64,000 nucleotides of DNA. It comes from Yoonia sediminilitoris. GTDB taxonomy: Bacteria > Pseudomonadota > Alphaproteobacteria > Rhodobacterales > Rhodobacteraceae. Location of the stretch: the NCBI RefSeq assembly GCF_003058085.1, contig NZ_QBUD01000001.1, positions 682,001 to 746,000 of the forward strand, written 5' to 3'. Shown here one piece after another: positions 1-64,000 of the stretch. A model generated the notes under the pieces. It did no database searches. It was not told where the DNA came from and was given only the letters and a program-made list of their open reading frames with translations. The position numbers and the translations under genes were made by a program. The number at the start of each line of letters is the position of its first letter. The first letter of the stretch is position 1.

Positions 1-23
1 GTGTCCGGCTGAGGTGCGCGGAA

Positions 24-755
24 TCAGCTTTCTTCCAGCGCGTTGATGATCGCCGAGAAATCATCGGCCTTCAGGCTGGCCCCCCCGACAAGCGCCCCGT
101 CGACATTCGCAATGGAAAATATTTCCGCAGCGTTGCTTCCCTTGACAGAGCCGCCATAAAGCAGGCGCATGTCAGCGCCATCGGCAAAACGGTCCAGCAT
201 CCGGGCGCGGATGTGGCTGTGTACCTCGGCAATCTGGTCACTGCTGGGCACCTTGCCCGTTCCGATTGCCCAGACAGGTTCATAGGCGATGACGGTATTG
301 TCGGCAGTTGCGGTGTCAGGGACCGATTGCGCAAGCTGTTGGTCGATGACGTCAAGCGTTGTGCCATCCTCGCGTTCGGCCAGCGTTTCGCCAATGCAGA
401 TCACCGCCGTCAGCCCCGCATCATAGGCCGCCTGTGATTTTGCCGCGACGGTTGCATTGGTTTCGCCATGGTCGGTCCGCCGCTCCGAATGGCCGGTCAA
501 CACGTATGTGGCCCCGGCATCAGAGAGCATTTCCGCGCTGATATCGCCCGTGTGCGCGCCGCTTTGCGCGGTGTGGCAATCCTGCCCGCCGATATCAAAC
601 AGCAATCCGCGGCAGGCTTCGATCAGGGTTGCAGGCGGGCAGATCAGCACGTCAACGGACGTGTCGGAATGGCGTTCTGCAAGTTTCTGGATTTCAACCA
701 AAGAGCTGCGCAGCCCGTTCATTTTCCAGTTTCCAGCGGCGAGTTTCCGGGGCAT
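24..755 (-). CDS. tpiA: Triosephosphate isomerase
   Basis: This cytoplasmic glycolytic enzyme interconverts dihydroxyacetone phosphate and glyceraldehyde 3-phosphate. The 243-residue product has the expected TIM-barrel length and catalytic set: Lys11 in NWKMNG, His89 in TGHSERR and Glu159 in [12 protein letters not shown], with the phosphate-binding YGGSV near the C-terminus. The open frame extends 15 codons further upstream, but the ATG at 755 gives the family's usual N-terminus and has an AAAGGA-type ribosome site about six bases before it. It is divergent from the oxygenase gene that starts 72 bases away, so the two share a short promoter region. The assignment is secure. Confidence 0.97.
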
Positions 756-827
756 GATGTTGTCCTTTTGTCTGGTTGTGTATCTTGGTATCAAGTCCAC
801 GCACCAACGAAAAGAGAGACATTCGAA

Positions 828-1739
828 ATGCAGACAGTTCCGCGCATTGATGCTGCGGCGCTTTTGGCCGGGGACGCGGCTGCGGTCGCGAAGGTTGCGA
901 CGGCTGCAACCGGCGTGGGCTTCATGACCGTCTACAACACCCCGTTTACCGCCGCGCGGATGGAAGAACTGCCGGAGGCCTACCGCGCATTCTTTGCTTT
1001 GCCGCCGTCCGAAAAGGCGGCTTATGACATGGCCGCAACCGGATCAAACCTGGGGTGGGGTGCGCCGGGGTCAGAGCGTGTCGATCCCGATGCCAACCCC
1101 GATTACAAGCAGGTCTTTGATTGCGGGCTGGAACTTACCCCTGACAATCCACTGCGTGAATTGTCCTGCTACGCCCCGAACCAATGGCCTGACAAGCCAG
1201 ATGGTTTTGTCCGGATGCTGAAATCCTACTATGCCGATGCCACCGCGTTTGCGCTTGATCTGCTTTGTGCCATTGCCAGTGCGGCGGGCGAGGATGGCAG
1301 CTATTTCCGCGACAAGTTCGACCGCCCCATGGCGCTGTTGCGGGGGAATTATTATCCCGTGCGCCCCGCTTGGGCCGGTGCAAAGGATTTTGGCATCGCC
1401 ACACATACCGACTACGGTTGTCTGACTTTGCTTGCCACCGACGGATCGCCGGGGCTTGAGGTCAGAACCCGTGGCGGTGGCTGGATACCCGTGTCAGCCC
1501 CGCCCGGTGAGTTCGTGATCAATTTTGGGGAAATGCTGGAAAGCTGGACCAATGGCCGTATCAAGGCCACGCCGCACAGGGTGGTCGGCACCAATGCAGA
1601 GCGGATTTCAATCCCGCTGTTCTTCAATCCCAATCACGATGTGAATGTGGCGCCCATAGGCTCTGGCAAGGTGATCAACGCGCGCGACCATCTCGAGGCC
1701 CGCTACGCAGAGACCTATGTGCATCTGAGAACCGGATAA
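828..1739 (+). CDS. 2-oxoglutarate/Fe(II)-dependent oxygenase, isopenicillin N synthase-like
   Basis: The 303-residue product has the two-part architecture of the isopenicillin-N-synthase/flavanone-hydroxylase superfamily: an N-terminal DIOX_N-like region (about 5-120) and a C-terminal double-stranded beta-helix. The iron ligands are visible as His193 and Asp195 in THTDYG and His250 in TPHRV, with RISIPLFF as the co-substrate-binding Arg/Ser motif. The open frame runs far upstream through the antisense of tpiA, but the ATG at 828, after an AAAGAGAG ribosome site, starts at the family's usual position. The substrate cannot be deduced; bacterial relatives are often annotated only as oxidoreductases. 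The gene is divergent from tpiA and convergent with the Fe-S carrier gene, so it is probably monocistronic. Confidence 0.9.
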
Positions 1740-1744
1740 GCGTC

Positions 1745-2110
1745 TTAGCTTTTTGCGCCAAGGCTTTCATCGAATTTGATTGATTCACCGCAACCGCAGG
1801 CGTCTACGACGTTGGGGTTGCGGAATTTAAAGCCGGATTCCAGCAGGGACACTTCGTAGTCGATCTCTGTTCCGAACAGGAACATCTGCGCCATCGGGGC
1901 GATCATGACGCGCGCGCCGTCCTGTTCCACAACCTCGTCCAGCGGATCAACATCAGTGACGTAATCCATCGTATATTCCATCCCCGCACAGCCGCCTTTC
2001 TTGACGCCGATGCGCAGACCCTGATGGCCGTCCTTTTGCATCAGCTTTGCAATTTGCGCTGCCGCCTTGTCAGTGATGCTGACCGCTTGCTTGCCGGGAA
2101 TGCCGAACAT
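1745..2110 (-). CDS. A-type iron-sulfur cluster carrier (HesB/IscA/SufA/ErpA family)
   Basis: The 121-residue protein belongs to the A-type carriers that receive Fe-S clusters from a scaffold and pass them to apo-enzymes in the cytoplasm. All three ligand cysteines are present: Cys41 in GGCAG, and Cys105 and Cys107 in ACGCGES. The family fold occupies almost the whole chain. The gene lies 123 bases downstream of the SufT-like gene on the same strand; in Rhodobacterales such a pair often sits at the end of a suf operon, but no sufBCDS genes are present in this window. SufA and ErpA cannot be separated by eye, so no symbol is given. A GGAGA-type ribosome site precedes the ATG. Confidence 0.93.
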   Translation of the reverse strand: MFGIPGKQAVSITDKAAAQIAKLMQKDGHQGLRIGVKKGGCAGMEYTMDYVTDVDPLDEVVEQDGARVMIAPMAQMFLFGTEIDYEVSLLESGFKFRNPNVVDACGCGESIKFDESLGAKS

Positions 2111-2233
2111 GGGAAAGTCTCCTTTGGTGACAAAGATAGGTCAGGGGCGGGCAGGGCACAAGGCGGGCGTCCGCATTGTGATCAAAGGTCGCGGCTTGCA
2201 GACAGCATGAGCGTCAAATCGAACCGGATACGT

Positions 2234-2596
2234 TTACATAAAGCCCAGTTCAAGGCGGGCTTCGTCTGACATCATGTCCATGCCCCACTGCGGCTCGAAC
2301 GTCATTTCCACATCCACATGTTTGACGCCGGGCAGGGGTTCGATCGCGTCGGCCAGCCAGCCGGGCATTTCACCTGCGACAGGGCAGCCGGGGGCGGTCA
2401 GGGTCATGATGACGTTGACTGCGTTATCCTCTTTGATGTCGATCGTGTAAATCAGGCCGAGGTCATAGATATTCACCGGAATTTCGGGGTCATAGACAGA
2501 CTTGCAGGCCTGTACGACATCCTCGTACAGGGGATGGTCCGTTGTGGATGGCGCAATCAGAGGTGCGCCTTCGATCTGGCTGTTGCTGTCGGTCAT
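2234..2596 (-). CDS. sufT: SufT-like Fe-S assembly protein (MIP18/DUF59 family)
   Basis: The 120-residue product is a MIP18/DUF59 protein, a family that helps mature Fe-S proteins and in many bacteria forms the last gene of suf operons. It carries the conserved YDPEIPVNIYDLGLIY segment (about 39-54) and TAPGCP (about 67-72), whose cysteine is the invariant residue of the family, then FEPQWGMDMMSDEAR near the C-terminus. It precedes the A-type carrier on the same strand and is likely transcribed with it. More than 600 bases with no gene separate it from the divergent MFS gene. The symbol is assigned by family and neighbour, not by demonstrated function. Confidence 0.88.
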   Translation of the reverse strand: MTDSNSQIEGAPLIAPSTTDHPLYEDVVQACKSVYDPEIPVNIYDLGLIYTIDIKEDNAVNVIMTLTAPGCPVAGEMPGWLADAIEPLPGVKHVDVEMTFEPQWGMDMMSDEARLELGFM

Positions 2597-2668
2597 GTCT
2601 TCACTTCCTGAATACCTGAGCGAACATATAGGGATTGACGCGCGCGGCGTAAAGGGGCGGGACCGGGT

Positions 2669-2709
2669 GTATTTACCGCGTACAGACAGCGTAAATATGC
2701 CGTAAATAC
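2669..2709. promoter_or_regulatory. Triple TTTAC/GTAAA motif in a gene-free region, possible operator
   Basis: Within 41 bases the sequence contains GTATTTAC (2669-2676), GTAAATA (2691-2697) and GTAAATAC (2702-2709); the last is the exact reverse complement of the first. The cluster lies about 75 bases upstream of the leftward sufT start. It is the only obvious structure in the 608-base region 2597-3204, where no convincing gene is seen. A short open frame at 2753-3043 has no recognisable features. An operator for the sufT unit, or for the rightward MFS gene, is an inference. Confidence 0.4.
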
Positions 2710-3204
2710 GTGTGTATTGCGCTAGGATGCAAAAAGTTGCCGCTGGCGGTTCTTGTCAGCGTTACGGCGCTGGCATGCCGGGCAGCGGATCGGTGGCCCA
2801 AGTACAGCCGGATGGCGGCAGGCTGGGGTGAATATCTTTGACGCAATGCGGCGGCTTATCCCAAGCATTTCACGACACCGCGTCGTGTACTATCGGGCCG
2901 ACCGTGATGCTGTTCTGATCCAATCCCGACCTTGGGCGTGGCCTGAGGCACGGATCGCTGTGCTGGACCAAGCGGACTTGTCCGTTGCGGCACGGAGTGT
3001 CGGCTTTATGGGAAATATCGTACTTAATAAAGGAACGTTGTGAGGAGCCATATCTATTCTTGCTTCGTGGCGTCAACTTCTTGACGGGAATTTCACCTAA
3101 TGTCGCTCAGCGGCATCAATGCGGCGCTGCAGCACTGCACCTGCAGCATCGAAATGCCTATTGGTTCAAGATCGCTGCGACCCCAACGTGATAGGAACGC
3201 TCGG

Positions 3205-4485
3205 ATGATAAACATGATGGCTTCTGTTTGGGCGCTCCTTCTGGGCGTTGTGCTTATCATGCTTGGCAACGGGATGCATTTTACCCTGATGGGTCTGCGT
3301 GGTGGGATTGAAGGGTTTTCCTCGGCCGAACTTTCCATCGTGACCTCTGCGTACTTTCTGGGCTTCCTTTCTGGTGCGCGTTTAACGCCCGCCCTGATCC
3401 AGCGGGTGGGGCATGTGCGCGTCTTTGCTGCACTGGGTAGTTTCATCTCTGCAGCCCTGATCGCTTTCACACTCTGGGCAGAGCCTTGGTCTTGGACGGT
3501 TCTGCGGATCATTATCGGTTTTTGCATGTCCGGGGTCTATGTCGTAGCGGAAAGCTGGCTTAACAACGCAACCACCAATGAAAACCGCGGAAAGATGCTG
3601 TCGGCCTATATGCTTGCGCAAACGCTTGGCATCATCGGGGCGCAAGGCCTGCTTACGCTGGGTGACGCGGCAAATGCGGCCCTGTTTATCGGAGCCTCAA
3701 TTCTGGTGTCCATTTCTTTCGCGCCGATCCTGCTGTCGGTCCAGCCTGCGCCCGCTGTGCAAGTCGCCAAGCCCGGCGGGCTCAAGGACCTTTTTGATGC
3801 CTCGCCGCTTGGCACTGTCGGGATCTTCTTGCTGGGGAGCATATATGCCAGCCAATCAGGGATGGGGGCGGTTTTCGGCAGCGAGATCGGCCTGAGTCCC
3901 AACCAGATCGCGCTGTTCGTGGCGATGTTGTTCGGTGGTGCGATACTGATGCAGTTGCCGATCGGTTGGCTGTCCGACCGGATAGATCGGCGCAAGATCA
4001 TTTGCGGCACCGCGTTTCTTGGCGCTGCGGCCTGCGGAATGGGGTATATGGCGCAAAGTCCACCTGCCTGGCTGTCTGTCGATCCGCTCATTCCAATCAT
4101 CGCCGCGGCCTTCTTCGCTGGTGGCATGACAACGCCGCTTTATGCACTTCTGCTGGCTTATGCCAACGACAATGTGCCTGCTGAGGATATGCCTGCGATC
4201 TCGGGTGGTCTTGTCTTTACCTTCGGGCTGGGCGCCATCCTTGGACCTATAGTCGCGGGTCTTGCTATGGAAGCCATTGGTCCATTCGCATTCTGGATTG
4301 TGCTTGGTTTTACATTTTTGGCGATCACGCTTTATGCGCTGTACCGAATGTCCCAGACCGAGGCGAAACCGGTGTCCGAGACGGATGCCTATGTGAACCT
4401 TGTGCCAACGGCCTCGATTGTCGCAGTGGACGACGCTACCATCTGGGCGGCGGAACATGCAGAGGCCGAGCAGCCCCTGACATGA
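3205..4485 (+). CDS. MFS transporter, YcaD-like (paralogue of the gene at 33851)
   Basis: The product of about 426 residues is a 12-helix major facilitator of the YcaD-like group. It has the first-loop segment GHVRVFAALGS (about 65-75), the AESWLN motif after helix 4 and the mid-protein cytoplasmic motif GWLSDRIDRR between helices 8 and 9. A hydrophilic acidic tail of about 45 residues follows the last helix. The frame is open 35 codons upstream, but the ATG at 3205 (with a second ATG at 3214) follows an AGGA stretch and places the first membrane helix at the N-terminus, as in the paralogue. The substrate is unknown. The gene stands alone between two gene-poor regions. Confidence 0.85.
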   Translation: MINMMASVWALLLGVVLIMLGNGMHFTLMGLRGGIEGFSSAELSIVTSAYFLGFLSGARLTPALIQRVGHVRVFAALGSFISAALIAFTLWAEPWSWTVLRIIIGFCMSGVYVVAESWLNNATTNENRGKMLSAYMLAQTLGIIGAQGLLTLGDAANAALFIGASILVSISFAPILLSVQPAPAVQVAKPGGLKDLFDASPLGTVGIFLLGSIYASQSGMGAVFGSEIGLSPNQIALFVAMLFGGAILMQLPIGWLSDRIDRRKIICGTAFLGAAACGMGYMAQSPPAWLSVDPLIPIIAAAFFAGGMTTPLYALLLAYANDNVPAEDMPAISGGLVFTFGLGAILGPIVAGLAMEAIGPFAFWIVLGFTFLAITLYALYRMSQTEAKPVSETDAYVNLVPTASIVAVDDATIWAAEHAEAEQPLT

Positions 4486-4833
4486 AATCAGATCATGTTG
4501 TCAGTCTGGCAATCAATACATCATGACGCTGTGAGATGAACACGACAGACAAAGTACATCGAACGTCAACCGGACATTCGCGCGCGACGCAACATCTGTC
4601 AGAATGGGCTCTATTGACACATTCGCCGCATGCTGCACCAAGGACCGCATTTTTCCATGGTGGCAATTGGCGAGGTAAAGGACAAAAACATCTGATGTTC
4701 TTTGACAAACTATACCATGACGCGAAAACCGCGTGGTTCGCGCGGCCCGGCTGGGTGTTGCGATCTGCCATCGTTGGGTGTGTGGGCCTGTCTTCCCTTG
4801 GCAAGTCTGGGATTTTGTACCATGTGGGACCTC
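4486..4833. other. Intergenic region upstream of tgt
   Basis: These 348 bases hold no convincing gene. A short frame starting at 4695 (51 codons, ATG preceded by AAAGGACA) overlaps the tgt start in another frame and could be a leader peptide, but nothing supports it beyond the ribosome-site-like sequence. TTGACA hexamers occur near 4615 and 4702, but neither is followed by a clear -10 element. Confidence 0.3.
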
Positions 4834-5958
4834 ATGAAGTTTTCGTTTGATTTGCATGCCACTGATGGCAAGGCCCGGACCGGTGTCATCCACACCGCGC
4901 GCGGGGATATCCGCACGCCCGCTTTCATGCCCGTGGGCACTGCCGCGACGGTCAAGGCGATGATGCCCGAGAGTGTTGCCGCAACCGGTGCTGATATTTT
5001 GCTGGGCAATACCTACCATCTGATGCTGCGTCCCACAGCAGAGCGGATTGACCGCTTGGGCGGCCTGCACAAGTTCATGAATTGGCATAAACCTATTCTG
5101 ACCGACAGCGGCGGGTTTCAGGTCATGTCCCTGTCGGACCTGCGCAAACTGACCGAAGAGGGCGTGACTTTCAAATCCCATATTGATGGCTCCAAACATC
5201 ACCTGACGCCGGAACGGTCGATGGAGATTCAAAAGCTGCTGGGGTCGGACATTGTCATGTGTTTTGACGAATGTCCTGCACTGCCTGCGGACCGCAAGCG
5301 CCTCACCGAAAGCATGGAACTGTCCATGCGGTGGGCGCAGCGGTCGCGAGATGCGTTTGGCGACAGACCCGGCCATGCGCTGTTTGGTATCCAGCAGGGC
5401 GGGCTAGAGGAGGATTTGCGCGCCCAGAGCGCCGAGGCGCTGCGCGCGATTGAATTTGACGGTTATGCAGTCGGCGGTCTGGCTGTGGGCGAGGGGCAAG
5501 AGGCCATGTTCAGTGTGCTGGATTTTGCACCGGACCAACTGCCACAGGACAAGCCGCGCTATCTGATGGGCGTCGGCAAGCCTGATGACATTGTCGGGGC
5601 CGTCAAACGCGGAATCGATATGATGGACTGCGTGCTGCCGTCGCGGTCAGGGCGCACCGGGCAGGTCTTTACCCGCCGCGGCGTGGTCAATATCAAGAAC
5701 GCCCGGCACGCCGACGACCCGCGCCCGCTGGATGAACATTGCACCTGTCCGGCCTGTTCCCATTACAGCCGCGCCTATCTGCATCACGTGTTCCGCGCGC
5801 AGGAGATGATTTCAGGGATGCTGCTGACCTGGCACAATCTGCATTATTTTCAGGATATCATGCAGGGGATGCGCAGCGCGATCAGTACGGGCGCGTTTGA
5901 CGCGTGGGAGGCCGATTTTCATGGAAACCGCGCGCTGGGCGACATCCCGCCTTGCTGA
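4834..5958 (+). CDS. tgt: tRNA-guanine transglycosylase (queuosine biosynthesis)
   Basis: Tgt exchanges guanine-34 for preQ1 in the anticodon of tRNAs with GUN anticodons; the tRNA-Asp(GTC) at 10819 is one of its expected substrates. The 374-residue TIM-barrel enzyme shows the aspartate of [10 protein letters not shown], the second aspartate in [15 protein letters not shown], and the zinc site CTCPAC[10 protein letters not shown]. The open frame extends to 4702, but the family N-terminus ([12 protein letters not shown]) begins at 4834 after a GGGAC ribosome-like site; ATG 4822 is the alternative. QueA, the next enzyme of the pathway, is encoded at 32683, so the two genes are separated here. 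Confidence 0.96.
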
Positions 5959-6121
5959 TCTGGCAATTGCCCTACTGTCCGGCGTTGGCAATGATCGCGG
6001 GAGACTGGCGTAAAATGCGGCGCGACTAATCGCGCCTGCCCATCCAATCATTCACATTTTCATGCTAATTGGTCTGTGGTATCTTATTTCCAGTCGATTT
6101 CGACGAATTGGCATTTTCCGG

Positions 6122-6149
6122 TTGAAGAGAGGGGACCCTCGCCCCACAT
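6122..6149 (+). promoter_or_regulatory. Heat-shock (sigma-32/RpoH)-type promoter of lon
   Basis: TTGAAG at 6122-6127 is followed after 14 bases by CCCCACAT at 6142-6149. This resembles the classical RpoH consensus TTGAAA, 13-15 bases, CCCCATNT, and it lies about 75 bases before the lon start. The E. coli lon gene is a known sigma-32 target. The core overlaps an imperfect direct repeat, GAAGAGAGGGGACCCTC at 6124-6140 and GAAGAGGGGACGCTCTT at 6158-6174. Confidence 0.5.
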
Positions 6150-6226
6150 AGAGAGGCGAAGAGGGGACGCTCTTGGTTGCTGCGCAGGCGGGACTGTGGC
6201 GTTCTGCTAAAAAAGGAAAAAAGAGT

Positions 6227-8635
6227 ATGCAAGAACCATTGAGTTCATCTTACCCAGTCTTGCCGTTGCGTGATATTGTGGTGTTCCCACATATGATCGT
6301 GCCTCTGTTTGTCGGCCGCGAAAAATCTGTGCGCGCGCTCGAAGAAGTGATGCAGGACGATAAGCAGATTTTGCTGTCCAGCCAGATGGATCCAAGCGAG
6401 GACGATCCGGCACAGGATGGCATCTATAAGGCGGGCGTTCTGGCGAACGTGCTGCAATTGCTGAAACTGCCCGATGGCACAGTCAAGGTGCTTGTCGAAG
6501 GGCGCAGCCGTGTTCGCATCACCAAGTTTCTGCCGAACGATAACTTCTTTGAAGCATCCGCAGAATATCTGACCGAAATCCCCGGCGCGCCTGCCGAGGT
6601 TGAAGCGCTTGTGCGCAATGTGTCGGCTGAATTCGAACGGTACGCCAAGATCAAGAAGAACATCCCCGAAGAGGCGATGGCCGCTGTGGGCGAGGCGACA
6701 GAGCCTGCGAAACTGGCTGATCTGGTTGCCGGGCATCTGGGCATTGAAGTCGAGCAAAAGCAGGGGCTGCTGGAAACGCTGTCCGTGTCCGAACGGCTGG
6801 AAAAAGTGTTCGGTATGATGCAGGGCGAAATGTCTGTCTTGCAGGTCGAGAAAAAGATCAAGACACGCGTAAAGTCCCAGATGGAGCGCACCCAGCGCGA
6901 GTACTATTTGAATGAGCAGATGAAAGCCATTCAGAAGGAACTGGGCGATGGCGAAGAGGGCCAGAATGAAGTGGCCGAGCTTGAAGCGAAGATCGCCGAA
7001 ACCAAGCTGTCCAAGGAAGCCCGTGAAAAGGTGGATGCAGAGCTGAAAAAGCTCAAGAACATGTCGCCGATGTCTGCGGAAGCAACCGTCGTGCGCAACT
7101 ATCTTGACTGGATCCTGGGCGTGCCATGGGGCGTGAAATCGCGCACCAAAAAGAACCTCGCCAATGCGCAAAAGGTGTTGGACAACGACCACTACGGGCT
7201 TGAGAAGGTCAAGGAACGGATTGTCGAGTATCTGGCTGTGCAACAGCGGTCGGCCAAGCTGAAAGGCCCGATCATGTGTCTGGTCGGCCCTCCGGGTGTT
7301 GGTAAAACATCGCTGGGCAAATCGGTTGCCAAAGCCACGGGGCGCGAGTTTATTCGCATTTCCTTGGGTGGGGTGCGTGACGAATCTGAAATTCGTGGCC
7401 ACCGCCGGACCTATATCGGGTCGATGCCCGGTAAGATCATTCAGGCGCTGAAAAAGGCCAAGACGACCAATCCGCTGATCCTGCTCGATGAGATTGACAA
7501 GATGGGTCAGGATTTCCGTGGCGACCCTGCGTCGGCCATGCTGGAGGTGCTGGACCCTGAACAGAACGCGACCTTTGTCGATCACTATCTGGAGGTCGAG
7601 TACGACCTGTCGAACGTGATGTTCCTGACTACGGCGAACAGCTATAACATGCCGGGGCCGTTGTTGGACCGGATGGAGATTATCTCGCTCTCTGGTTATA
7701 CAGAGGACGAAAAGGTCGAGATCGCCAAACAGCACCTGCTGCCCAAGGTCATGAAAAACCACGGGTTGAAGGAAAAGGAGTTTTCGGTGTCGGACGATGC
7801 GCTTTTGTCGATGGTCCGCGTCTATACCCGCGAGGCGGGTGTGCGGAACATGGAGCGTGAATTGGCAAAGGTGGCCCGCAAGGCCGTGACCAAGATCGTC
7901 AAGAAAGAGGCCGAGGTGATCGAAGTGACCGCCGACAACCTGACCGAGTTTCTGGGTGTCGAAAAGCATCGCTTTGGACTTGCCGAGGAAAGCGACCAGA
8001 TTGGCGTTGTGACCGGACTGGCCTGGACAAGTGTGGGCGGTGAGCTTCTGAATATCGAAGCGTTGCGGCTGCCGGGCAAGGGCCGGATGAAAACGACCGG
8101 TAAGCTGGGCGACGTGATGAAGGAATCGATTGATGCCGCATCGTCCTATGTGCGGTCCATTGCGCCTGAAATCGGGATCAAGCCGCCAAAGTTCGACACG
8201 ATCGACATTCACGTGCACGTCCCTGACGGGGCAACTCCAAAGGACGGTCCGTCAGCGGGTCTTGCGATGGTCACATCCATCGTGTCGGTCCTGACAGGGA
8301 TTGCTGTGCGCCGCGATATCGCCATGACCGGCGAAGTGTCGTTGCGCGGCAATGCGATGCCAATCGGTGGCTTGAAGGAAAAGCTGCTGGCCGCTCTGCG
8401 CGGTGGGATCACGACGGTCCTGATCCCGCAGGAAAATGCCAAGGACCTGCCCGAAATTCCTGACAACGTGAAGGAAGGGCTGACCATCATTCCGGTCAAA
8501 CATGTGTCCGAAGTGTTGGAACATGCGCTGGTCAGCAAGCCCGAGCCGATCGTCTGGGATGAAGCTGCGGAAGAAGCTGCGGCCGCTGCCGCGCTCAAGT
8601 CCTCGGACCCAAACCAGACGGCCCGCGCGCACTGA
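6227..8635 (+). CDS. lon: ATP-dependent protease Lon
   Basis: Lon is a cytoplasmic AAA+ protease that degrades misfolded and regulatory proteins. The 802-residue chain has an N-terminal substrate-binding domain (YPVLPLRDIVVFP at the start), a coiled-coil region, Walker A GPPGVGKTSLGKS (about 352-364), Walker B LLDEIDK and a C-terminal Ser-Lys protease domain with catalytic Ser676 in KDGPSAGLAM and Lys719 in GGLKEKLLAALRGG. Length and spacing match LonA proteins. The ATG at 6227 follows an AAAAGGAAAA ribosome site; upstream in-frame codons look non-coding. A heat-shock-type promoter precedes the gene and a strong hairpin follows it, so it is probably monocistronic. Confidence 0.98.
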   Translation: MQEPLSSSYPVLPLRDIVVFPHMIVPLFVGREKSVRALEEVMQDDKQILLSSQMDPSEDDPAQDGIYKAGVLANVLQLLKLPDGTVKVLVEGRSRVRITKFLPNDNFFEASAEYLTEIPGAPAEVEALVRNVSAEFERYAKIKKNIPEEAMAAVGEATEPAKLADLVAGHLGIEVEQKQGLLETLSVSERLEKVFGMMQGEMSVLQVEKKIKTRVKSQMERTQREYYLNEQMKAIQKELGDGEEGQNEVAELEAKIAETKLSKEAREKVDAELKKLKNMSPMSAEATVVRNYLDWILGVPWGVKSRTKKNLANAQKVLDNDHYGLEKVKERIVEYLAVQQRSAKLKGPIMCLVGPPGVGKTSLGKSVAKATGREFIRISLGGVRDESEIRGHRRTYIGSMPGKIIQALKKAKTTNPLILLDEIDKMGQDFRGDPASAMLEVLDPEQNATFVDHYLEVEYDLSNVMFLTTANSYNMPGPLLDRMEIISLSGYTEDEKVEIAKQHLLPKVMKNHGLKEKEFSVSDDALLSMVRVYTREAGVRNMERELAKVARKAVTKIVKKEAEVIEVTADNLTEFLGVEKHRFGLAEESDQIGVVTGLAWTSVGGELLNIEALRLPGKGRMKTTGKLGDVMKESIDAASSYVRSIAPEIGIKPPKFDTIDIHVHVPDGATPKDGPSAGLAMVTSIVSVLTGIAVRRDIAMTGEVSLRGNAMPIGGLKEKLLAALRGGITTVLIPQENAKDLPEIPDNVKEGLTIIPVKHVSEVLEHALVSKPEPIVWDEAAEEAAAAAALKSSDPNQTARAH

Positions 8636-8657
8636 AGTTGTGATCAGGTAAGTTGAC

Positions 8658-8691
8658 AAAGGGCACGGCTATCGCAGCCGTGCCCTTTTTT
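8658..8691 (+). terminator. Rho-independent terminator of lon
   Basis: GGGCACGGCT at 8661-8670 pairs perfectly with AGCCGTGCCC at 8676-8685 around a five-base loop. The stem extends by three A-T pairs, and a run of six T follows. It begins 22 bases after the lon stop codon. Confidence 0.92.
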
Positions 8692-8962
8692 GCATTGCAT
8701 CGTGCAAACCCGATTGGTTGTAACTTGGAAAGAAATGAGCATCGCGCTGTTGAGCCAATGCCGCGCCCTAAAATCGTTTCGTCGGCTTTCAAGAAGAATA
8801 ACTCTGTCCATTCCCAAACTTCACTATGCGGAACTTTCTGCCGTTCGCAGCATCAGCGATGTGCAGGGCGGAGAGCGGACGCCTCCCAAGGCCTGCTCAC
8901 TTGATCTGCAGCCATGATTGATCGATGCTGGATTTGCACCCCCCTAAAGGAAGGATCATCTC

Positions 8963-9808
8963 GTGCCATTCAACGCCATGGTGTCCGCAAAGCTTGCGGC
9001 TTATGTCTATGCTCTGGCCGACCCCCGCGAAGAAGGGGCGCTCAAGGACCGAGTTTTCTACATCGGGAAAGGGAACGGAAATCGCTGTTTTAGCCATGTT
9101 CAGATTGAGACGGACGGTGCGCCCCTCAAAGAAGGCGAGCATAAACTCGCTAAGATTCGCGAAATTCGTAGCGCGGGGTATGACGTCGAAGTCCTCATCG
9201 TCAGTCATGGGTTGACGGACCCCGAAGCTCACTTCCTCGAAACGGCATTGATCCCACTGGTAGGCGACACCAACAAGGTCGCCGGTCACGGTGACCGAGG
9301 GTTCTGGTTGACTGAAAATCAGGTCAAGGAGATCCACGACAGGTCTATCGAACGGGGCGATATCGACCTGCTCCGCGGGAATGTGCTTTTTGTGAGCTTG
9401 AACCAGCAGGACGCTACTAAGCTATTAAATGGCGTTGAAGACGAGGTCGCACAGGCCACACTGGGGAACTGGAACCTAAACGTTCGGGACTCCCGCCGTG
9501 TGGATTGCGTTGTTGGCGTCAAGAACAGCTTAATCCTATCGATTTTTGAGACCGAGAAGGTCCCCGACAACATCACGCGGTTCGATCGGCTTTCGGCCCC
9601 AACGAAAAGAGCGCATGGTCGTTCTCGGTTTTTCGGAACAAGACGTGGTGACCTCGAGGAGCAGCTGAGAGGCCGGACAGTTCGCCAAGAGGGGCAGGTG
9701 CTCTCGAAGATCAGACCTGGCGCAGGATGCCAGTTCTTTCCCGCGATGGCATATCACGCGCTCTGGCTCCGATGGCCGAGAAGGCCTTCCATGCTTCCGC
9801 ATGCCTGA
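8963..9808 (+). CDS. LEM-3-like GIY-YIG domain protein, probable nuclease
   Basis: The first part of this 281-residue product fits the LEM-3-like GIY-YIG nuclease domain: AAYVYALADPR (about 12-22) supplies the first motif and VFYIGKGNGNR (about 32-42) the YIG motif with following lysine and arginine, then HKLAKIREIRSAGYDVEVLIV and a helix with EAHFLETALI carrying the expected metal-binding glutamate. The GTG start at 8963 follows AAAGGAAGG. The last 30-40 residues are rich in Trp, Pro and Arg and look like read-through of non-coding DNA, so the C-terminus may be truncated or frameshifted. Codon use differs from the flanking core genes. It sits between the lon terminator and a tRNA pair, as an acquired gene would. 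DNA cleavage is inferred from the family. Confidence 0.6.
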   Translation: MPFNAMVSAKLAAYVYALADPREEGALKDRVFYIGKGNGNRCFSHVQIETDGAPLKEGEHKLAKIREIRSAGYDVEVLIVSHGLTDPEAHFLETALIPLVGDTNKVAGHGDRGFWLTENQVKEIHDRSIERGDIDLLRGNVLFVSLNQQDATKLLNGVEDEVAQATLGNWNLNVRDSRRVDCVVGVKNSLILSIFETEKVPDNITRFDRLSAPTKRAHGRSRFFGTRRGDLEEQLRGRTVRQEGQVLSKIRPGAGCQFFPAMAYHALWLRWPRRPSMLPHA

Positions 9809-9979
9809 ATGTCACTCCGGGCTCAAGCCAGACACTCACTGTGCTTCGCACGTTGTTATTCAAGTGGCTGACTTTTGCAACGCTGTCCTTTTTTGTTTTC
9901 AAAGCTATTCGAGGATTGCGACCGCGTTTGTGGCGTGCTTTGTCTTGCGACCGCAAACACTGACAATTTCGGTAATCTG

Positions 9980-10540
9980 ATGCCCTATCCCGAACTCTAC
10001 ATTCTACGCCACGGCCAGACCGTTTGGAATGCCGAAGGGCGGATGCAGGGTGAATTGAATTCTCCGCTGACGGCCAAAGGCCGGACGGATGCGGCGCGGC
10101 AGGGTGAGATCCTTGCGACCCGCAGGCTGAAGGGATTCGGCTTTTTCACGAGCCCGCAGGGGCGGGCCTTTCAGACTGCGGGCATTGCGCTGGCGCATCT
10201 GGCCGATACAATCCGCACCGATGATCGCCTGCGCGAGATCGGCGTCGGCGACTGGACCGGTCTGCTGCGTGATGATTTGCCCATGCCCGACGTACCGGAC
10301 CCGTTTATCGCACAATATGAAATGGCACCGGGCGGAGAGGGTATCGCAGCGCTGGAAGTGCGTGTGCGTGCCTTTCTTGCTGATCTGGCCGGGCCTGCCG
10401 TGCTGGTCACGCATGGTATCACGTCACGTGTGCTGCGCTGTGTGGTCGTGGGAAACGCGGCCCTTGAGGCCGCGAACATCCACGGTGGGCAGGGCTGTGT
10501 TTATCATTTGAAGGATGGTCAGCAAAAGCTTTTGGAATGA
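9980..10540 (+). CDS. Histidine phosphatase superfamily protein (phosphoglycerate mutase-like)
   Basis: The 186-residue protein has the superfamily catalytic motif LRHGQTVWNAEGRMQG at residues 8-23, in which the histidine is phosphorylated, the downstream REIGVGDWTG acid-loop region, and the second histidine in VTHGITSRVL. The short length indicates a phosphatase of the PhoE/CobC type rather than a glycolytic dPGM. The frame is open to 9875, but MPYPELYILRHG at 9980 is the family N-terminus; no strong ribosome site is visible. The 171 bases upstream contain TTGCGACCGC twice (9916-9925 and 9945-9954). The substrate is unknown. The gene lies 41 bases upstream of tRNA-Val. Confidence 0.85.
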   Translation: MPYPELYILRHGQTVWNAEGRMQGELNSPLTAKGRTDAARQGEILATRRLKGFGFFTSPQGRAFQTAGIALAHLADTIRTDDRLREIGVGDWTGLLRDDLPMPDVPDPFIAQYEMAPGGEGIAALEVRVRAFLADLAGPAVLVTHGITSRVLRCVVVGNAALEAANIHGGQGCVYHLKDGQQKLLE

Positions 10541-10581
10541 GGCTTGCACTTCTCAGATGGCTGGTCTAAATCACGCAAATC

Positions 10582-10657
10582 GGGTGATTAGCTCAGTTGG
10601 TAGAGCGCTTCCTTTACACGGAAGATGTCGGGAGTTCGAGCCTCTCATCACCCACCA
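10582..10657 (+). tRNA. tRNA-Val (anticodon TAC), CCA encoded
   Basis: The sequence folds as a complete cloverleaf: acceptor stem GGGTGAT/ATCACCC, D-arm TAGCTCAGTTGGTAGAGC, anticodon stem CTTCC/GGAAG enclosing TTTACAC, and T-arm with GTTCGAG. The anticodon at loop positions 3-5 is TAC, which reads valine codons. A discriminator A and an encoded CCA end the gene. Confidence 0.97.
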
Positions 10658-10818
10658 TGCCCCCTGATCCTCTTCTGCCCTTGCTGAACGCGCCACGTGT
10701 GCCGGACCTGTTGCAATGCCTCTGGATGCACGAATTGCACGTGGGAAGATTTTTCCGACAATAAGCGCAAAAAGTCCATTGACGCCCCCCCGCACTTGGC
10801 CTATTCCGCAACCTACGC

Positions 10819-10895
10819 GCGGTTGTAGCTCAGCTGGTTAGAGTACCGGCCTGTCACGCCGGGGGTCGCGGGTTCGAGCCCCGTCAACCGCGCCA
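10819..10895 (+). tRNA. tRNA-Asp (anticodon GTC), CCA encoded
   Basis: Acceptor stem GCGGTTG/CAACCGC, a D-arm beginning TAGCTCAGCTGGTTAGAG, anticodon stem CCGGC/GCCGG with loop CTGTCAC, and the T-loop GGTTCGAGCC are all present. The anticodon GTC reads aspartate codons and is a queuosine substrate, which links it to tgt and queA in the same window. CCA is encoded. It lies 161 bases after tRNA-Val on the same strand. Confidence 0.97.
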
Positions 10896-11062
10896 CTTAC
10901 CATTTCATTTGTGACAAGACTTCAACGCACCTGATAGGTGGTTGAATTCATTGATCTATTGTCTTTTCCCGGATCTGTCGTGGACCGATGCCCCGTCGCG
11001 CCATTTGCAATGACGGGGGCGCCCACTCGCGTTGGAAGGATGCGAGAGGCACAAGCGGTCAT

Positions 11063-11097
11063 GTCCCGCCAACCACCTATGGGTTGGCTGACGGGAC
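11063..11097 (-). terminator. Two-part hairpin downstream of the M20 peptidase gene
   Basis: GTCCCG (11063-11068) pairs with CGGGAC (11092-11097), and inside it GCCAACC (11068-11074) pairs with GGTTGGC (11082-11088). The structure begins seven bases past the leftward peptidase stop codon. It lacks a clear T-run, so it may be an RNA 3'-end stabiliser rather than an intrinsic terminator. Confidence 0.5.
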
Positions 11098-11104
11098 GCG
11101 CCGG

Positions 11105-12478
11105 TCAGCTTGTCATTTCATGCAGAATTCGTGCCCATGATCTGATTCCCTTGTGGAATGACGACAGGTCGTATTTTTCGTTGGGCGAATGGATCTGGTC
11201 ATCATCCTTGCCAAAACCGATGAGCATCGCATCCATATCAAGGATGTCCTTGAAGTAGGCCGCGATCGGAATCGATCCGCCGCACCCGACAAAGGCCGCT
11301 GCATTGGGCCATTCATCCGACAGTGCCTTGCGCGCCTGATCAAAGGCGGGATGCGTCGTGGTCATCTGCCCTGCAGCCGACGCGCCATGGTCGCTAAATG
11401 CGACCGCGCAGTCCGCTGGCATCATGTCCTGCACCATCTTGCGAAAGTTTTCACGGATCGCCAACGGGTCCTGCGTGCCCACAAGGCGAAAGCTTATCTT
11501 GGCGTGGGCTTGTGATGGCAGCACCGTCTTGAACCCGTCGCCGGTATAGCCGGCCCACATGCCGTTGACTTCGCAGGTGGGGCGCGACCAGATCATCTCG
11601 AGCGGGCGGCGGCCTTTTTCGCCCGCAGGTTCTGACAGGCCGACTTCGCCCAAAAATGCCTTGTGGTCGAATTTCAGATCATCCCATGCGGCGGCCAGTT
11701 CGTTGGAAAGCTCGGGCACTCCGTCATAGAAGTCGGGGATGGTGATCCGTCCGTCTTCGTCGTGCAAGGCCGCGATGACTTTTGCCAAGACACGCGCGGG
11801 GTTCATCGCCAGACCACCAAACATGCCTGAATGCAGGTCCTTGTTCGCGCCGGTGATCGTCAACTCTTCGCCAAGCAGGCCGCGCAGCTGGGTGATGATC
11901 GCGGGCGTGTTGTCACCATAAAGCCCGGTGTCGCAGATCAGGGCGATATCGGCTGTCAGCTCATCGCGGTTTTCCGCCATGAAAGGCGTCAGTGACGGTG
12001 AGCCGGATTCCTCTTCGCCTTCAAAAAAGATCGTGATGTTGCAGGGCAGGGCGCCATGTTCGGCCTTCCATGCGCGGCAGGCTTCCACAAAGGTCATCAA
12101 CTGCCCCTTGTCGTCAGATGACCCCCGACCACGGATCACCTTGCCCTTGGCGGTGTCTTCGACCTGCGGATCAAACGGGTCACGGTCCCACAGGTCCAGC
12201 GGGTCAACAGGTTGCACGTCATAGTGTCCGTAGAAAAGCACATGGGGGCCATCGCCGCCCGTATGGGCCACAACCATCGGGTGCCCGGGTGTTTCGCGTT
12301 TGCTTGCCGTGAAGCCAATTGATTGCAGATCGGCCACCAGCCAGTCGGCGGCCTTGTCGCAGTCGGCCTTAAAGGCAGGGTCGGTTGAAATCGACGGGAT
12401 GCGCAGCAATTCCAGCAGGCGCTCTGTCGCCTGTGGCAGGTCCTGGTCAATGCGGGCAAGGACGGGGTCAAGTGTCAT
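11105..12478 (-). CDS. M20 family metallopeptidase, dipeptidase-like
   Basis: The 457-residue protein is an M20 di-zinc peptidase of the ArgE/DapE/carnosinase superfamily, close to cytosolic non-specific dipeptidases. Metal ligands and catalytic residues are visible in FYGHYDVQPVDP (His, Asp), GRGSSDDKGQ (bridging Asp), the general-base pair EGEEESGS and CDTGLYG. The lid-domain NKDLHSGMFGG segment is typical of the dipeptidase branch. The open frame continues 155 codons upstream as low-complexity Arg/Pro-rich sequence, which is clearly not coding; the ATG at 12478 has AAAGGTGA before it. It probably acts in the cytoplasm on short peptides. It is divergent from a small membrane-protein candidate. 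Confidence 0.93.
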   Translation of the reverse strand: MTLDPVLARIDQDLPQATERLLELLRIPSISTDPAFKADCDKAADWLVADLQSIGFTASKRETPGHPMVVAHTGGDGPHVLFYGHYDVQPVDPLDLWDRDPFDPQVEDTAKGKVIRGRGSSDDKGQLMTFVEACRAWKAEHGALPCNITIFFEGEEESGSPSLTPFMAENRDELTADIALICDTGLYGDNTPAIITQLRGLLGEELTITGANKDLHSGMFGGLAMNPARVLAKVIAALHDEDGRITIPDFYDGVPELSNELAAAWDDLKFDHKAFLGEVGLSEPAGEKGRRPLEMIWSRPTCEVNGMWAGYTGDGFKTVLPSQAHAKISFRLVGTQDPLAIRENFRKMVQDMMPADCAVAFSDHGASAAGQMTTTHPAFDQARKALSDEWPNAAAFVGCGGSIPIAAYFKDILDMDAMLIGFGKDDDQIHSPNEKYDLSSFHKGIRSWARILHEMTS

Positions 12479-12621
12479 TGGGGTCACCTTTGTTTGGATA
12501 TGCGCGCAGGGTGGCAGGAATGACAGCGCGGTCAATCTCAAAAAGGCGTAGCGATGGTCACGGCTTCTTAATGCCTCGGGTGCAAGATCGTGTTGCGCGC
12601 ACAAAAGAAGAGGGGCGACCT

Positions 12622-12924
12622 TTGGATGACCTGTTGAAAATGTCACCAAAGGACTATTGGGACAGTCTGTTTGGGCAAATCTTCGAGGTTCACGCGCTCT
12701 TTGGCCTGTTGATCTACGTGCCGCCTGCCGTCTTTGGCGTGATCTTTCTGGCCCGTCGGTCCGGGCGGGTCTGGTTATCCTGGCGCGTCGATCAATCCCG
12801 GCTTTCCCTGGCGCTGGCATTGGCCGATTGGCGGCCGGACCCCTCTGCGGTGGCCCATGCCGCGGTGAAGGACCCTCTCGCGCCACTTCGGATACCACAG
12901 GCCATAGGCATAAAGCCGCCCTGA
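12622..12924 (+). CDS. Hypothetical small membrane protein
   Basis: This frame encodes about 100 residues starting from TTG 12622 after AAGAAGAGGGG; an in-frame ATG at 12571 would add 17 residues. A hydrophobic helix, FGLLIYVPPAVFGVIFLA, spans residues 27-44, followed by Arg/Trp-rich sequence suggesting a cytoplasmic C-terminus. The codon pattern is consistent with coding, but no family was recognised. It is divergent from the M20 gene and about 230 bases upstream of hemA. Its reality is uncertain. Confidence 0.4.
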   Translation: MDDLLKMSPKDYWDSLFGQIFEVHALFGLLIYVPPAVFGVIFLARRSGRVWLSWRVDQSRLSLALALADWRPDPSAVAHAAVKDPLAPLRIPQAIGIKPP

Positions 12925-13001
12925 AGGCCTGAGAACGGCCCATTGATCCCGCATTTCAATGATCTGGCCAGTCGATGTCTGTGCAGTCGGGCAGAGATGG
13001 A

Positions 13002-13015
13002 TTGATCCATATCAA
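13002..13015. promoter_or_regulatory. FNR/FnrL-type box upstream of hemA
   Basis: TTGATCCATATCAA is a perfect match to the FNR consensus TTGAT-N4-ATCAA, with no mismatch in either half-site. It lies 141 bases before the hemA start codon. In Rhodobacter species, FnrL controls hemA in response to low oxygen, so the same control is likely here. Confidence 0.85.
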
Positions 13016-13156
13016 TGTTTCACGGAGTGTTCACATCTAGTCATGTCGCCAGAGCGACAGTTTGTAGCGTATTGCCCGAAGCAGAATGACTCTATATGAC
13101 GCTTAGAACGATTCAAAACACGACGGTGTTTTGTGAGTTGGTGAGAGGAAAGACTG

Positions 13157-14380
13157 TTGGACTATACCGCGAAGCTAGATGTTGCACTGGACCGTTTGCA
13201 TCAGGAAGGACGCTACCGGACCTTTATCGATATCGAACGCAAGCGCGGTCAGTTCCCGCATGCCACGTGGCGCAAGGAAGATGGATCTGAGGCGCCGGTG
13301 ACGGTCTGGTGCGGCAATGATTATCTGGGCATGGGTCAACATCCTGCCGTGCTTGCCGCGATGCATGAGGCGATTGACGCAACCGGTGCAGGCTCGGGCG
13401 GGACACGCAATATTTCCGGTACAACCGTCTATCACAAACAGCTGGAAGCCGAATTGGCCGATCTGCACCGTAAAGAGGCGGCGCTGCTGTTTACCTCTGC
13501 CTACATCGCAAATGATGCCACTTTGAGCACACTTCCAAAACTTTTTCCGGGTCTGATTATCTATTCTGACGCGCTGAACCATGCGTCAATGATCGAAGGC
13601 GTGCGCCGCAATGGCGGGGCCAAGCGGATTTTCCGCCATAACGATCTGGACCATCTGCGCGAACTTCTGGCAGCTGACGATCCTGAGGCGCCAAAGGTGA
13701 TCGCGTTTGAATCGATCTATTCGATGGATGGTGATTTCGGACCCATTGAACAGATATGCGATCTGGCCGATGAATTTGGCGCACTGACCTATATCGACGA
13801 AGTCCATGCCGTGGGCATGTATGGCCCGCGTGGTGCCGGTGTCGCCGAGCGTGACGGCCTGATGGGCCGTATCGACATCATCAACGGCACCTTGGCCAAG
13901 GCTTATGGCGTGATGGGTGGCTATATTGCGGCATCTGCAAAAATGTGTGACGCCATAAGGTCTTATGCGCCGGGTTTCATCTTTACAACGTCGCTGCCTC
14001 CTGCGATTGCCGCGGGTGCTGCGGCGTCAGTGGCGCATCTCAAGCTCGACCCGTCCCTGCGCGATCAGCACCAGACACAGGCCAAGACGCTGAAGCTGCG
14101 GCTCAAGGGGTTGGGGCTGCCGATTATCGACCATGGCAGCCACATTGTTCCGTTGATCGTGGGTGATCCGGTGCATACCAAGGAACTGTCGGATCTGCTG
14201 CTTTCAGACTTTGGCATTTACGTGCAGCCTATCAATTTCCCCACTGTGCCGCGTGGCACAGAACGGCTGCGTTTTACGCCGTCACCCGTACATGGACCGC
14301 TGGAAATGGATGCGCTGGTTGGCGCGTTGGACAGCCTTTGGTCCCATTGTGCGCTCAATCGAGCCGATCTCGCCGGTTAA
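13157..14380 (+). CDS. hemA: 5-aminolevulinate synthase (C4 pathway)
   Basis: HemA condenses succinyl-CoA and glycine in the first committed step of tetrapyrrole synthesis in alphaproteobacteria. The 407-residue PLP enzyme shows the glycine-rich [12 protein letters not shown] (about 79-90), [12 protein letters not shown] with the PLP-ring aspartate, and the Schiff-base Lys248 in NGTLAKAYG, numbered as expected for the family. Translation appears to begin at TTG 13157, which follows GAGAGGAA at good spacing and gives the family N-terminus (M)DYTAKLD; no in-frame ATG fits. A perfect FnrL box upstream predicts oxygen control, and the TTG start may lower the expression level. Confidence 0.97.
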
Positions 14381-14494
14381 CCTTTTTTCAATATGTGCAA
14401 GGTCATCACCAATATGTTATTGGTTTCGAAGGCGTTCACTATTTTCGATTCGGATTGAGGGCGTCTAGGGGCAGCAAAAGCGACGGGACAGTCG

Positions 14495-15727
14495 ATGATC
14501 GGGAAGAGCTTCAGGCGCGACGGCGCTGCCGGAGAGGGCGAAGCCAAAGGCTTTGACGACTTCGAGTTGCGTTTAGGGGATTTGATGCGCGGGGAACGTG
14601 CGACCATGGGCAAGAGCCTGTTGGACGTGCAGCGCGAACTCAAAATCAAGGCCCCCTATATTGCCGCGATAGAGAATGCAGACCCGTCTGCCTTTGACAC
14701 CCCCGGTTTCATTGCGGGCTATGTGCGGTCTTACGCGCGATACCTCAACCTTGACCCGGACGAGACCTTTACTGCCTTTTGCGAAGAAAGCGGATTTGTC
14801 ACCGCGCACGGCATGTCCGCCGAGGCGTCGTCGATCAAGGCAAAGCGGGGCGCACCGGTCGCTGGCCCGCTTGGTAATGATATTTTTTCCCAGCCCTCCA
14901 CCCCCTTCATTCCCGCAGGCGAGGCGATGTTTTCACAGATCGAACCGCGCGCAATCGGGTCCTTTGCGGTGCTGGTGGCGCTGATCGGTGGTTTGGGATT
15001 TGGCGGCTGGACCGTCTTGCAGGAAGTGCAAAAGGTGCAGTTTGCACCTGTCGAACAGACGCCTGTAGTGGTGTCCGATCTTGACCCGCTTGCCGGTGCC
15101 TCCAACACGCTGCGCTCGGGTGTGGCGTTAGACGGGGTGGCCAATGTGTCGCCTGATGCATTGGACCGGCTTTATCGTCCGCAGGCGTTGGATGTGCCTG
15201 TGCTTGTGGCGCGCGATGCACCGATTTCGACACTTGTACCGGGCAATATCGGTGCTTTGGCGCCGCTGCCCGCCCCCGAACCGGGTATCGATTTTGCTTC
15301 CATTGATCTGCCAGAGCGGCCAAGCCCGGCCGCCGTGCAGGTCGTCGAGCCCCCCGCGCCGGAAGTGCAGCTGGTGGCGGTCCGCCCTGCGTGGGTGCGT
15401 GTCCGTGCCGCCGACGGTTCCGTTATCTACGAAACCATCATGAACGCTTGCGACACGTTCGTTGTGCCAACAACCGAAGAGCCCGCCGTTTTGCGAGTGG
15501 GCGAAAGTGGTGCGGTGTATTTCCGCGTGAACGGCACACATTACGGGCCTGCTGGGCCGACAGGCGTTGTGACGCCCAATGTTGCACTGTCGCCAGACAG
15601 TCTGACGGCCTCCTATGCGGTTGCCAATCTGGGTGCGGACAGCGATCTGGCGGAAATCGTTCAGATCGCCGATACGGGTCTGACCGGCAGCGGCCTGCCG
15701 CGGCAGAATCTTGTCTGCCCCGAATAG
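14495..15727 (+). CDS. rodZ: RodZ-like helix-turn-helix membrane protein
   Basis: The 410-residue protein has the RodZ layout: a cytoplasmic HTH_25 domain (about 24-100, with GKSLLDVQRELKIKAPYIAAIE and the FIAGYVRSYARYLNLD helix pair), a single transmembrane helix (about 150-172) and a periplasmic region ending in a DUF4115-like beta domain (about 300-390). The linker is rich in Pro, Ala and Val. RodZ couples MreB to the elongasome in rod-shaped cells. Immediate adjacency to ispG matches the E. coli rodZ-ispG arrangement and supports the call. The ATG at 14495 follows GACGGGA. The function is inferred from domain order and synteny. Confidence 0.85.
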   Translation: MIGKSFRRDGAAGEGEAKGFDDFELRLGDLMRGERATMGKSLLDVQRELKIKAPYIAAIENADPSAFDTPGFIAGYVRSYARYLNLDPDETFTAFCEESGFVTAHGMSAEASSIKAKRGAPVAGPLGNDIFSQPSTPFIPAGEAMFSQIEPRAIGSFAVLVALIGGLGFGGWTVLQEVQKVQFAPVEQTPVVVSDLDPLAGASNTLRSGVALDGVANVSPDALDRLYRPQALDVPVLVARDAPISTLVPGNIGALAPLPAPEPGIDFASIDLPERPSPAAVQVVEPPAPEVQLVAVRPAWVRVRAADGSVIYETIMNACDTFVVPTTEEPAVLRVGESGAVYFRVNGTHYGPAGPTGVVTPNVALSPDSLTASYAVANLGADSDLAEIVQIADTGLTGSGLPRQNLVCPE

Positions 15728-15811
15728 ACGTCCTGCGGCATTCGGGCGGTTGCAGCATAGCGCGGTGCGGCTTACCCTACAGGAAATGGCCACCATCGAA
15801 AGCATAGCTTG

Positions 15812-16939
15812 ATGTCACTCAATCACATCCGTCCCTGGCGCAATATCTATCGGCGCAAATCGCGCCAGATTATGGTCGGGAAGGTGCCCGTTGGCGGGGA
15901 TGCGCCAATCACCGTCCAGACCATGACAAATACGCTGACGACGGACGTCAAGGCGACCATAGCGCAGGTGCAGGCGGCGGCGGATGCGGGTGCGGATATC
16001 GTACGGATTTCTGTGCCGGACGAGGCATCGAGCCGTGCGTTGCGCGACATCGTGCCCGAAGTGACGGTGCCGATCGTGGCCGACATCCATTTTCATTACA
16101 AACGCGGGATCGAGGCGGCAGAAGCTGGAGCCGCCTGCTTGCGGATCAATCCGGGCAACATCGGGGATGAAAAGCGGGTCAAGGAAGTGATCAAGGCCGC
16201 GCGGGATCATAATTGCTCGATCCGGATCGGGGTGAATGCCGGGTCGCTGGAAAAGCACCTGCTGGACAAATACGGCGAGCCTTGCCCCGACGCGATGGTG
16301 GAAAGTGGTCTGGATCATATCAAGATCCTGCAGGATAATGATTTCCACGCGTTCAAGATTTCCTGCAAGGCATCCGATGTGTTTATGGCGGCGGCCGCCT
16401 ACCAGCAACTGGCAGATGCGACCGATGCGCCGATCCATTTGGGTATCACTGAGGCGGGCGGTCTGACCTCCGGGACGATCAAGTCGGCGATTGGTCTGGG
16501 CAATCTGTTGTGGATGGGCATTGGCGACACGATCCGTGTGTCGCTGTCGGCTGATCCGGTCGAGGAAGTCAAGGTCGGCTACGAAATCCTGAAATCGCTT
16601 GGACTGCGCCACCGGGGCGTCAATATCATTTCCTGCCCGTCCTGCGCGCGGCAGGGCTTTGACGTGATTAAGACCGTCGAGGCGCTTGAGAAACGGCTGG
16701 AACATATCAAAACCCCGATGTCACTGTCGATCATCGGCTGTGTCGTGAACGGTCCGGGTGAGGCGTTGATGACAGATGTCGGCTTTACCGGCGGTGGGGC
16801 AGGGTCCGGCATGGTCTATCTGGCAGGGGCGCAAAGCCACAAGCTGTCCAACGAGGGTATGATTGATCACATCGTTGAACAGGTTGAAAGAAAGGCAGCA
16901 GAGTTGGATGCCGCGGCGAGGGATGTCGCCGCAGAGTAG
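15812..16939 (+). CDS. ispG: 4-hydroxy-3-methylbut-2-enyl diphosphate synthase (MEP pathway)
   Basis: IspG (GcpE) is the [4Fe-4S] enzyme that converts MEcPP to HMBPP in isoprenoid synthesis. The 375-residue chain carries the TIM-barrel beginning [33 protein letters not shown] and the C-terminal cluster-binding motifs [13 protein letters not shown] and [11 protein letters not shown], which contain the three cysteines and the glutamate ligand. A TTG three bases earlier is also in frame, but the ATG at 15812 is the more likely start; the ribosome site is weak. It follows rodZ by 84 bases and is probably cotranscribed with it. An inverted pair of repeats follows the stop codon. Confidence 0.97.
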
Positions 16940-16942
16940 GAC

Positions 16943-17009
16943 GGATTGAAATCCATCTTACGGTCCGTCAATGCGCGCCATTTCAAGACCGTAAGATGGA
17001 TCTTGATCC
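16943..17009. repeat. Inverted pair of a 23-base intergenic repeat, likely bidirectional terminator
   Basis: GGATTGAAATCCATCTTACGGTC at 16943-16965 is matched in inverted orientation at 16987-17009 with three mismatches; the core 14 bases (16951-16964 and 16988-17001) are a perfect inverted repeat around a 23-base loop. It lies between the convergent ispG and metallo-hydrolase genes. A third copy, with three differences, lies at 21036-21058, so this is a dispersed element and not only a local hairpin. Confidence 0.75.
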
Positions 17010-17022
17010 ATCCCCGCTTTGG

Positions 17023-17790
17023 TCAGGCGTACCAGCCGCCCATTTTGACTTCTGTTGCACCATCCAGCAGGTTGGCAAATTCCGCAGGGTCCTGCGTGCC
17101 ATTATCGCGGCCCCGGTAGTGATAGGGGTAGACATAGGTCGGCGCGAATTCTGCAACAGCTGATGCGGCGGCTTCTGCGTCCATCGTAAATGGCAAATTC
17201 ATGCAGACAAAGGCCAGATCGATGTCCGTTAGCGCGCGCATTTCCGGGGTATCTTCCGTGTCACCGGAAATATAGATGCGCATCCCGTCAATCGTTACCA
17301 CATAACCGTTGTCGCGGCCTTGTGGATGAAAGTTCAGACGGTCTTCCGAGATATTATAAGCCGGGATCGCTTCCACGGCCACATCGCCGGCTGTCGTGCT
17401 TTCGCCATTGGCTATGGCAGTGGCTTTGCCGATCATATCGGCGGGCAGCATTGCCATGACCGCAGGGTTCACGATCATTTGCGTCGTGTCGCCCACGATT
17501 GCGGCCAGCGTGTCCGCATTATAGTGATCTCCATGTTCGTGGGTGATCAAAATCAGGTCGGGCGCGGCGAAGTCGCTATAGGATGCGGCGTCGCCCACCG
17601 GATCAACGTAAACGACCCCCGCCGGCGTTTCCATGACAAAGGACGCATGGCTGACCGAATGCACCGTCACCCTGCCATTGGCTGTGTCAAAGCTGTCAGC
17701 GGCATGGGCGGCTGCGTGCAGTTGATAGGGAAGAAGTGTGACGCCGCTCATTGCGGCGGCTCCGGTCAAAAATCTACGGCGTGTCGTCAT
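17023..17790 (-). CDS. Tat-exported metallo-beta-lactamase-fold hydrolase
   Basis: The 255-residue product starts with a twin-arginine signal (TTRRRFLTGAA, then a hydrophobic stretch ending near residue 32), so it is likely exported folded to the periplasm. The MBL zinc motif THEHGDHYN (His84, His86, Asp88, His89) is intact. VYVDPVGD, the ISGDTEDTPEM segment with a metal-bridging aspartate, and a C-terminal YPYHYRGRDN histidine complete the site. The group resembles UPF0173/UlaG-like hydrolases rather than true beta-lactamases. The substrate is unknown. It is transcribed toward ispG, with the inverted repeat between their ends. Confidence 0.85.
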   Translation of the reverse strand: MTTRRRFLTGAAAMSGVTLLPYQLHAAAHAADSFDTANGRVTVHSVSHASFVMETPAGVVYVDPVGDAASYSDFAAPDLILITHEHGDHYNADTLAAIVGDTTQMIVNPAVMAMLPADMIGKATAIANGESTTAGDVAVEAIPAYNISEDRLNFHPQGRDNGYVVTIDGMRIYISGDTEDTPEMRALTDIDLAFVCMNLPFTMDAEAAASAVAEFAPTYVYPYHYRGRDNGTQDPAEFANLLDGATEVKMGGWYA

Positions 17791-17883
17791 ACCTTGATCC
17801 TTTGTGTTAGCTTACAAGAAGCCGAATAGATCAAGTTTCCGGTCTGTCCATCAGACAGCGCAAAGTTGCGGATCACAAGCCTG

Positions 17884-18630
17884 TTATTGCGCGCGCAACT
17901 CTTCCACCAGCTGCTCCATCTGCGCCAGTTGCAGATAGCCGCGCACAATCTGGTCTTCAAAGACAAAGGTCGGTGTGCCGCTGATATTAAGCTGCTGTGC
18001 AAGGACGCTGTTTGCGGCGATAATTTCGCTCACGACGGGGCTGTCCATCTGCGCCAGAACGGCATCTGTATCTATCCCCAATGTGCTGCCCAACCGTGTC
18101 AGGCTTTGTTCCGAGATGTCGCCGCGAAACTCCATCAGCGTGTCATGCACGGCCTTATAGGCATCATCACCGCCGACAATCTGCGTCGCAATTGCAAACC
18201 GGGAGGCGAGGACGGATTGCTCACCAAGGATGGGCAATTCCTTGACCACAAACCGGATATTGGGGTCATCGGCAAGCAGTTGGGCCACTTCCGGAAAGGC
18301 GCGCTTACAATAGCCGCACCGATAATCCATGAATTCAACAACTGTGATGTCACCTTCGGGATTGCCATCGACGAAAGAGTAGCCGTCATTTTGCAGGGCG
18401 TCTGCGTTGGCGCGCGCAAGCTCCAGATCTGCTGTCAGCTGGGCGTTCTGTTCGCGTTGTTGCAGGATTGCGATCGCTTCCTGCAGGACTTCGGGGTTAT
18501 CAAGCAAATAGGCCCTGACCTCTGCCCTGAATTGCACGCGCTCCTGCGCGGTCAGATTATCAAGCTCAAGTGCAGTTGCCGGATGGGCAAACAAGAGCGC
18601 GAGGGGCAATGCGAAGCGAGCAATCATCAT
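17884..18630 (-). CDS. DsbA-family periplasmic thiol-disulfide oxidoreductase
   Basis: The 248-residue protein has an N-terminal signal peptide (FALPLALLFAHPATA), an alpha-helical N-terminal segment rich in Glu/Gln (about 25-80) and a DsbA-type thioredoxin domain with the active site CGYC (Cys105-Cys108) and the cis-proline loop SGTPTF. The N-terminal helical extension resembles ScsC/Com1-type DsbA relatives, which can oligomerise through it. The open frame reaches 18804, but the ATG at 18630 starts the signal peptide and has AAGG seven bases before it. It is divergent from the aminotransferase gene. Disulfide formation versus isomerisation cannot be decided from sequence. Confidence 0.9.
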   Translation of the reverse strand: MMIARFALPLALLFAHPATALELDNLTAQERVQFRAEVRAYLLDNPEVLQEAIAILQQREQNAQLTADLELARANADALQNDGYSFVDGNPEGDITVVEFMDYRCGYCKRAFPEVAQLLADDPNIRFVVKELPILGEQSVLASRFAIATQIVGGDDAYKAVHDTLMEFRGDISEQSLTRLGSTLGIDTDAVLAQMDSPVVSEIIAANSVLAQQLNISGTPTFVFEDQIVRGYLQLAQMEQLVEELRAQ

Positions 18631-18751
18631 CGGGGCCTTTATAAAATTGAGACGCCCTGCAAAGATCATATCCGTCGTGGCTTGCCAAGGTGCATTGACG
18701 TCACATGGCAGTGAAGGGCACATAGACCCCAAAGCAGACATGAGGCAAAAG

Positions 18752-19897
18752 ATGCGACAATCGCGCCGCGGTGACGTAGATCCGTTCATAGTGATGGATG
18801 TCATGGAGGCTGCCCGTCAGGCCGAAGAGGCGGGGCGCCACATAATCCATATGGAGGTTGGTCAGCCGGGGACGGGGGCCCCTGACGCGGCAAGGGGGCA
18901 GTTGGCGCAGGAATTGTCCGACCCGCTGGGATATACCGTTGGTCTTGGCCTGCCTGCCTTGCGCGCCCGGATCGCGCACCACTACGGTGAATGGTACGAT
19001 CTTGACCTTGACCCGTCCCGCGTTGTCATCACAAGCGGGGCATCCGGCGGGTTCCTGCTGGCGTTTTCGGCACTTTTCGACAATGACGACCGGGTTGGGC
19101 TGGGTACCCCCTGCTATCCGTCTTATCGGCAAATCCTCAAGGCTGTCGGGTTAAGTCCCGTTGACATTCAGACGTCGCTGGAAAACCGGTTTCAGCCTGT
19201 GCCCGCTGACGTTGCCGCCCACGAACTGGCGGGGCTGATTGTTGCCTCTCCTGCCAATCCGACGGGGACGATGCTGGATGAACAGGCGCTGGCGGACTTG
19301 GCCGAGGCGTGTGCGGCGCGCAACGCGGCGCTGGTTTCGGATGAAATCTATCACGGGATCGACTATGATCGTCCGCCCGTATCGGCACTGAACGTAACGG
19401 ATGATGTTTATGTGATTAATTCCTTTTCGAAATATTTCTCCATGACGGGTTGGCGTGTCGGCTGGATGGTCGTGCCGCACGACCATGTGCGCCGGGTTGA
19501 GCGGCTGGCGCAGAATATGTTCATTTGCGCCCCCCATGCGTCGCAGCGGCTGGCTTTGCATGCCATGGATTGCACCGGAGAACTGGAGCAGAACAAGGCC
19601 GTCTATGCCGCCAACCGCGAGCTTATGATCGCCGGGCTAAAGGCGGCCGGGTTTGATCAATTCGCCCCCCCCGACGGGGCGTTTTATGTCTATGCCGATG
19701 TGTCCGCCCATACAGGAGATGCACGCAAGCTCGCGGCAGATATACTGCAAGAGGCAGGCGTTGCCGTCACACCGGGGGCCGATTTTGATGCCACCCGCGG
19801 CCAGCATTGGTTGCGCTTTTCCTATGCCAGATCGACAGAGGACATCGCAGAGGGGCTACGCAGACTGGCGCGTTTCATGGCGGGCCGGAACGGGTGA
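18752..19897 (+). CDS. PLP-dependent aminotransferase, class I/II
   Basis: The 381-residue protein is a fold-type I aminotransferase, subgroup I. It shows the N-terminal IHMEVGQPGTGAP, the ASPANPTGTML asparagine loop, LVSDEIYHGIDY with the PLP aspartate, the Schiff-base lysine in NSFSKYFSMTGWRVGW and the substrate-binding arginine in LRFSYA. The amino-acid partner is not evident. The ATG at 18752 is chosen because GAGG lies six bases before it; ATG 18740 is in frame and possible. Its stop codon overlaps the GTG of the amidase gene (GTGA), so the two are translationally coupled, although no metabolic link is apparent. Confidence 0.9.
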   Translation: MRQSRRGDVDPFIVMDVMEAARQAEEAGRHIIHMEVGQPGTGAPDAARGQLAQELSDPLGYTVGLGLPALRARIAHHYGEWYDLDLDPSRVVITSGASGGFLLAFSALFDNDDRVGLGTPCYPSYRQILKAVGLSPVDIQTSLENRFQPVPADVAAHELAGLIVASPANPTGTMLDEQALADLAEACAARNAALVSDEIYHGIDYDRPPVSALNVTDDVYVINSFSKYFSMTGWRVGWMVVPHDHVRRVERLAQNMFICAPHASQRLALHAMDCTGELEQNKAVYAANRELMIAGLKAAGFDQFAPPDGAFYVYADVSAHTGDARKLAADILQEAGVAVTPGADFDATRGQHWLRFSYARSTEDIAEGLRRLARFMAGRNG

Positions 19898-21042
19898 TCC
19901 GCGTTGTCCTCTTGTGGTTTCTGCTGGCGACGGGTGCCTTTGCACAGGTGCAGGTTGATTCCGCGCGCAGCCATATTCGCGACGGCTGGTGGAAGCTTGA
20001 TATCGCGTTGGGTTTGAGTGATGTAACACCCTTTCGGGTGTTTACCCTTGATGCGCCGCGCAGGCTGGTCATTGATCTGGCGAACGTCGATTGGCCCGAT
20101 ATTGCCACGTCTGATCTGCTTGAGCGGGGGCGGGCGACAGGGCTTCGTACGACAGCGCTCGGGGATGGCTGGACAAGGCTTGTGATCGACCTTGCCGAAC
20201 CCATGGTGCTGTCCGCGGCCCGGATGAGCGCGGGCGATGCGGCTGTGAGCTTGCGCATCACCCTCGCGCAGGCCACAGCGCAGGAGTTCGCCACCAAAGC
20301 CGGTGCCCCGCCGGGTGTGGGCTTTGACGGGGTGGTGGACGGCTCGGTGCGCGACAGCCCCACAAACGGTCCGCTCGTGGTCATGATCGACCCGGGCCAT
20401 GGGGGGCTTGATCCGGGCGCACAAAGAGACGGGTTGCTCGAGGCTGATCTGATGCTGGCCTTGGCGCGCGATGTGATGCGCGGCCTGTCGCAGGTTGCGG
20501 GGGTCAAGGCCGTGATGACGCGCGATTCAGATCAATTTGTGCCTTTGGCGCAGCGTGTGTCGATGGCGAGGGCCGCGGGCGCCGATCTGTTGATTTCGCT
20601 GCACGCGGATGCGCTGGATGTGGACGAGGCGCAGGGTGCATCGGTCTACACGCTGACGATTGATGGCGGCGATGCGGCCGCAACGCGGATGCTTGAACGG
20701 CATGCGCAAGGGGATTTGCTGTCGGGGATTGACCTGCGCGGGCAGGGCGACCGGGTAGCGACGGTTCTGATGGATTTGGCGCGGCAGGAAACAGCCCCGC
20801 AAAGCCGCGCTTTCGCTGATCTTCTTGTGCAACAGATGCAAGGCCGTGGCGTGCGTTTAAACGCGCGCCCCCGCAGGGAAGGACAACTTGCCGTCCTTGC
20901 TGCGGCCGATTTTCAAAGCGTTCTGATCGAGGCGGGTTTTCTGTCAAACGCGGCCGATCGTGCCCGGTTGCGTACCCCGCAGGGGCGTGCACCTTTGGTT
21001 GCTGCAATTGTTGCGGCTGTTTCCATCTGGGGCGTGGATTGA
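19894..21042 (+). CDS. amiC: N-acetylmuramoyl-L-alanine amidase, AmiC type (AMIN plus Amidase_3)
   Basis: This periplasmic enzyme cleaves the bond between MurNAc and L-Ala during cell separation. The 382-residue chain has a signal peptide (VVLLWFLLATGAFA), an AMIN domain (about 20-130) that targets the septum, and a C-terminal Amidase_3 zinc domain with MIDPGHGGLDPGA, LLEADLMLALA, SLHADALD and the catalytic IEAGFLSN. The start is GTG 19894, overlapping the aminotransferase stop. The gene lies upstream of mrcA, so two peptidoglycan enzymes are neighbours. AmiC is preferred over AmiA because of the AMIN domain. Confidence 0.92.
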   Translation: MIRVVLLWFLLATGAFAQVQVDSARSHIRDGWWKLDIALGLSDVTPFRVFTLDAPRRLVIDLANVDWPDIATSDLLERGRATGLRTTALGDGWTRLVIDLAEPMVLSAARMSAGDAAVSLRITLAQATAQEFATKAGAPPGVGFDGVVDGSVRDSPTNGPLVVMIDPGHGGLDPGAQRDGLLEADLMLALARDVMRGLSQVAGVKAVMTRDSDQFVPLAQRVSMARAAGADLLISLHADALDVDEAQGASVYTLTIDGGDAAATRMLERHAQGDLLSGIDLRGQGDRVATVLMDLARQETAPQSRAFADLLVQQMQGRGVRLNARPRREGQLAVLAAADFQSVLIEAGFLSNAADRARLRTPQGRAPLVAAIVAAVSIWGVD

Positions 21043-21058
21043 AATCCTCGTTACGGTC
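21036..21058 (+). repeat. Third copy of the 23-base intergenic repeat
   Basis: GGATTGAAATCCTCGTTACGGTC differs at three adjacent positions from the copy at 16943-16965. It overlaps the last codons and stop codon of the amidase gene, where the TGA is part of the repeat. It is a single copy here, without an inverted partner. Confidence 0.65.
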
Positions 21059-21239
21059 GGGCAAAATCTGCGCTTCTGCTCTGGCCGTGACGACTGTACT
21101 TGCGCGGTCCGGGGCCAACGGGCACTCAAAAGTGATCCCGCGCGCGGTGTCATACAGGCAAAAGTGCTATTTGGTCTTTTGACCTGCGGTACCGGATTGC
21201 CTATATAGAACGGGAACTCAGATAGGATACCTGTCCCCG

Positions 21240-23753
21240 GTGTTGCGTTACATTCTTTCATTCTTTGGTGGTATCTTCAGTCTGCTGACCATGGGGGCGC
21301 TGATGGGTGCGCTGACCCTTGGTGCCGTTTTTCACATGTATGGCCGCGATCTGCCAACCTATGAAACCTTGTCGCAGTACACACCCAAGATGATCAGCCG
21401 GATTTATTCCAACGAAGGCCGGATCATTGACGAATTCGCGCAGGAACGCCGCCTGTTCACTCCCGCCGAGGAAATCCCCGACCTTGTCAAACAGGCCTTT
21501 ATTTCGGCAGAGGACAAAAATTTCTACACCCACGCAGGCTATGATCCGCGCGGGATAGCCGCCGCGATCTATGAAGCCTTTCAGTCACGCGGCGAGACCT
21601 TGCGCGGTGCCTCGACCATTACCCAGCAGGTGATGAAGAATTTCCTGCTTGATGGCTCCACCACGCTGGAACGCAAGATCAAGGAAATCATTCTGGCGAC
21701 CCGCATCGAAGGGGCCATGTCCAAGGAAAAAATTCTTGAGCTTTACCTGACAGAGATTGATCTGGGCGTCCGGTCCTTTGGTGTGACCGCCGCCGCACTT
21801 TCCTATTTCAACAAGCCGCTGTCGGCTTTGTCACCCGCTGAGGCTGCTTTTCTTGCAGTCCACCCCAAGGCCCCGTACAGCTATCATCCGGTCAAGAACC
21901 GTGATGCCGCCATTGTCCGCCGCAATTTCATCCTGCGCGAGATGTTCCAGAATGGCTATCTGACGAATGATGAATATCAGACAGCACTCGCCGACCCGCT
22001 GCGCACGGTGCAGAATGGCGATTTTCCAAGTTTCCGCGCCAGCCTGCCGCCGCGCGATTATTTCACCGACGAAATACGCCGTCAGCTGAGCCAGAACTTT
22101 GGCCAGGAAGAATTCTTTTCCGGCGGTCTTGCGATCCGCGCGACTGTTGATCCTGAATTACAGGTCTCTGCGGCCCATTCACTGCAACGCGCGTTGGAGG
22201 AGTACGACCGCAACACGACCATCTGGCGCGGCACCGGCGAAACCATCGCAGAGGATGCTCTGGCCACCGAAGAGGGATGGCGCACGGCCCTTGCCGCTGT
22301 TGATGTGGCCCGTGACATTGATCTGGACGGTAAGTGGCATGTCGCCGTGATCCTTGACGTTGCTGAAAACCAGTTGCGCATCGGCATCGAGGATCTGATC
22401 GAAACCGAAGCAGAACCCTTTGTCATCCCCCGCGAAGATATCAAGTGGATCAAAGGCGACTTCTTTGAAAACTACACCCCCGGTGATGTCGTCCATGTAC
22501 GCCGCATGACCGAGAACGGTACATTCGTTCGCTGGACCCTGCGGCAAGTGCCTGAGGTGCAGGGCGGCTTTATGGCGATGGACGTCAACACAGGCCGCGT
22601 GATCGCCATGCAGGGTGGCTTCAGCTATCAACATTCGGTGTTTAACCGTGCCACGCAGGCCCAACGCCAGCCGGGGTCGTCCTTCAAGCCGTTCGTCTAT
22701 GCCGCAGCCCTTGATAGCGGCTATTCCCCTGCGACAATCGTCGTTGACGCACCGATCGAGATCAACACCCCCCAAGGTGTCTGGCGCCCGACTAATGCCT
22801 CCAAGCAATATTATGGGCCGACCCCGCTGCGCACTGGGATCGAACGGTCGCGGAACCTGATGACCATTCGTCTGGCGCAGGAAATCGGCATTGATACGGT
22901 GGGTCGCTATGCCGAAAAATTCGGCGTCTACGAGAATATGAACCGCGTGCTTGCCGCCTCTCTAGGGTCGGACGAGACGACTTTGTTCAAGATGGTCGCG
23001 GCCTACGCGATGTTCGCCAACGGCGGTGAACGGGTTGAGCCCACGCTTGTTGACAGGGTGCAGGACCGCTTTGGCAATACGGTCTATCGGCACGATCAGC
23101 GGACCTGTGTCGATTGCGCGGACCGGGCCCTTGCTGCGGGCTATGCACCGCGCATCACGTCCAATCGCGACCGGGTGATGAATGAAATTACCGCCTATCA
23201 GCTGACCTCCATGATGCGGGGCGTTGTGGAGCGGGGCACGGCAAGCAGTTCGGTCAATCTGCCGGTGCCGATCGCGGGCAAGACGGGCACAACGAATGAC
23301 GCCAAAGATGTCTGGTTTATCGGCTTTTCCTCCAACATCGTAGCGGGCTGCTATATCGGGTACGATACACCACGCAGCTTGGGGAGCGGCGCGTCGGGTG
23401 GCGGGTTTTGCGGCCCGGTTTTCAACCGCTTCATGTCTGACGCCATCGACAAATACGGCGCAGGCAGTTTCAAGGTGCCCGCCGATTGCCAGTTCATTAA
23501 TATCGACCGTTTCAGCGGCGCCCGCCTGCCGGACGGCGCCAGTGGCGACAATGTGATTGGTGAATGTTTCCGCCCCGGCGAAGAGCCTCTCTTTGGCATC
23601 ATGTTTGACGGTGGTTTTGCCATGTCAGCCGACCTGCCGCTGTTTGATGATGTGCCGCGCAGTGGCCGTAATGTGACCACCTCGACCGGTCAGACCGCCA
23701 CCGTGGGCCCCAAAGCCAGCTTTGGCACCCTGTCAAGCGGCGGTCTTTACTGA
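21240..23753 (+). CDS. mrcA: Penicillin-binding protein 1A (bifunctional glycosyltransferase/transpeptidase)
   Basis: The 837-residue class A PBP polymerises and cross-links peptidoglycan in the periplasm. After an N-terminal membrane anchor (about 2-32) the GT51 domain shows SAEDKNFYTHAGYDPRG with the catalytic glutamate, RGASTITQQVMKNF and ERKIKEIILATRIE. A large inter-domain insertion (about 270-440) is typical of PBP1A. The transpeptidase has the nucleophile Ser480 in GSSFKPF, SRN in ERSRNLM and AGKTGTTNDAKD. The start is GTG 21240, after GATAGGA. It precedes prfB with a short gap, an order found in other Rhodobacterales. Confidence 0.97.
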   Translation: MLRYILSFFGGIFSLLTMGALMGALTLGAVFHMYGRDLPTYETLSQYTPKMISRIYSNEGRIIDEFAQERRLFTPAEEIPDLVKQAFISAEDKNFYTHAGYDPRGIAAAIYEAFQSRGETLRGASTITQQVMKNFLLDGSTTLERKIKEIILATRIEGAMSKEKILELYLTEIDLGVRSFGVTAAALSYFNKPLSALSPAEAAFLAVHPKAPYSYHPVKNRDAAIVRRNFILREMFQNGYLTNDEYQTALADPLRTVQNGDFPSFRASLPPRDYFTDEIRRQLSQNFGQEEFFSGGLAIRATVDPELQVSAAHSLQRALEEYDRNTTIWRGTGETIAEDALATEEGWRTALAAVDVARDIDLDGKWHVAVILDVAENQLRIGIEDLIETEAEPFVIPREDIKWIKGDFFENYTPGDVVHVRRMTENGTFVRWTLRQVPEVQGGFMAMDVNTGRVIAMQGGFSYQHSVFNRATQAQRQPGSSFKPFVYAAALDSGYSPATIVVDAPIEINTPQGVWRPTNASKQYYGPTPLRTGIERSRNLMTIRLAQEIGIDTVGRYAEKFGVYENMNRVLAASLGSDETTLFKMVAAYAMFANGGERVEPTLVDRVQDRFGNTVYRHDQRTCVDCADRALAAGYAPRITSNRDRVMNEITAYQLTSMMRGVVERGTASSSVNLPVPIAGKTGTTNDAKDVWFIGFSSNIVAGCYIGYDTPRSLGSGASGGGFCGPVFNRFMSDAIDKYGAGSFKVPADCQFINIDRFSGARLPDGASGDNVIGECFRPGEEPLFGIMFDGGFAMSADLPLFDDVPRSGRNVTTSTGQTATVGPKASFGTLSSGGLY

Positions 23754-23819
23754 CCGCTTCTTGCAGGGCGGTCAGCCGCAGGCTATCACCCCCCAACGTT
23801 GATCTTGAAAAGGTGCCCC

Positions 23820-24944
23820 ATGCGCGCGGAAATCCAGAACTCTGTTGATGCGATCCAGAAATCGCTCAATTTGCTTGCCCAACGGATGGACCGCGACACC
23901 GCGCCCCACAGGTTGGAGGAATTCAACGCCCGTGTCGAGGACCCGACCCTGTGGGATGATCCCGACGCGGCCCAGAAACTGATGCGTGACAGGCAGTTGC
24001 TCGTGGATGCAATGGCCAATTACGACCGCATCCGTCAGGAATTGGACGACAATGTCGAACTGATCGAGATGGGCGAAATGGAAGATGACGCCGAGGTGGT
24101 TGCCGAAGCCGAATCCGCCTTGCTGGCGCTGCAAAAGACTGCCGCCCAAAAAGAGTTGGAGGCGCTTCTGGACGGTGAAGCCGACGGCAATGACACGTTC
24201 CTTGAAATCAACGCCGGTGCAGGCGGCACCGAAAGCTGCGACTGGGCCAATATGCTGGCGCGCATGTATGTGCGTTGGGCCGAGAAAAAGGGCTACAAGG
24301 TTGAATTGCAGTCCGAACAGTCGGGTGATGAGGCGGGGATCAAATCAGCTGCCTACAAGATCAGCGGCCACAATGCCTATGGCTGGCTGAAATCGGAAAG
24401 CGGCGTGCACCGGCTGGTGCGCATTTCGCCCTTTGACAGTCAGGCCAAGCGCCATACGTCCTTTACCTCGGTCAAGGTCTATCCGGTGGTGGACGACAAC
24501 ATCGAAATCGACGTGAACCCGTCGGATATTCGTCTTGATACCTACCGGTCATCGGGGGCGGGGGGGCAGCACGTCAACACCACGGATTCGGCCGTGCGCA
24601 TTACGCACCTGCCCACGGGCATTGTTGTGACCAGTTCGGAAAAGTCCCAGCACCAGAACCGCGATATCGCCATGAAGGCGCTCAAGTCCCGGCTGTACCA
24701 GATGGAGCTGGACAAACGCTCTGCCTTGGTGAACGAGGCGCATGAGAACGCCGGTGATGCTGGGTGGGGCAACCAGATCAGGTCTTATGTTCTGCAACCC
24801 TACCAGATGGTCAAGGACTTGCGCACCGGCTTCGAGACGTCCGACACAAAGGGTGTGCTGGATGGTGATCTGGATGGTCTGATGGCGGCCACACTGGCGA
24901 TGGCTGTCTCTGGCAAAAGCCGTGCGGAGGCCAACGCAGAGTAG
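23820..24944 (+). CDS. prfB: Peptide chain release factor 2
   Basis: RF2 terminates translation at UGA and UAA. The 374-residue protein has the GGQ motif at 248-250 within RSSGAGGQHVNTTDSAVRIT and the SPF stop-codon recognition motif in VRISPFDSQAKR, which identifies RF2 and not RF1. The ATG at 23820 follows AAAGGTG; a TTG in frame at 23799 is less likely. The frame is continuous, so the programmed +1 frameshift that controls E. coli prfB is absent. Confidence 0.97.
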   Translation: MRAEIQNSVDAIQKSLNLLAQRMDRDTAPHRLEEFNARVEDPTLWDDPDAAQKLMRDRQLLVDAMANYDRIRQELDDNVELIEMGEMEDDAEVVAEAESALLALQKTAAQKELEALLDGEADGNDTFLEINAGAGGTESCDWANMLARMYVRWAEKKGYKVELQSEQSGDEAGIKSAAYKISGHNAYGWLKSESGVHRLVRISPFDSQAKRHTSFTSVKVYPVVDDNIEIDVNPSDIRLDTYRSSGAGGQHVNTTDSAVRITHLPTGIVVTSSEKSQHQNRDIAMKALKSRLYQMELDKRSALVNEAHENAGDAGWGNQIRSYVLQPYQMVKDLRTGFETSDTKGVLDGDLDGLMAATLAMAVSGKSRAEANAE

Positions 24945-25063
24945 CGTTTCGCCTTTGATCCGAAACCGCAGATAAGGGCGCGACGCCAGAACGGCCAATG
25001 AAGTGACAAATCATTGGACGATGGGGCGGCGATAATGCCATTCTGCGATCGGGAGGTGCTCTG

Positions 25064-25822
25064 ATGGTATCAACTGAAACACAATCCGTAACGCCGCAGC
25101 AAATCAGGCTGGCCGATCTGGGCGCGGCCCTGTCAGCGGGGCTGCGTGACTTTCGGCGCGCGCCGCAATTCGGGCTGTTCTTCAGCGCGGTCTATGTCGT
25201 CGGCGGCTTTGTCATGCTGTGGTTGGGGGCCGGGCATGTGAGCTGGGTGCTGGCCACATCGCTTGGCTTTCCGCTGATCGCACCCTTTGCAGCTGCGGGC
25301 CTTTACGAGGTCAGCCGCAGGCTGGAAAAGGGCATCGCGCTGGATTGGAAAGGCGTGCTGGGCATTGTCTGGGCTGAACGCAATCGGCAACTGCCCTTGC
25401 TGGGGGCCTTTATCGTGTTCTTTTTCCTTGTCTGGACGTTTCTGGCCCATATCGTTTTTGCGCTTTTCATGGGGCTTTCGACCATGACCAATATTTCGGA
25501 CAGCTGGGCGGTGTTCCTGTCGGCAGACGGGATCAAGATGATCTTTGCAGAGTTTGTTATTGGGACGGTACTGGCGCTGATCCTTTTTTCTTTGACGGTC
25601 GTCAGTCTGCCGATGCTGCTTGACCGCGAAGTTGACGTGATCACGGCGATGCTGCGCAGCTTGCAGGCGGTCCGCGAGAACTTCCTTGTGATGCTGGTCT
25701 GGGCGGTGACAGTCGCCGTATTGAGCCTTCTTGCGCTGTTGCCATGGTTTTTGGGACTGATGATCGTGTTGCCCGTTCTGGGGCACGCCACATGGCATCT
25801 TTACCGCAAGGCAATTGCGTAG
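25064..25822 (+). CDS. DUF2189 integral membrane protein
   Basis: The 252-residue product has about six hydrophobic helices (starting near 38, 60, 115, 160, 205 and 225) and the pattern of DUF2189 proteins, including the N-terminal RLADLGAALSAGLRDFRRAP and the central SLTVVSLPMLLDREVDVITAM segment. The family is widespread in Rhodobacterales and has no established function; relatives have been loosely called cytochrome c oxidase-associated, but nothing here supports that. The ATG follows GGGAGGTG at good spacing. The gene stands alone, 119 bases after prfB and followed by dispersed hairpins. Confidence 0.8.
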   Translation: MVSTETQSVTPQQIRLADLGAALSAGLRDFRRAPQFGLFFSAVYVVGGFVMLWLGAGHVSWVLATSLGFPLIAPFAAAGLYEVSRRLEKGIALDWKGVLGIVWAERNRQLPLLGAFIVFFFLVWTFLAHIVFALFMGLSTMTNISDSWAVFLSADGIKMIFAEFVIGTVLALILFSLTVVSLPMLLDREVDVITAMLRSLQAVRENFLVMLVWAVTVAVLSLLALLPWFLGLMIVLPVLGHATWHLYRKAIA

Positions 25823-25932
25823 GGTCAATACCGCGGTCAGAAGCACCAAAAGTTCTGACGACCTGCAATTCAGCGCGATCCGCTTTTTGGGAAAAGCCGC
25901 TCGCTTCTTATGGCCAAAAATATCCTGGGGGT

Positions 25933-25976
25933 CCGGGGGCAAAGCCCCCGGGCGGTCGGCTTGCATGGCAAGCCGA
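25933..25976. repeat. Double-hairpin intergenic element
   Basis: CCGGGGGC (25933-25940) pairs with GCCCCCGG (25944-25951) around AAA, and TCGGCTTGC (25956-25964) pairs with GCAAGCCGA (25968-25976) around ATG. Both stems are perfect. The composite lies in the convergent gap between the DUF2189 gene and the bactofilin gene. From memory, GGTCCGGGGGCAAAGCCCCCGG-like stems recur between genes in many Rhodobacteraceae, so this is likely a dispersed element. Confidence 0.6.
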
Positions 25977-26026
25977 AGCAGGTCAGGCGCGGGCGTCATC
26001 TGCCCCGAAAGGCTTTTGCAAAAGAC

Positions 26027-26051
26027 AAAAAAGGGGCGCCGCTGGCACCCC
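26027..26051 (-). terminator. Rho-independent terminator of the M23-bactofilin unit
   Basis: Read leftward, GGGGTGCC (26051-26044) pairs with GGCGCCCC (26040-26033), with one G-T pair and a three-base loop, and is followed by six T (26032-26027). It lies just past the leftward bactofilin stop codon. Confidence 0.8.
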
Positions 26052-26074
26052 CGTTGTTCTCAGATATGCCGGTC

Positions 26075-26560
26075 TTATGACTTCGGCGTGTCGCCTGCCG
26101 CTGCTGTCGTTGGCATCTTTTTGGCACCGGTTGACAGCGGATCGTCCTGCCGCTGAACAGAGCCTTCGAAATGCGCACCGGACTCTATGGCGATCGTCTT
26201 GTGGATGATGTCACCCTCAACACGGGCTGTTGATGTCAGGCGCACCTTGAGGCCACGCACCCGTCCGACGACGCGACCATTGACCACAACATCATCGGCC
26301 ATCACTTCGCCTTTAACGGTCGCACCTTCGCCGACTGTCAGCAGGTGGGCGCGAATGTCGCCTTCAACCTGACCTTCGACATTGATGTCGCCGGTTGTCT
26401 TGATGTTGCCGGTAATCAGCAAATCAGCTGACAGCACGGATGCTGGCGGCTTGGCGACAGGCGCGCCCGGTTTTACGGGGGCAGACTTGGCAGTGTCTGC
26501 GCCCTTTGCGTTGTCGGCCACTTTGGGCCCCGGTTCGTTGATTTTGGATTTAGAAAACAT
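26075..26560 (-). CDS. Bactofilin
   Basis: The 161-residue protein is a bactofilin: a disordered N-terminal tail rich in Lys, Pro and Ala (1-45), a right-handed beta-helix core built of short repeats (about 46-130; TGDINVEGQVEGDI, GEVMADDVVVNGRVVGRV, ARVEGDIIHKTIAIESGAHFEG) and a flexible C-terminus. Bactofilins polymerise without nucleotide and scaffold cell-wall enzymes at curved or budding sites. Its start codon lies inside the end of the LytM peptidase gene, an 11-base overlap, so the two are coupled. This matches known bactofilin-M23 pairs such as BacA-LmdC of Hyphomonas. The role in shape control is inferred. Confidence 0.93.
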   Translation of the reverse strand: MFSKSKINEPGPKVADNAKGADTAKSAPVKPGAPVAKPPASVLSADLLITGNIKTTGDINVEGQVEGDIRAHLLTVGEGATVKGEVMADDVVVNGRVVGRVRGLKVRLTSTARVEGDIIHKTIAIESGAHFEGSVQRQDDPLSTGAKKMPTTAAAGDTPKS

Positions 26561-27857
26561 CTTGTCCCGCTTTTATATAGATCATTGGGTTTACAGGCTC
26601 GCCCCCGACGCGAACCTCATAGTGCAAGTGTGGGCCAGTTGACCGTCCAGAATTGCCCATAGCACCAATTCGTTCGCCACGCGAGACTCTTTGTCCAACC
26701 TTGACGTTCATTGCATTCAAGTGTGCGTATCTTGTCTCAATTCCGAATTCATGGCGAATCTTGATCAGCCGACCATAGCCCGACGACCAGCCTGCATGGG
26801 TCACAACGCCATCAGCGGTGGAATAGATCGGGGTGCCGACAGGGCCCGCAAAATCGGTGCCCGCATGTAGCCGTCCCCATCGCTGGCCAAAGCCGGACGT
26901 GAAGCGGAAGTTGGATTTGACGGGGATGTCGAAGGGCGCTTTTTCGGCGGCAATCCGGTACAGATTGATCCGGTCCATCGCCCCCAGAATATCATTCGCC
27001 CGGTCCGCATCAGGGTCGATTGTTCCACCACGGGTTGAAAACTGGAGCGGCGTCAGCGGACCACCGGTGCCGGAATAGCCACGGCGCACCTGTGCGATCA
27101 GGTTATCCGGGTCCATGCCTGCCGCGCGGAACATCCGGTCAAGCGGTTCGACAGACACCAGCATCGCTTCTTCCAGCTGGCGGAAAATCTGGTCGTTGCG
27201 CTCTTGCAGCAGGCGGAGTTCAAGTTCCATTTCGGAGGCGTGATCAATGGCAAATTCGGCGTCTGCGGCGATCATGTCCCGCTCTGCCGCGGTTTCTGCC
27301 AGGGCATTTGCCAGCAGGTCAACCGTGCCGACCGCATCCTGGCTCAGGGCCGTGACTGTCGTTTGATCGGTTTCCGCGGCAAGGGCCGCCAGTTCCTTGC
27401 GCGCATCTTCCCGCGCCCGCATCGTGTCACGCAAAGTGGATTGTACCACCTCGAGCCCGGTTTCGAGTTCGCGCCGCTTTTCTTCGGTGTTCAGCAATTC
27501 CGTCTGCATCAGCGAAATCTGCCGGAGAGCAGAGTTGAACCGCTCGTGCGCGGCCAAGGCTTCGGCGGCGCGCTGGTCGCGTTCCGCAGACAAGGCATTA
27601 AGCCGCTGTTCATAGGTCAATTGATCGCGCTGCGCTTGCGCGCGGAAATTGCCGGCGCCGATACTGTCCATCAACAAGATTGCAGTTGCCACGATTGTCC
27701 AGGCGACAACGATTGTGCAGCCTGCCCAAGCCACCAACTGCGTTTCGGGTTTGAGCCGAATGAAACGTGTTTCCGTGTCCGACCGCAGGAACAGCCGTCT
27801 TTCGGGAAAGTGGCGTTCAAGAAAGCCATGGATTTTCTGTGTCAGTCGTGATCGCAC
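26550..27857 (-). CDS. M23 (LytM-type) peptidoglycan endopeptidase, membrane-anchored
   Basis: The product of about 435 residues has a cytoplasmic N-terminus rich in Arg/Glu, one transmembrane helix (about 42-66), a long periplasmic coiled coil (about 80-260) and a C-terminal LytM domain. The zinc site is intact: HAGTDFAGP, TRYAHL and HLHYEVR, which indicates an active endopeptidase. GTG 27857, after GGACGGAAA, is chosen as the start; the ATG at 27902 is an alternative adding 15 residues. The topology and overlap with bactofilin resemble LmdC of Hyphomonas and suggest that the cytoplasmic N-terminus binds the bactofilin polymer to localise wall hydrolysis. Confidence 0.88.
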   Translation of the reverse strand: MRSRLTQKIHGFLERHFPERRLFLRSDTETRFIRLKPETQLVAWAGCTIVVAWTIVATAILLMDSIGAGNFRAQAQRDQLTYEQRLNALSAERDQRAAEALAAHERFNSALRQISLMQTELLNTEEKRRELETGLEVVQSTLRDTMRAREDARKELAALAAETDQTTVTALSQDAVGTVDLLANALAETAAERDMIAADAEFAIDHASEMELELRLLQERNDQIFRQLEEAMLVSVEPLDRMFRAAGMDPDNLIAQVRRGYSGTGGPLTPLQFSTRGGTIDPDADRANDILGAMDRINLYRIAAEKAPFDIPVKSNFRFTSGFGQRWGRLHAGTDFAGPVGTPIYSTADGVVTHAGWSSGYGRLIKIRHEFGIETRYAHLNAMNVKVGQRVSRGERIGAMGNSGRSTGPHLHYEVRVGGEPVNPMIYIKAGQDVF

Positions 27858-28021
27858 GTTGTGTTTTCCGTCCGTTCCCAGTTTCAGTTGCGGGGTTCCC
27901 ATCTCAACAGGCGTTGCGTGTTGTTATCCAGATGAACAAGATGCTGCAAGATTTTTGCCACCCGATGGGAGGGAAAGCGCCTGTTTTGGATGCAAGTGCC
28001 CTAAAATAGTGCCCCTGAGGG

Positions 28022-28849
28022 TCATCTGCGCGCTTGCGATACATCCTGCGCGAGTGGCCAGTAGAAATCCGGCGGTATCCCCGCTTCGGCCCGCTTTTCT
28101 TCGTTGAAGGGTGGCTTGAGCTGGCTGTGGAAGTACTTGCGGACCAGATCATGAAAGACGCCGGTGGGGTCCAGATCATGCCGACCGCACAGGAAGTGAA
28201 ACCATTTTGACCCGTAGGCGACATGATGGACTTCTTCGGCATAAATGATCTCGAGCGCTGCGACCGCGTCCTTCAGCTTGGCCTGCCTGAAGATCTTGAT
28301 CATGCCGGGGGTGACATCCAGCCCCCGCGCCTCGAGCACCATCGGCACCACGGCCAGCCGCCCCATCAGGTCGCCTGTGGTGTCTTCGGCGGCCCGCCAC
28401 ATGCCTGCGTGGGCAGGAAGGGCGCCGTAATGGCTGCCCATCCCTTCAAGACAGTCGCACATCAGATTGAAATGTTTGGATTCTTCGTCGGCTGACTTGA
28501 CCCAGTCATCATAGAACCCGATGGGCAGTTTGGTGTCTGTAAAGCGGGCGATGATGTCCCAATGCAAGTCAACCGCGTTCAGTTCGATGTGCGCAACCGC
28601 GTGCAACAGGGCAATCTGACCTTCGGCGGTGCCCGGCTTGCGGTGCGGCACGTCGCGGGGGTCCAGCAATGCGGGTTCGTCGGGGCGGGCCGGAAACAGC
28701 GGCGGTGCGGCAGTCCCGATGTCAGGCGTTTGGCCCGCCTTGCGCGCGCTTTGCCATTCTGCGGCATACCGGCGCGAAAGGGCTGTCTTTTCGCGGCCAT
28801 CAGCGGTCATCAGCACTGCCACGGCCATTTCGGCAAGAGGCAAGGTCAC
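28022..28849 (-). CDS. DUF455 ferritin-like protein
   Basis: The 275-residue protein belongs to DUF455, an uncharacterised ferritin-like family. Metal-type Glu/His motifs appear at AHIELNAVDLHWD, SADEESKHF, MVLEARGLDVTPG and YAEEVHHVAYG, as expected for a di-iron four-helix bundle. No redox substrate is known; some relatives resemble the tRNA hydroxylase MiaE. The GTG start overlaps the bcp stop codon (GTGA), so it is translated downstream of a peroxiredoxin, which fits an oxidative-stress or iron context. That link is inference. Confidence 0.85.
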   Translation of the reverse strand: MTLPLAEMAVAVLMTADGREKTALSRRYAAEWQSARKAGQTPDIGTAAPPLFPARPDEPALLDPRDVPHRKPGTAEGQIALLHAVAHIELNAVDLHWDIIARFTDTKLPIGFYDDWVKSADEESKHFNLMCDCLEGMGSHYGALPAHAGMWRAAEDTTGDLMGRLAVVPMVLEARGLDVTPGMIKIFRQAKLKDAVAALEIIYAEEVHHVAYGSKWFHFLCGRHDLDPTGVFHDLVRKYFHSQLKPPFNEEKRAEAGIPPDFYWPLAQDVSQARR

Positions 28850-29313
28850 AGGGCGCGCACCGCGTCAAGCACGGCATCAACATGGCCGGGCACTTTGACC
28901 TTGGGCCAGCTCCGGGCGATCTTGCCGTCGGTGCCAATCAAAAATGTCGCCCGTTCGATGCCCATGTAGGTTTTGCCGTACATGCTTTTTTCCTTCCAGA
29001 CGCCGTAGCGTTCGCACACGTCGCCTTCTTCGTCCGACAACAGGGCGACCCCCAGATCATGTTTGGCGACGAATTTGTCGTGCTTTTTGACGCTATCCTT
29101 GGACACGCCTAGAATGACCGTATTCAGCGCCGTGAAGTCGGCCAGTTTTTCGGTGAAGCCAATCGCCTCCTTCGTGCAGCCAGAGGTGTCGTCACGCGGA
29201 TAGAAATAAAGAACAACATTTTTGCCGCTGAAGTCAGACAGGTTGACGATGTCGCCGCCATCGCGGGGCAAACTGATGGCGGGGGCAGGTGCGCCGGGCG
29301 CAAGTTCGGTCAT
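28846..29313 (-). CDS. bcp: Peroxiredoxin, Bcp/PrxQ family
   Basis: This thiol peroxidase reduces H2O2 and organic hydroperoxides in the cytoplasm. The 155-residue thioredoxin fold has the peroxidatic Cys46 in YPRDDTSGCTKEA with the PxxxT/SxxC arrangement. The usual resolving cysteine five residues later (CTxEAC) is absent; the only other cysteine is Cys100 in DVCERYG. It is therefore an atypical or 1-Cys Bcp. The ATG at 29313 has AAGGA before it, and 31 further upstream codons are non-coding. The gene is divergent from the AsmA-like gene across a 73-base gap and coupled to the DUF455 gene. Confidence 0.93.
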   Translation of the reverse strand: MTELAPGAPAPAISLPRDGGDIVNLSDFSGKNVVLYFYPRDDTSGCTKEAIGFTEKLADFTALNTVILGVSKDSVKKHDKFVAKHDLGVALLSDEEGDVCERYGVWKEKSMYGKTYMGIERATFLIGTDGKIARSWPKVKVPGHVDAVLDAVRAL

Positions 29314-29386
29314 GGCGTGGTCCTTTTCGTGGAAGTTGTGTTTTCTTTGGTTCCGTTTTAGCCCGACACAGGCGAAGATAAAGGGT

Positions 29387-32300
29387 ATGTTTGAACTTGG
29401 TGGCAATCGCGTGACGCATCAGGACGAAGAAACCGAAGCGGTCGTGCCGCCCAGGCCGATCACCCGGCGCAGGCAATTCTGGCTTCGTGCGGTTTTGCTG
29501 CTGTGTCTGACGCCATTGATTTTCGGAGCTGTTTCTGCCGCGATGCTGGTTGACCGTGAGGTGACCGCGCCCGATTGGATAGCCGAAGATATCGCGGTGC
29601 GGGCCTCGGAATTTCTGGACGGGGGCAAGCTGGAGTTTGGCGCGATGACCGTCCGGTTGGGGCGTGATCTGCACCCGACCGTGCGCCTGACGGACATTAC
29701 ATTGCAGGATGCGACCGGTGCGCTGATCAGCACGATCCCCGTGGCCGAAGGCATCATGTCGCCGCGCGGTCTGATCCTGCGCCGCGAGGTGCTGATGCAA
29801 AACATCGCGCTTGTCGGGGCGCAGGTCAATTTACGCCGCGCGGCAAGCGGCGAGGTTGCGGTGGCATTTGCGCGCGGCGCCCGCGAGGCGGGGCAGGCCC
29901 CGTCTTTGTCTCAGTTGCTTGAAAAGATTGACATATTTCTGGAGCGCCCCGAGTTCAAGGCACTGGAAGGCGTGCGCGCAACCGGACTTGTGGTGAATTT
30001 TGACGATGCACGCGCCGGACGGTCATGGGTGGTGGACGGCGGCGCGCTGTCACTGGTGGTCCAAGGCGGACAGACCATTTTGCGCGGTGACTTTTCCTTG
30101 CTTTCGGGGCGGGCAGAGGTAACAAAGGTTGCATTGTCCTATGCCAGTGCGCTTGGCACCCGCGATGCCAACATGGGCTTGAACATCGACAATATCGTTG
30201 CCAGCGACATCGCCACACAGTCACCGGCACTCAGTTGGCTTCGGGGCGTCGATGCGCCGGTCAATGCGGCCATTCGGACCAGTCTGGATGCCCAAGGGGC
30301 GCTGGGGCCGCTCAATGCCAGCCTTGAGATCGGCAAAGGCGCGCTGCAACCCAACCCCGCAACCCAGCCCATCAGCTTCGAAGCTGCCAAAGCCTATCTG
30401 ACCTATGACCCATCGCGCGGCAGTATCAGCTTTGACGAAGTCAGGCTTGAAATGGAATGGGGGCAGCTCAATGCCAGCGGCCATGCCTATTTGCAGGACT
30501 TCGGCGTGGGACTGCCGCAGGTGCTCTTGGCGCAGTTTCAGTTTCGCGACATCGCGTTTAATCCGTCGGGTTTGTTTCCGGTTCCTTTGACGTTGCAACG
30601 GGCGGCGGTGGATGCGCGAGTGCGGTTTGCGCCATTTTCAGTCGAATTGGGTCAGATTGCGGCATCGGAAGGTGACATGCGCCTGTCGGGCAAGGGCAAC
30701 ATCGCGGCCACCCCAGACGGGTGGCAAGTGGGCATCGATGTGGGGCTGAACCAGATCAGCCAATCGGCCATGATTGGCTACTGGCCCGGCAGCATTTTCC
30801 CCGGCGCGCGCAGCTGGCTTGAAAAGAACGTGACCACTGCCGATTACGTGGATGCGCACGCCGGTTTGCGGCTGGCCCCCAACCAGCCCCTGCAGTTTGC
30901 CGTTAATGCCGGTTTCAAGGAGGCAGAGATCAAGTTCATGCGGTCGATGCCTGCCATAACGGACGGCAGCGGCAGCCTTTCGATTATCGGCAAGCGGCTT
31001 GCCATTGACGTGGCATCAGCCAGGGCGATCGCCCCCGAAGGTGGCCTGATGGCGCTGGGTGGATCCAGCTTTGTGATTGAGCAGATGGGGAAAGACCCGC
31101 CGTCTGTGATTGATTTGAACATCGACAGCACGATCACGGCGGTTTTGTCCGTGCTGAACCAGCCGCCGTTTGGATTTCTGGACAAGGCCAATCTGCCTGT
31201 CACGTTGGCCGATGGCCGTAGCCAGTTGACGGGCCGACTGACTTTGCCGCTAAAACCGCGGGTCACGAATGATGAAATCGGCTTTGCGATGGAATCGACC
31301 ATAACCGCCATGCGGAGTGACGTGCTGATCCCCGGACGGCAATTGGCCTCTCCACGGCTGCAAATCACTGCCGACCGCGCGGGGTTGGCGGTCGCTGGTC
31401 CGCTGCGCGTCGGCGAGGTGCCGCTTTTGGTCAATTGGACCAAACGTTTTGCGGACCCGGTTGGCACCAGTAATTTGCAGGCGGAAACGGAAATCTCGCC
31501 CCGCTTTTTGGAAGAGTTCAATATCGCACTGCCCCCCGGCAGCGTCACAGGGCGGGGCCGTGGGGATTTGTCGGTGGCCCTGCAGGCGGGCGCACCGCCG
31601 CAGTTTTCATTGTCGTCAAACCTGCGCGGCGTCGAGATGGCGCTGCCCGCGCTGGGGTGGCGCAAGACACCTGACCAGACCGTTGACCTGTTGGCCGAGG
31701 GACGACTGGGGGCTGTTCCGCTGATTTCTGAACTGACGCTGAGTGGCGCGGGGCTACAGGCCGACGGCCAGATCATCCTTGCTGAAGGTGGCGGGTTGCA
31801 AGAAGCCAGATTTGACCGGGTGGCTGTCAATGAATGGCTGGATGTGCCGCTGGTCCTGCGACCGGACCGGGCGGGCGCACTGGTGGAAATCATCGGCGGA
31901 CGGCTTGATCTGCGCAATGCCCCACGGGGGCAGACCGGCGGCACAGGCGGGCCGATGTTGGTGCGGCTGGACCAGCTGCAAGTCACCGATACGGTCGCTC
32001 TGACAGGCTTTCAGGGGCAGTTTCGGACCGGTCCGGGGTTTTCCGGACAATTCAACGGCCAGATCAACGGGGCTGCCGCAATTACTGGCGCGCTTGCCCC
32101 CCGCGAAGGGCGCACCGCGTTGCGGTTGCGCGGTGATGATGCGGGCGCCATCGGGCGCGCGAGCGGTCTGATGATGAATGGGATCGGCGGCAGTCTGGAC
32201 CTGACGCTGGTGCCTGTCGGTGATGGCGATGCCTACGTCGGGACTGTCGCTTTGCGTGATGTGCGGGTCCGCGATGCGCCGGCGATGGCTGCTTTGCTGG

Positions 32301-32686
32301 ATGCGATCAGCGTGGTCGGTCTGTTGCAACAGCTTGACGGGCAGGGGCTGTCTTTTGAAACGGTCGACGCGCGCTTTCAAGTCAATGCAGGCGAAATCGC
32401 CATCACCGAGGCCAGCGCCATTGGTCCGGGGTTGGGCGTGTCGCTGGATGGCATCGTTGGACTGGCCTCGCAAGAGTTGAACCTGCAAGGGGTGATTTCG
32501 CCATTTTATCTGGTGAATAGCATCGGGTCGGTGCTGACACGTCCGGGTGAGGGGTTGATCGGCTTCAATTTCGACATTACGGGGACGCGGGATGCACCTG
32601 TCGTGTCTGTCAATCCGCTCTCTGCCTTTACACCTGGCATGTTCCGCGAAATTTTCCGGCGTGCCCCACCACAGATTGTTCAATGA
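29387..32686 (+). CDS. AsmA-like/DUF3971 (YhdP-type) envelope protein
   Basis: The 1099-residue protein has a cytoplasmic head, one transmembrane helix (about 31-53) and a very long periplasmic part of beta-rich repeats ending in an AsmA-like C-terminal domain (about 900-1075; conserved [24 protein letters not shown] region). It matches DUF3971/YhdP-type proteins, relatives of AsmA and TamB, thought to bridge inner and outer membranes and move phospholipids. The ATG at 29387 sits very close to AAAGGG, so GTG 29411 is an alternative start. Its stop codon overlaps queA (ATGA). The function is inferred from architecture. Confidence 0.82.
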
Positions 32687-33747
32687 AGCTCAGTGATTTT
32701 GATTTCGACCTGCCCGAGCGTCTGATTGCCACGCGGCCCGCGCGGCCACGGTCGTCGGCGCGGCTGCTGCTTGCACAAGGGGACCGGATTGATGATCTGG
32801 TCGTCACCGATCTGCGCAAGATCCTGCGGCCCGGCGACAGGCTGGTGCTGAATGACACCAAGGTGATTCCCGCGCGCCTGTTCGGCCTACGCCACAGGAC
32901 AGGAGAGGCGGGTGCCACTAGCGCGCAGATGGATGTGACCCTGCTTGAGCCGCGTGCGGATGGTACGTGGTCCGCCCTGATCAAGCCCCTGCGCAAGGTC
33001 CGCGATGGCGAAACGATCGTCTTTTCTGATGATTTGTCTGCGACAGTCACAGGGCGCAATGATGGGCAGGCCACCTTGCGCTTCAGTCTGACGGGCGATG
33101 ATTTTGACAAGGCGCTGGCAGAGGTGGGGGCAATGCCCCTGCCGCCATATATCGCCGCCAAGCGCCCCGCAGACGCGGCCGACAAAGAGGATTACCAGAC
33201 CTATTGGGCGCGCCGGTCGGGTGCGGTGGCGGCACCGACCGCATCGCTGCATTTCGATGGGCCCTTGCTGGATGATCTTGCGGCACGTGGTGTCGCCTTC
33301 ACCAAGGTCACGCTGCATGTCGGGGCGGGCACATTTCTGCCGGTCAAGGTCGACGATGTGCGCGACCATAAGATGCATGCTGAATGGGGCGAGGTCACGC
33401 CGCAGGCGGCCGCCGAGATCAACGCAACCAAGGCCGCAGGCGGACGCATCATTCCGGTGGGGACAACCGCCCTGCGCCTGATCGAAAGTGCGGCAATCGA
33501 TGGCCAGATCACCCCTTGGGAGGGGCCGACGGATATCTTTATCACGCCGGGGTTTGAGTTTCAGATTACTGATGGGTTGATGACCAACTTTCATTTGCCC
33601 AAATCCACATTGATGATGCTGGTGTCGGCCCTGATGGGCGTAGACCGGATCAAGGCGATTTATGATCATGCCATCGCCCAGAATTACCGTTTTTTCAGCT
33701 ATGGCGACAGTTCGCTGTTGCTGCCAGAGGCAGAGGATCAGGCCTGA
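32683..33747 (+). CDS. queA: S-adenosylmethionine:tRNA ribosyltransferase-isomerase
   Basis: QueA transfers and isomerises the ribosyl group of SAM onto preQ1-modified tRNA to form epoxyqueuosine. The 354-residue chain shows the hallmark blocks [68 protein letters not shown] and the C-terminal [19 protein letters not shown]. The start overlaps the AsmA-like stop by four bases (ATGA), and the MFS gene follows after about 100 bases. Tgt, the preceding enzyme, is encoded at 4834. Confidence 0.97.
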
Positions 33748-33850
33748 TCCGACCAAAGGCGCGGATAGGCGCGACGGCGTCGCTTTCGTGTGATGAATTA
33801 TAAACAGAATCGTGTGATAGCGCGGTTCGGTTAGCTGGATAGGGCGCAGG

Positions 33851-35146
33851 ATGTTTCAAGTTTTCACAGGGTCATGGGCTCTCTTCATCGGCATGTTCAT
33901 GTTGATGATCGGCAACGGGCTGCAAGGGACATTGCTGGGCTTGCGGGGTGATCTGGAGGGGTTCAGTACCTTCAGTCTGTCCGTTGTCATGTCGGGTTAT
34001 TTTCTGGGTTTTCTGTTCAGTTCGCGTTTCACGCCCGGTCTGATCCGCAGGGTCGGGCACGTCCGGGTCTTTGCGGCACTCGGGTCGACGATTTCGGCGG
34101 TCCTGATCATGTATCCGATCCTTGTGGAGCCATGGGCCTGGACGATCGGGCGCGTGGTGATCGGCTTTTGCTTTTGCGGGGTCTATATCACGGCGGAAAG
34201 CTGGCTGAACGACGCATCCACCAATGAAACGCGGGGCAAGGCGCTGTCGCTTTACATGATCGTGCAGATGGCCGGGATCGTTGTCGCGCAATATATTGTC
34301 AGCCAGGGTGATGTGTCCGGCTACGCCTTGTTTATCATCCCGTCGGTTCTGGTGTCGCTCGCCTTTGCGCCGATCCTGTTGTCGGTGCGCCCGATGCCTG
34401 CCTTCGAGACGACCAAACCGATGACGATCCGGCAGGTGATTGATGCATCGCCCCTTGCCTGTTTCGGGATGTTCATGCTGGGGGGCGTCTTCGCGGCGCA
34501 ATTCGGGATGTCGGCGGTCTATGGCAACAGGGTCGGGCTGTCGGTGGGGCAGATTTCACTGTTCGTATCGGCGATCTATGTCTCTGCGCTGGTCCTGCAA
34601 TATCCGATCGGGTGGATGTCCGACCGGACAGATCGGCGCGTGTTGATTATCTGGGTGTCACTTCTTGGCGGGTTCGGGTCGCTGCTGGCGTTCCTGGTTC
34701 CAAGCAACTTTACGATCATCGTGATTACCGGCGCCATCGTCGGTGGGACGTCAAACCCGCTTTATGCGTTGCTGATTGCCTATATGAACGACTATCTGGA
34801 GCGCGAGGACATGGCGGCGGCGTCCGGTGGATTGCTGTTCATCAACGGATTGGGCGCGATCATGGGGCCACTTATTGTGGGGTCGATGATGGATGCGCTT
34901 GGGCCGAATGGTTTCTGGTTGTTCACAGCGGTGTTGATGCTGACGGTGGGGTCCTATGGGCTTTATCGCGCGACGCGGCGCAGTCGCTCTGATCTGGAAG
35001 TGGAAACGGTGCCCTATGCGCCTGTCTCAGCGGCATCCACCGCGGTGGTCGCAGAGGCGGCACAGGAATATTATATCGAGGCCGAAGAAGAGATTGCTGC
35101 CGAGGAAGCAACACAATCTGCTGCTGAATCTCGGGGTCGGGCTTGA
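33851..35146 (+). CDS. MFS transporter, YcaD-like (paralogue of the gene at 3205)
   Basis: The 431-residue protein has 12 predicted helices and shares long blocks with the transporter at 3205: GHVRVFAALGS, the AESWLN motif with a following TNE-RGK stretch, FAPILLSV and GWMSDR-DRR. Both keep an acidic, alanine-rich C-terminal tail of about 40 residues after the last helix. The ATG follows AGGGCGCAGG. It may be read through from queA. No substrate can be assigned; the two copies probably arose by gene duplication and are no longer adjacent. Confidence 0.85.
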   Translation: MFQVFTGSWALFIGMFMLMIGNGLQGTLLGLRGDLEGFSTFSLSVVMSGYFLGFLFSSRFTPGLIRRVGHVRVFAALGSTISAVLIMYPILVEPWAWTIGRVVIGFCFCGVYITAESWLNDASTNETRGKALSLYMIVQMAGIVVAQYIVSQGDVSGYALFIIPSVLVSLAFAPILLSVRPMPAFETTKPMTIRQVIDASPLACFGMFMLGGVFAAQFGMSAVYGNRVGLSVGQISLFVSAIYVSALVLQYPIGWMSDRTDRRVLIIWVSLLGGFGSLLAFLVPSNFTIIVITGAIVGGTSNPLYALLIAYMNDYLEREDMAAASGGLLFINGLGAIMGPLIVGSMMDALGPNGFWLFTAVLMLTVGSYGLYRATRRSRSDLEVETVPYAPVSAASTAVVAEAAQEYYIEAEEEIAAEEATQSAAESRGRA

Positions 35147-35203
35147 CGCGATTTCCCGAATGGACACAGAGTAGATCGGGGGTAGGGCAGATGGAGTTTA
35201 CCG

Positions 35204-35785
35204 ATGGTGACTGTGGACGAGGTTTTGGCATTCTGGCTGGAGGAATGTTCTCCGGCTGACTGGTACAGGGCCGATCCTGATTTTGACAAGATGATCAGGG
35301 ACCGATTCGAGGATGCCTGGCGGGCCTCTTATGACGGATCGCTGGGGCTCTGGCTGGCCTCTGCGAAAGGGACCTTGGCCTATATCATTCTGACAGACCA
35401 GTTCCCGCGCAACATGTTCCGGGGCAGCGGTGAAGCCTTTGCCACCGATGCCTGTGCGCTGGCCGCTGCCAAAATGGCGATCGAGCACCGGTGGGACATG
35501 AAAATTGATGAACCCGCACGACAGTTTTTCTATCTGCCCCTGATGCATTCGGAAAATCTCTGTGATCAGGAACGCGCCGTGCGTCTGATCCATAGCCGGA
35601 TGCCACTGACGGGGGCGAAGATCGGCCCGCATACGCAGGCCCACCGCAATGTGATCCGGGATTTCGGGCGGTTCCCCTACCGCAACGAAGCACTCGGGCG
35701 GCATACGACGCAAGCAGAGCAGGTATTTCTGGACGCGGGCGGCTACGGTGCCGCGATCAGGGCAGTGCAGCAGGACGCTAAATAG
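35204..35785 (+). CDS. DUF924 family protein
   Basis: The 193-residue protein matches DUF924: an N-terminal EVLAFWLEECSPADWY, the FEDAWRAS segment, the conserved AYIILTDQFPRNMFRGSGEAFATD core (about 64-88) and the helical FFYLPLMHSEN region. The fold is an all-helical TPR-like array. No function is established for the family. It follows the MFS gene by 57 bases on the same strand and precedes lpdA. Confidence 0.85.
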   Translation: MVTVDEVLAFWLEECSPADWYRADPDFDKMIRDRFEDAWRASYDGSLGLWLASAKGTLAYIILTDQFPRNMFRGSGEAFATDACALAAAKMAIEHRWDMKIDEPARQFFYLPLMHSENLCDQERAVRLIHSRMPLTGAKIGPHTQAHRNVIRDFGRFPYRNEALGRHTTQAEQVFLDAGGYGAAIRAVQQDAK

Positions 35786-35901
35786 GGTCAGGATCCTGGG
35801 CAGGGTTGCACAGAATGCCTGCCTGATATGCCCCGACATCACTAGAGGTCTGCCGAAAAGTAGTTTAGCGTTGAACGAAATCTATTTTGGAGGGCAACGA
35901 C

Positions 35902-37296
35902 GTGGCAGCAAAGAACTTTGATCTGATCGTAATCGGTGCGGGGCCTGGCGGCTATGTGGCCGCCATTCGTGGCGCCCAGCTGGGCATGAATGTCGCGATT
36001 GTCGAACGCGAACATCTTGGCGGCATTTGCCTGAATTGGGGCTGCATCCCGACCAAAGCGATGTTGCGTTCGTCGGAAGTATTCCACCTGATGCATCGGG
36101 CCAAGGAATTTGGCCTGAAAGCGACCGGCGTTGACTATGATCTGGACGCCGTCGTCAAGCGGTCGCGCAGTGTGGCGGGTCAACTGTCGGGTGGCATTGG
36201 CCATTTGATGAAGAAAAACAAAGTGACCGTTTTCATGGGTGCCGCCACACTCCCGGCCAAGGGCAAGGTCAGCGTCAAAACCGACAAGGGCACAGAAGAG
36301 CTGACCGCGAAAAACATCGTGCTAGCGACGGGCGCGCGGGCGCGCGAGTTGCCGGGGCTGGAAGCTGACGGTGATTTGGTCTGGACCTACAAGCACGCGC
36401 TGACCCCGAAACGGATGCCCAAGAAACTGCTGGTCATCGGCTCTGGCGCCATCGGGATCGAATTTGCCAGCTTCTATAACACACTGGGCAGCGACACGAC
36501 CGTGGTCGAGGTCATGGACCGGGTGTTGCCGGTCGAAGATGCCGAGATTTCGGCCTTTGCCAAAAAGCAATTCGTCAAACAGGGCATGAAGATCATGGAG
36601 AAATCCATGGTCAAGCAGCTTGACCGGGGCAAGGGCAAAGTGACCGCCCATATCGAGACCGGCGGCAAGGTCGAAAAGATGGAATTCGACACGGTCATCA
36701 GCGCCGTCGGTATCGTTGGCAATGTCGAAGGGCTGGGGCTGGAAGGTCTGGGCGTCAAGATCGACCGCACCCATGTCGTGACAGATGCCTATTGCCGGAC
36801 CGGTGTGGACGGGCTGTTCGCCATTGGCGACATCGCAGGTGCACCGTGGCTGGCGCACAAGGCCTCCCACGAAGGGGTGATGGTCGCCGAACTGATCGCG
36901 GGCAAAGATGTGCATCCGGTCAAACCCGAAAGCATTGCGGGCTGTACCTATTGCCACCCGCAGGTCGCCTCGGTCGGCTATTCCGAAGCGAAAGCCAAGG
37001 AATTGGGCTTTGACGTCAAGGTTGGCCGTTTCCCATTCATCGGCAACGGCAAAGCGATCGCGTTGGGCGAACCCGAAGGCATGGTCAAGACCGTATTTGA
37101 TGCCAAGACGGGCGAATTACTGGGCGCGCATATGGTCGGCGCAGAAGTGACTGAATTGATTCAGGGGTATGTCGTTGGCCGCCAGCTGGAAACCACAGAA
37201 GAAGACCTGATGCACACTGTTTTCCCGCATCCGACCTTGTCTGAAATGATGCATGAAAGTGTGCTGGACGCCTACGGTCGGGCTATCCATTTCTGA
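35902..37296 (+). CDS. lpdA: Dihydrolipoyl dehydrogenase (E3)
   Basis: E3 reoxidises the lipoyl groups of 2-oxoacid dehydrogenase complexes with NAD+. The 464-residue flavoprotein has the FAD-binding GAGPGGYVAA, the redox disulfide Cys43/Cys48 in GGICLNWGCIPTK, the NAD-binding GSGAIGIEFASF, the FAD motif GLFAIGDIAG and the catalytic His443/Glu448 in HPTLSE. GTG 35902 is chosen because a strong GGAGGG lies eight bases upstream; a TTG at 35887 would overlap that site. No E1 or E2 genes are adjacent, so which complex it serves is open. Confidence 0.96.
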   Translation: MAAKNFDLIVIGAGPGGYVAAIRGAQLGMNVAIVEREHLGGICLNWGCIPTKAMLRSSEVFHLMHRAKEFGLKATGVDYDLDAVVKRSRSVAGQLSGGIGHLMKKNKVTVFMGAATLPAKGKVSVKTDKGTEELTAKNIVLATGARARELPGLEADGDLVWTYKHALTPKRMPKKLLVIGSGAIGIEFASFYNTLGSDTTVVEVMDRVLPVEDAEISAFAKKQFVKQGMKIMEKSMVKQLDRGKGKVTAHIETGGKVEKMEFDTVISAVGIVGNVEGLGLEGLGVKIDRTHVVTDAYCRTGVDGLFAIGDIAGAPWLAHKASHEGVMVAELIAGKDVHPVKPESIAGCTYCHPQVASVGYSEAKAKELGFDVKVGRFPFIGNGKAIALGEPEGMVKTVFDAKTGELLGAHMVGAEVTELIQGYVVGRQLETTEEDLMHTVFPHPTLSEMMHESVLDAYGRAIHF

Positions 37297-37299
37297 AAA

Positions 37300-37324
37300 C
37301 AGGGTGGGTCAAAGGCCCACCCTG
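37300..37324. terminator. Hairpin between convergent lpdA and lipoprotein genes
   Basis: CAGGGTGGG (37300-37308) pairs perfectly with CCCACCCTG (37316-37324) around a seven-base loop, three bases after the lpdA stop codon. The following T-run is weak. It may serve both converging genes. Confidence 0.65.
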
Positions 37325-37352
37325 CATTCTGTTCTTACATGCCTACAGGCTC

Positions 37353-37994
37353 TTACGGCGCGGCTTGCTTCGCGCCGGTGAAGATCCCGCTGACCTGATC
37401 AACGCTATTGTCCGGATTGGTCACCTGACCTTCAATGACGCCAAGCATCTCGGCGGCCTCTGCGCCGGCAAAGGCACCATCGAGGTTGGCAAAGACTTCG
37501 TATGTCTCAGTACCCTCGATCAGCAGATCGCCCGAGACCGACCCGGTCATTCTTGACCCGTCGATATCAGCGTCAACGACCAGTGTGTTGGCAACAGACG
37601 GCATGTTTCCATCGCCATCCGTGGCAACGATATTGGAAACCCCGCCATCCACTTCCAAGGTGTCGAATGAGGCCTCTACATTCAGATCACCCGTTAAATA
37701 AGCCCCAAGATTGCCTTCATCGTCTTCGATGGCTGCCGCAAAATCCCCGGCATACATGGCGCTGCCGGTGGGCATGGTGACTTCGTCGCCTGATTCGTTG
37801 ATGCGACGGAAATCTGCAATGATGTCCTGCACCTCATCCGGGAACTCAGCCAGCGTTGCACCTGCGGGAAGCTCTACCCCGTCAATGATGCCGCTTGAGA
37901 CCTCGAAGTCGCCGTCATCACCGTCGCCGCCGCTGCTGCCGCAACCGGCAAGAATTGCGGGCAAAATGCCCACAGCCAAAATCTTGATCTTCAT
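37353..37994 (-). CDS. Putative lipoprotein with a TbpB-like beta-barrel pattern
   Basis: The 213-residue product has a lipoprotein signal (MKIKILAVGILPAILAGC, cleavage before Cys18) followed by a Gly/Ser/Asp-rich linker. The mature part has the spaced Tyr/Gly pattern seen in transferrin-binding-protein-B-like C-lobe barrels (MPTGSAMYAGDFAAAIEDDE, GAYLTGDLNVEASFD, GSVSGDLLIEG, NLDGAFAGAEAAEMLGVIEG). Such barrels occur in surface lipoproteins exported by Slam-type translocons, but no Slam gene is seen here. The ligand is unknown. Its end converges on lpdA. Confidence 0.65.
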   Translation of the reverse strand: MKIKILAVGILPAILAGCGSSGGDGDDGDFEVSSGIIDGVELPAGATLAEFPDEVQDIIADFRRINESGDEVTMPTGSAMYAGDFAAAIEDDEGNLGAYLTGDLNVEASFDTLEVDGGVSNIVATDGDGNMPSVANTLVVDADIDGSRMTGSVSGDLLIEGTETYEVFANLDGAFAGAEAAEMLGVIEGQVTNPDNSVDQVSGIFTGAKQAAP

Positions 37995-38143
37995 GAAAAA
38001 TCTTCCCTTGTGTCTAACTCTACAGTGTTCCGGGGCCAGCAGTGACCCAAGGGGAACCTACTGGGAGGTGGGGCGAAATTGAGGCAAATTTTAGCCGTTT
38101 CATTGGAGGGCGGCGGATTTGGTGTGCGAGGCTGAAAAGGCTG

Positions 38144-39034
38144 CTAGCGTGTCGCAGGCAGGAAAACGGTGCCGGTACCACCTGCGGCTGTTCCGATAAA
38201 CAGGTTGCCCGTCGCCCGCGCCCCGTCCTTGTGTCGGGCTGTGGTCGCCTGATATCGCCCAAAGGGCAGTTCCAGCACCAACGGATTACCTTGCGCGCGT
38301 CGGACAACCGGACCGTCGGGGCCGGTGATATTCCAACTGATGGCGTCCTGCACCAAACCGCCATTGCGATCACCCAGCCGTGCAATAAACACCGCCCTGC
38401 CACGCAATGGCCCATCGGCGCGCGTCAAGGCCGAGAGCGCCATCGCCAGTTCGTCGGCGCTTGCCGCTGTAGCAAATTGCCCGCCGGTTGCGTCTGCGAT
38501 GCAGGCCATCTGGGTCAATGTGGCCTCGTCCGTGATGTCGAATCCAATGACGTGGGCGGTCAGATCGACCGCCAGTTCCTTTAGCCTGCGGATCGCGCGG
38601 CAAGGGTCGTCACTACAGGTTTCGGCCCCGTCGGTAACAAGAATGACGCGCGCAGGTGATGATTGATATTGCAGCGCCTCTGCTGCGGCCACGATGGCAG
38701 CAGCCATCGGCGTTTCCCCCAAAGGCGCGATCTGGCGGAGCTGCCGACCAATTTCCTGCCCTGTGCCGACATTGGGGTTGACCAACGTGTCGATGTCCCC
38801 GCAGTTCCCCAGCGCGCTTTGGCCATAGACAATCAGGCCCAGCCTTTGGTCTGCCGGAAACTCTTGCAGCATCCTGCCCACGACACGTTTGGCGATCTGC
38901 ATCTTGGTCACACCATCAAGCCGCTCTTTCATTGAGCCCGACCCATCCATCACCAGAATCGTATTCAGCCTCTCTTGTGCAAGAACCGGCGTGCTGAGCA
39001 GGCAGGTCAGCAGGGCAAGGATCATCACTTTCAT
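38144..39034 (-). CDS. Secreted von Willebrand factor type A domain protein
   Basis: The 296-residue protein begins with a signal peptide (MILALLTCLLSTPVLA) and then a VWA domain (about 23-200) with an intact metal-ion-dependent adhesion site: MDGSGSM, the ETP threonine in LGETPMAAAI and VTDGAETC. A C-terminal region of about 80 residues forms a beta-rich module. VWA proteins bind partners through a Mg2+ ion in the periplasm or at the surface. Cysteines at NCGD and CSDDPC suggest disulfides. The gene is on the same strand as the lipoprotein, 149 bases upstream of it, and divergent from uvrA; a shared role is not shown. Confidence 0.85.
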   Translation of the reverse strand: MKVMILALLTCLLSTPVLAQERLNTILVMDGSGSMKERLDGVTKMQIAKRVVGRMLQEFPADQRLGLIVYGQSALGNCGDIDTLVNPNVGTGQEIGRQLRQIAPLGETPMAAAIVAAAEALQYQSSPARVILVTDGAETCSDDPCRAIRRLKELAVDLTAHVIGFDITDEATLTQMACIADATGGQFATAASADELAMALSALTRADGPLRGRAVFIARLGDRNGGLVQDAISWNITGPDGPVVRRAQGNPLVLELPFGRYQATTARHKDGARATGNLFIGTAAGGTGTVFLPATR

Positions 39035-39139
39035 CTGTGGGCCCTTCGCTTTTCATCCTTTACGCTAATGGCCGGAGGCTGAAGATTGCCTGAATCAGCA
39101 TCAACATCCGGATCAACGCCGGTCTCGTGCGAAATTATT

Positions 39140-39168
39140 CTGACAATGTTCCGTTAATGTTCTATAAT
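39140..39168 (+). promoter_or_regulatory. SOS-regulated uvrA promoter with LexA box in the spacer
   Basis: CTGACA (39140-39145) and TATAAT (39163-39168) form a near-perfect sigma-70-type promoter with a 17-base spacer. The spacer contains GTTC-N7-GTTC (39148-39162), the LexA-binding sequence established for Rhodobacter and other alphaproteobacteria, including at uvrA. Bound LexA would directly block RNA polymerase. The uvrA ATG lies 58 bases beyond the -10 element. Confidence 0.88.
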
Positions 39169-39225
39169 CCCATTGGACCCGGCCCCTGCCTGTATTATGT
39201 GTCCCGTACTGGACGAGGAGCTGAA

Positions 39226-42084
39226 ATGGCTGAGCTGAAAAACATCGAAGTGCGCGGCGCGCGCGAACATAACCTCAAGAATATCGACGTTGATATTCCG
39301 CGCGACCAGCTTGTGGTAATCACCGGCCTTTCTGGGTCGGGCAAATCGTCGCTCGCGTTTGATACGATCTATGCTGAAGGGCAGCGCCGCTATGTGGAAT
39401 CGCTGTCGGCTTACGCCCGCCAGTTCCTGGACATGATGGAAAAGCCGGATGTTGATCACATTTCCGGCCTGAGTCCCGCGATTTCGATTGAACAAAAGAC
39501 CACGTCCAAGAATCCGCGTTCGACCGTCGGCACCATCACCGAGATTTACGATTATCTGCGGCTGCTTTTCGCGCGCGCGGGCACGCCCTACAGTCCCGCG
39601 ACCGGCCTGCCGATCGAGGCGCAGCAGGTGCAGGACATGGTTGACCGTGTCATGGCGATGGAGGAGGGGACGCGCGGCTATCTGCTTGCCCCGATCATTC
39701 GTGACCGCAAGGGTGAGTACCGCAAGGAGTTTCTGGAACTGCGCAAACAGGGGTTTCAGCGCGTCAAGGTCGATGGTGAATTCTACGAACTGGACGAGCC
39801 GCCGACGCTGGACAAGAAATTCCGCCATGACATTGATGTGGTCGTTGACCGCATTGTCGTCCGCGAAGGGCTTGAAACACGGCTGGCCGACAGTTTTCGC
39901 ACCGCCCTTGATCTGGCCGACGGGATCACGGTTCTGGAAACCGCCCCGACCGAGGGCGAACCGGAGCGTTTCACATTCTCGGAGAATTTCGCCTGTCCCG
40001 TTTCGGGCTTTACGATCCCCGAGATTGAACCGCGCCTGTTTTCATTCAACGCCCCCTTTGGCGCATGTCCCTCGTGTGACGGGCTGGGGGTTGAACTGTT
40101 CTTTGATGAAAAACTGATCGTCCCCGACGTGACCTTGAAGATCGCCGACGGGGCATTGGCTCCTTGGCGCAAGGGGAAGTCGCCATATTTCCTGCAAACG
40201 ATCGAAGCGATCGCCAAACATTACGGGTTCAACAAGAACGCCCGTTGGAAGGACCTTGACCCGAAGGTGCAGCAGGTGTTTTTGCGCGGTTCCGGCAAGG
40301 AGGAAATCAAGTTCCGCTACGACGAAGGCGGCCGTGTCTATCAGGTCGAACGAGCCTTTGAGGGGGTGATCCCGAACATGGAGCGCCGCTATCGCGAAAC
40401 CGATAGCAACTGGATTCGCGAAGAATTCGAAAACTACCAGAACAACCGCAACTGCGGCACCTGTGGCGGTTTTCGCCTGCGCGAGGAAGCCCTGGCCGTC
40501 AAGATCGGCGGGCTGCATGTGGGCCATGTGGTGCAGATGTCGATCAAGGAAGCCTATGACTGGTGCAAGGCCGTTCCAGAAAGCCTAAGCAAACAAAAGA
40601 ACGAGATCGCAGCGGCGATCCTGAAGGAAATTCGCGAGCGGTTGGGTTTTCTCAATAACGTGGGCCTCGAGTATCTGACACTGGCGCGGAATTCCGGCAC
40701 GCTTTCGGGCGGTGAAAGCCAGCGCATCAGGTTGGCCAGTCAAATCGGGTCGGGTCTGCAAGGGGTGCTTTACGTGCTGGACGAGCCATCCATCGGATTG
40801 CACCAGCGCGACAATGACCGCTTGCTGACGACCCTGAAAAACCTGCGTGATCAGGGCAATACTGTTATTGTCGTCGAACATGACGAGGAAGCGATCCGCG
40901 AAGCGGATTATGTGTTCGACATCGGCCCGGGGGCTGGTGTGCATGGCGGGCAGGTTGTGGCAAAGGGTACGCCGCAGGAAATCATGGCCCACGCGGACTC
41001 TGTGACCGGGCAATACCTGATTGGGGCACGTGAAATCGAAGTGCCCGCCAAGCGCCGCAAGGGCAAAGGCAAAAAGCTGACGGTGGTCAAGGCCACGGGG
41101 AACAACCTGCAAAACGTCACTGTGGATTTCCCGCTGCAAAAATTCGTTTGTGTGACAGGTGTGTCGGGCGGCGGCAAATCGACCCTGACGATCGAGACCC
41201 TTTTCAAGAACGCGTCGATGAAACTGAACGGCGCGCGCCAGACGCCGGGGCCATGCGAGACAATCAAGGGGTTTGAACATCTGGACAAGGTGATCGACAT
41301 TGACCAGCGGCCCATCGGGCGCACGCCACGGTCAAACCCGGCCACATATACAGGCGCTTTCACTCCGATCCGTGACTGGTTCGCGGGGATGCCTGAGGCG
41401 AAGGCGCGCGGCTATAAACCCGGTCGTTTCAGCTTTAACGTCAAGGGTGGGCGGTGCGAAGCGTGTCAGGGTGACGGTGTCATCAAGATCGAGATGCACT
41501 TCCTGCCCGATGTCTATGTCACCTGCGAAACCTGCAAGGGCGCGCGGTACAATCGCGAGACGCTCGAGATCAAGTTCAAGGGTAGGTCCATCGCGGATGT
41601 CCTTGATATGACAGTGGAAGATGCCCAAACTTTCTTTTCCGCGGTGCCGTCGATCCGCGAAAAGATGGACGCGTTGATGCGGGTCGGGCTGGGCTATATC
41701 AAGGTCGGTCAGCAGGCCACGACCCTGTCGGGCGGCGAGGCGCAGCGCGTGAAACTGTCCAAGGAACTGGCGCGGCGGTCCACGGGCCGCACACTTTATA
41801 TTCTGGATGAACCGACGACGGGTCTGCATTTTGAGGATGTGCGCAAGCTGCTTGAGGTGCTGCATGAACTGGTCGATCAAGGGAATTCGGTGATTGTGAT
41901 CGAACATAACCTCGACGTGATCAAAACCGCCGATCATATCATCGATATCGGACCGGAGGGTGGCGACGGCGGAGGCCGGATCGTGGCCACCGGCACACCG
42001 GAACAGGTCGCGGAAGTCGCGGACAGTCACACCGGGCAATATCTCAAGCCGATGCTGGGGCCGCGGAACGTCGCCGCCGAATAG
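39226..42084 (+). CDS. uvrA: Excinuclease ABC subunit A
   Basis: UvrA is the damage-recognising ATPase of nucleotide excision repair and works with UvrB and UvrC. The 952-residue protein has two ABC modules: Walker [10 protein letters not shown] (about 34-42) and GVSGGGKST, signature sequences LSGGESQR and LSGGEAQR, and Walker B motifs followed by [11 protein letters not shown] and [11 protein letters not shown]. Zinc-binding cysteine pairs appear in [16 protein letters not shown] and the CEAC/CETC pair. The ATG at 39226 follows GAGGAG at ideal spacing; an open frame to 39127 is non-coding. It is controlled by a LexA-box promoter. Confidence 0.98.
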
Positions 42085-42489
42085 GGTAGCGGCCCACCTG
42101 CGCCTCGTTTTTGACGCTCTATTTTGCAGTGGCAGGTCGCAAATACCGTGCGCGGCCCTGTGCGTGCGGGGCAACCTGTTGTTTCGCGCATCCGCGGACC
42201 GACAAACGCTGGGATTTCCTGCGCCTCTTTCAGGCCGAGCGCCTTTCATTATAGTTGCCAGATCAGAGATAAGCTCTTGCAAGGATTGGCGCCGGTCACG
42301 CACAGCTGCCGGTTTTTCAGTTGGCGGCAATTGCCTTTGGGGGTGCATCGTCGCAGTTCCAGCGCGATGGTAAGCCCGGTACGTCGAGCGGCCGCTTGCT
42401 GTTTTTACTCAGATGCCAAGAGAGTGAATTGAACCATATGCATTTTTTCCCTAGTGCTGGCGTAACGACCCGGCAAAAGGCAACGGAAA
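42085..42489. other. Intergenic region downstream of uvrA
   Basis: These 405 bases contain no recognised gene. Short open frames in several phases lack ribosome sites and family features. No strong hairpin with a T-run was found directly after uvrA. A promoter for the DUF2807 gene must lie in its right half, but no clear hexamers stand out. Confidence 0.3.
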
Positions 42490-43110
42490 ATGAAGTTTTT
42501 CATGACGGCACTGGCCCTTTGTGTTGCGTTATCTCCTGCATTGGTGCGCGCTGAATCCGTACCTTACAAAGTGAGCGAGTTCCGGGCGATTGATGTGCGG
42601 ATGGGCATTTCAGTCGATGTGACCATTGCCCCGGAATATGAGGTCGCGGCAGAGGCCATCACCGGCGATCTGGCGCAGTTTCGGATCAAGGAATATCTGC
42701 CATGGCTGGCGTTCTCCCGCGATACCCGGTGGCTGATTTTCAGCGAATGGCGCGACGATGCATTTGCGGTAGACGTCAAAACACCGGTGCTGAACGGGCT
42801 GAAGGCCTTTGAGGATGCAACAGCCACGTTCGCGGGGGACGCAGGCGAAAGGCTCTGGATCGAGGCGGGCACCGGCGGCGCGATTACAGTGTCGGACGTC
42901 ATCGTGGGTGAGCTGACCTTGTTGGCGCGTGCAGGCGGGACGATTTCCGCCGTTGGCACCTGCGACCGCTTGACGATCCGTAATGAAGGACATGCGATTG
43001 ACGCCAGCGGTCTGGATTGCTCCAGTATCGTCGTGAATGGCGACCCCGCAGGTGTGACATTGGCCCCCGGTGCCCTGACCGTGGCAGAACACCCCGCGCT
43101 TGAGGGCTAG
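42490..43110 (+). CDS. Exported DUF2807-like (GIN domain) protein
   Basis: The 206-residue protein has a signal peptide (MKFFMTALALCVALSPALVRA) and then a beta-helical region resembling DUF2807 (putative auto-transporter adhesin head GIN domain): FRAIDVRMGISVDVTIAPEYEVAAEAITGD at the start and alternating hydrophobic beta-strands with LTLLARAGGTISAVGTCDRL later. The family is widespread and secreted, with no defined activity. An early segment (WLAFSRDTRWLIFS) departs from typical members. It is monocistronic, ahead of the regulator of the transport cluster. Confidence 0.65.
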   Translation: MKFFMTALALCVALSPALVRAESVPYKVSEFRAIDVRMGISVDVTIAPEYEVAAEAITGDLAQFRIKEYLPWLAFSRDTRWLIFSEWRDDAFAVDVKTPVLNGLKAFEDATATFAGDAGERLWIEAGTGGAITVSDVIVGELTLLARAGGTISAVGTCDRLTIRNEGHAIDASGLDCSSIVVNGDPAGVTLAPGALTVAEHPALEG

Positions 43111-43245
43111 GGTCAGGACCCCAGGCGGGGCTTTCCCTGCACCTTCTCTAAACTGCTGAATACTTAGGCATCTGCGTATTTTTGGCCCGGATTTGCGGCT
43201 CTGTTGGGCCCATTTTTGGTAGGGTTAGGTTGAACCATTTGTAAT

Positions 43246-43259
43246 TTGGTACGCACCAA
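43246..43259. promoter_or_regulatory. Palindrome TTGGT-N4-ACCAA upstream of the GntR regulator
   Basis: TTGGTACGCACCAA is a perfect inverted repeat of five-base half-sites. GntR-family FadR-type regulators bind TGGT/ACCA half-sites separated by a short spacer, and this site lies 44 bases before the chosen regulator start. Autoregulation of the cluster is therefore plausible; the spacer is one base longer than in the common FadR-type site. Confidence 0.55.
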
Positions 43260-43302
43260 GTCTATAAAGATAGCATGCACTGCTCTGCTGCGGGGGCCGA
43301 CC

Positions 43303-44004
43303 TTGAACTACGATGACAGTTTTTCGGACAATACAACACGCGCGCTGACCCAGATCAGACGGCTGATCGACGATGGTAATCTGCCGTCAGACGGCAGGTT
43401 GCCGACCGAAAGAGAATTGTCAGAAACCTATGGATTTGGCAGGCGGACCGTGCGCCGCGCGCTGGAGGTTCTGGAGGCCGAGGGGCTTTTGTGGCGGCGG
43501 CAGGGCAAGGGCACTTTTGCGGGGCAGCCACCACGGCCAGCTGCGCAGATGGCCGCTGAAATTGCAGATGAGGTGGACGCGCTTGGCGTGATGGAAGCCC
43601 GCATGGGGATCGAGCCGCAGTTAGCGGCCTTGTGCGCGCGCCGTGCCAGCGGCGAGGACGTAGACCGGCTGCGATTGTTGGCGGACCGGACCTATGCGGC
43701 GGCAGACTCGGATTCTTCTGAACTTTGGGACGGCGCCATCCACCGGCTGATTGCCCGGATCGCGGGTAATCCGCTTTTGCTGGCAGCTTTTGATTTGCTG
43801 GACACTGTGCGGATGGGCGAGGACTGGCAGCACAAACGCCACATGGCACGTTCCGAAGAAACCCGCGCGATCTATCATGCCCAGCACGAAAAAATCATTG
43901 CGGCCATTGATGCGCGCGACTCTGATCGCGCACGCGCGGCCATGATGGAGCATTTGCAGGTATTGACCGACAATATGCGCCGCACACTGGAGGATGCGTT
44001 GTGA
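43303..44004 (+). CDS. GntR-family transcriptional regulator, FadR/FCD subgroup
   Basis: The product of about 233 residues has an N-terminal winged helix-turn-helix (about 8-75; LPTERELSETYGFGRRTVRRALEVLEAEGLLWRRQGKGTF core) and a C-terminal all-helical FCD ligand domain (about 90-225) with a metal-binding Asp/His pattern (DGAIHRLI, AIYHAQHEKII). The N-terminus is uncertain: TTG 43303 after GGGGG is preferred because a start at TTG 43246 would put the palindrome inside the coding region. Its stop overlaps the next gene's GTG, so it is cotranscribed with and presumably controls the transport cluster. Its ligand is likely a cluster substrate or product. Confidence 0.85.
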   Translation: MNYDDSFSDNTTRALTQIRRLIDDGNLPSDGRLPTERELSETYGFGRRTVRRALEVLEAEGLLWRRQGKGTFAGQPPRPAAQMAAEIADEVDALGVMEARMGIEPQLAALCARRASGEDVDRLRLLADRTYAAADSDSSELWDGAIHRLIARIAGNPLLLAAFDLLDTVRMGEDWQHKRHMARSEETRAIYHAQHEKIIAAIDARDSDRARAAMMEHLQVLTDNMRRTLEDAL

Positions 44005-44993
44005 GTGCGCCGCTTCTTGATGTGAAGGGCCTGAGTGTCCGTATCGCGGGCACGTCCCGTGATCTGGTCGCGGATGTGTCTTTCACGCTTCACCCCGGTG
44101 AAACACTGTGTGTGGTGGGTGAATCCGGTTGCGGCAAAAGCCTGACCGCCTTGTCTTTGATGGGATTGCTTGCGTCACCGCCATTGTCTGTCACGGGGGG
44201 CGAGGCCCTGTTTGACGGGCGGGATCTGCTGCAGATGCCTCTGGATCAATTGCAGGCCCTGCGCGGCGACCGGATGGCGATGATCTTTCAGGAGCCGATG
44301 ACGTCGCTGAACCCCGCCTTGCGCGTTGGCGATCAGATTGCAGAGAGCGTGCAGCGCCATCAGGGTGTCAGCGCCAAGGCGGCCCGTGCGCGTGCGTTGG
44401 AGATGTTGCGCAGAGTGGGCATTCCCGCGCCCGAAAGCCGGCTTGATGCCTATCCGCATAATCTGTCGGGGGGGATGCGCCAACGGGTCATGATCGCGAT
44501 GGCGCTGGCCAATGATCCAGCCTTGTTGCTGGCGGACGAACCGACCACGGCGCTGGATGTGACCATTCAGGCGCAGATTCTGGCCCTGATGCGCGATTTG
44601 CAGGCACAAAGCGGCAGCGCGATGATCCTGATCACCCATGATCTGGGCGTCGTGGCCGAAATGGCCGACAAGGTTGCCGTGATGTATGCGGGCCGGATCG
44701 TTGAGTTCGGCACGGTCGCGCAGATTTTCGAGGATCCGCAGCACCCCTACACAATCGGGTTGATGAGTTCGATGCCGACCTTGGGGCAGCGGGTTGCCCG
44801 ATTGGTGACAATCCCCGGTGTTGTGCCGCAGGCATCGCAGATGCCGCCGGGCTGCCGGTTTGCATCGCGTTGTCCTTTTGCCAACGCCAGTTGTGCCAAG
44901 ACACCGGACATGACCGAGGTCGCAACCGGCCATCGCGTCGCCTGCTGGCAAGTGCCGCTTGAGGCGGGCATTGATCAACGGGTGTCCGCATGA
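44001..44993 (+). CDS. Dipeptide/oligopeptide ABC transporter ATPase, DppD type
   Basis: The 330-residue ATPase energises peptide-type import from the cytoplasmic face. It has Walker A GESGCGKS, the Q-loop region [10 protein letters not shown], signature LSGGMRQRV, Walker [14 protein letters not shown] and the switch histidine in ITHDLG. A C-terminal oligo_HPY region with [14 protein letters not shown] cysteines, which in DppD-type proteins can bind an Fe-S cluster, is intact. The start is GTG 44001, overlapping the regulator stop (GTGA); its end overlaps the DppF-type gene (ATGA). Confidence 0.93.
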
Positions 44994-46090
44994 GTGCCCC
45001 TGATTACATTCTGGAGGCGAGCGCGCTCAAACGGCAGTTTGAAGTGGCCAAGCCACTGTTTGGCAAGGCAAAGGTCGTGCGCGCTGTTGATGGTGTCGAT
45101 CTGAAAATAGCACGGGGCGAGACATTTGCGATTGTAGGCGAGTCCGGTTGCGGCAAGTCCACGCTTGCCCGGCTGTTGGTGCGGCTTATGACCCCCACCG
45201 ACGGGGCTGTCATTTATGAGGGCCGCAACATTGCCAGTATTCCTGAGCAAGAGATGCGGGACTTGCGCCGCGAATTGCAGTTCATCTTTCAAGACCCGTT
45301 TTCATCGCTGAACCCGCGCATGACTGTAGGTGCCTTGATCGAAGAGCCAATGCGCGTGCATCGGATTGGCACCGTGGCGCAAAGACGCGAAAAGGTGGCC
45401 GCGCTGCTGTCGCGCGTTGGCCTGTCGCCACAGATTGCCGACCGTTATCCACACGAGTTTTCCGGCGGCCAACGGCAGCGGGTCGGGATTGCGCGGGCGC
45501 TGGCCTCTGGCCCCAAGGTGCTGATCGGGGATGAACCTGTCAGCGCGCTGGATGTGTCCATTCAGGCGCAGGTGGTCAATATTCTCGAGGACCTCAAGCA
45601 GGAATTCGGGTTGACCCTTGTGGTGATTGCCCATGATCTGGCGGTTGTGCGTCATATGGCGGACCGCGTGGCGGTGATGTATCTGGGCGAAATTGTCGAG
45701 CTTGCACCGGTCGATGCGCTGTTTGACGCCCCGCGCCATCCCTACACCGCCGCCCTGATCGCTGCTATTCCGGTGCCGCAGGTTGGCGCGCGCAAGGCCA
45801 CTGCGAAACTCGAAGGTGATCCACCCAATCCAATTGATTTGCCGACAGGCTGCCGGTTTCATCCGCGCTGCCCCCATGCGACCGATCTTTGCCGGACCTC
45901 TAAACCAACCCTGCGCGCGCGTGATGCGGGCGGGCAGGTTGCCTGCCACTATGCAGATGAATTGACGTTGGACGGGCTTTCGGCCGGAAGTGATACTCGC
46001 AGTGACGCCGCAAACGCACGTTTCGAAATCTACCGCGCCGCAAGAGCGCGGAGCGAAGGCGCAAACGCGCCAGCCACCACGACAACCTGA
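44990..46090 (+). CDS. Dipeptide/oligopeptide ABC transporter ATPase, DppF type
   Basis: This second ATPase of the first transporter has Walker [24 protein letters not shown], signature [15 protein letters not shown], Walker [13 protein letters not shown] and [21 protein letters not shown]. The oligo_HPY end ([14 protein letters not shown]) is complete near residue 305. A further tail of about 40 residues, rich in Ala, Arg, Ser and Thr, has no counterpart in most DppF proteins and may be unstructured. It overlaps the DppD-type gene by four bases. The binding-protein gene follows after 22 bases. Confidence 0.93.
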
Positions 46091-46112
46091 CAACAACCCT
46101 GGGAGTAAAGAA

Positions 46113-47621
46113 ATGCAATTCAAACCACTCGCTACCCTCGCCGCCGCGCTGATGCTCAGCACGTCGTGGGTCCATGCAGAGGACCTGCGGATCGGCCTTG
46201 CCGAAGATCCCGATATCCTTGATCCGGACCAGTCGCGCACCTTTGTGGGCCGGATCGTCTATGCTTCGCTTTGTGACAAGCTGGTGGATATCACGCCAGA
46301 GCTGGAAATCATCCCGATGCTGTCCACCGGCTGGAGCTGGTCAGACGACGGTATGACGTTGACCATGACCTTGCGCGATGATGTGACCTTTCATGATGGC
46401 GAACCCTTCAACGCCGAAGCTGTGGCGTATAATATCAACCGCTCGAAGACTCTGGATGAAAGCCGCCGCAAATCGGAAGTCGCATCCATCACCGGCACCA
46501 ATGTCGTCGACGACTACACGATCGAAATCATGCTGGCCAACCCCGACGCGACCCTGCTGGCGCAGTTTGCCGACCGCTCTGGCATGATGGTATCGCCCAA
46601 GGCCGCCTCTGAAATGGGCATTGAATTCGGTGCAGCCCCTGTTTGTGCCGGGCCGTTCAGCTTTACCGAACGGGTGCAGCAAGACCGCATCGTGCTGAGC
46701 AAATATGACGATTATTACAATGCGGATCGGATCAACTTTGATACGGTCACGTTCTTGCCAATCACCGACGACACCGTCCGACTGGCCAACCTGCGCGCTG
46801 GGGACATCGACATAGTGGAGCGTTTGGCCGCGACAGATGTGGCATCAGTACGCGCTGACGACGGGCTGCAGCTGGAGCAGGCGGTATCGCTGGGCTATCA
46901 GGGCCTGACGGTGAATATCGCCAATGGTGAAAAGGCGACGAATGCCTTTGGTACCGATAAACTGGTGCGACAGGCATTGTCGCTGTCCATCGACCGCAAG
47001 GTACTGAACGACGTGGTGTTTGAAGGGGTCTTTGCGCCGGGCAATCAGCCGTTCCCGCCGTCATCGCCTTGGTATAACACGGAATTCCCTGTGCCGGAAC
47101 GTGACATTGACGCAGCCAAAGCCTTGCTGGCGCAAGCGGGCGTTGAAAACCCGACCGTTGAAATTCAGGTATCGACCAATCCGGTCGCCCAGCAGGTTGT
47201 GCAGGTGGTGCAAGCCATGGCCAGCGAAGCGGGGATCACCGTCAACGTCGTCGCCAAGGAATTCGCGACATTGTTGAGCGAACAATCAGCTGGTGCTTAT
47301 GAAATCAGCCAGATCGGCTGGTCGGGCCGCGTTGACCCTGACGGGAACATCCATCAGTTCGTGACCTGCGAAGGCGGGATCAACGACAGCAAATACTGTA
47401 ACCCCGAAGTGGATGAGTTGCTGAATGCGGCCCGCACGTCCACCGATATTGCAGAGCGCAAGGCCAATTACGACGCCGCTCGCGCGATCCTGATCGACGA
47501 AAGCCCGCTGATCTATCTGTACCACCAGACATGGATCTGGGCGCTGGATGACAGCATTCAGGGCTACACCCCTTATCCTGACGGGATGATCCGTCTGTCG
47601 GGTGTGTCAAAGTCTGAATAG
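46113..47621 (+). CDS. Periplasmic substrate-binding protein, SBP_bac_5 (dipeptide/glutathione type)
   Basis: The 502-residue protein has a Sec signal (MQFKPLATLAAALMLSTSWVHA) and the SBP_bac_5 fold: AEDPDILDPDQSRTFVGRIVYASLCDKLV at the N-terminus, MTLTMTLRDDVTFHDGEPF and the C-terminal LIYLYHQTWIWALDD. It delivers the substrate to the permeases encoded next. The family binds dipeptides, glutathione or opines, and the substrate cannot be fixed by eye. GGGAG precedes the ATG. A hairpin with a T-run follows the gene, which would leave more binding protein than permease, as is usual for such operons. Confidence 0.93.
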   Translation: MQFKPLATLAAALMLSTSWVHAEDLRIGLAEDPDILDPDQSRTFVGRIVYASLCDKLVDITPELEIIPMLSTGWSWSDDGMTLTMTLRDDVTFHDGEPFNAEAVAYNINRSKTLDESRRKSEVASITGTNVVDDYTIEIMLANPDATLLAQFADRSGMMVSPKAASEMGIEFGAAPVCAGPFSFTERVQQDRIVLSKYDDYYNADRINFDTVTFLPITDDTVRLANLRAGDIDIVERLAATDVASVRADDGLQLEQAVSLGYQGLTVNIANGEKATNAFGTDKLVRQALSLSIDRKVLNDVVFEGVFAPGNQPFPPSSPWYNTEFPVPERDIDAAKALLAQAGVENPTVEIQVSTNPVAQQVVQVVQAMASEAGITVNVVAKEFATLLSEQSAGAYEISQIGWSGRVDPDGNIHQFVTCEGGINDSKYCNPEVDELLNAARTSTDIAERKANYDAARAILIDESPLIYLYHQTWIWALDDSIQGYTPYPDGMIRLSGVSKSE

Positions 47622-47630
47622 GCGAACCAA

Positions 47631-47667
47631 CCCTCTGGCGGCGATGCCGTCGCCGGAGGGACTTTTT
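47631..47667 (+). terminator. Attenuator-type hairpin between binding-protein and permease genes
   Basis: CCCTCTGGCGGCG (47631-47643) pairs with CGTCGCCGGAGGG (47648-47660), with two G-T pairs and a four-base loop, followed by a T-rich tract. It lies ten bases after the stop codon and inside an otherwise continuous operon, so partial termination is likely. Confidence 0.8.
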
Positions 47668-47690
47668 CTTTAATCTGAAAGCGGATTTGG

Positions 47691-48635
47691 ATGCTCAGCT
47701 TCATTGGACGCAGGTTATTGGTGGCGATCCCGACGATCGTGCTGATTTCGGTGCTTGTGTTTTTCTTGCAGAAACTGCTGCCGGGTGATCCGGTGCTGGC
47801 GCTTGCCGGTGAGGACCGCAATCCGGAAATCCTCGAATTTCTGCGGGAAAAATATCGTTTGAATGACCCGCTTTACGTCCAATACTTCAATTGGATCGGG
47901 AATGCGCTGACGGGTGATCTGGGGGTGTCATTGCGCACCCAGCAGCCGGTGCTGACGCTGCTTGCCGAAAAGCTGCCTGTCACGTTCCAACTGGCGATCA
48001 TGGCGCTGGTCATTGCGGTTGTCATTGGTGTGCCCGCAGGCATTATTTCGGCCTATCACAAGGGCACTTGGATCGACTGGCTGGCTAATGTTGTCGCACT
48101 TTCGGGTCTGTCGGTGCCGAATTTCTGGCTGGGAATCATGATGATCCTGCTGGTTTCGGTCAAACTGGGGTGGCTACCCGCGTCGGGATATCAGCCATTC
48201 ACGGACGACCCGCTGCAATCGATCCGAACCATGCTGATGCCTGCCTTTGTGCTTGGCACGGGGCTGGCGGCCACGTTGATGCGGCACACGCGTTCGGCGA
48301 TGCTGGGGGTCCTGCAATCCGACTACGTGCGCACCGCCCGCGCCAAGGGGCTGTCGGAAAAACGGGTGGTCATGAAACATGCACTGCGCAACGCGCTGGT
48401 GCCGGTCGTCACTGTGATTACGTTGCTTTTCGGTGAATTGCTTGCCGGTGCCGTTTTGACCGAACAGATTTTCACTATCCCCGGATTTGGCAAGCTGGTC
48501 GTCGATGCGGTGTTCAATCGTGACTATGCCGTTGTGCAGGGCATCGTGCTGTGTACCGCGATTGCCTTTGTTTTGATGAACATTTTGTCTGACGCGCTTT
48601 ACCGCGTGTTGAATCCAAGGATGAGCGATCAATGA
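47691..48635 (+). CDS. Peptide-type ABC transporter permease, DppB
   Basis: The 314-residue inner-membrane protein has six predicted helices and the DppB family features: N-terminal FLQKLLPGDPVLALAG, GDLGVSLRTQQPV, GLSVPNFWLGIM, and the EAA-type ATPase-coupling loop DYVRTARAKGLSEKRVVMKHALRNALVPV. It pairs with the next permease to form the import channel. The gene overlaps the DppC gene by four bases (ATGA). Confidence 0.94.
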   Translation: MLSFIGRRLLVAIPTIVLISVLVFFLQKLLPGDPVLALAGEDRNPEILEFLREKYRLNDPLYVQYFNWIGNALTGDLGVSLRTQQPVLTLLAEKLPVTFQLAIMALVIAVVIGVPAGIISAYHKGTWIDWLANVVALSGLSVPNFWLGIMMILLVSVKLGWLPASGYQPFTDDPLQSIRTMLMPAFVLGTGLAATLMRHTRSAMLGVLQSDYVRTARAKGLSEKRVVMKHALRNALVPVVTVITLLFGELLAGAVLTEQIFTIPGFGKLVVDAVFNRDYAVVQGIVLCTAIAFVLMNILSDALYRVLNPRMSDQ

Positions 48636-49513
48636 GCGCCGTGACAGATACGCCCGCCGAAACCGTCGCGGTCTTGCCGCCCAAGCAAAGCCGTGTCTGG
48701 GCCAAGTTGCGTCGCAACAGGTCGGCCATGTTCGGGGCAGGGCTTGTCAGTGTCTTTGTGATCGTGGCCCTGCTGGCCCCTGTCCTGCCGATCCCCGGAC
48801 CTGCGGAAACTGACTGGGGGGCTGTGCGCAAAGCGCCCTCTGCGGCGCATTGGCTGGGCACGGACGAGATTGGCCGCGATATCCTGAGCCGGATGATATG
48901 GGGCGCGCAGGCTTCACTGCTTGCCGGTGTCGTGTCCGTGGCGATCGCACTGGCCATCGGCATTCCGCTTGGTGTGCTGGCGGGCTACTGCCGTGGCTGG
49001 ACCGACGCGGTAATCAGCCGCCTGACAGAGGCGCTGCTGGCCGCACCTTTCCTGATCCTTGCCATCGCGCTGGCCGCGTTTCTGGGCCCGTCCCTGACGA
49101 ATGCGATGATCGCGATTGGCCTGTCGGCGGTCCCGATTTTCATCCGGCTTGCACGCGCGCAAACCATGCTGGTGGTGACAGAGGATTACGTCGAAGGCGC
49201 CCATGCCGTTGGCCTGACACACCCCGCCATCATCTGGCGCTATGTGCTGCCCAACATTGTGCCGCCATTGTTGGTACAGGCCACGCTGACCATCGCAACC
49301 GCAATCATTGCCGAGGCGTCGCTGTCCTTTCTTGGCCTTGGCCAGCAGCCACCCGCGCCAAGCTGGGGGTCCATGCTGAACACCGCCAAAGCATTTCTGG
49401 AGCAAGCTCCGTGGATGGCGATGTGGCCCGGCATAGCGATTTTTCTGGTGGTTCTTGGTTTTAACCTGTTTGGCGACGGTCTGCGCGATGCGCTGGACCC
49501 GCGCGACCATTGA
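48632..49513 (+). CDS. Peptide-type ABC transporter permease, DppC
   Basis: The 293-residue permease has an N-terminal cytoplasmic tail (to about 35), the OppC_N-type first helix, HWLGTDEIGRDILSRMIWGAQASL, GIPLGVLAGYCRGW and the coupling loop DYVEGAHAVGLTHPAIIWRYVLPNIVPPLLVQATL. Residues SFLGLGQQPPAPSWGSML near the C-terminus are characteristic of the family. It completes the first transporter. The GGT-like gene begins 30 bases later. Confidence 0.94.
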   Translation: MSAVTDTPAETVAVLPPKQSRVWAKLRRNRSAMFGAGLVSVFVIVALLAPVLPIPGPAETDWGAVRKAPSAAHWLGTDEIGRDILSRMIWGAQASLLAGVVSVAIALAIGIPLGVLAGYCRGWTDAVISRLTEALLAAPFLILAIALAAFLGPSLTNAMIAIGLSAVPIFIRLARAQTMLVVTEDYVEGAHAVGLTHPAIIWRYVLPNIVPPLLVQATLTIATAIIAEASLSFLGLGQQPPAPSWGSMLNTAKAFLEQAPWMAMWPGIAIFLVVLGFNLFGDGLRDALDPRDH

Positions 49514-49543
49514 TAGCGTCTCTTTGAATTAAGGAAGTCACCC

Positions 49544-51334
49544 ATGCAATTCACAACCCGCCCGGAAATCCTTGGCACTTTTGGTGTTGCCACATCGACG
49601 CATTGGATTGCCTCTACCGTTGGCATGTCTATTCTGGAAAAGGGCGGCACGGCGATTGATGCAGGGGCTGCCATGGGCTTTGTGCTGCAAGTGGTGGAGC
49701 CGCATTTGTGCGGGCCGCTTGGTGACATGCCCGCATTGGTCCAGATCGCGGGCGAGGATGCGCCGCGCGTCGTCTGTGGGCAGGGAACGGCCCCCGCCGG
49801 TGCGACGATTGAACATTACAAGGCCGAGGGGCTGGATATGATCCCCGGCTCTGGCCTGCTGGCGACAGTTATTCCCGGCGCGTTTGGTGCATGGATGCTG
49901 ATGCTGCGCGATCACGGGCGATTGCCGCTGCGCGATATTCTGGAGCCTGCCATTCATTATGCCCGCCACGGGCACCCGACCTTGGCCCGCGTGTCCGCCA
50001 CGATTGAGGGGCTGGCAGATTTCTTTCGTGATGAATGGCCCACGTCATATGAAACATGGCTGCCAGGTGGGTCTGCACCGGCCCCGGAAAGCCTGTTTTG
50101 TAACCCTGCATTAGCCGATACCTACGATCGCATCCTGACCGAGGCTGAGGCTGCGACAGGCCGCGAAGCGCAGATCGAAGCTGCGCGCAGGGCCTTCTAT
50201 GAAGGTTTCGTGGCCGAAGCGATTGACGATTGGATTAAAGAGGCCTGTGTGATGGATGCCGCCGGTGGGCGCCGCAAGGGCGTTCTGACGGGGCAGGATA
50301 TGGCTGGCTGGCAGGCAACCTATGAGGACCCGCTTTCGGTTGATTACGGCGATTGGACGGTCTGGAAGGCGGGCATGTGGACCCAAGGGCCGACATTCCT
50401 TCAATCGCTACGTATCCTGGACGGGTCCGGGGTCGACCAGATGGACCTGAATGGCGCGGATTTTGTGCATACGGTGGCGGAGACCATGAAGCTCGCCTTT
50501 GCGGACCGCGAAGCCTATTATGGCGACCCGACGCACACCGACATTCCGACTGAAACGCTTTTGTCCAAAGCCTATGGCGCGGACCGTCAAAAGCTGATCG
50601 GGCCGAAAGCGTCGTTCGAACAACGGCCCGGACAAATCGACGGCTTTGACCTTTGGACGCAAGAGGCGATCAAGCGCGCGGGCAAGGATGTGGTCGCTGG
50701 CCCCGGCGCGGGCGCGGGCGAGCCGACGATGGCGCATCTGTCGGAAAAGCGCGGCGATACCGTGCATATCGACGTGATCGATCGCTGGGGCAACATGATC
50801 TCGGCCACGCCATCAGGGGGCTGGCTGCAATCCTCGCCCGTGGTGCCGGGGTTGGGGATGCCGCTGAACTCGCGCGCACAGATGTTCTGGCTGACCGAAG
50901 GGTTGCCTACGTCACTGGCTCCGGGGCGGCGGCCACGCACGACACTTTCGCCGTCGATGGCGGGTAGGGACGGGAAAGCGTCGCTTGCCTTTGGTACACC
51001 AGGGGGGGACCAGCAGGACCAATGGCAGCTGATCCTGTTCCTGCGACTTGTGCATGGCGGGATGAATTTGCAGGCGGGCATTGATGCGCCGCTGTTCAAC
51101 ACCAGCCATTTTCAGGCGTCATTCTATCCGCGCGCCACACAGCCCGGCCACCTGATGGTGGAACCTGCCTTTGGCGATGCGGTGATTGCCGACCTCAGGG
51201 CGCGCGGCCATGATCTGCAGGTGGCCGAACCATGGACGGTGGGCAGATTGACGGCTGCCAGCCGCGATCCTGACGGGTTGCTGCGTGCAGCGGCGACCCC
51301 GCGCCTGATGCAGGCCTATGCGGTGGGGCGCTAG
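49544..51334 (+). CDS. Gamma-glutamyltransferase-family Ntn hydrolase, cytoplasmic type
   Basis: The 596-residue protein is a member of the GGT family, which matures by self-cleavage before a Thr nucleophile. The large-subunit start TSTHWIASTVGMSILEKGGTAIDA and the nucleophile region RGDTVHIDVIDRWGNMISATPS (Thr near residue 404) are visible, followed by RPRTTLSPSM and PGGDQQDQWQL. The last motif is the version found in YwrD-like and related GGT-like hydrolases instead of the canonical GSPGG. There is no signal peptide, so unlike most GGTs it should work in the cytoplasm on imported substrates. AAGGAAG precedes the ATG. The DUF1028 gene starts two bases after its stop codon. Confidence 0.9.
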   Translation: MQFTTRPEILGTFGVATSTHWIASTVGMSILEKGGTAIDAGAAMGFVLQVVEPHLCGPLGDMPALVQIAGEDAPRVVCGQGTAPAGATIEHYKAEGLDMIPGSGLLATVIPGAFGAWMLMLRDHGRLPLRDILEPAIHYARHGHPTLARVSATIEGLADFFRDEWPTSYETWLPGGSAPAPESLFCNPALADTYDRILTEAEAATGREAQIEAARRAFYEGFVAEAIDDWIKEACVMDAAGGRRKGVLTGQDMAGWQATYEDPLSVDYGDWTVWKAGMWTQGPTFLQSLRILDGSGVDQMDLNGADFVHTVAETMKLAFADREAYYGDPTHTDIPTETLLSKAYGADRQKLIGPKASFEQRPGQIDGFDLWTQEAIKRAGKDVVAGPGAGAGEPTMAHLSEKRGDTVHIDVIDRWGNMISATPSGGWLQSSPVVPGLGMPLNSRAQMFWLTEGLPTSLAPGRRPRTTLSPSMAGRDGKASLAFGTPGGDQQDQWQLILFLRLVHGGMNLQAGIDAPLFNTSHFQASFYPRATQPGHLMVEPAFGDAVIADLRARGHDLQVAEPWTVGRLTAASRDPDGLLRAAATPRLMQAYAVGR

Positions 51335-51336
51335 CG

Positions 51337-52098
51337 ATGACCTATTCCATTGTCGCGCGTGACCCTGAAACCGGCGCATATGGTGTTGCCGTGGCCAGCC
51401 GGTTTTTTGCGGTCGGTGCCTTGGTCCCGCATATTCGTGGCGGCAAATGTGCCGTCGCGACGCAAGCTTTCATCAACCCGCTGTTTGGCCTTGAAGGGGC
51501 CGACCGGTTGGCGGCGGGTGAAACGGCGGACGCGGTGCTGACGGATATGATTGGGCGTGACGGGGGACGTGCGCAGCGCCAGCTTCATATGGTTGACAGC
51601 ACAGGGCGGGTTGCCGCGCATACGGGCGCGGAATGTATCGACTGGGCGGGCCATGCGACTGGCGACAGCGTATCGGTCGCGGGCAATATGCTGGCAGGCC
51701 CGGATGTGGTGGCCCAAACGCTGGCCTGCTACAATGCGCACATGGATCTGCCCTTTGCCGAACGCCTGCTGACCGCGATGGAAGCAGGTGCTGCGGCAGG
51801 TGGCGACAAGCGCGGCACGCAATCCGCCGCCCTTTGCATTCACCGGACCGAGGATTACCCGTGGCTTGACATCCGCGCCGATGACCATCCCGATCCGCTG
51901 GCAGAGTTGCGCCGTTTGCTGGACGTTGCGGGCGAAAGATACCTGCATTTTGCCAAGATACTGCCAACGGCAGACAATTTTTCGGGGCTGACCGACCGCG
52001 CAAGCGTCGATGCGGCCATTGCCGCAGAGGAGGTGCGGCGCAAGGCGGAAGGCCGCAAGAGCCGGTCATTTGCTACTGAATTGCCCAGCGATGGATAA
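51337..52098 (+). CDS. DUF1028 family protein, Ntn-hydrolase-like
   Basis: The 253-residue protein has the DUF1028 signature: MTYSIVARDPETGAYGVAVASRFFAVGALVPH, then AVATQAFINPLFG, RQLHMVDSTGRVAAHTGAEC, VSVAGNMLAGPDVV and KRGTQSAALCI with the conserved aspartates. DUF1028 proteins have an Ntn-hydrolase-like fold and often sit beside peptide transporters and GGT-like genes, but no reaction is established. The start lies two bases after the GGT-like stop, so the pair is tightly coupled. It probably acts on the same metabolite as the GGT-like enzyme, which is inference. Confidence 0.9.
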   Translation: MTYSIVARDPETGAYGVAVASRFFAVGALVPHIRGGKCAVATQAFINPLFGLEGADRLAAGETADAVLTDMIGRDGGRAQRQLHMVDSTGRVAAHTGAECIDWAGHATGDSVSVAGNMLAGPDVVAQTLACYNAHMDLPFAERLLTAMEAGAAAGGDKRGTQSAALCIHRTEDYPWLDIRADDHPDPLAELRRLLDVAGERYLHFAKILPTADNFSGLTDRASVDAAIAAEEVRRKAEGRKSRSFATELPSDG

Positions 52099-52212
52099 AG
52101 ACTTGAGAAAAAAGATGAAAAATTGATCAGACGTCATAATCTGCCATTGGTACTGGCCGCGGCCACTGGTCAGATCGGACGGAAACCTTAATTTCGCAAA
52201 AGGGGACGTGAC

Positions 52213-53862
52213 ATGACAGAGACAATCTCGGAAGCGGATATTGCTGGGGCAGAACGCCTGTTGGGCCTTGCCTATACCGCGCGTGAGCGGGCGCAGATGG
52301 TTGGCAATCTGGATGGGCAGCGTGATCTGGCCATTGCCCGCCGCACGCTTCCGCTTGATAATGGCACGCCGATGGCCTGCCGGTTTGACCCCCGTTTGCC
52401 CGGATTTGCGATGCCCCACGGCGTTGACGCGCTGCAATTGTCCGAACCTTCGGCGCCGCTGCCATCGGACCCCGAAGATATCGCCTTTGCCCCGCTGACC
52501 CATCTGTCACAATGGGTGCGCAGGGGGCAGATCACCTCTGCCGCGCTGACCGAGCTTTATCTTGAGCGGATCGCAGCACTGAACCCCAAGCTGGAATGTT
52601 TCGCCACCGTCACGCCCGATTTGGCCCGCGCCGAGGCTGCGGCAATGGACAGTCTGTTGCAGGCGGGTGTCTGGCTGGGGCCACTGCATGGTATACCTTA
52701 CGGTCTGAAAGATCTGTTTGACACCAAGGGCATCATCACCGGCTGGGGGGCAGAGCCGTTTCAGGACCGGGTGCCCGATAGCGACGCCACGGTAACAACC
52801 AGATTGCGGGCGGCAGGTGCGGTATTGATTGGTAAAACCACCCTTGGTGCGCTGGCATACAATGACCTGTGGTATGGTGGCTGGACCAGAAACCCATGGA
52901 ACCTGCACGAAGGGTCCAGCGGGTCTAGTGCCGGGTCTGCATCGGCAACGGCGGCCGGGCTTTGCGGTTTTTCTATCGGGACGGAAACACTTGGGTCGAT
53001 CACATCGCCTTCGCAGCGCTGTGGCACAACAGGGCTGCGTCCGACATTTGGCCGGGTTAGTCGGGCCGGTGCAATGGCGCTTTGCTGGTCGCTGGATAAG
53101 GTCGGCCCGATTTGCCGGTCTGTGGAAGACACGGGGCTGGTGTTGGCCGCACTGAACGGCGGGGACGCAGCTGATCGTGGGTCAATCGCGGCACCGTTTC
53201 AATTTGACGCAACTGCCGGCATTGACGGCATGACCCTTGGCTACCTGCCAGAGGCGTTCGAGGAAGGGGCCACAGATGTGGACCGTGCGGCCCTTGCTGC
53301 GGCGCGCGATCTGGGGATCACCGTCAAGGAAGTCACGATAGAGGATTTGCCTTATGCGTCGCTAATGATGACAGTCTATGCAGAAGCCGCAGCAGCCTTT
53401 GAGGCGCTGACGCTGGAGGACACAGATGATACGCTGACATGGCAGGACGAAGGGGCGTGGCCCAATACTTTCCGCAAGGCGCGGTTCATTTCCGCGGTGG
53501 ATTTGGTGCAAACGGACCGACTCCGCTACCGCGTGATGCAGGCTGTGGCCGAGATGATGAGCGGGGTCGATGCGCTGATCGGGCCATTTTCGACCGGGCC
53601 AATGCTCGTGGCCTCGAATTTTACGGGCCACCCCTGTCTGCACATCCGCGCAGGTTTTGAAGATATCGCCAGCCGGACCGCTGCGTCACTTGGTGCAGGC
53701 AAACTGACCACCGGCGAGGCCGCAGGCGAAAAGACATTCACCGTCCCGCACGGCATCTCGCTTTGGGGGCAATTATTCGATGAAGGGCCGCTGCTGAACC
53801 TCGGCATGGCGCTTGAGCAGAAACTGGGGGTCGCGGAACGGCGGCCCACTTTCCCGACTTAA
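52213..53862 (+). CDS. Amidase-signature hydrolase with N-terminal helical domain
   Basis: The 549-residue enzyme has the amidase-signature Ser-cisSer-Lys triad: Lys in GIPYGLKDLFD (about residue 165), and the serines of GSSGSSAGSASATAAGL and TLGSITSPSQRCGTTGLRPT. The first 80 or so residues (ISEADIAGAERLLGLAYTARER and following) form a separate helical region resembling a GatC/AtzG-like small subunit fused to the catalytic domain. Such enzymes hydrolyse linear amides; the substrate here is unknown. AAAAGGGGACG precedes the ATG. A 114-base gap from DUF1028 contains the palindrome TGGCCGCGGCCA at 52154-52165. Confidence 0.9.
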   Translation: MTETISEADIAGAERLLGLAYTARERAQMVGNLDGQRDLAIARRTLPLDNGTPMACRFDPRLPGFAMPHGVDALQLSEPSAPLPSDPEDIAFAPLTHLSQWVRRGQITSAALTELYLERIAALNPKLECFATVTPDLARAEAAAMDSLLQAGVWLGPLHGIPYGLKDLFDTKGIITGWGAEPFQDRVPDSDATVTTRLRAAGAVLIGKTTLGALAYNDLWYGGWTRNPWNLHEGSSGSSAGSASATAAGLCGFSIGTETLGSITSPSQRCGTTGLRPTFGRVSRAGAMALCWSLDKVGPICRSVEDTGLVLAALNGGDAADRGSIAAPFQFDATAGIDGMTLGYLPEAFEEGATDVDRAALAAARDLGITVKEVTIEDLPYASLMMTVYAEAAAAFEALTLEDTDDTLTWQDEGAWPNTFRKARFISAVDLVQTDRLRYRVMQAVAEMMSGVDALIGPFSTGPMLVASNFTGHPCLHIRAGFEDIASRTAASLGAGKLTTGEAAGEKTFTVPHGISLWGQLFDEGPLLNLGMALEQKLGVAERRPTFPT

Positions 53863-53943
53863 TAACAACGATCCGTCACAATCGGGCATCTCAATCAGAA
53901 CAGGGCCGTGGCGAACACGACCCACGCACAAGGAGATGAAGTT

Positions 53944-55488
53944 ATGAAACGCAGAGATTTTCTGAAGAATACGACAACGCTGTTCGGCGCGACCCTGTTT
54001 TCGGGGGCTGCACCGATGATTGCATCGGCGCAAACAACGCCGGTGACGGGGGGCACCCTGATCTGGGGCCATTCCGAGACGACCCAGAACCTTGATATGC
54101 ACCAGACGGGGACCGCCTCGACCGGACGCGTTTTGCAGAACGTGCATAATTCGATTGTGACGGTGGATAAGGACCTGAACGTCATCCCGATGCTGGCTGA
54201 AAGCTTTGCGCAAAGCGAGGACGGGTTGGTCTATACATTCAACCTGCGCCCTGGCGTGATGTTCCACAATGGCGCTGAAATGACATCGGCGGATGTGAAA
54301 TATTCGTTCGAACGTTGCGCCAACCCCGACACCGGCGCCGTCAATTTCGAGGTGTTCAATGCCGTTGAAAGCATCGAAACGCCGGACCCGCTAACGGTGA
54401 TCGTGACCCTGAACACTGTCAACGCGCCGTTCCTGTCGCGTCTGGCTGAAAATGGAGCGGGCGTTGTCATGCCGGAAGGCAGCGGTGACACCCAAGGTGA
54501 GATGCCAATCGGGGCGGGCCCCTTCAAATTCGTCCGCCGTGAATTCGGCAATGAGGTCGAGCTTGAGCGCTTCGACGATTATTGGGACGGCCCCGCCTAT
54601 CTGGATAAGGTGATTGCCCGCGAAATCCCCGAACCGACCGTGCGCCTGACCGGGTTGCGCACTGGTGAGTTGCATATGATCAACGATATCCCCGCTGACC
54701 GCATGGCCGAGATCGAGAGCGCGGGTGAATTGCAGGTGGTCAAATGGTTCCCGCTGAACTGGGATTTTGTGAACCTCAACCACACGTTTGAGCCGTTTCA
54801 GGATGCGCGGGTGCGGCGCGCCTTTGACATGATCATCGACAAGGAGGTGCTGCTGGAGGGCGCGCTTTGGGGGCAGGGCGCTGTGACCGCTTCGCCCAGC
54901 TATCCGACGTCCGCCAGCTACAACAGTGATCTGACGCAGCGCAGCCAGGACATCGCAGGGGCGCGTGCATTGCTGGATGAGGCGGGTTATCCCGAAGGCA
55001 GCCTTGATATCGTGTTCAAGGCCACGACGAACTATCCCTACCACATCGAAAGTGCGCAGATACTGGTGGAATGGTTCCGTATGGCCGGTGTCAACCTGAC
55101 GATTGAACAGCTGACATGGGCAGACTGGCTGTCGCAGTGTTGGGTCGACAAGGACTACCAGATGACCATGATGAACTTCTTCACATTGTGGGAGCCTGAT
55201 TTCCTTTACTACAGCCTGTTCAACTCAACTGGGGCGTTCAACTATCGCGGCATCAATGACCCCGAAATTGACGCGCTGACCGAACAGGCGCGCATCACCG
55301 TTGATCCGGTAGCCCGCGCCGATATCTACAAGGCCGTGCAGCAGCGCGTCTTTGACGAGGCCCATGATATCATCTTGTGGTTCCGCAATGGCACCATCGG
55401 GGCGCAACCCGATGTGGGCGGGCTTGATACGATTGTGCATCCCAACGGGTCGAACCTGAACTTCCACAAGGTCTGGCTGAACGCCTGA
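53944..55488 (+). CDS. Second periplasmic binding protein, SBP_bac_5, Tat-type signal
   Basis: The 514-residue protein starts MKRRDFLKNTTTLFG, a twin-arginine signal, so it is probably exported folded, unlike the Sec-exported partner at 46113. The mature part has the SBP_bac_5 features: QNLDMHQTGTASTGRVLQNV, TFNLRPGVMFHNGAEMTSADVKYSFE, an aromatic-rich ligand region NWDFVNLNHTFEPFQDARVR and the C-terminal HDIILWFRNG. A strong AAGGAGATG lies before the ATG. It shows only distant similarity to the first binding protein. A hairpin follows the gene. Confidence 0.93.
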   Translation: MKRRDFLKNTTTLFGATLFSGAAPMIASAQTTPVTGGTLIWGHSETTQNLDMHQTGTASTGRVLQNVHNSIVTVDKDLNVIPMLAESFAQSEDGLVYTFNLRPGVMFHNGAEMTSADVKYSFERCANPDTGAVNFEVFNAVESIETPDPLTVIVTLNTVNAPFLSRLAENGAGVVMPEGSGDTQGEMPIGAGPFKFVRREFGNEVELERFDDYWDGPAYLDKVIAREIPEPTVRLTGLRTGELHMINDIPADRMAEIESAGELQVVKWFPLNWDFVNLNHTFEPFQDARVRRAFDMIIDKEVLLEGALWGQGAVTASPSYPTSASYNSDLTQRSQDIAGARALLDEAGYPEGSLDIVFKATTNYPYHIESAQILVEWFRMAGVNLTIEQLTWADWLSQCWVDKDYQMTMMNFFTLWEPDFLYYSLFNSTGAFNYRGINDPEIDALTEQARITVDPVARADIYKAVQQRVFDEAHDIILWFRNGTIGAQPDVGGLDTIVHPNGSNLNFHKVWLNA

Positions 55489-55494
55489 TCCGAC

Positions 55495-55527
55495 CGGTCC
55501 GGGCGGTTTGCGTCCGGACCGTTTCTT
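55495..55527 (+). terminator. Attenuator-type hairpin after the second binding-protein gene
   Basis: CGGTCCGG (55495-55502) pairs perfectly with CCGGACCG (55514-55521) around an 11-base loop and is followed by TTTCTT. It begins six bases after the stop codon, in the same position as the hairpin that follows the first binding-protein gene. Confidence 0.7.
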
Positions 55528-55546
55528 ACCCAGCCGGAAAGCCGCT

Positions 55547-56488
55547 ATGGCCTATCTTCTTAACCGCCTTTTGTCGGTCTTGCTGACGCTGTTCCTGATT
55601 TCAGTGATCACTTTTGCCGTCACGAACATCTTGCCCGGCGACGTGGCGATGATGATCATGGGCACGCAATCCAACCCAGAGGCGTTGGCGGGCTTGCGCG
55701 AAAGTCTTGGCCTGAACGATCCGCTTATTGTGCAATATGGCCGTTGGATTGGCGGTTTGCTGACAGGTGACTGGGGCCGGTCGCTAGTGTTCAAAGAAGC
55801 CATCGGCCCGCTGATTGCGCAAAAGGCGGTGGCCAGCGGCGTGATCGTGGTGATGTCGATGGCCATTGCCCTTGCCTGTGCCATTCCGCTTGGGGTCTGG
55901 GCAGCCATCAACCGCGACCGCTGGCAGGACAGTACCGCCAGCACATCGGCGTTGATTGGTGTCAGCCTGCCGGATTTCTTCTGGGGGATCATGCTGATTT
56001 TGCTGTTTGCGCGTTATCTGGGATGGTTTCCTTCCAGCGGCTTTGTGCATCCTGCCGATGATTTTCTGGGGGCAATCCGCCATGCATTTCTGCCGTCGCT
56101 GGCGCTGGGGCTGGGATTGATGGCGCATCTGACGCGCATGACGCGATCCACCATGATTGGTATTCTGGGGCAGGAATTCATCCGCGTGGCCCGCGCCAAG
56201 GGGCTGGCAGAGCGCGAGGTCGTCTGGAGCTACGGCCTGCGCAATGCCATCGGCCCTGTGATCACCGTGGCAGGTTTGCAAGTGGGCTATCTGTTCGGAT
56301 CGATCATCGTGGTGGAAAGTCTGTTTAACTATACCGGCATGGGCTGGCTGACCTATCAGGCCTTGCTGAACCGTGACATTCCACTGATCCAAAGCACGGT
56401 TTTCGTGATTGCTGCCGTTGTCATGCTGACCAATCTTTTTGTCGATCTGCTTTATATGCTGATTGACCCGCGGATCAGGATGGCCTGA
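55547..56488 (+). CDS. Second transporter permease, DppB type
   Basis: The 313-residue membrane protein has six predicted helices, FAVTNILPGDVAMMIMG, GDWGRSLVFKEAIGPLI, GVSLPDFFWGIM and the coupling loop FIRVARAKGLAEREVVWSYGLRNAIGPV. The ATG at 55547 follows CCGGAAAG; a frame open to 55508 runs through the hairpin and is not used. The stop TGA shares one base with the ATG of the next gene (TGATG), indicating coupling. Confidence 0.94.
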   Translation: MAYLLNRLLSVLLTLFLISVITFAVTNILPGDVAMMIMGTQSNPEALAGLRESLGLNDPLIVQYGRWIGGLLTGDWGRSLVFKEAIGPLIAQKAVASGVIVVMSMAIALACAIPLGVWAAINRDRWQDSTASTSALIGVSLPDFFWGIMLILLFARYLGWFPSSGFVHPADDFLGAIRHAFLPSLALGLGLMAHLTRMTRSTMIGILGQEFIRVARAKGLAEREVVWSYGLRNAIGPVITVAGLQVGYLFGSIIVVESLFNYTGMGWLTYQALLNRDIPLIQSTVFVIAAVVMLTNLFVDLLYMLIDPRIRMA

Positions 56489-57306
56489 TGCGCAGGTTTC
56501 TTTCAGGCAAAGGACTAGTCGGGGCGGCTATCGTATTGATAATGCTTCTGATTGCATTGCTGGCGCCCCTCTTTATCCCAGACACATTTGCAACGCAGAT
56601 GGACATGCGCGCACGCCTGTCCGGACCAACGCTGAACCACATCTTTGGCACTGATCAGCTGGGCCGTGACCTGTTCTATCGGGTTGTGCTTGGCGCGCAA
56701 ACCTCTGTCATGATTGCGGGGGCTGCGGTGCTGATGAGCATTGTGATTGGTCTGCCGCTGGGGATTATATCGGGGTACTTTGGCGGGGTGATCGACAATG
56801 TGCTGATGCGGCTGGTCGATACGCTGCTGAGTTTTCCCGCGTTGCTGCTGGCGCTGACGATCAGTGCGGTGTTGGGGCCGAACCTGACCAATACGATCAT
56901 CGCCATTGGTATCGCGTTCACCCCGTTTCTGGCACGCATTATCCGGGGCGAGGCGCTGCGCGTGGCGCAGATGCCCTATGTGGAAGCCGCGCGTGCCGCT
57001 GGCACGACCGACCTGCAAATGATCATCCGCCATATCCTGCCCAATATCATGCCTGCAATCATCGTACAGGGGACGATCAGTCTGGCCTTTGCGATCTTGG
57101 CCGAGGCGGGGCTGTCGTTTCTGGGGTTGGGCACGCAGCCGCCAGACGCAAGCTGGGGCCTGATGATCCAGGCCAGCCGTGACTATCTGGACATAGCGCC
57201 CTGGACTGCGCTGGTGCCGGGGGCTGCCGTGGCCATCACTGTGCTGGGGCTGAACATGTTCGGTGATGTGCTGCGCGATGTGCTGGACCCGAGGACAGAC
57301 CCATGA
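56488..57306 (+). CDS. Second transporter permease, DppC type
   Basis: The 272-residue permease has a short cytoplasmic N-terminus, the first helix VGAAIVLIMLLIALLAPLF, HIFGTDQLGRDLFYRVVLGAQTS, and the coupling region MPYVEAARAAGTTDLQMIIRHILPNIMPA with SFLGLGTQPPDASWGLMI near the end. It forms the channel with the preceding permease. Its stop overlaps the double-ATPase gene (ATGA). Confidence 0.94.
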   Translation: MRRFLSGKGLVGAAIVLIMLLIALLAPLFIPDTFATQMDMRARLSGPTLNHIFGTDQLGRDLFYRVVLGAQTSVMIAGAAVLMSIVIGLPLGIISGYFGGVIDNVLMRLVDTLLSFPALLLALTISAVLGPNLTNTIIAIGIAFTPFLARIIRGEALRVAQMPYVEAARAAGTTDLQMIIRHILPNIMPAIIVQGTISLAFAILAEAGLSFLGLGTQPPDASWGLMIQASRDYLDIAPWTALVPGAAVAITVLGLNMFGDVLRDVLDPRTDP

Positions 57307-59126
57307 CGCCCATCGTGAACATCGAAAAGCTGCGGGTCACCTTTGGCAAGGGGACGGATGCGGCCGTCAAGGACGTAAGCTTTGCCATCAATCCGGGTGA
57401 AACGGTCTGCGTCGTGGGCGAAAGCGGGTCCGGCAAGTCGGTCACGTCATTGTCGCTCATGCGTTTGGTGGAATTTGGCGGCGGCACCATCGTTGACGGG
57501 CGTATGACGCTGCAACGCGACGATGGGCCGATTGATCTGGCGCAAGCGGATGGCGACACCATGCGCGACATTCGCGGCGATGAAATCGGAATGATCTTTC
57601 AGGAACCGATGACATCGCTCAACCCGGTTTTCACGATTGAGCGGCAGTTGACGGATGGCTTGCGGGTGCATCGGGGGATGACCGGGCAGGCCGCGCGCGA
57701 ACGTGCGTTGGAGCTGCTCAGGGATGTGCGTATTCCCGAACCGGAACGCCGCCTGAAACAGTATCCGCACGAATTGTCCGGCGGGATGCGGCAGCGCGTT
57801 GTCATCGCCATTGCGATGGCCTGTGAGCCGCGCCTGCTGATTGCGGATGAGCCGACAACCGCATTGGATGTGACCATTCAGGCTGAAATTCTGGCCCTGA
57901 TCAACAGGCTGAAGCGCGAAACCGGCATGGCGGTGATGTTCATCACCCATGACATGGCTGTGGTGGCGCAGATCGCCGACCGCGTTGTCGTGATGTATCG
58001 CGGTGACGTGGTGGAAGAGGGGCCGGTGGCCGACATATTTGCCAACCCCAAGGCCGACTACACCAAGGCGCTGCTGGCCGCTGTGCCGCGTCTGGGCGAG
58101 ATGCGCGGCAAAGCGGCCCCGGAACCAATGCGATTGGTGGGCGATACATCCGCGCCAAAGCCATTGACCCCACAAGATCACCCAGAACCATTGTTGGAAG
58201 TCAAAAACCTGACAACATACTTTCCAGTCAAAGGCGGCCCCCTGCGACGCCATGTGGCCAATGTGCACGCGGTGGAGGACGTGACATTCACGCTCAACAA
58301 AGGCGAAACCCTGTCATTGGTGGGCGAATCCGGCTGCGGCAAATCCAGTTGCGGACGGTCGATCCTGCGGCTGGTGGAGCCGACATCAGGCTCTGTCATC
58401 GTCGATCGCAAGGATATTCTGGCGGCGAACCACCGCGACCTGCGGCTATTGCGGCGGCAGATGCAGATGATCTTTCAGGACCCGTTTGCATCGCTCAACC
58501 CTTATATGCGGCTTTCTGCGCAGGTGGCCGAACCGCTGCGCAACTTCGGACTGGCCAGCGGATCAGCATTGCAGGACAGGGTTGCAGGATTGTTCGACCG
58601 GGTGGAACTGCCGCGCGATTACATGCGCCGCTTTCCACATGAACTGTCTGGTGGCCAGCGGCAGCGGATCGCGATTGCACGCGCGCTGGCGGTGTCGCCC
58701 AAACTGATTATCGCGGACGAGGCCGTGTCGGCGCTGGATGTCTCGGTGCAGGCGCAGGTCTTGAACCTGATGATGGAATTGCAGGCTGACCTTGGCTTGT
58801 CGTTTCTGTTTATCAGCCACGATATGGCGGTGGTCGAGCGGATCAGCCATCATGTGGCCGTGATGTATCTGGGCCGAATCGTTGAAATCGGTCCACGCGC
58901 TGCGATCTTTGAAAACCCGCAGCACAGCTACACCAAATCGCTGATGCAGGCGGTGCCGATTGCCGACCCCGCCAAGCGCAAGCTGGAGGGGGATTTGAAC
59001 TTCCGCCCGATCCCGTCACCGATGCATCCGCTGAGCTATGCGCCTGCACAATCACTTTACGACACCGTTGCGGCGGGCCATCTTGTGCTGCGCGATATTG
59101 AAAGGACCACAGATGCCAATCCGTAA
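57303..59126 (+). CDS. Fused double ABC ATPase (DppD-DppF) of the second transporter
   Basis: The 607-residue protein joins two complete ATPase domains. The DppD-like half (about 1-275) has [39 protein letters not shown] and ITHDMAV; the DppF-like half (about 300-600) has [42 protein letters not shown] and ISHDMAV. The second Walker B continues DEAVSALD where DEPVSALD is usual. The two halves are separated by a short linker near 275-300. This GsiA/YejF-like layout differs from the split ATPases of the first transporter, so the two systems are not a recent tandem duplication. The overlap with the M20D gene is 14 bases. Confidence 0.94.
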   Translation: MTPIVNIEKLRVTFGKGTDAAVKDVSFAINPGETVCVVGESGSGKSVTSLSLMRLVEFGGGTIVDGRMTLQRDDGPIDLAQADGDTMRDIRGDEIGMIFQEPMTSLNPVFTIERQLTDGLRVHRGMTGQAARERALELLRDVRIPEPERRLKQYPHELSGGMRQRVVIAIAMACEPRLLIADEPTTALDVTIQAEILALINRLKRETGMAVMFITHDMAVVAQIADRVVVMYRGDVVEEGPVADIFANPKADYTKALLAAVPRLGEMRGKAAPEPMRLVGDTSAPKPLTPQDHPEPLLEVKNLTTYFPVKGGPLRRHVANVHAVEDVTFTLNKGETLSLVGESGCGKSSCGRSILRLVEPTSGSVIVDRKDILAANHRDLRLLRRQMQMIFQDPFASLNPYMRLSAQVAEPLRNFGLASGSALQDRVAGLFDRVELPRDYMRRFPHELSGGQRQRIAIARALAVSPKLIIADEAVSALDVSVQAQVLNLMMELQADLGLSFLFISHDMAVVERISHHVAVMYLGRIVEIGPRAAIFENPQHSYTKSLMQAVPIADPAKRKLEGDLNFRPIPSPMHPLSYAPAQSLYDTVAAGHLVLRDIERTTDANP

Positions 59127-60279
59127 CCGACTTGCCGAAATGCATGACGACATCACCGCATGGCGGCATAATTTCCATATGCATCCCGAATTGCTGTATG
59201 ACACGCACCGCACATCCGGGATTGTCGCCGACAAGCTGCACGCCTTCGGCTGTGATGAGGTCGTGACGGGTATTGGCCGCACCGGTGTCGTTGGCCTGAT
59301 CCATGGCAAGACCAATACATCGGGGCGCACCATTGGCCTGCGTGCCGACATGGATGCGCTGCCGATGACAGAGGCGACGGGGGCCGACCATGCCTCGACT
59401 GTGCCTGGCAAGATGCATGCTTGCGGCCATGACGGGCATACGGCGATGCTGCTGGGGGCCGCGCAATATCTGTCCGAGACCCGCAATTTCGACGGCACTG
59501 TCGCCGTGATCTTCCAACCGGCCGAAGAGGGCGGGGCAGGCGCGCTTGCCATGGTCGAGGATGGGCTGATTGACAGGTTCGGCATTTCCGAAGTCTACGG
59601 CATGCATAATTCGCCATTGCTGCCCGAAGGGGCGTTTGCCATCCGATCAGGGCCTTTTTATGCGGCGTGCGATATCTTCGAGATTACCGTGACCGGCAAA
59701 GGTGGCCATGGTGCCCGCCCCAACAATGTGATCGACACCACGCTGGCAGCCTCTGCGCTGGTGATGAACCTGCAATCGGTCGTGTCGCGCAACACCGACC
59801 CGCAGCAGGCGGCCGTCGTGTCCGTCACGTCGTTTCGCACCGAAAGCGAGGCTTTTAACGTGATCCCCGAAACGGTGACTTTGCGCGGGACTGTGCGCAG
59901 TTTTGACGCGGCTGTCCGCAAGAACATCGAAGCGCGGCTCAAATCCATCGCCGCCCTGACCGCAGAGACGTATGGCGCGACGGCTGAGGTTGACTGGCCC
60001 GAAAATGGCTATCCGATCATGTCCAATCACCCCGCAGAGACCGACTTTGCAGCGATGGCCGCGCAGTCCGTGGCCGGGGACTGCGACACGCAAGCCCCGC
60101 GCACCACAGGCGGCGAGGATTTCGCCTATATGCTTCAGGCCTGTCCGGGTGCCTATATCCAGATCGGCAATGGCCCCAGCAAGGGGTTGCATCACCCCGA
60201 ATATGATTTCAACGATGCGATCATCCCGACAGGCGCGTCCTATTGGGTGACGCTGGCCGAACAAAGGTTGCCCGCATGA
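59113..60279 (+). CDS. M20D amidohydrolase, hippurate hydrolase-like
   Basis: The 388-residue metalloenzyme belongs to the M20D amidohydrolases (HipO, N-acyl-amino-acid and IAA-amino-acid hydrolases). It shows HNFHMHPELLYD, RADMDALPMTE, the metal motif MHACGHDGHTAMLLGAA, the catalytic FQPAEEGGAGA, GKGGHGARP in the lid and the C-terminal LHHPEYDFND. It cleaves acyl groups from amino acids in the cytoplasm. The ATG at 59113 follows AAAGGACC and lies within the end of the ATPase gene. It is the likely step that frees an amino acid from an imported N-acyl compound. Its end overlaps the acetamidase gene. Confidence 0.93.
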   Translation: MPIRNRLAEMHDDITAWRHNFHMHPELLYDTHRTSGIVADKLHAFGCDEVVTGIGRTGVVGLIHGKTNTSGRTIGLRADMDALPMTEATGADHASTVPGKMHACGHDGHTAMLLGAAQYLSETRNFDGTVAVIFQPAEEGGAGALAMVEDGLIDRFGISEVYGMHNSPLLPEGAFAIRSGPFYAACDIFEITVTGKGGHGARPNNVIDTTLAASALVMNLQSVVSRNTDPQQAAVVSVTSFRTESEAFNVIPETVTLRGTVRSFDAAVRKNIEARLKSIAALTAETYGATAEVDWPENGYPIMSNHPAETDFAAMAAQSVAGDCDTQAPRTTGGEDFAYMLQACPGAYIQIGNGPSKGLHHPEYDFNDAIIPTGASYWVTLAEQRLPA

Positions 60280-61205
60280 CTGACTTGCAAGCCAGCCCGC
60301 AGACCTGTCATTGGGGATATTTCGATGCCGGCATGACCCCTGTCATCGAAGTGCAAAGCGGTGATGAAATCACGCTTGAGACTGTCTCTGGCGGGCCCGA
60401 TATGCTGCCGGGTGACGGTTTTCACGTACCCCCAGAATTGCTGGAAATCCACGCCCGGGGCGTGCCCGCGATGCCGGGTCATATCCTGACCGGGCCGGTT
60501 GCCGTGGCCGGTGCTGCCCCCGGCGATCTGTTGCAGGTGGATATTCTCGATGTGCAGTTGCGGCAGGATTGGGGATATAACATGATCCGGCCCTTGGCGG
60601 GCACGCTGCCTTATGATTTCAACGCTCGTCATCGCACGATCATTCCGCTGGATGCCGACCGGAATGAAGCGACGATGCCCTGGGGATTGAAACTGCCGCT
60701 CAGCCCGTTCTTCGGGGTGATGGGCGTGGCCCCACCGCCGGGATGGGGCCGGATTTCGACGATTGAGCCGCGTGTGCATGGCGGCAATCTGGACAATAAG
60801 GAACTGGTGGCAGGGACAACCTTGTTTTTGCCGGTCAATGTTGATGGAGCGCTGTTTTCGGCAGGCGACGGGCACGGTGCGCAAGGCGATGGCGAAGTCT
60901 GCGTGACGGCCATCGAAACGGCCCTGAAGGGGCGGTTCCGCCTGACCGTGCGCAAGGATCTGGACGTCTGCTACCCTTTTGCTGAAACCCCGACCCATCT
61001 GATCACCATGGGCATGGACCCTGATCTTGACGTCTGCGTGCAGATGGCGCTGCGTGACATGATCGTGAAGGTCAGCGCGCGGGCCGGCATCACCCGCGAA
61101 GAAGCCTATATGCTCTGCAGTCTGGCAGGTGACCTGCGGATCACCCAGACGGTCAACGGCTGCAAGGGCGTGCATATGATGATGGCAAAGGCACATTGCA
61201 GCTGA
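60276..61205 (+). CDS. Acetamidase/formamidase family protein
   Basis: The 309-residue product is an FmdA/AmdA-type enzyme, which hydrolyses short amides such as formamide or acetamide to the acid and ammonia. Visible family blocks are the N-terminal CHWGYFDAGMTPVIEVQSGDEITLE, MPGHILTGPVAVAGAAPGDLL, FFGVMGVAPP, NLDNKELVAGTTLFLPVNVDGALFSAGDGHGAQGDGEVC and the C-terminal SLAGDLRITQTVNG. It overlaps the M20D stop codon (ATGA) and ends the cluster. The narrower substrate is not evident. Its position suggests release of ammonia as the last step. Confidence 0.92.
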   Translation: MTDLQASPQTCHWGYFDAGMTPVIEVQSGDEITLETVSGGPDMLPGDGFHVPPELLEIHARGVPAMPGHILTGPVAVAGAAPGDLLQVDILDVQLRQDWGYNMIRPLAGTLPYDFNARHRTIIPLDADRNEATMPWGLKLPLSPFFGVMGVAPPPGWGRISTIEPRVHGGNLDNKELVAGTTLFLPVNVDGALFSAGDGHGAQGDGEVCVTAIETALKGRFRLTVRKDLDVCYPFAETPTHLITMGMDPDLDVCVQMALRDMIVKVSARAGITREEAYMLCSLAGDLRITQTVNGCKGVHMMMAKAHCS

Positions 61206-61591
61206 CGAAATCATGGTGACTGTGTCGCGCACAGACCTTGCCTGAAATTGGAACGCCCGATGGCAGCTTTGAGCCCAAAGTACTAGATGCTGCACCTTAC
61301 GCCAACGTCCGCTCCTCGGATGCGGCCAAAAACATGACAAAACCACAGTGAGTTTTGCCAAGGGTTTGTGACAAAATATTTTTGATTGATTTCGGTCGCA
61401 TTTCCGGGAGTTACAGAAAAGACGGTTTTTGATACGCGGCCTGTCAGAAAGCACATGCTTAGATTGTAAGACAAAAGTGCTAAACGGGCGGCTTCGAGCA
61501 AGTTGCGGACTTAGAAGCAGTTTTGTGGTATAGGAGTGATGCAAGGCTCGCGATTTCAACGTCGCGTTCCGCTGACTCCGGGGGGTTTAAG
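61206..61591. other. AT-richer intergenic region between the cluster and the methyltransferase
   Basis: These 386 bases contain no recognised gene. The segment 61360-61540 is visibly AT-richer than its surroundings and includes TATAGG near 61529, about 60 bases before the methyltransferase start, as a possible -10 element without a well-spaced -35. No strong terminator was seen after the acetamidase gene. Confidence 0.3.
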
Positions 61592-62395
61592 ATGCCGACA
61601 CAATCAGATTTCGACTCTTGGAGTGCGGGCCAAAGCTATGAACACTATATGGGCCGATGGAGCCGGATGGTCGCGAAAGAATTCCTGATCTGGCTTGAAC
61701 CGAAAAAGTCGGCCGATTGGCTGGAAATCGGTTGCGGAACAGGTGCCCTGACCTCGGCGATATTGCAGGATTATGAGCCGAAATCGATCCTTGCAACCGA
61801 CGCGTCCGAGGACTTTGTCAATCACGCCCGCGAGACGATCGATGACACTCGGGCAAGCTTTAGGCAGGCTACGGCACAGAACCTACCCGGAGAAGATGGA
61901 AGCCTCGATATCGTCACGTCAGCGCTTGTCCTGAACTTCGTTCCCGATCGTCGTGAAGGCCTGATTGAGATGCAGCGTGTTCTTCGCCCGGGCGGTATCC
62001 TGTCTTTCTATGTCTGGGATTATCCGGGTGGAGGAATAGGGTTCATTGACGCTTTCTGGAAGGCGGCAGCCTCACTCGATCCAAAGGCGTCTGAGTTGGA
62101 CGAAGGTGCGCGGTTTCCTTTCTGTACGGCCAAGGGTTTGGGCCAATTGTGTTCGGATGCCGGTCTTGCAGATGCCGAAATCGCCCCAATCGAGATCGTC
62201 ACCGAGTTTCCCGATTTCGAAGCGTTCTGGCACCCGTTCACCTTGGGTGCGGGCCCGGCGCCCGGCTACTGCATGAGCCTTTCGGATGAGCAACGTGAAG
62301 CCCTGAAGGCACGCCTTGTAGAGAAGCTCGATCAAGGCGGCCCCGTGCGATTGACCGCGCGGGCATGGGCGATGAAGTCGGTCAAGGGAGGCTAA
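61592..62395 (+). CDS. Class I SAM-dependent methyltransferase
   Basis: The 267-residue protein has the Rossmann SAM-binding motif I LEIGCGTGALTSAIL (about 47-61), motif II around SILATDASEDFVNHAR, and the UbiE/Methyltransf_11-type AQNLPGEDGSLDIVTSALVLNFVPDR and EMQRVLRPGGILSFYVWDY. The C-terminal half fits small-molecule methyltransferases, but no acceptor can be named. The ATG at 61592 follows a GGGGGG tract. It is separated by four bases from a cupin gene, and the pair looks like a small independent unit with its own upstream region. Confidence 0.88.
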   Translation: MPTQSDFDSWSAGQSYEHYMGRWSRMVAKEFLIWLEPKKSADWLEIGCGTGALTSAILQDYEPKSILATDASEDFVNHARETIDDTRASFRQATAQNLPGEDGSLDIVTSALVLNFVPDRREGLIEMQRVLRPGGILSFYVWDYPGGGIGFIDAFWKAAASLDPKASELDEGARFPFCTAKGLGQLCSDAGLADAEIAPIEIVTEFPDFEAFWHPFTLGAGPAPGYCMSLSDEQREALKARLVEKLDQGGPVRLTARAWAMKSVKGG

Positions 62396-62399
62396 TGCG

Positions 62400-62927
62400 G
62401 TGGCGTCGCAGACCAGTGCTGCCAGCCATCTTTCGGCTGCGGCCGTCCAATCGTTAGAAGAAGTGCACATTCGGCATCCGCTGAATCCCGCTTCGGACGT
62501 TTTCCTGAGGCGCCTGTCACCGATTTTCGGATTGCAGCGCCTGGCCCTCTATGTCGCGCGCGTGCCTCCTGGCAAAGAAAGCTTTCTATTTCATCGCCAT
62601 GAGCGGGATGAAGAGTTCCTGGTCATCCTGTCAGGTCATGGTCGCGCAGAGATCGGAGAAGATACGATCGAAGTCGGTCCGGGCGACATGATGGCTTTCC
62701 CTGCGCCGTACGGTCCGCCACATCATCTAACCAATCCATTCGACGACGACCTTGTGTATCTGATGGGCGGCGAAAGTTCAGGGTTCGACATCGCCCACTT
62801 TCCCAAGATCAACAAACAACTGATTTTTTCGAAAACGGAAATTCGTTTGGTGGATGTCGAAGCCAGCCAGAAGATGAGCCTCGCAGACTGGCAGACACCC
62901 ACCTCAACAGATGATGTAGAACCGTGA
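62400..62927 (+). CDS. Cupin-domain protein
   Basis: The 175-residue protein has a cupin core (about 45-130) with HRHERDEEFLVILSGHGRAEIGEDTIEVGPGDMMAFPAP, supplying two histidines and a glutamate for metal binding, followed by PPHHLTNP. The GTG start at 62400 follows AGGGAGG at the end of the methyltransferase gene, so the two are coupled. Cupins of this type can be isomerases, dioxygenases or sensor-like binding proteins; the reaction is not defined. Confidence 0.8.
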   Translation: MASQTSAASHLSAAAVQSLEEVHIRHPLNPASDVFLRRLSPIFGLQRLALYVARVPPGKESFLFHRHERDEEFLVILSGHGRAEIGEDTIEVGPGDMMAFPAPYGPPHHLTNPFDDDLVYLMGGESSGFDIAHFPKINKQLIFSKTEIRLVDVEASQKMSLADWQTPTSTDDVEP

Positions 62928-63233
62928 GGTTTGATCACCGTCCTCGGAGAAATGGGTAGGATCATTTTGCGGGCCGCCCGACGACCGATCTGTCACCCGA
63001 AGCTGTCAAAGCTCAATTTGCGGGCTTAACGGCTAAAACAACGATCTTGTTCGCCCGGCAGTTGCATTCTCCACTTCAGCCAACAACCGCCGCTCTTGAC
63101 GCAGTCGTTCCTCCAGAGCCGACCTTGGCGCAGCCGCAGCGAATGTCGGGAAGGTCCCGCTGAGCGGACCTCGGCGATCGGTTTGTCTGTCGCGAAATGC
63201 CGCACCAGTCGATGCGGCATTTGGGGGCGGCGG
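62928..63233. other. Intergenic region between cupin and flavin-monooxygenase genes
   Basis: About 306 bases with no recognised gene. The clear structure is the inverted repeat at 63195-63222, listed separately. The segment 63145-63170 (GCAGCGAATGTCGGG and neighbours) resembles intergenic sequence that I recall from Rhodobacterales, but I cannot confirm this. Confidence 0.3.
63195..63222 (-). terminator. Hairpin downstream of the flavin monooxygenase gene
   Basis: AAATGCCGCA (63195-63204) and TGCGGCATTT (63213-63222) form a perfect ten-base inverted repeat with an eight-base loop, 11 bases past the leftward stop codon. Only a short T-run closes it, so it may act as a terminator on either strand. 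Confidence 0.7.
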
Positions 63234-64000
63234 CTACTCGGCGGGCTCGGCGGCCTTGGCTGCCCGGCCTTCTTTTTCGGCCGCATAGTTTTCCTGCGCC
63301 GTCTCGACCGCCTTGGCGTGAATTTCTGCCAGTTCGGGCCGCATTTTCTGGGCGCGCATCGCTGCATTCATCGTTGACATGTGCTGCCCTTGGAAATGCG
63401 GGAACACCTCACGGGCGATCAGTTCGTAGCTCTTACGCGTTGCGTCGAAATTCGCCCAGTTGTGCGCCAGCATCAGATAGGCACCAAATCCGCCGTTGGA
63501 TTGTTTCCACAGCCGGTCAATTTGCGCCTTGCACATCTCGGGTGTGCCGATGGCCCCAAAGCCGCTGTCGTTAATGAAATCAATCATCTCTTTGGCGTTC
63601 TGGCCCGGCATCGACATCTGCGGGAAGGCCGCGATTTCCTGAAAATAGTTGAACCAATGTTCAATCCCGTATTCTACATCCCGACGCGCCTGTTCGGCGG
63701 TTTCCGCGATATGGCACAGGCCAACAAGCCGCCATTTTGACCGGTCCACCTGCTGTTTGTGATGCCGCGCCTCTTCCTCGATCACGTCCCAGTGCAGAGC
63801 AAGCGCGTCAAACCCGGCGGCGGTTGTGGCCCCGATCGAGATCAGGCCTGTGCCGTATTTGCCAGCGAGTTTCGGCCCCGTGGGCGAGGCGACGGCGGCA
63901 GTTGCCAGATCAAAGTTGGAATAGGGCCGCAGGTGCAGGCGCGCATCCTTGAGGGTCCAGCGGTCATTTTCGAAATTGACCGGTTCATCAGACCGTAGCA
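63234..64000 (-). CDS. Luciferase-like (LLM class) flavin-dependent monooxygenase, partial
   Basis: The frame stays open to the right edge of the window, so the N-terminus is missing. The visible 255 residues include YSNFDLATAAVASPTGPKLAGKYG and GATTAAGFDALALHWDVIEEEARHH, typical of bacterial luciferase-family oxidoreductases that use reduced FMN or F420. They continue through the conserved VEYGIEHWFNYFQ and GFGAIGTPEMCKAQIDRLWKQSNGGFGAYLMLAHNWA to a basic, alanine-rich tail. An internal GTG at 63785 is not the start. The substrate is unknown. Confidence 0.88.
   Translation of the reverse strand, partial: LRSDEPVNFENDRWTLKDARLHLRPYSNFDLATAAVASPTGPKLAGKYGTGLISIGATTAAGFDALALHWDVIEEEARHHKQQVDRSKWRLVGLCHIAETAEQARRDVEYGIEHWFNYFQEIAAFPQMSMPGQNAKEMIDFINDSGFGAIGTPEMCKAQIDRLWKQSNGGFGAYLMLAHNWANFDATRKSYELIAREVFPHFQGQHMSTMNAAMRAQKMRPELAEIHAKAVETAQENYAAEKEGRAAKAAEPAE

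Follow-up and report, generated by a model that had tools for sequence, protein, structure and literature searches.

A candidate control region combining FnrL- and Irr-type sites upstream of a TTG-started hemA in Yoonia sediminilitoris

An exact FNR-type box located upstream of a hemA gene that begins with TTG raises the question of which signals set the output of this gene, and of whether its start codon contributes. We addressed this question in a 64,000-nucleotide stretch of Yoonia sediminilitoris DNA (the window), together with the remainder of the genome (4.67 Mb, 49 contigs) and a genus set of 56 genomes, in 54 of which the start of the window-type hemA could be read. We interpret the region as the control region of a housekeeping hemA, in which FnrL would act on one promoter (P1), Irr on a second (P2), and a selected weak start codon on translation; the probability of this reading is estimated at roughly 0.6. 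The elements at its two ends are:

13002..13015, unstranded: FnrL (FNR) box TTGATCCATATCAA, an exact match, within one mismatch at 51 of 54 genus hemA loci
13038..13043, + strand: predicted -10 of the FnrL-dependent P1, with T at +36 and A at +37 from the box start and a start predicted at ~13050
13143..13149, + strand: likely ribosome binding site GAGAGGA, from the sequence, 7 bases before the TTG
13157..14380, + strand: hemA, 5-aminolevulinate synthase, TTG start, from TIGR01821 and the alignment of relatives

The sequence-only reading had placed an exact FNR consensus 141 bases before hemA, and this placement is accurate: TTGATCCATATCAA reproduces the TTGAT-N4-ATCAA pattern of FnrL-activated (class II) promoters, the gap to the TTG extends from 13016 to 13156, and a pattern search of the 64 kb returned no other exact TTGATNNNNATCAA. 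Genome-wide, 24 exact boxes were found versus 0 with the reversed pattern. Fifteen of these 24 were inspected: a mechanically called open reading frame enclosed 6 of them and lay downstream of 8 others, and the remaining one had none nearby, indicating that some exact matches are no promoter site. Across the 54 genus hemA loci, mismatches to TTGATNNNNATCAA numbered zero in 19, one in 32, two in 2 and three in 1; given this retention and the empty reversed control, the box at hemA is not a chance occurrence. The relaxed pattern TTGAYNNNNRTCAA was present with at most one mismatch at 90 of 110 loci, comprising 30 from the genus and the best 80 named loci from other genera.

The further statement that FnrL control of hemA is known in Rhodobacter is supported by documented binding in R. 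sphaeroides, where hemA (RSP2984) carries the FnrL box TTGATccttATCAA in ChIP-chip data (PMC2908626) and is bound by FnrL in ChIP-seq, PrrA also acting there (PMC4263372). The title of Fales et al. 2002, cited in the references of PMC2908626, describes two promoters, both FnrL-regulated, and FnrL at hemA has also been predicted comparatively (PMC4999443). The hemA transcript of an R. sphaeroides fnrL mutant showed no significant difference (PMC4263372), and in R. capsulatus FnrL was reported to exert no direct control of hemA (PMC4634722). Since FnrL at hemA is already known in R. sphaeroides, the FnrL-box part of the present locus is ordinary; the promoters are alike in having this box upstream of hemA. 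They differ in that no Irr box is described at R. sphaeroides hemA in the material available, whereas the present locus has an ICE-like box on a second promoter and a TTG start.

A class II FNR activator typically binds with its box centered about 41.5 bp before the transcription start, which is the standard FNR position. With this centering, the A of the -10 is expected about 37 bases after the box start. Spacing was examined at loci with a box within one mismatch of the relaxed pattern and at least 60 bases after it, an intake of 51 of 54 genus loci and 61 of the best 80 other-genera loci before near-duplicate removal. Of the 36 non-redundant genus loci, 31 had an A at +37, the background A frequency being 0.20 (binomial p ~5e-16 at an assumed 0.22, with loci treated as if unrelated). 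The base preceding it was C in 20 of the 36 and T in 11, so the P1 -10 of the genus is weak; TA at offsets 35-37 was found in only 12 of 36 loci, the window sequence itself having TA. In other genera, drawn from the best 80 loci, TA fell at these offsets in 46 of 59 non-redundant loci; other windows of equal width averaged 5.4, with 9 as the highest count. As judged from this spacing, the FNR box at hemA has class II activator geometry, with a predicted start near 13050.

A related arrangement is found in Dinoroseobacter shibae, where FnrL activates the hemA genes Dshi_1182/Dshi_2190 and where an FNR-type site precedes the start of the gene named hemA3 by 41.5 bp, one case of this spacing (PMC5398030). 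It differs in that hemA3 and the regulator gene dnrE are divergently arranged there, and Irr is not mentioned in the available portion of that paper (PMC5398030).

The regulator is encoded in the same genome, where the sequence-only reading had advised looking for it: fnrL scored 382 bits against NF045989 (cut-off 300) and immediately precedes ccoN, an exact box lying in the gap between the two genes; the protein combines the cluster cysteines of the N-terminal CSECPIRHRAVC with an ETVSR helix. The proposal that low oxygen raises hemA expression through FnrL is therefore upheld in part: the presence of fnrL, the class II spacing and the documented R. sphaeroides binding speak for it, and the direction of regulation at this locus is one that we infer. 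Among the genus genomes, five (G013, G029, G030, G034 and G037) yielded neither an FnrL match nor ccoN. Assembly gaps are a possible cause, since fnrL and ccoN adjoin each other in the window genome and completeness is below 90% for three of the five assemblies.

The region between P1 and the ribosome binding site contains a second set of elements:

13054..13068, + strand: GCGACAGTTTGTAGC element, candidate PrrA/RegA half-sites, conserved in the genus
13070..13077, + strand: -35 region of P2 (TATTGCCC), a conserved block with TTGCCC
13093..13098, + strand: -10 of P2 (TATATG), conserved CTATATGA; predicted start ~13105
13103..13117, unstranded: Irr/ICE-like box TTAGAACGATTCAAA, overlapping the predicted P2 start
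13114..13133, + strand: leader hairpin CAAAACAC-GACG-GTGTTTTG, with folding support and weak or absent covariation

The GCGACAGTTTGTAGC element may be a PrrA/RegA site. A PrrA/RegA-type response regulator gene is present on L148 (NF033791, 315 bits, cut-off 250), and the element is conserved; a site of this kind would be a degenerate GCG inverted repeat, and PrrA is described as lacking a strong consensus (PMC4263372). The GCGRC element lay 50-57 bases after the box start at 45 of the 48 genus loci having both, and 24-26 bases after it at 17 of 34 such loci from other genera (from the best 80). At the other-genera loci with the shorter spacing, TTTGTA of the GCGRC element meets the P1 -10. The distance between GCGACAGTTTGTAGC and the FNR box thus differs by about 30 bases between genera. 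An action of FnrL on P2 by helical phasing was also considered and dropped, as the spacing varies.

The ICE box has the consensus TTAGAA-N3-TTCTAA. The sequence at 13103-13117 agrees with it at 11 of 12 defined positions, its right half being one base off the palindrome. Within the genus, a box within two mismatches of TTAGAANNNTTCTAA was present at 46 of 54 loci, in every case 54-66 bases before the start codon, and more symmetric boxes, such as the near-palindromes CTAGAATAATTCTAA and CTAGAAAGGTTCTAG, occupy the same place in divergent members. Eight of the 54 loci lacked a box within two mismatches, including that of G020 despite its Irr, and in other genera four of the best 80 loci passed the test within 90 bases. 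In the window genome, TTAGAANNNTTCNAA occurred at 5 sites (8 strand hits, the reversed control giving 2), and the looser YTAGAANNNTTCNAR showed no enrichment (11 hits versus 14 in the reversed control). Of the four TTAGAANNNTTCNAA sites away from hemA, one precedes mbfA, one an nfu-like gene, one an iscR-like gene followed by a suf-type operon, and one katG, which has an oxyR-like gene as its divergent neighbor. Scores above curated cut-offs were obtained for katG and mbfA; those for the iscR, nfu and oxyR assignments fell short, and the suf genes were identified by eye. These four loci (L154, L155, L156 and L157) make up a candidate Irr regulon. The irr gene itself (L139:1411-1872; NF045678, 206 bits, cut-off 150) encodes an HPHF motif, and irr exceeds the cut-off in 54 of 56 genus genomes.

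The ICE-like sequence resembles the boxes of the R. sphaeroides Irr regulon (mbfA, ccpA and isc-suf P3), in which the mbfA transcript has its 5' end within the box (PMC3413700, PMC6956336), the position also predicted for the P2 start. The bound isc-suf site fits TTAGAA-N3-TTCTAA, and its core, TTAGAAATATTCTAG, from an Irr-bound promoter inside iscS (PMC6956336), recurs in the present genome about 1.3 kb after the iscR-like site. R. sphaeroides Irr bound this one isc-suf promoter and not two others tested (PMC6956336). It was judged not to lower heme synthesis at iron limitation, hemB and hemH having been measured, and hemA is outside the two genes with predicted boxes, the word having 0 occurrences in the available text (PMC3413700). 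In Bradyrhizobium, Irr couples heme synthesis to iron through repression of hemB (cited in PMC3413700), whereas the candidate target here is hemA, with an adjoining FnrL site. The literature searched describes no Irr box at hemA in Rhodobacteraceae; an earlier prediction in the 2006 iron-regulon study of Rodionov et al. is possible.

Downstream of P2, the hemA leader is likely to form a hairpin. Single-sequence folding of genus leaders gave a mean z of -1.64, with 35 of 46 loci below -1, compared with +0.12, -0.45 and +0.25 for three control stretches (5, 17 and 3 of 54 below -1). The stem sequences vary across the genus leaders. RNAalifold predicted no pairs on the 46 non-redundant leaders, nor on the 32 holding ATTCAA (14 dropped), and an Rfam search returned one match at E 1.3, far under the gathering score. 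In a subset of 12 leaders picked for shared stem length, 93% of cells were paired and one of five measures, the covariation score, was clearly above shuffles (5/500). In an ungapped-stem test that took the box as its anchor, p fell below 0.05 for 12 of 39 leaders (7 of 46 without the anchor); the window leader gave p 0.71, its own stem being offset from the box anchor. It is because these alignment-based nulls stand beside the folding support that the hairpin is graded as likely and no higher.

The coding frame is that of 5-aminolevulinate synthase (TIGR01821, 666 bits, cut-off 339, in a profile search), with named relatives in Rhodobacteraceae/Paracoccaceae. An in-frame TGA four codons upstream of the TTG at 13157, with no ATG, GTG or TTG in between, forces this codon as the start; together with the alignments of relatives, which begin at the same codon, and the spacing of GAGAGGA, this confirms the proposed TTG start. 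It is no local peculiarity, since a non-ATG start is the rule for hemA in the genus: the 54 starts comprise 42 GTG, 12 TTG and 0 ATG. R. sphaeroides HemA starts with ATG. Among the best 80 loci from other genera, 53 start with GTG, 15 with TTG and 9 with ATG, three being ambiguous. On a FastTree tree built from 110 loci, of which 107 have a resolved start, at least 18 start-codon changes are required; counted separately, ATG versus non-ATG requires 7. In this tree, 30 genus loci group with one Aliiroseovarius-labelled MAG (31 rows, support 96), and the next grouping adds Loktanella and Cognatiyoonia loci (35 rows, support 86). The conservation of the non-ATG start makes translational tempering, as suggested in the sequence-only reading, more plausible. 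A search of the literature found no description of an obligatory non-ATG hemA start.

The role of this hemA copy can be approached through its paralogs. The window genome contains pufLM, and the organism is therefore probably an aerobic anoxygenic phototroph. Two further hemA groups, at about 57% and 61% identity, are labelled hemA2 and hemA3 here; 20 of 33 other hemA2 hits and 17 of 21 hemA3 hits were sampled. All 38 sampled starts are ATG (20/20 hemA2, 17/17 hemA3 and the hemA2 of the window genome). All 33 pufLM-bearing genomes of the genus had a hemA2 hit (that in G022 being a fragment), as did 1 of the 23 without pufLM (G040). The hemA2 of the window genome, a second ALA synthase gene at L151:11237-12451 on contig 2, lies in a puh/acsF-type photosynthesis cluster, beside an acsF-like gene (to which Pfam assigned only Rubrerythrin), a DUF3623 gene that we read as puhE, and puhA, an arrangement matching one published for roseobacters (PMC3176799, PMC6052148). 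Upstream of hemA2, 0 of 20 sequences had an FNR box within one mismatch and 0 of 20 an ICE box within two; this says little, as the hemA2 of the window genome closely follows puhE, as it would inside an operon. Upstream of hemA3, the corresponding counts were 1 of 17 for an FNR-type box and 0 of 17 for ICE. At the window-type hemA, 30 of the 32 genomes with pufLM and 21 of the 22 lacking it retained a box within one mismatch; G022 and G035, where this hemA was not found as a full copy, are omitted. A function of the box in serving bacteriochlorophyll is not favored by its retention in the genomes that lack pufLM. Because the box is kept without photosynthesis genes and phototrophs carry a separate hemA, the window copy probably serves heme.

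Three other explanations bear on parts of this reading. Only the FnrL box may matter, with the ICE-like sequence being core promoter or part of the hairpin and binding no Irr; the asymmetry of TTAGAACGATTCAAA, the overlap of its right half with one hairpin arm and the lack of a reported hemA role for R. sphaeroides Irr in the available text of PMC3413700 point this way. We nevertheless regard it as unlikely, as the other four TTAGAANNNTTCNAA matches precede genes connected with iron, Fe-S or peroxide, among them mbfA, a known target of Irr, and the boxes of divergent genus members are more symmetric at the same position. It is more improbable still that another CRP/FNR-family protein reads the FNR box, alone or together with FnrL. 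An FnrL-like paralog without the N-terminal cysteines is encoded at C4:229867, CrpK binds upstream of R. sphaeroides hemA (PMC4263372), and four of the five genomes without detected FnrL keep a box within one mismatch at hemA; yet the HTH_Crp_2 matches in those genomes are partial and reach at most 32 bits, save a 50-bit match in G013, and thus reveal no better reader there.

The conserved GTG/TTG start might also be a neutral inheritance and no translation brake. The translational effect is one that we infer, and ATG starts do occur at 9 of the best 80 other-genera loci. This explanation appears doubtful in view of the interchange of GTG and TTG within the genus while ATG is at 0 of 54 loci, the number of changes required on the tree, and the uniform ATG of the same-genus paralogs.

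According to the preferred reading, with FnrL on P1 and Irr on P2, Fe-S-loaded FnrL would bind 13002-13015 at low oxygen as a class II activator and drive transcription from ~13050, and P2, a putative sigma-70-type promoter, would supply a basal transcript from ~13105. When iron or heme is short, Irr would bind the ICE-like box over the P2 start and block this promoter, so that no tetrapyrrole synthesis would be begun without iron, and the selection-kept GTG or TTG start would hold translation low. A broader proposal, to which we give slightly less than even odds, is that hemA across the genus integrates oxygen (FnrL, P1) and iron or heme (Irr, P2) with a selected weak start and perhaps the hairpin in setting heme supply, phototrophs using a separate, ATG-started photosynthesis-cluster hemA for pigment precursors.

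Heme and bacteriochlorophyll synthesis are both entered through ALA synthase. If FnrL and Irr do act jointly on a single promoter region, this would explain how these bacteria match heme supply to both oxygen and iron. The conserved GTG/TTG start also lends itself to a clean test of selection on a start codon. If the reading holds, the Irr wiring of hemA in Rhodobacteraceae and the obligatory non-ATG hemA start would both be new.
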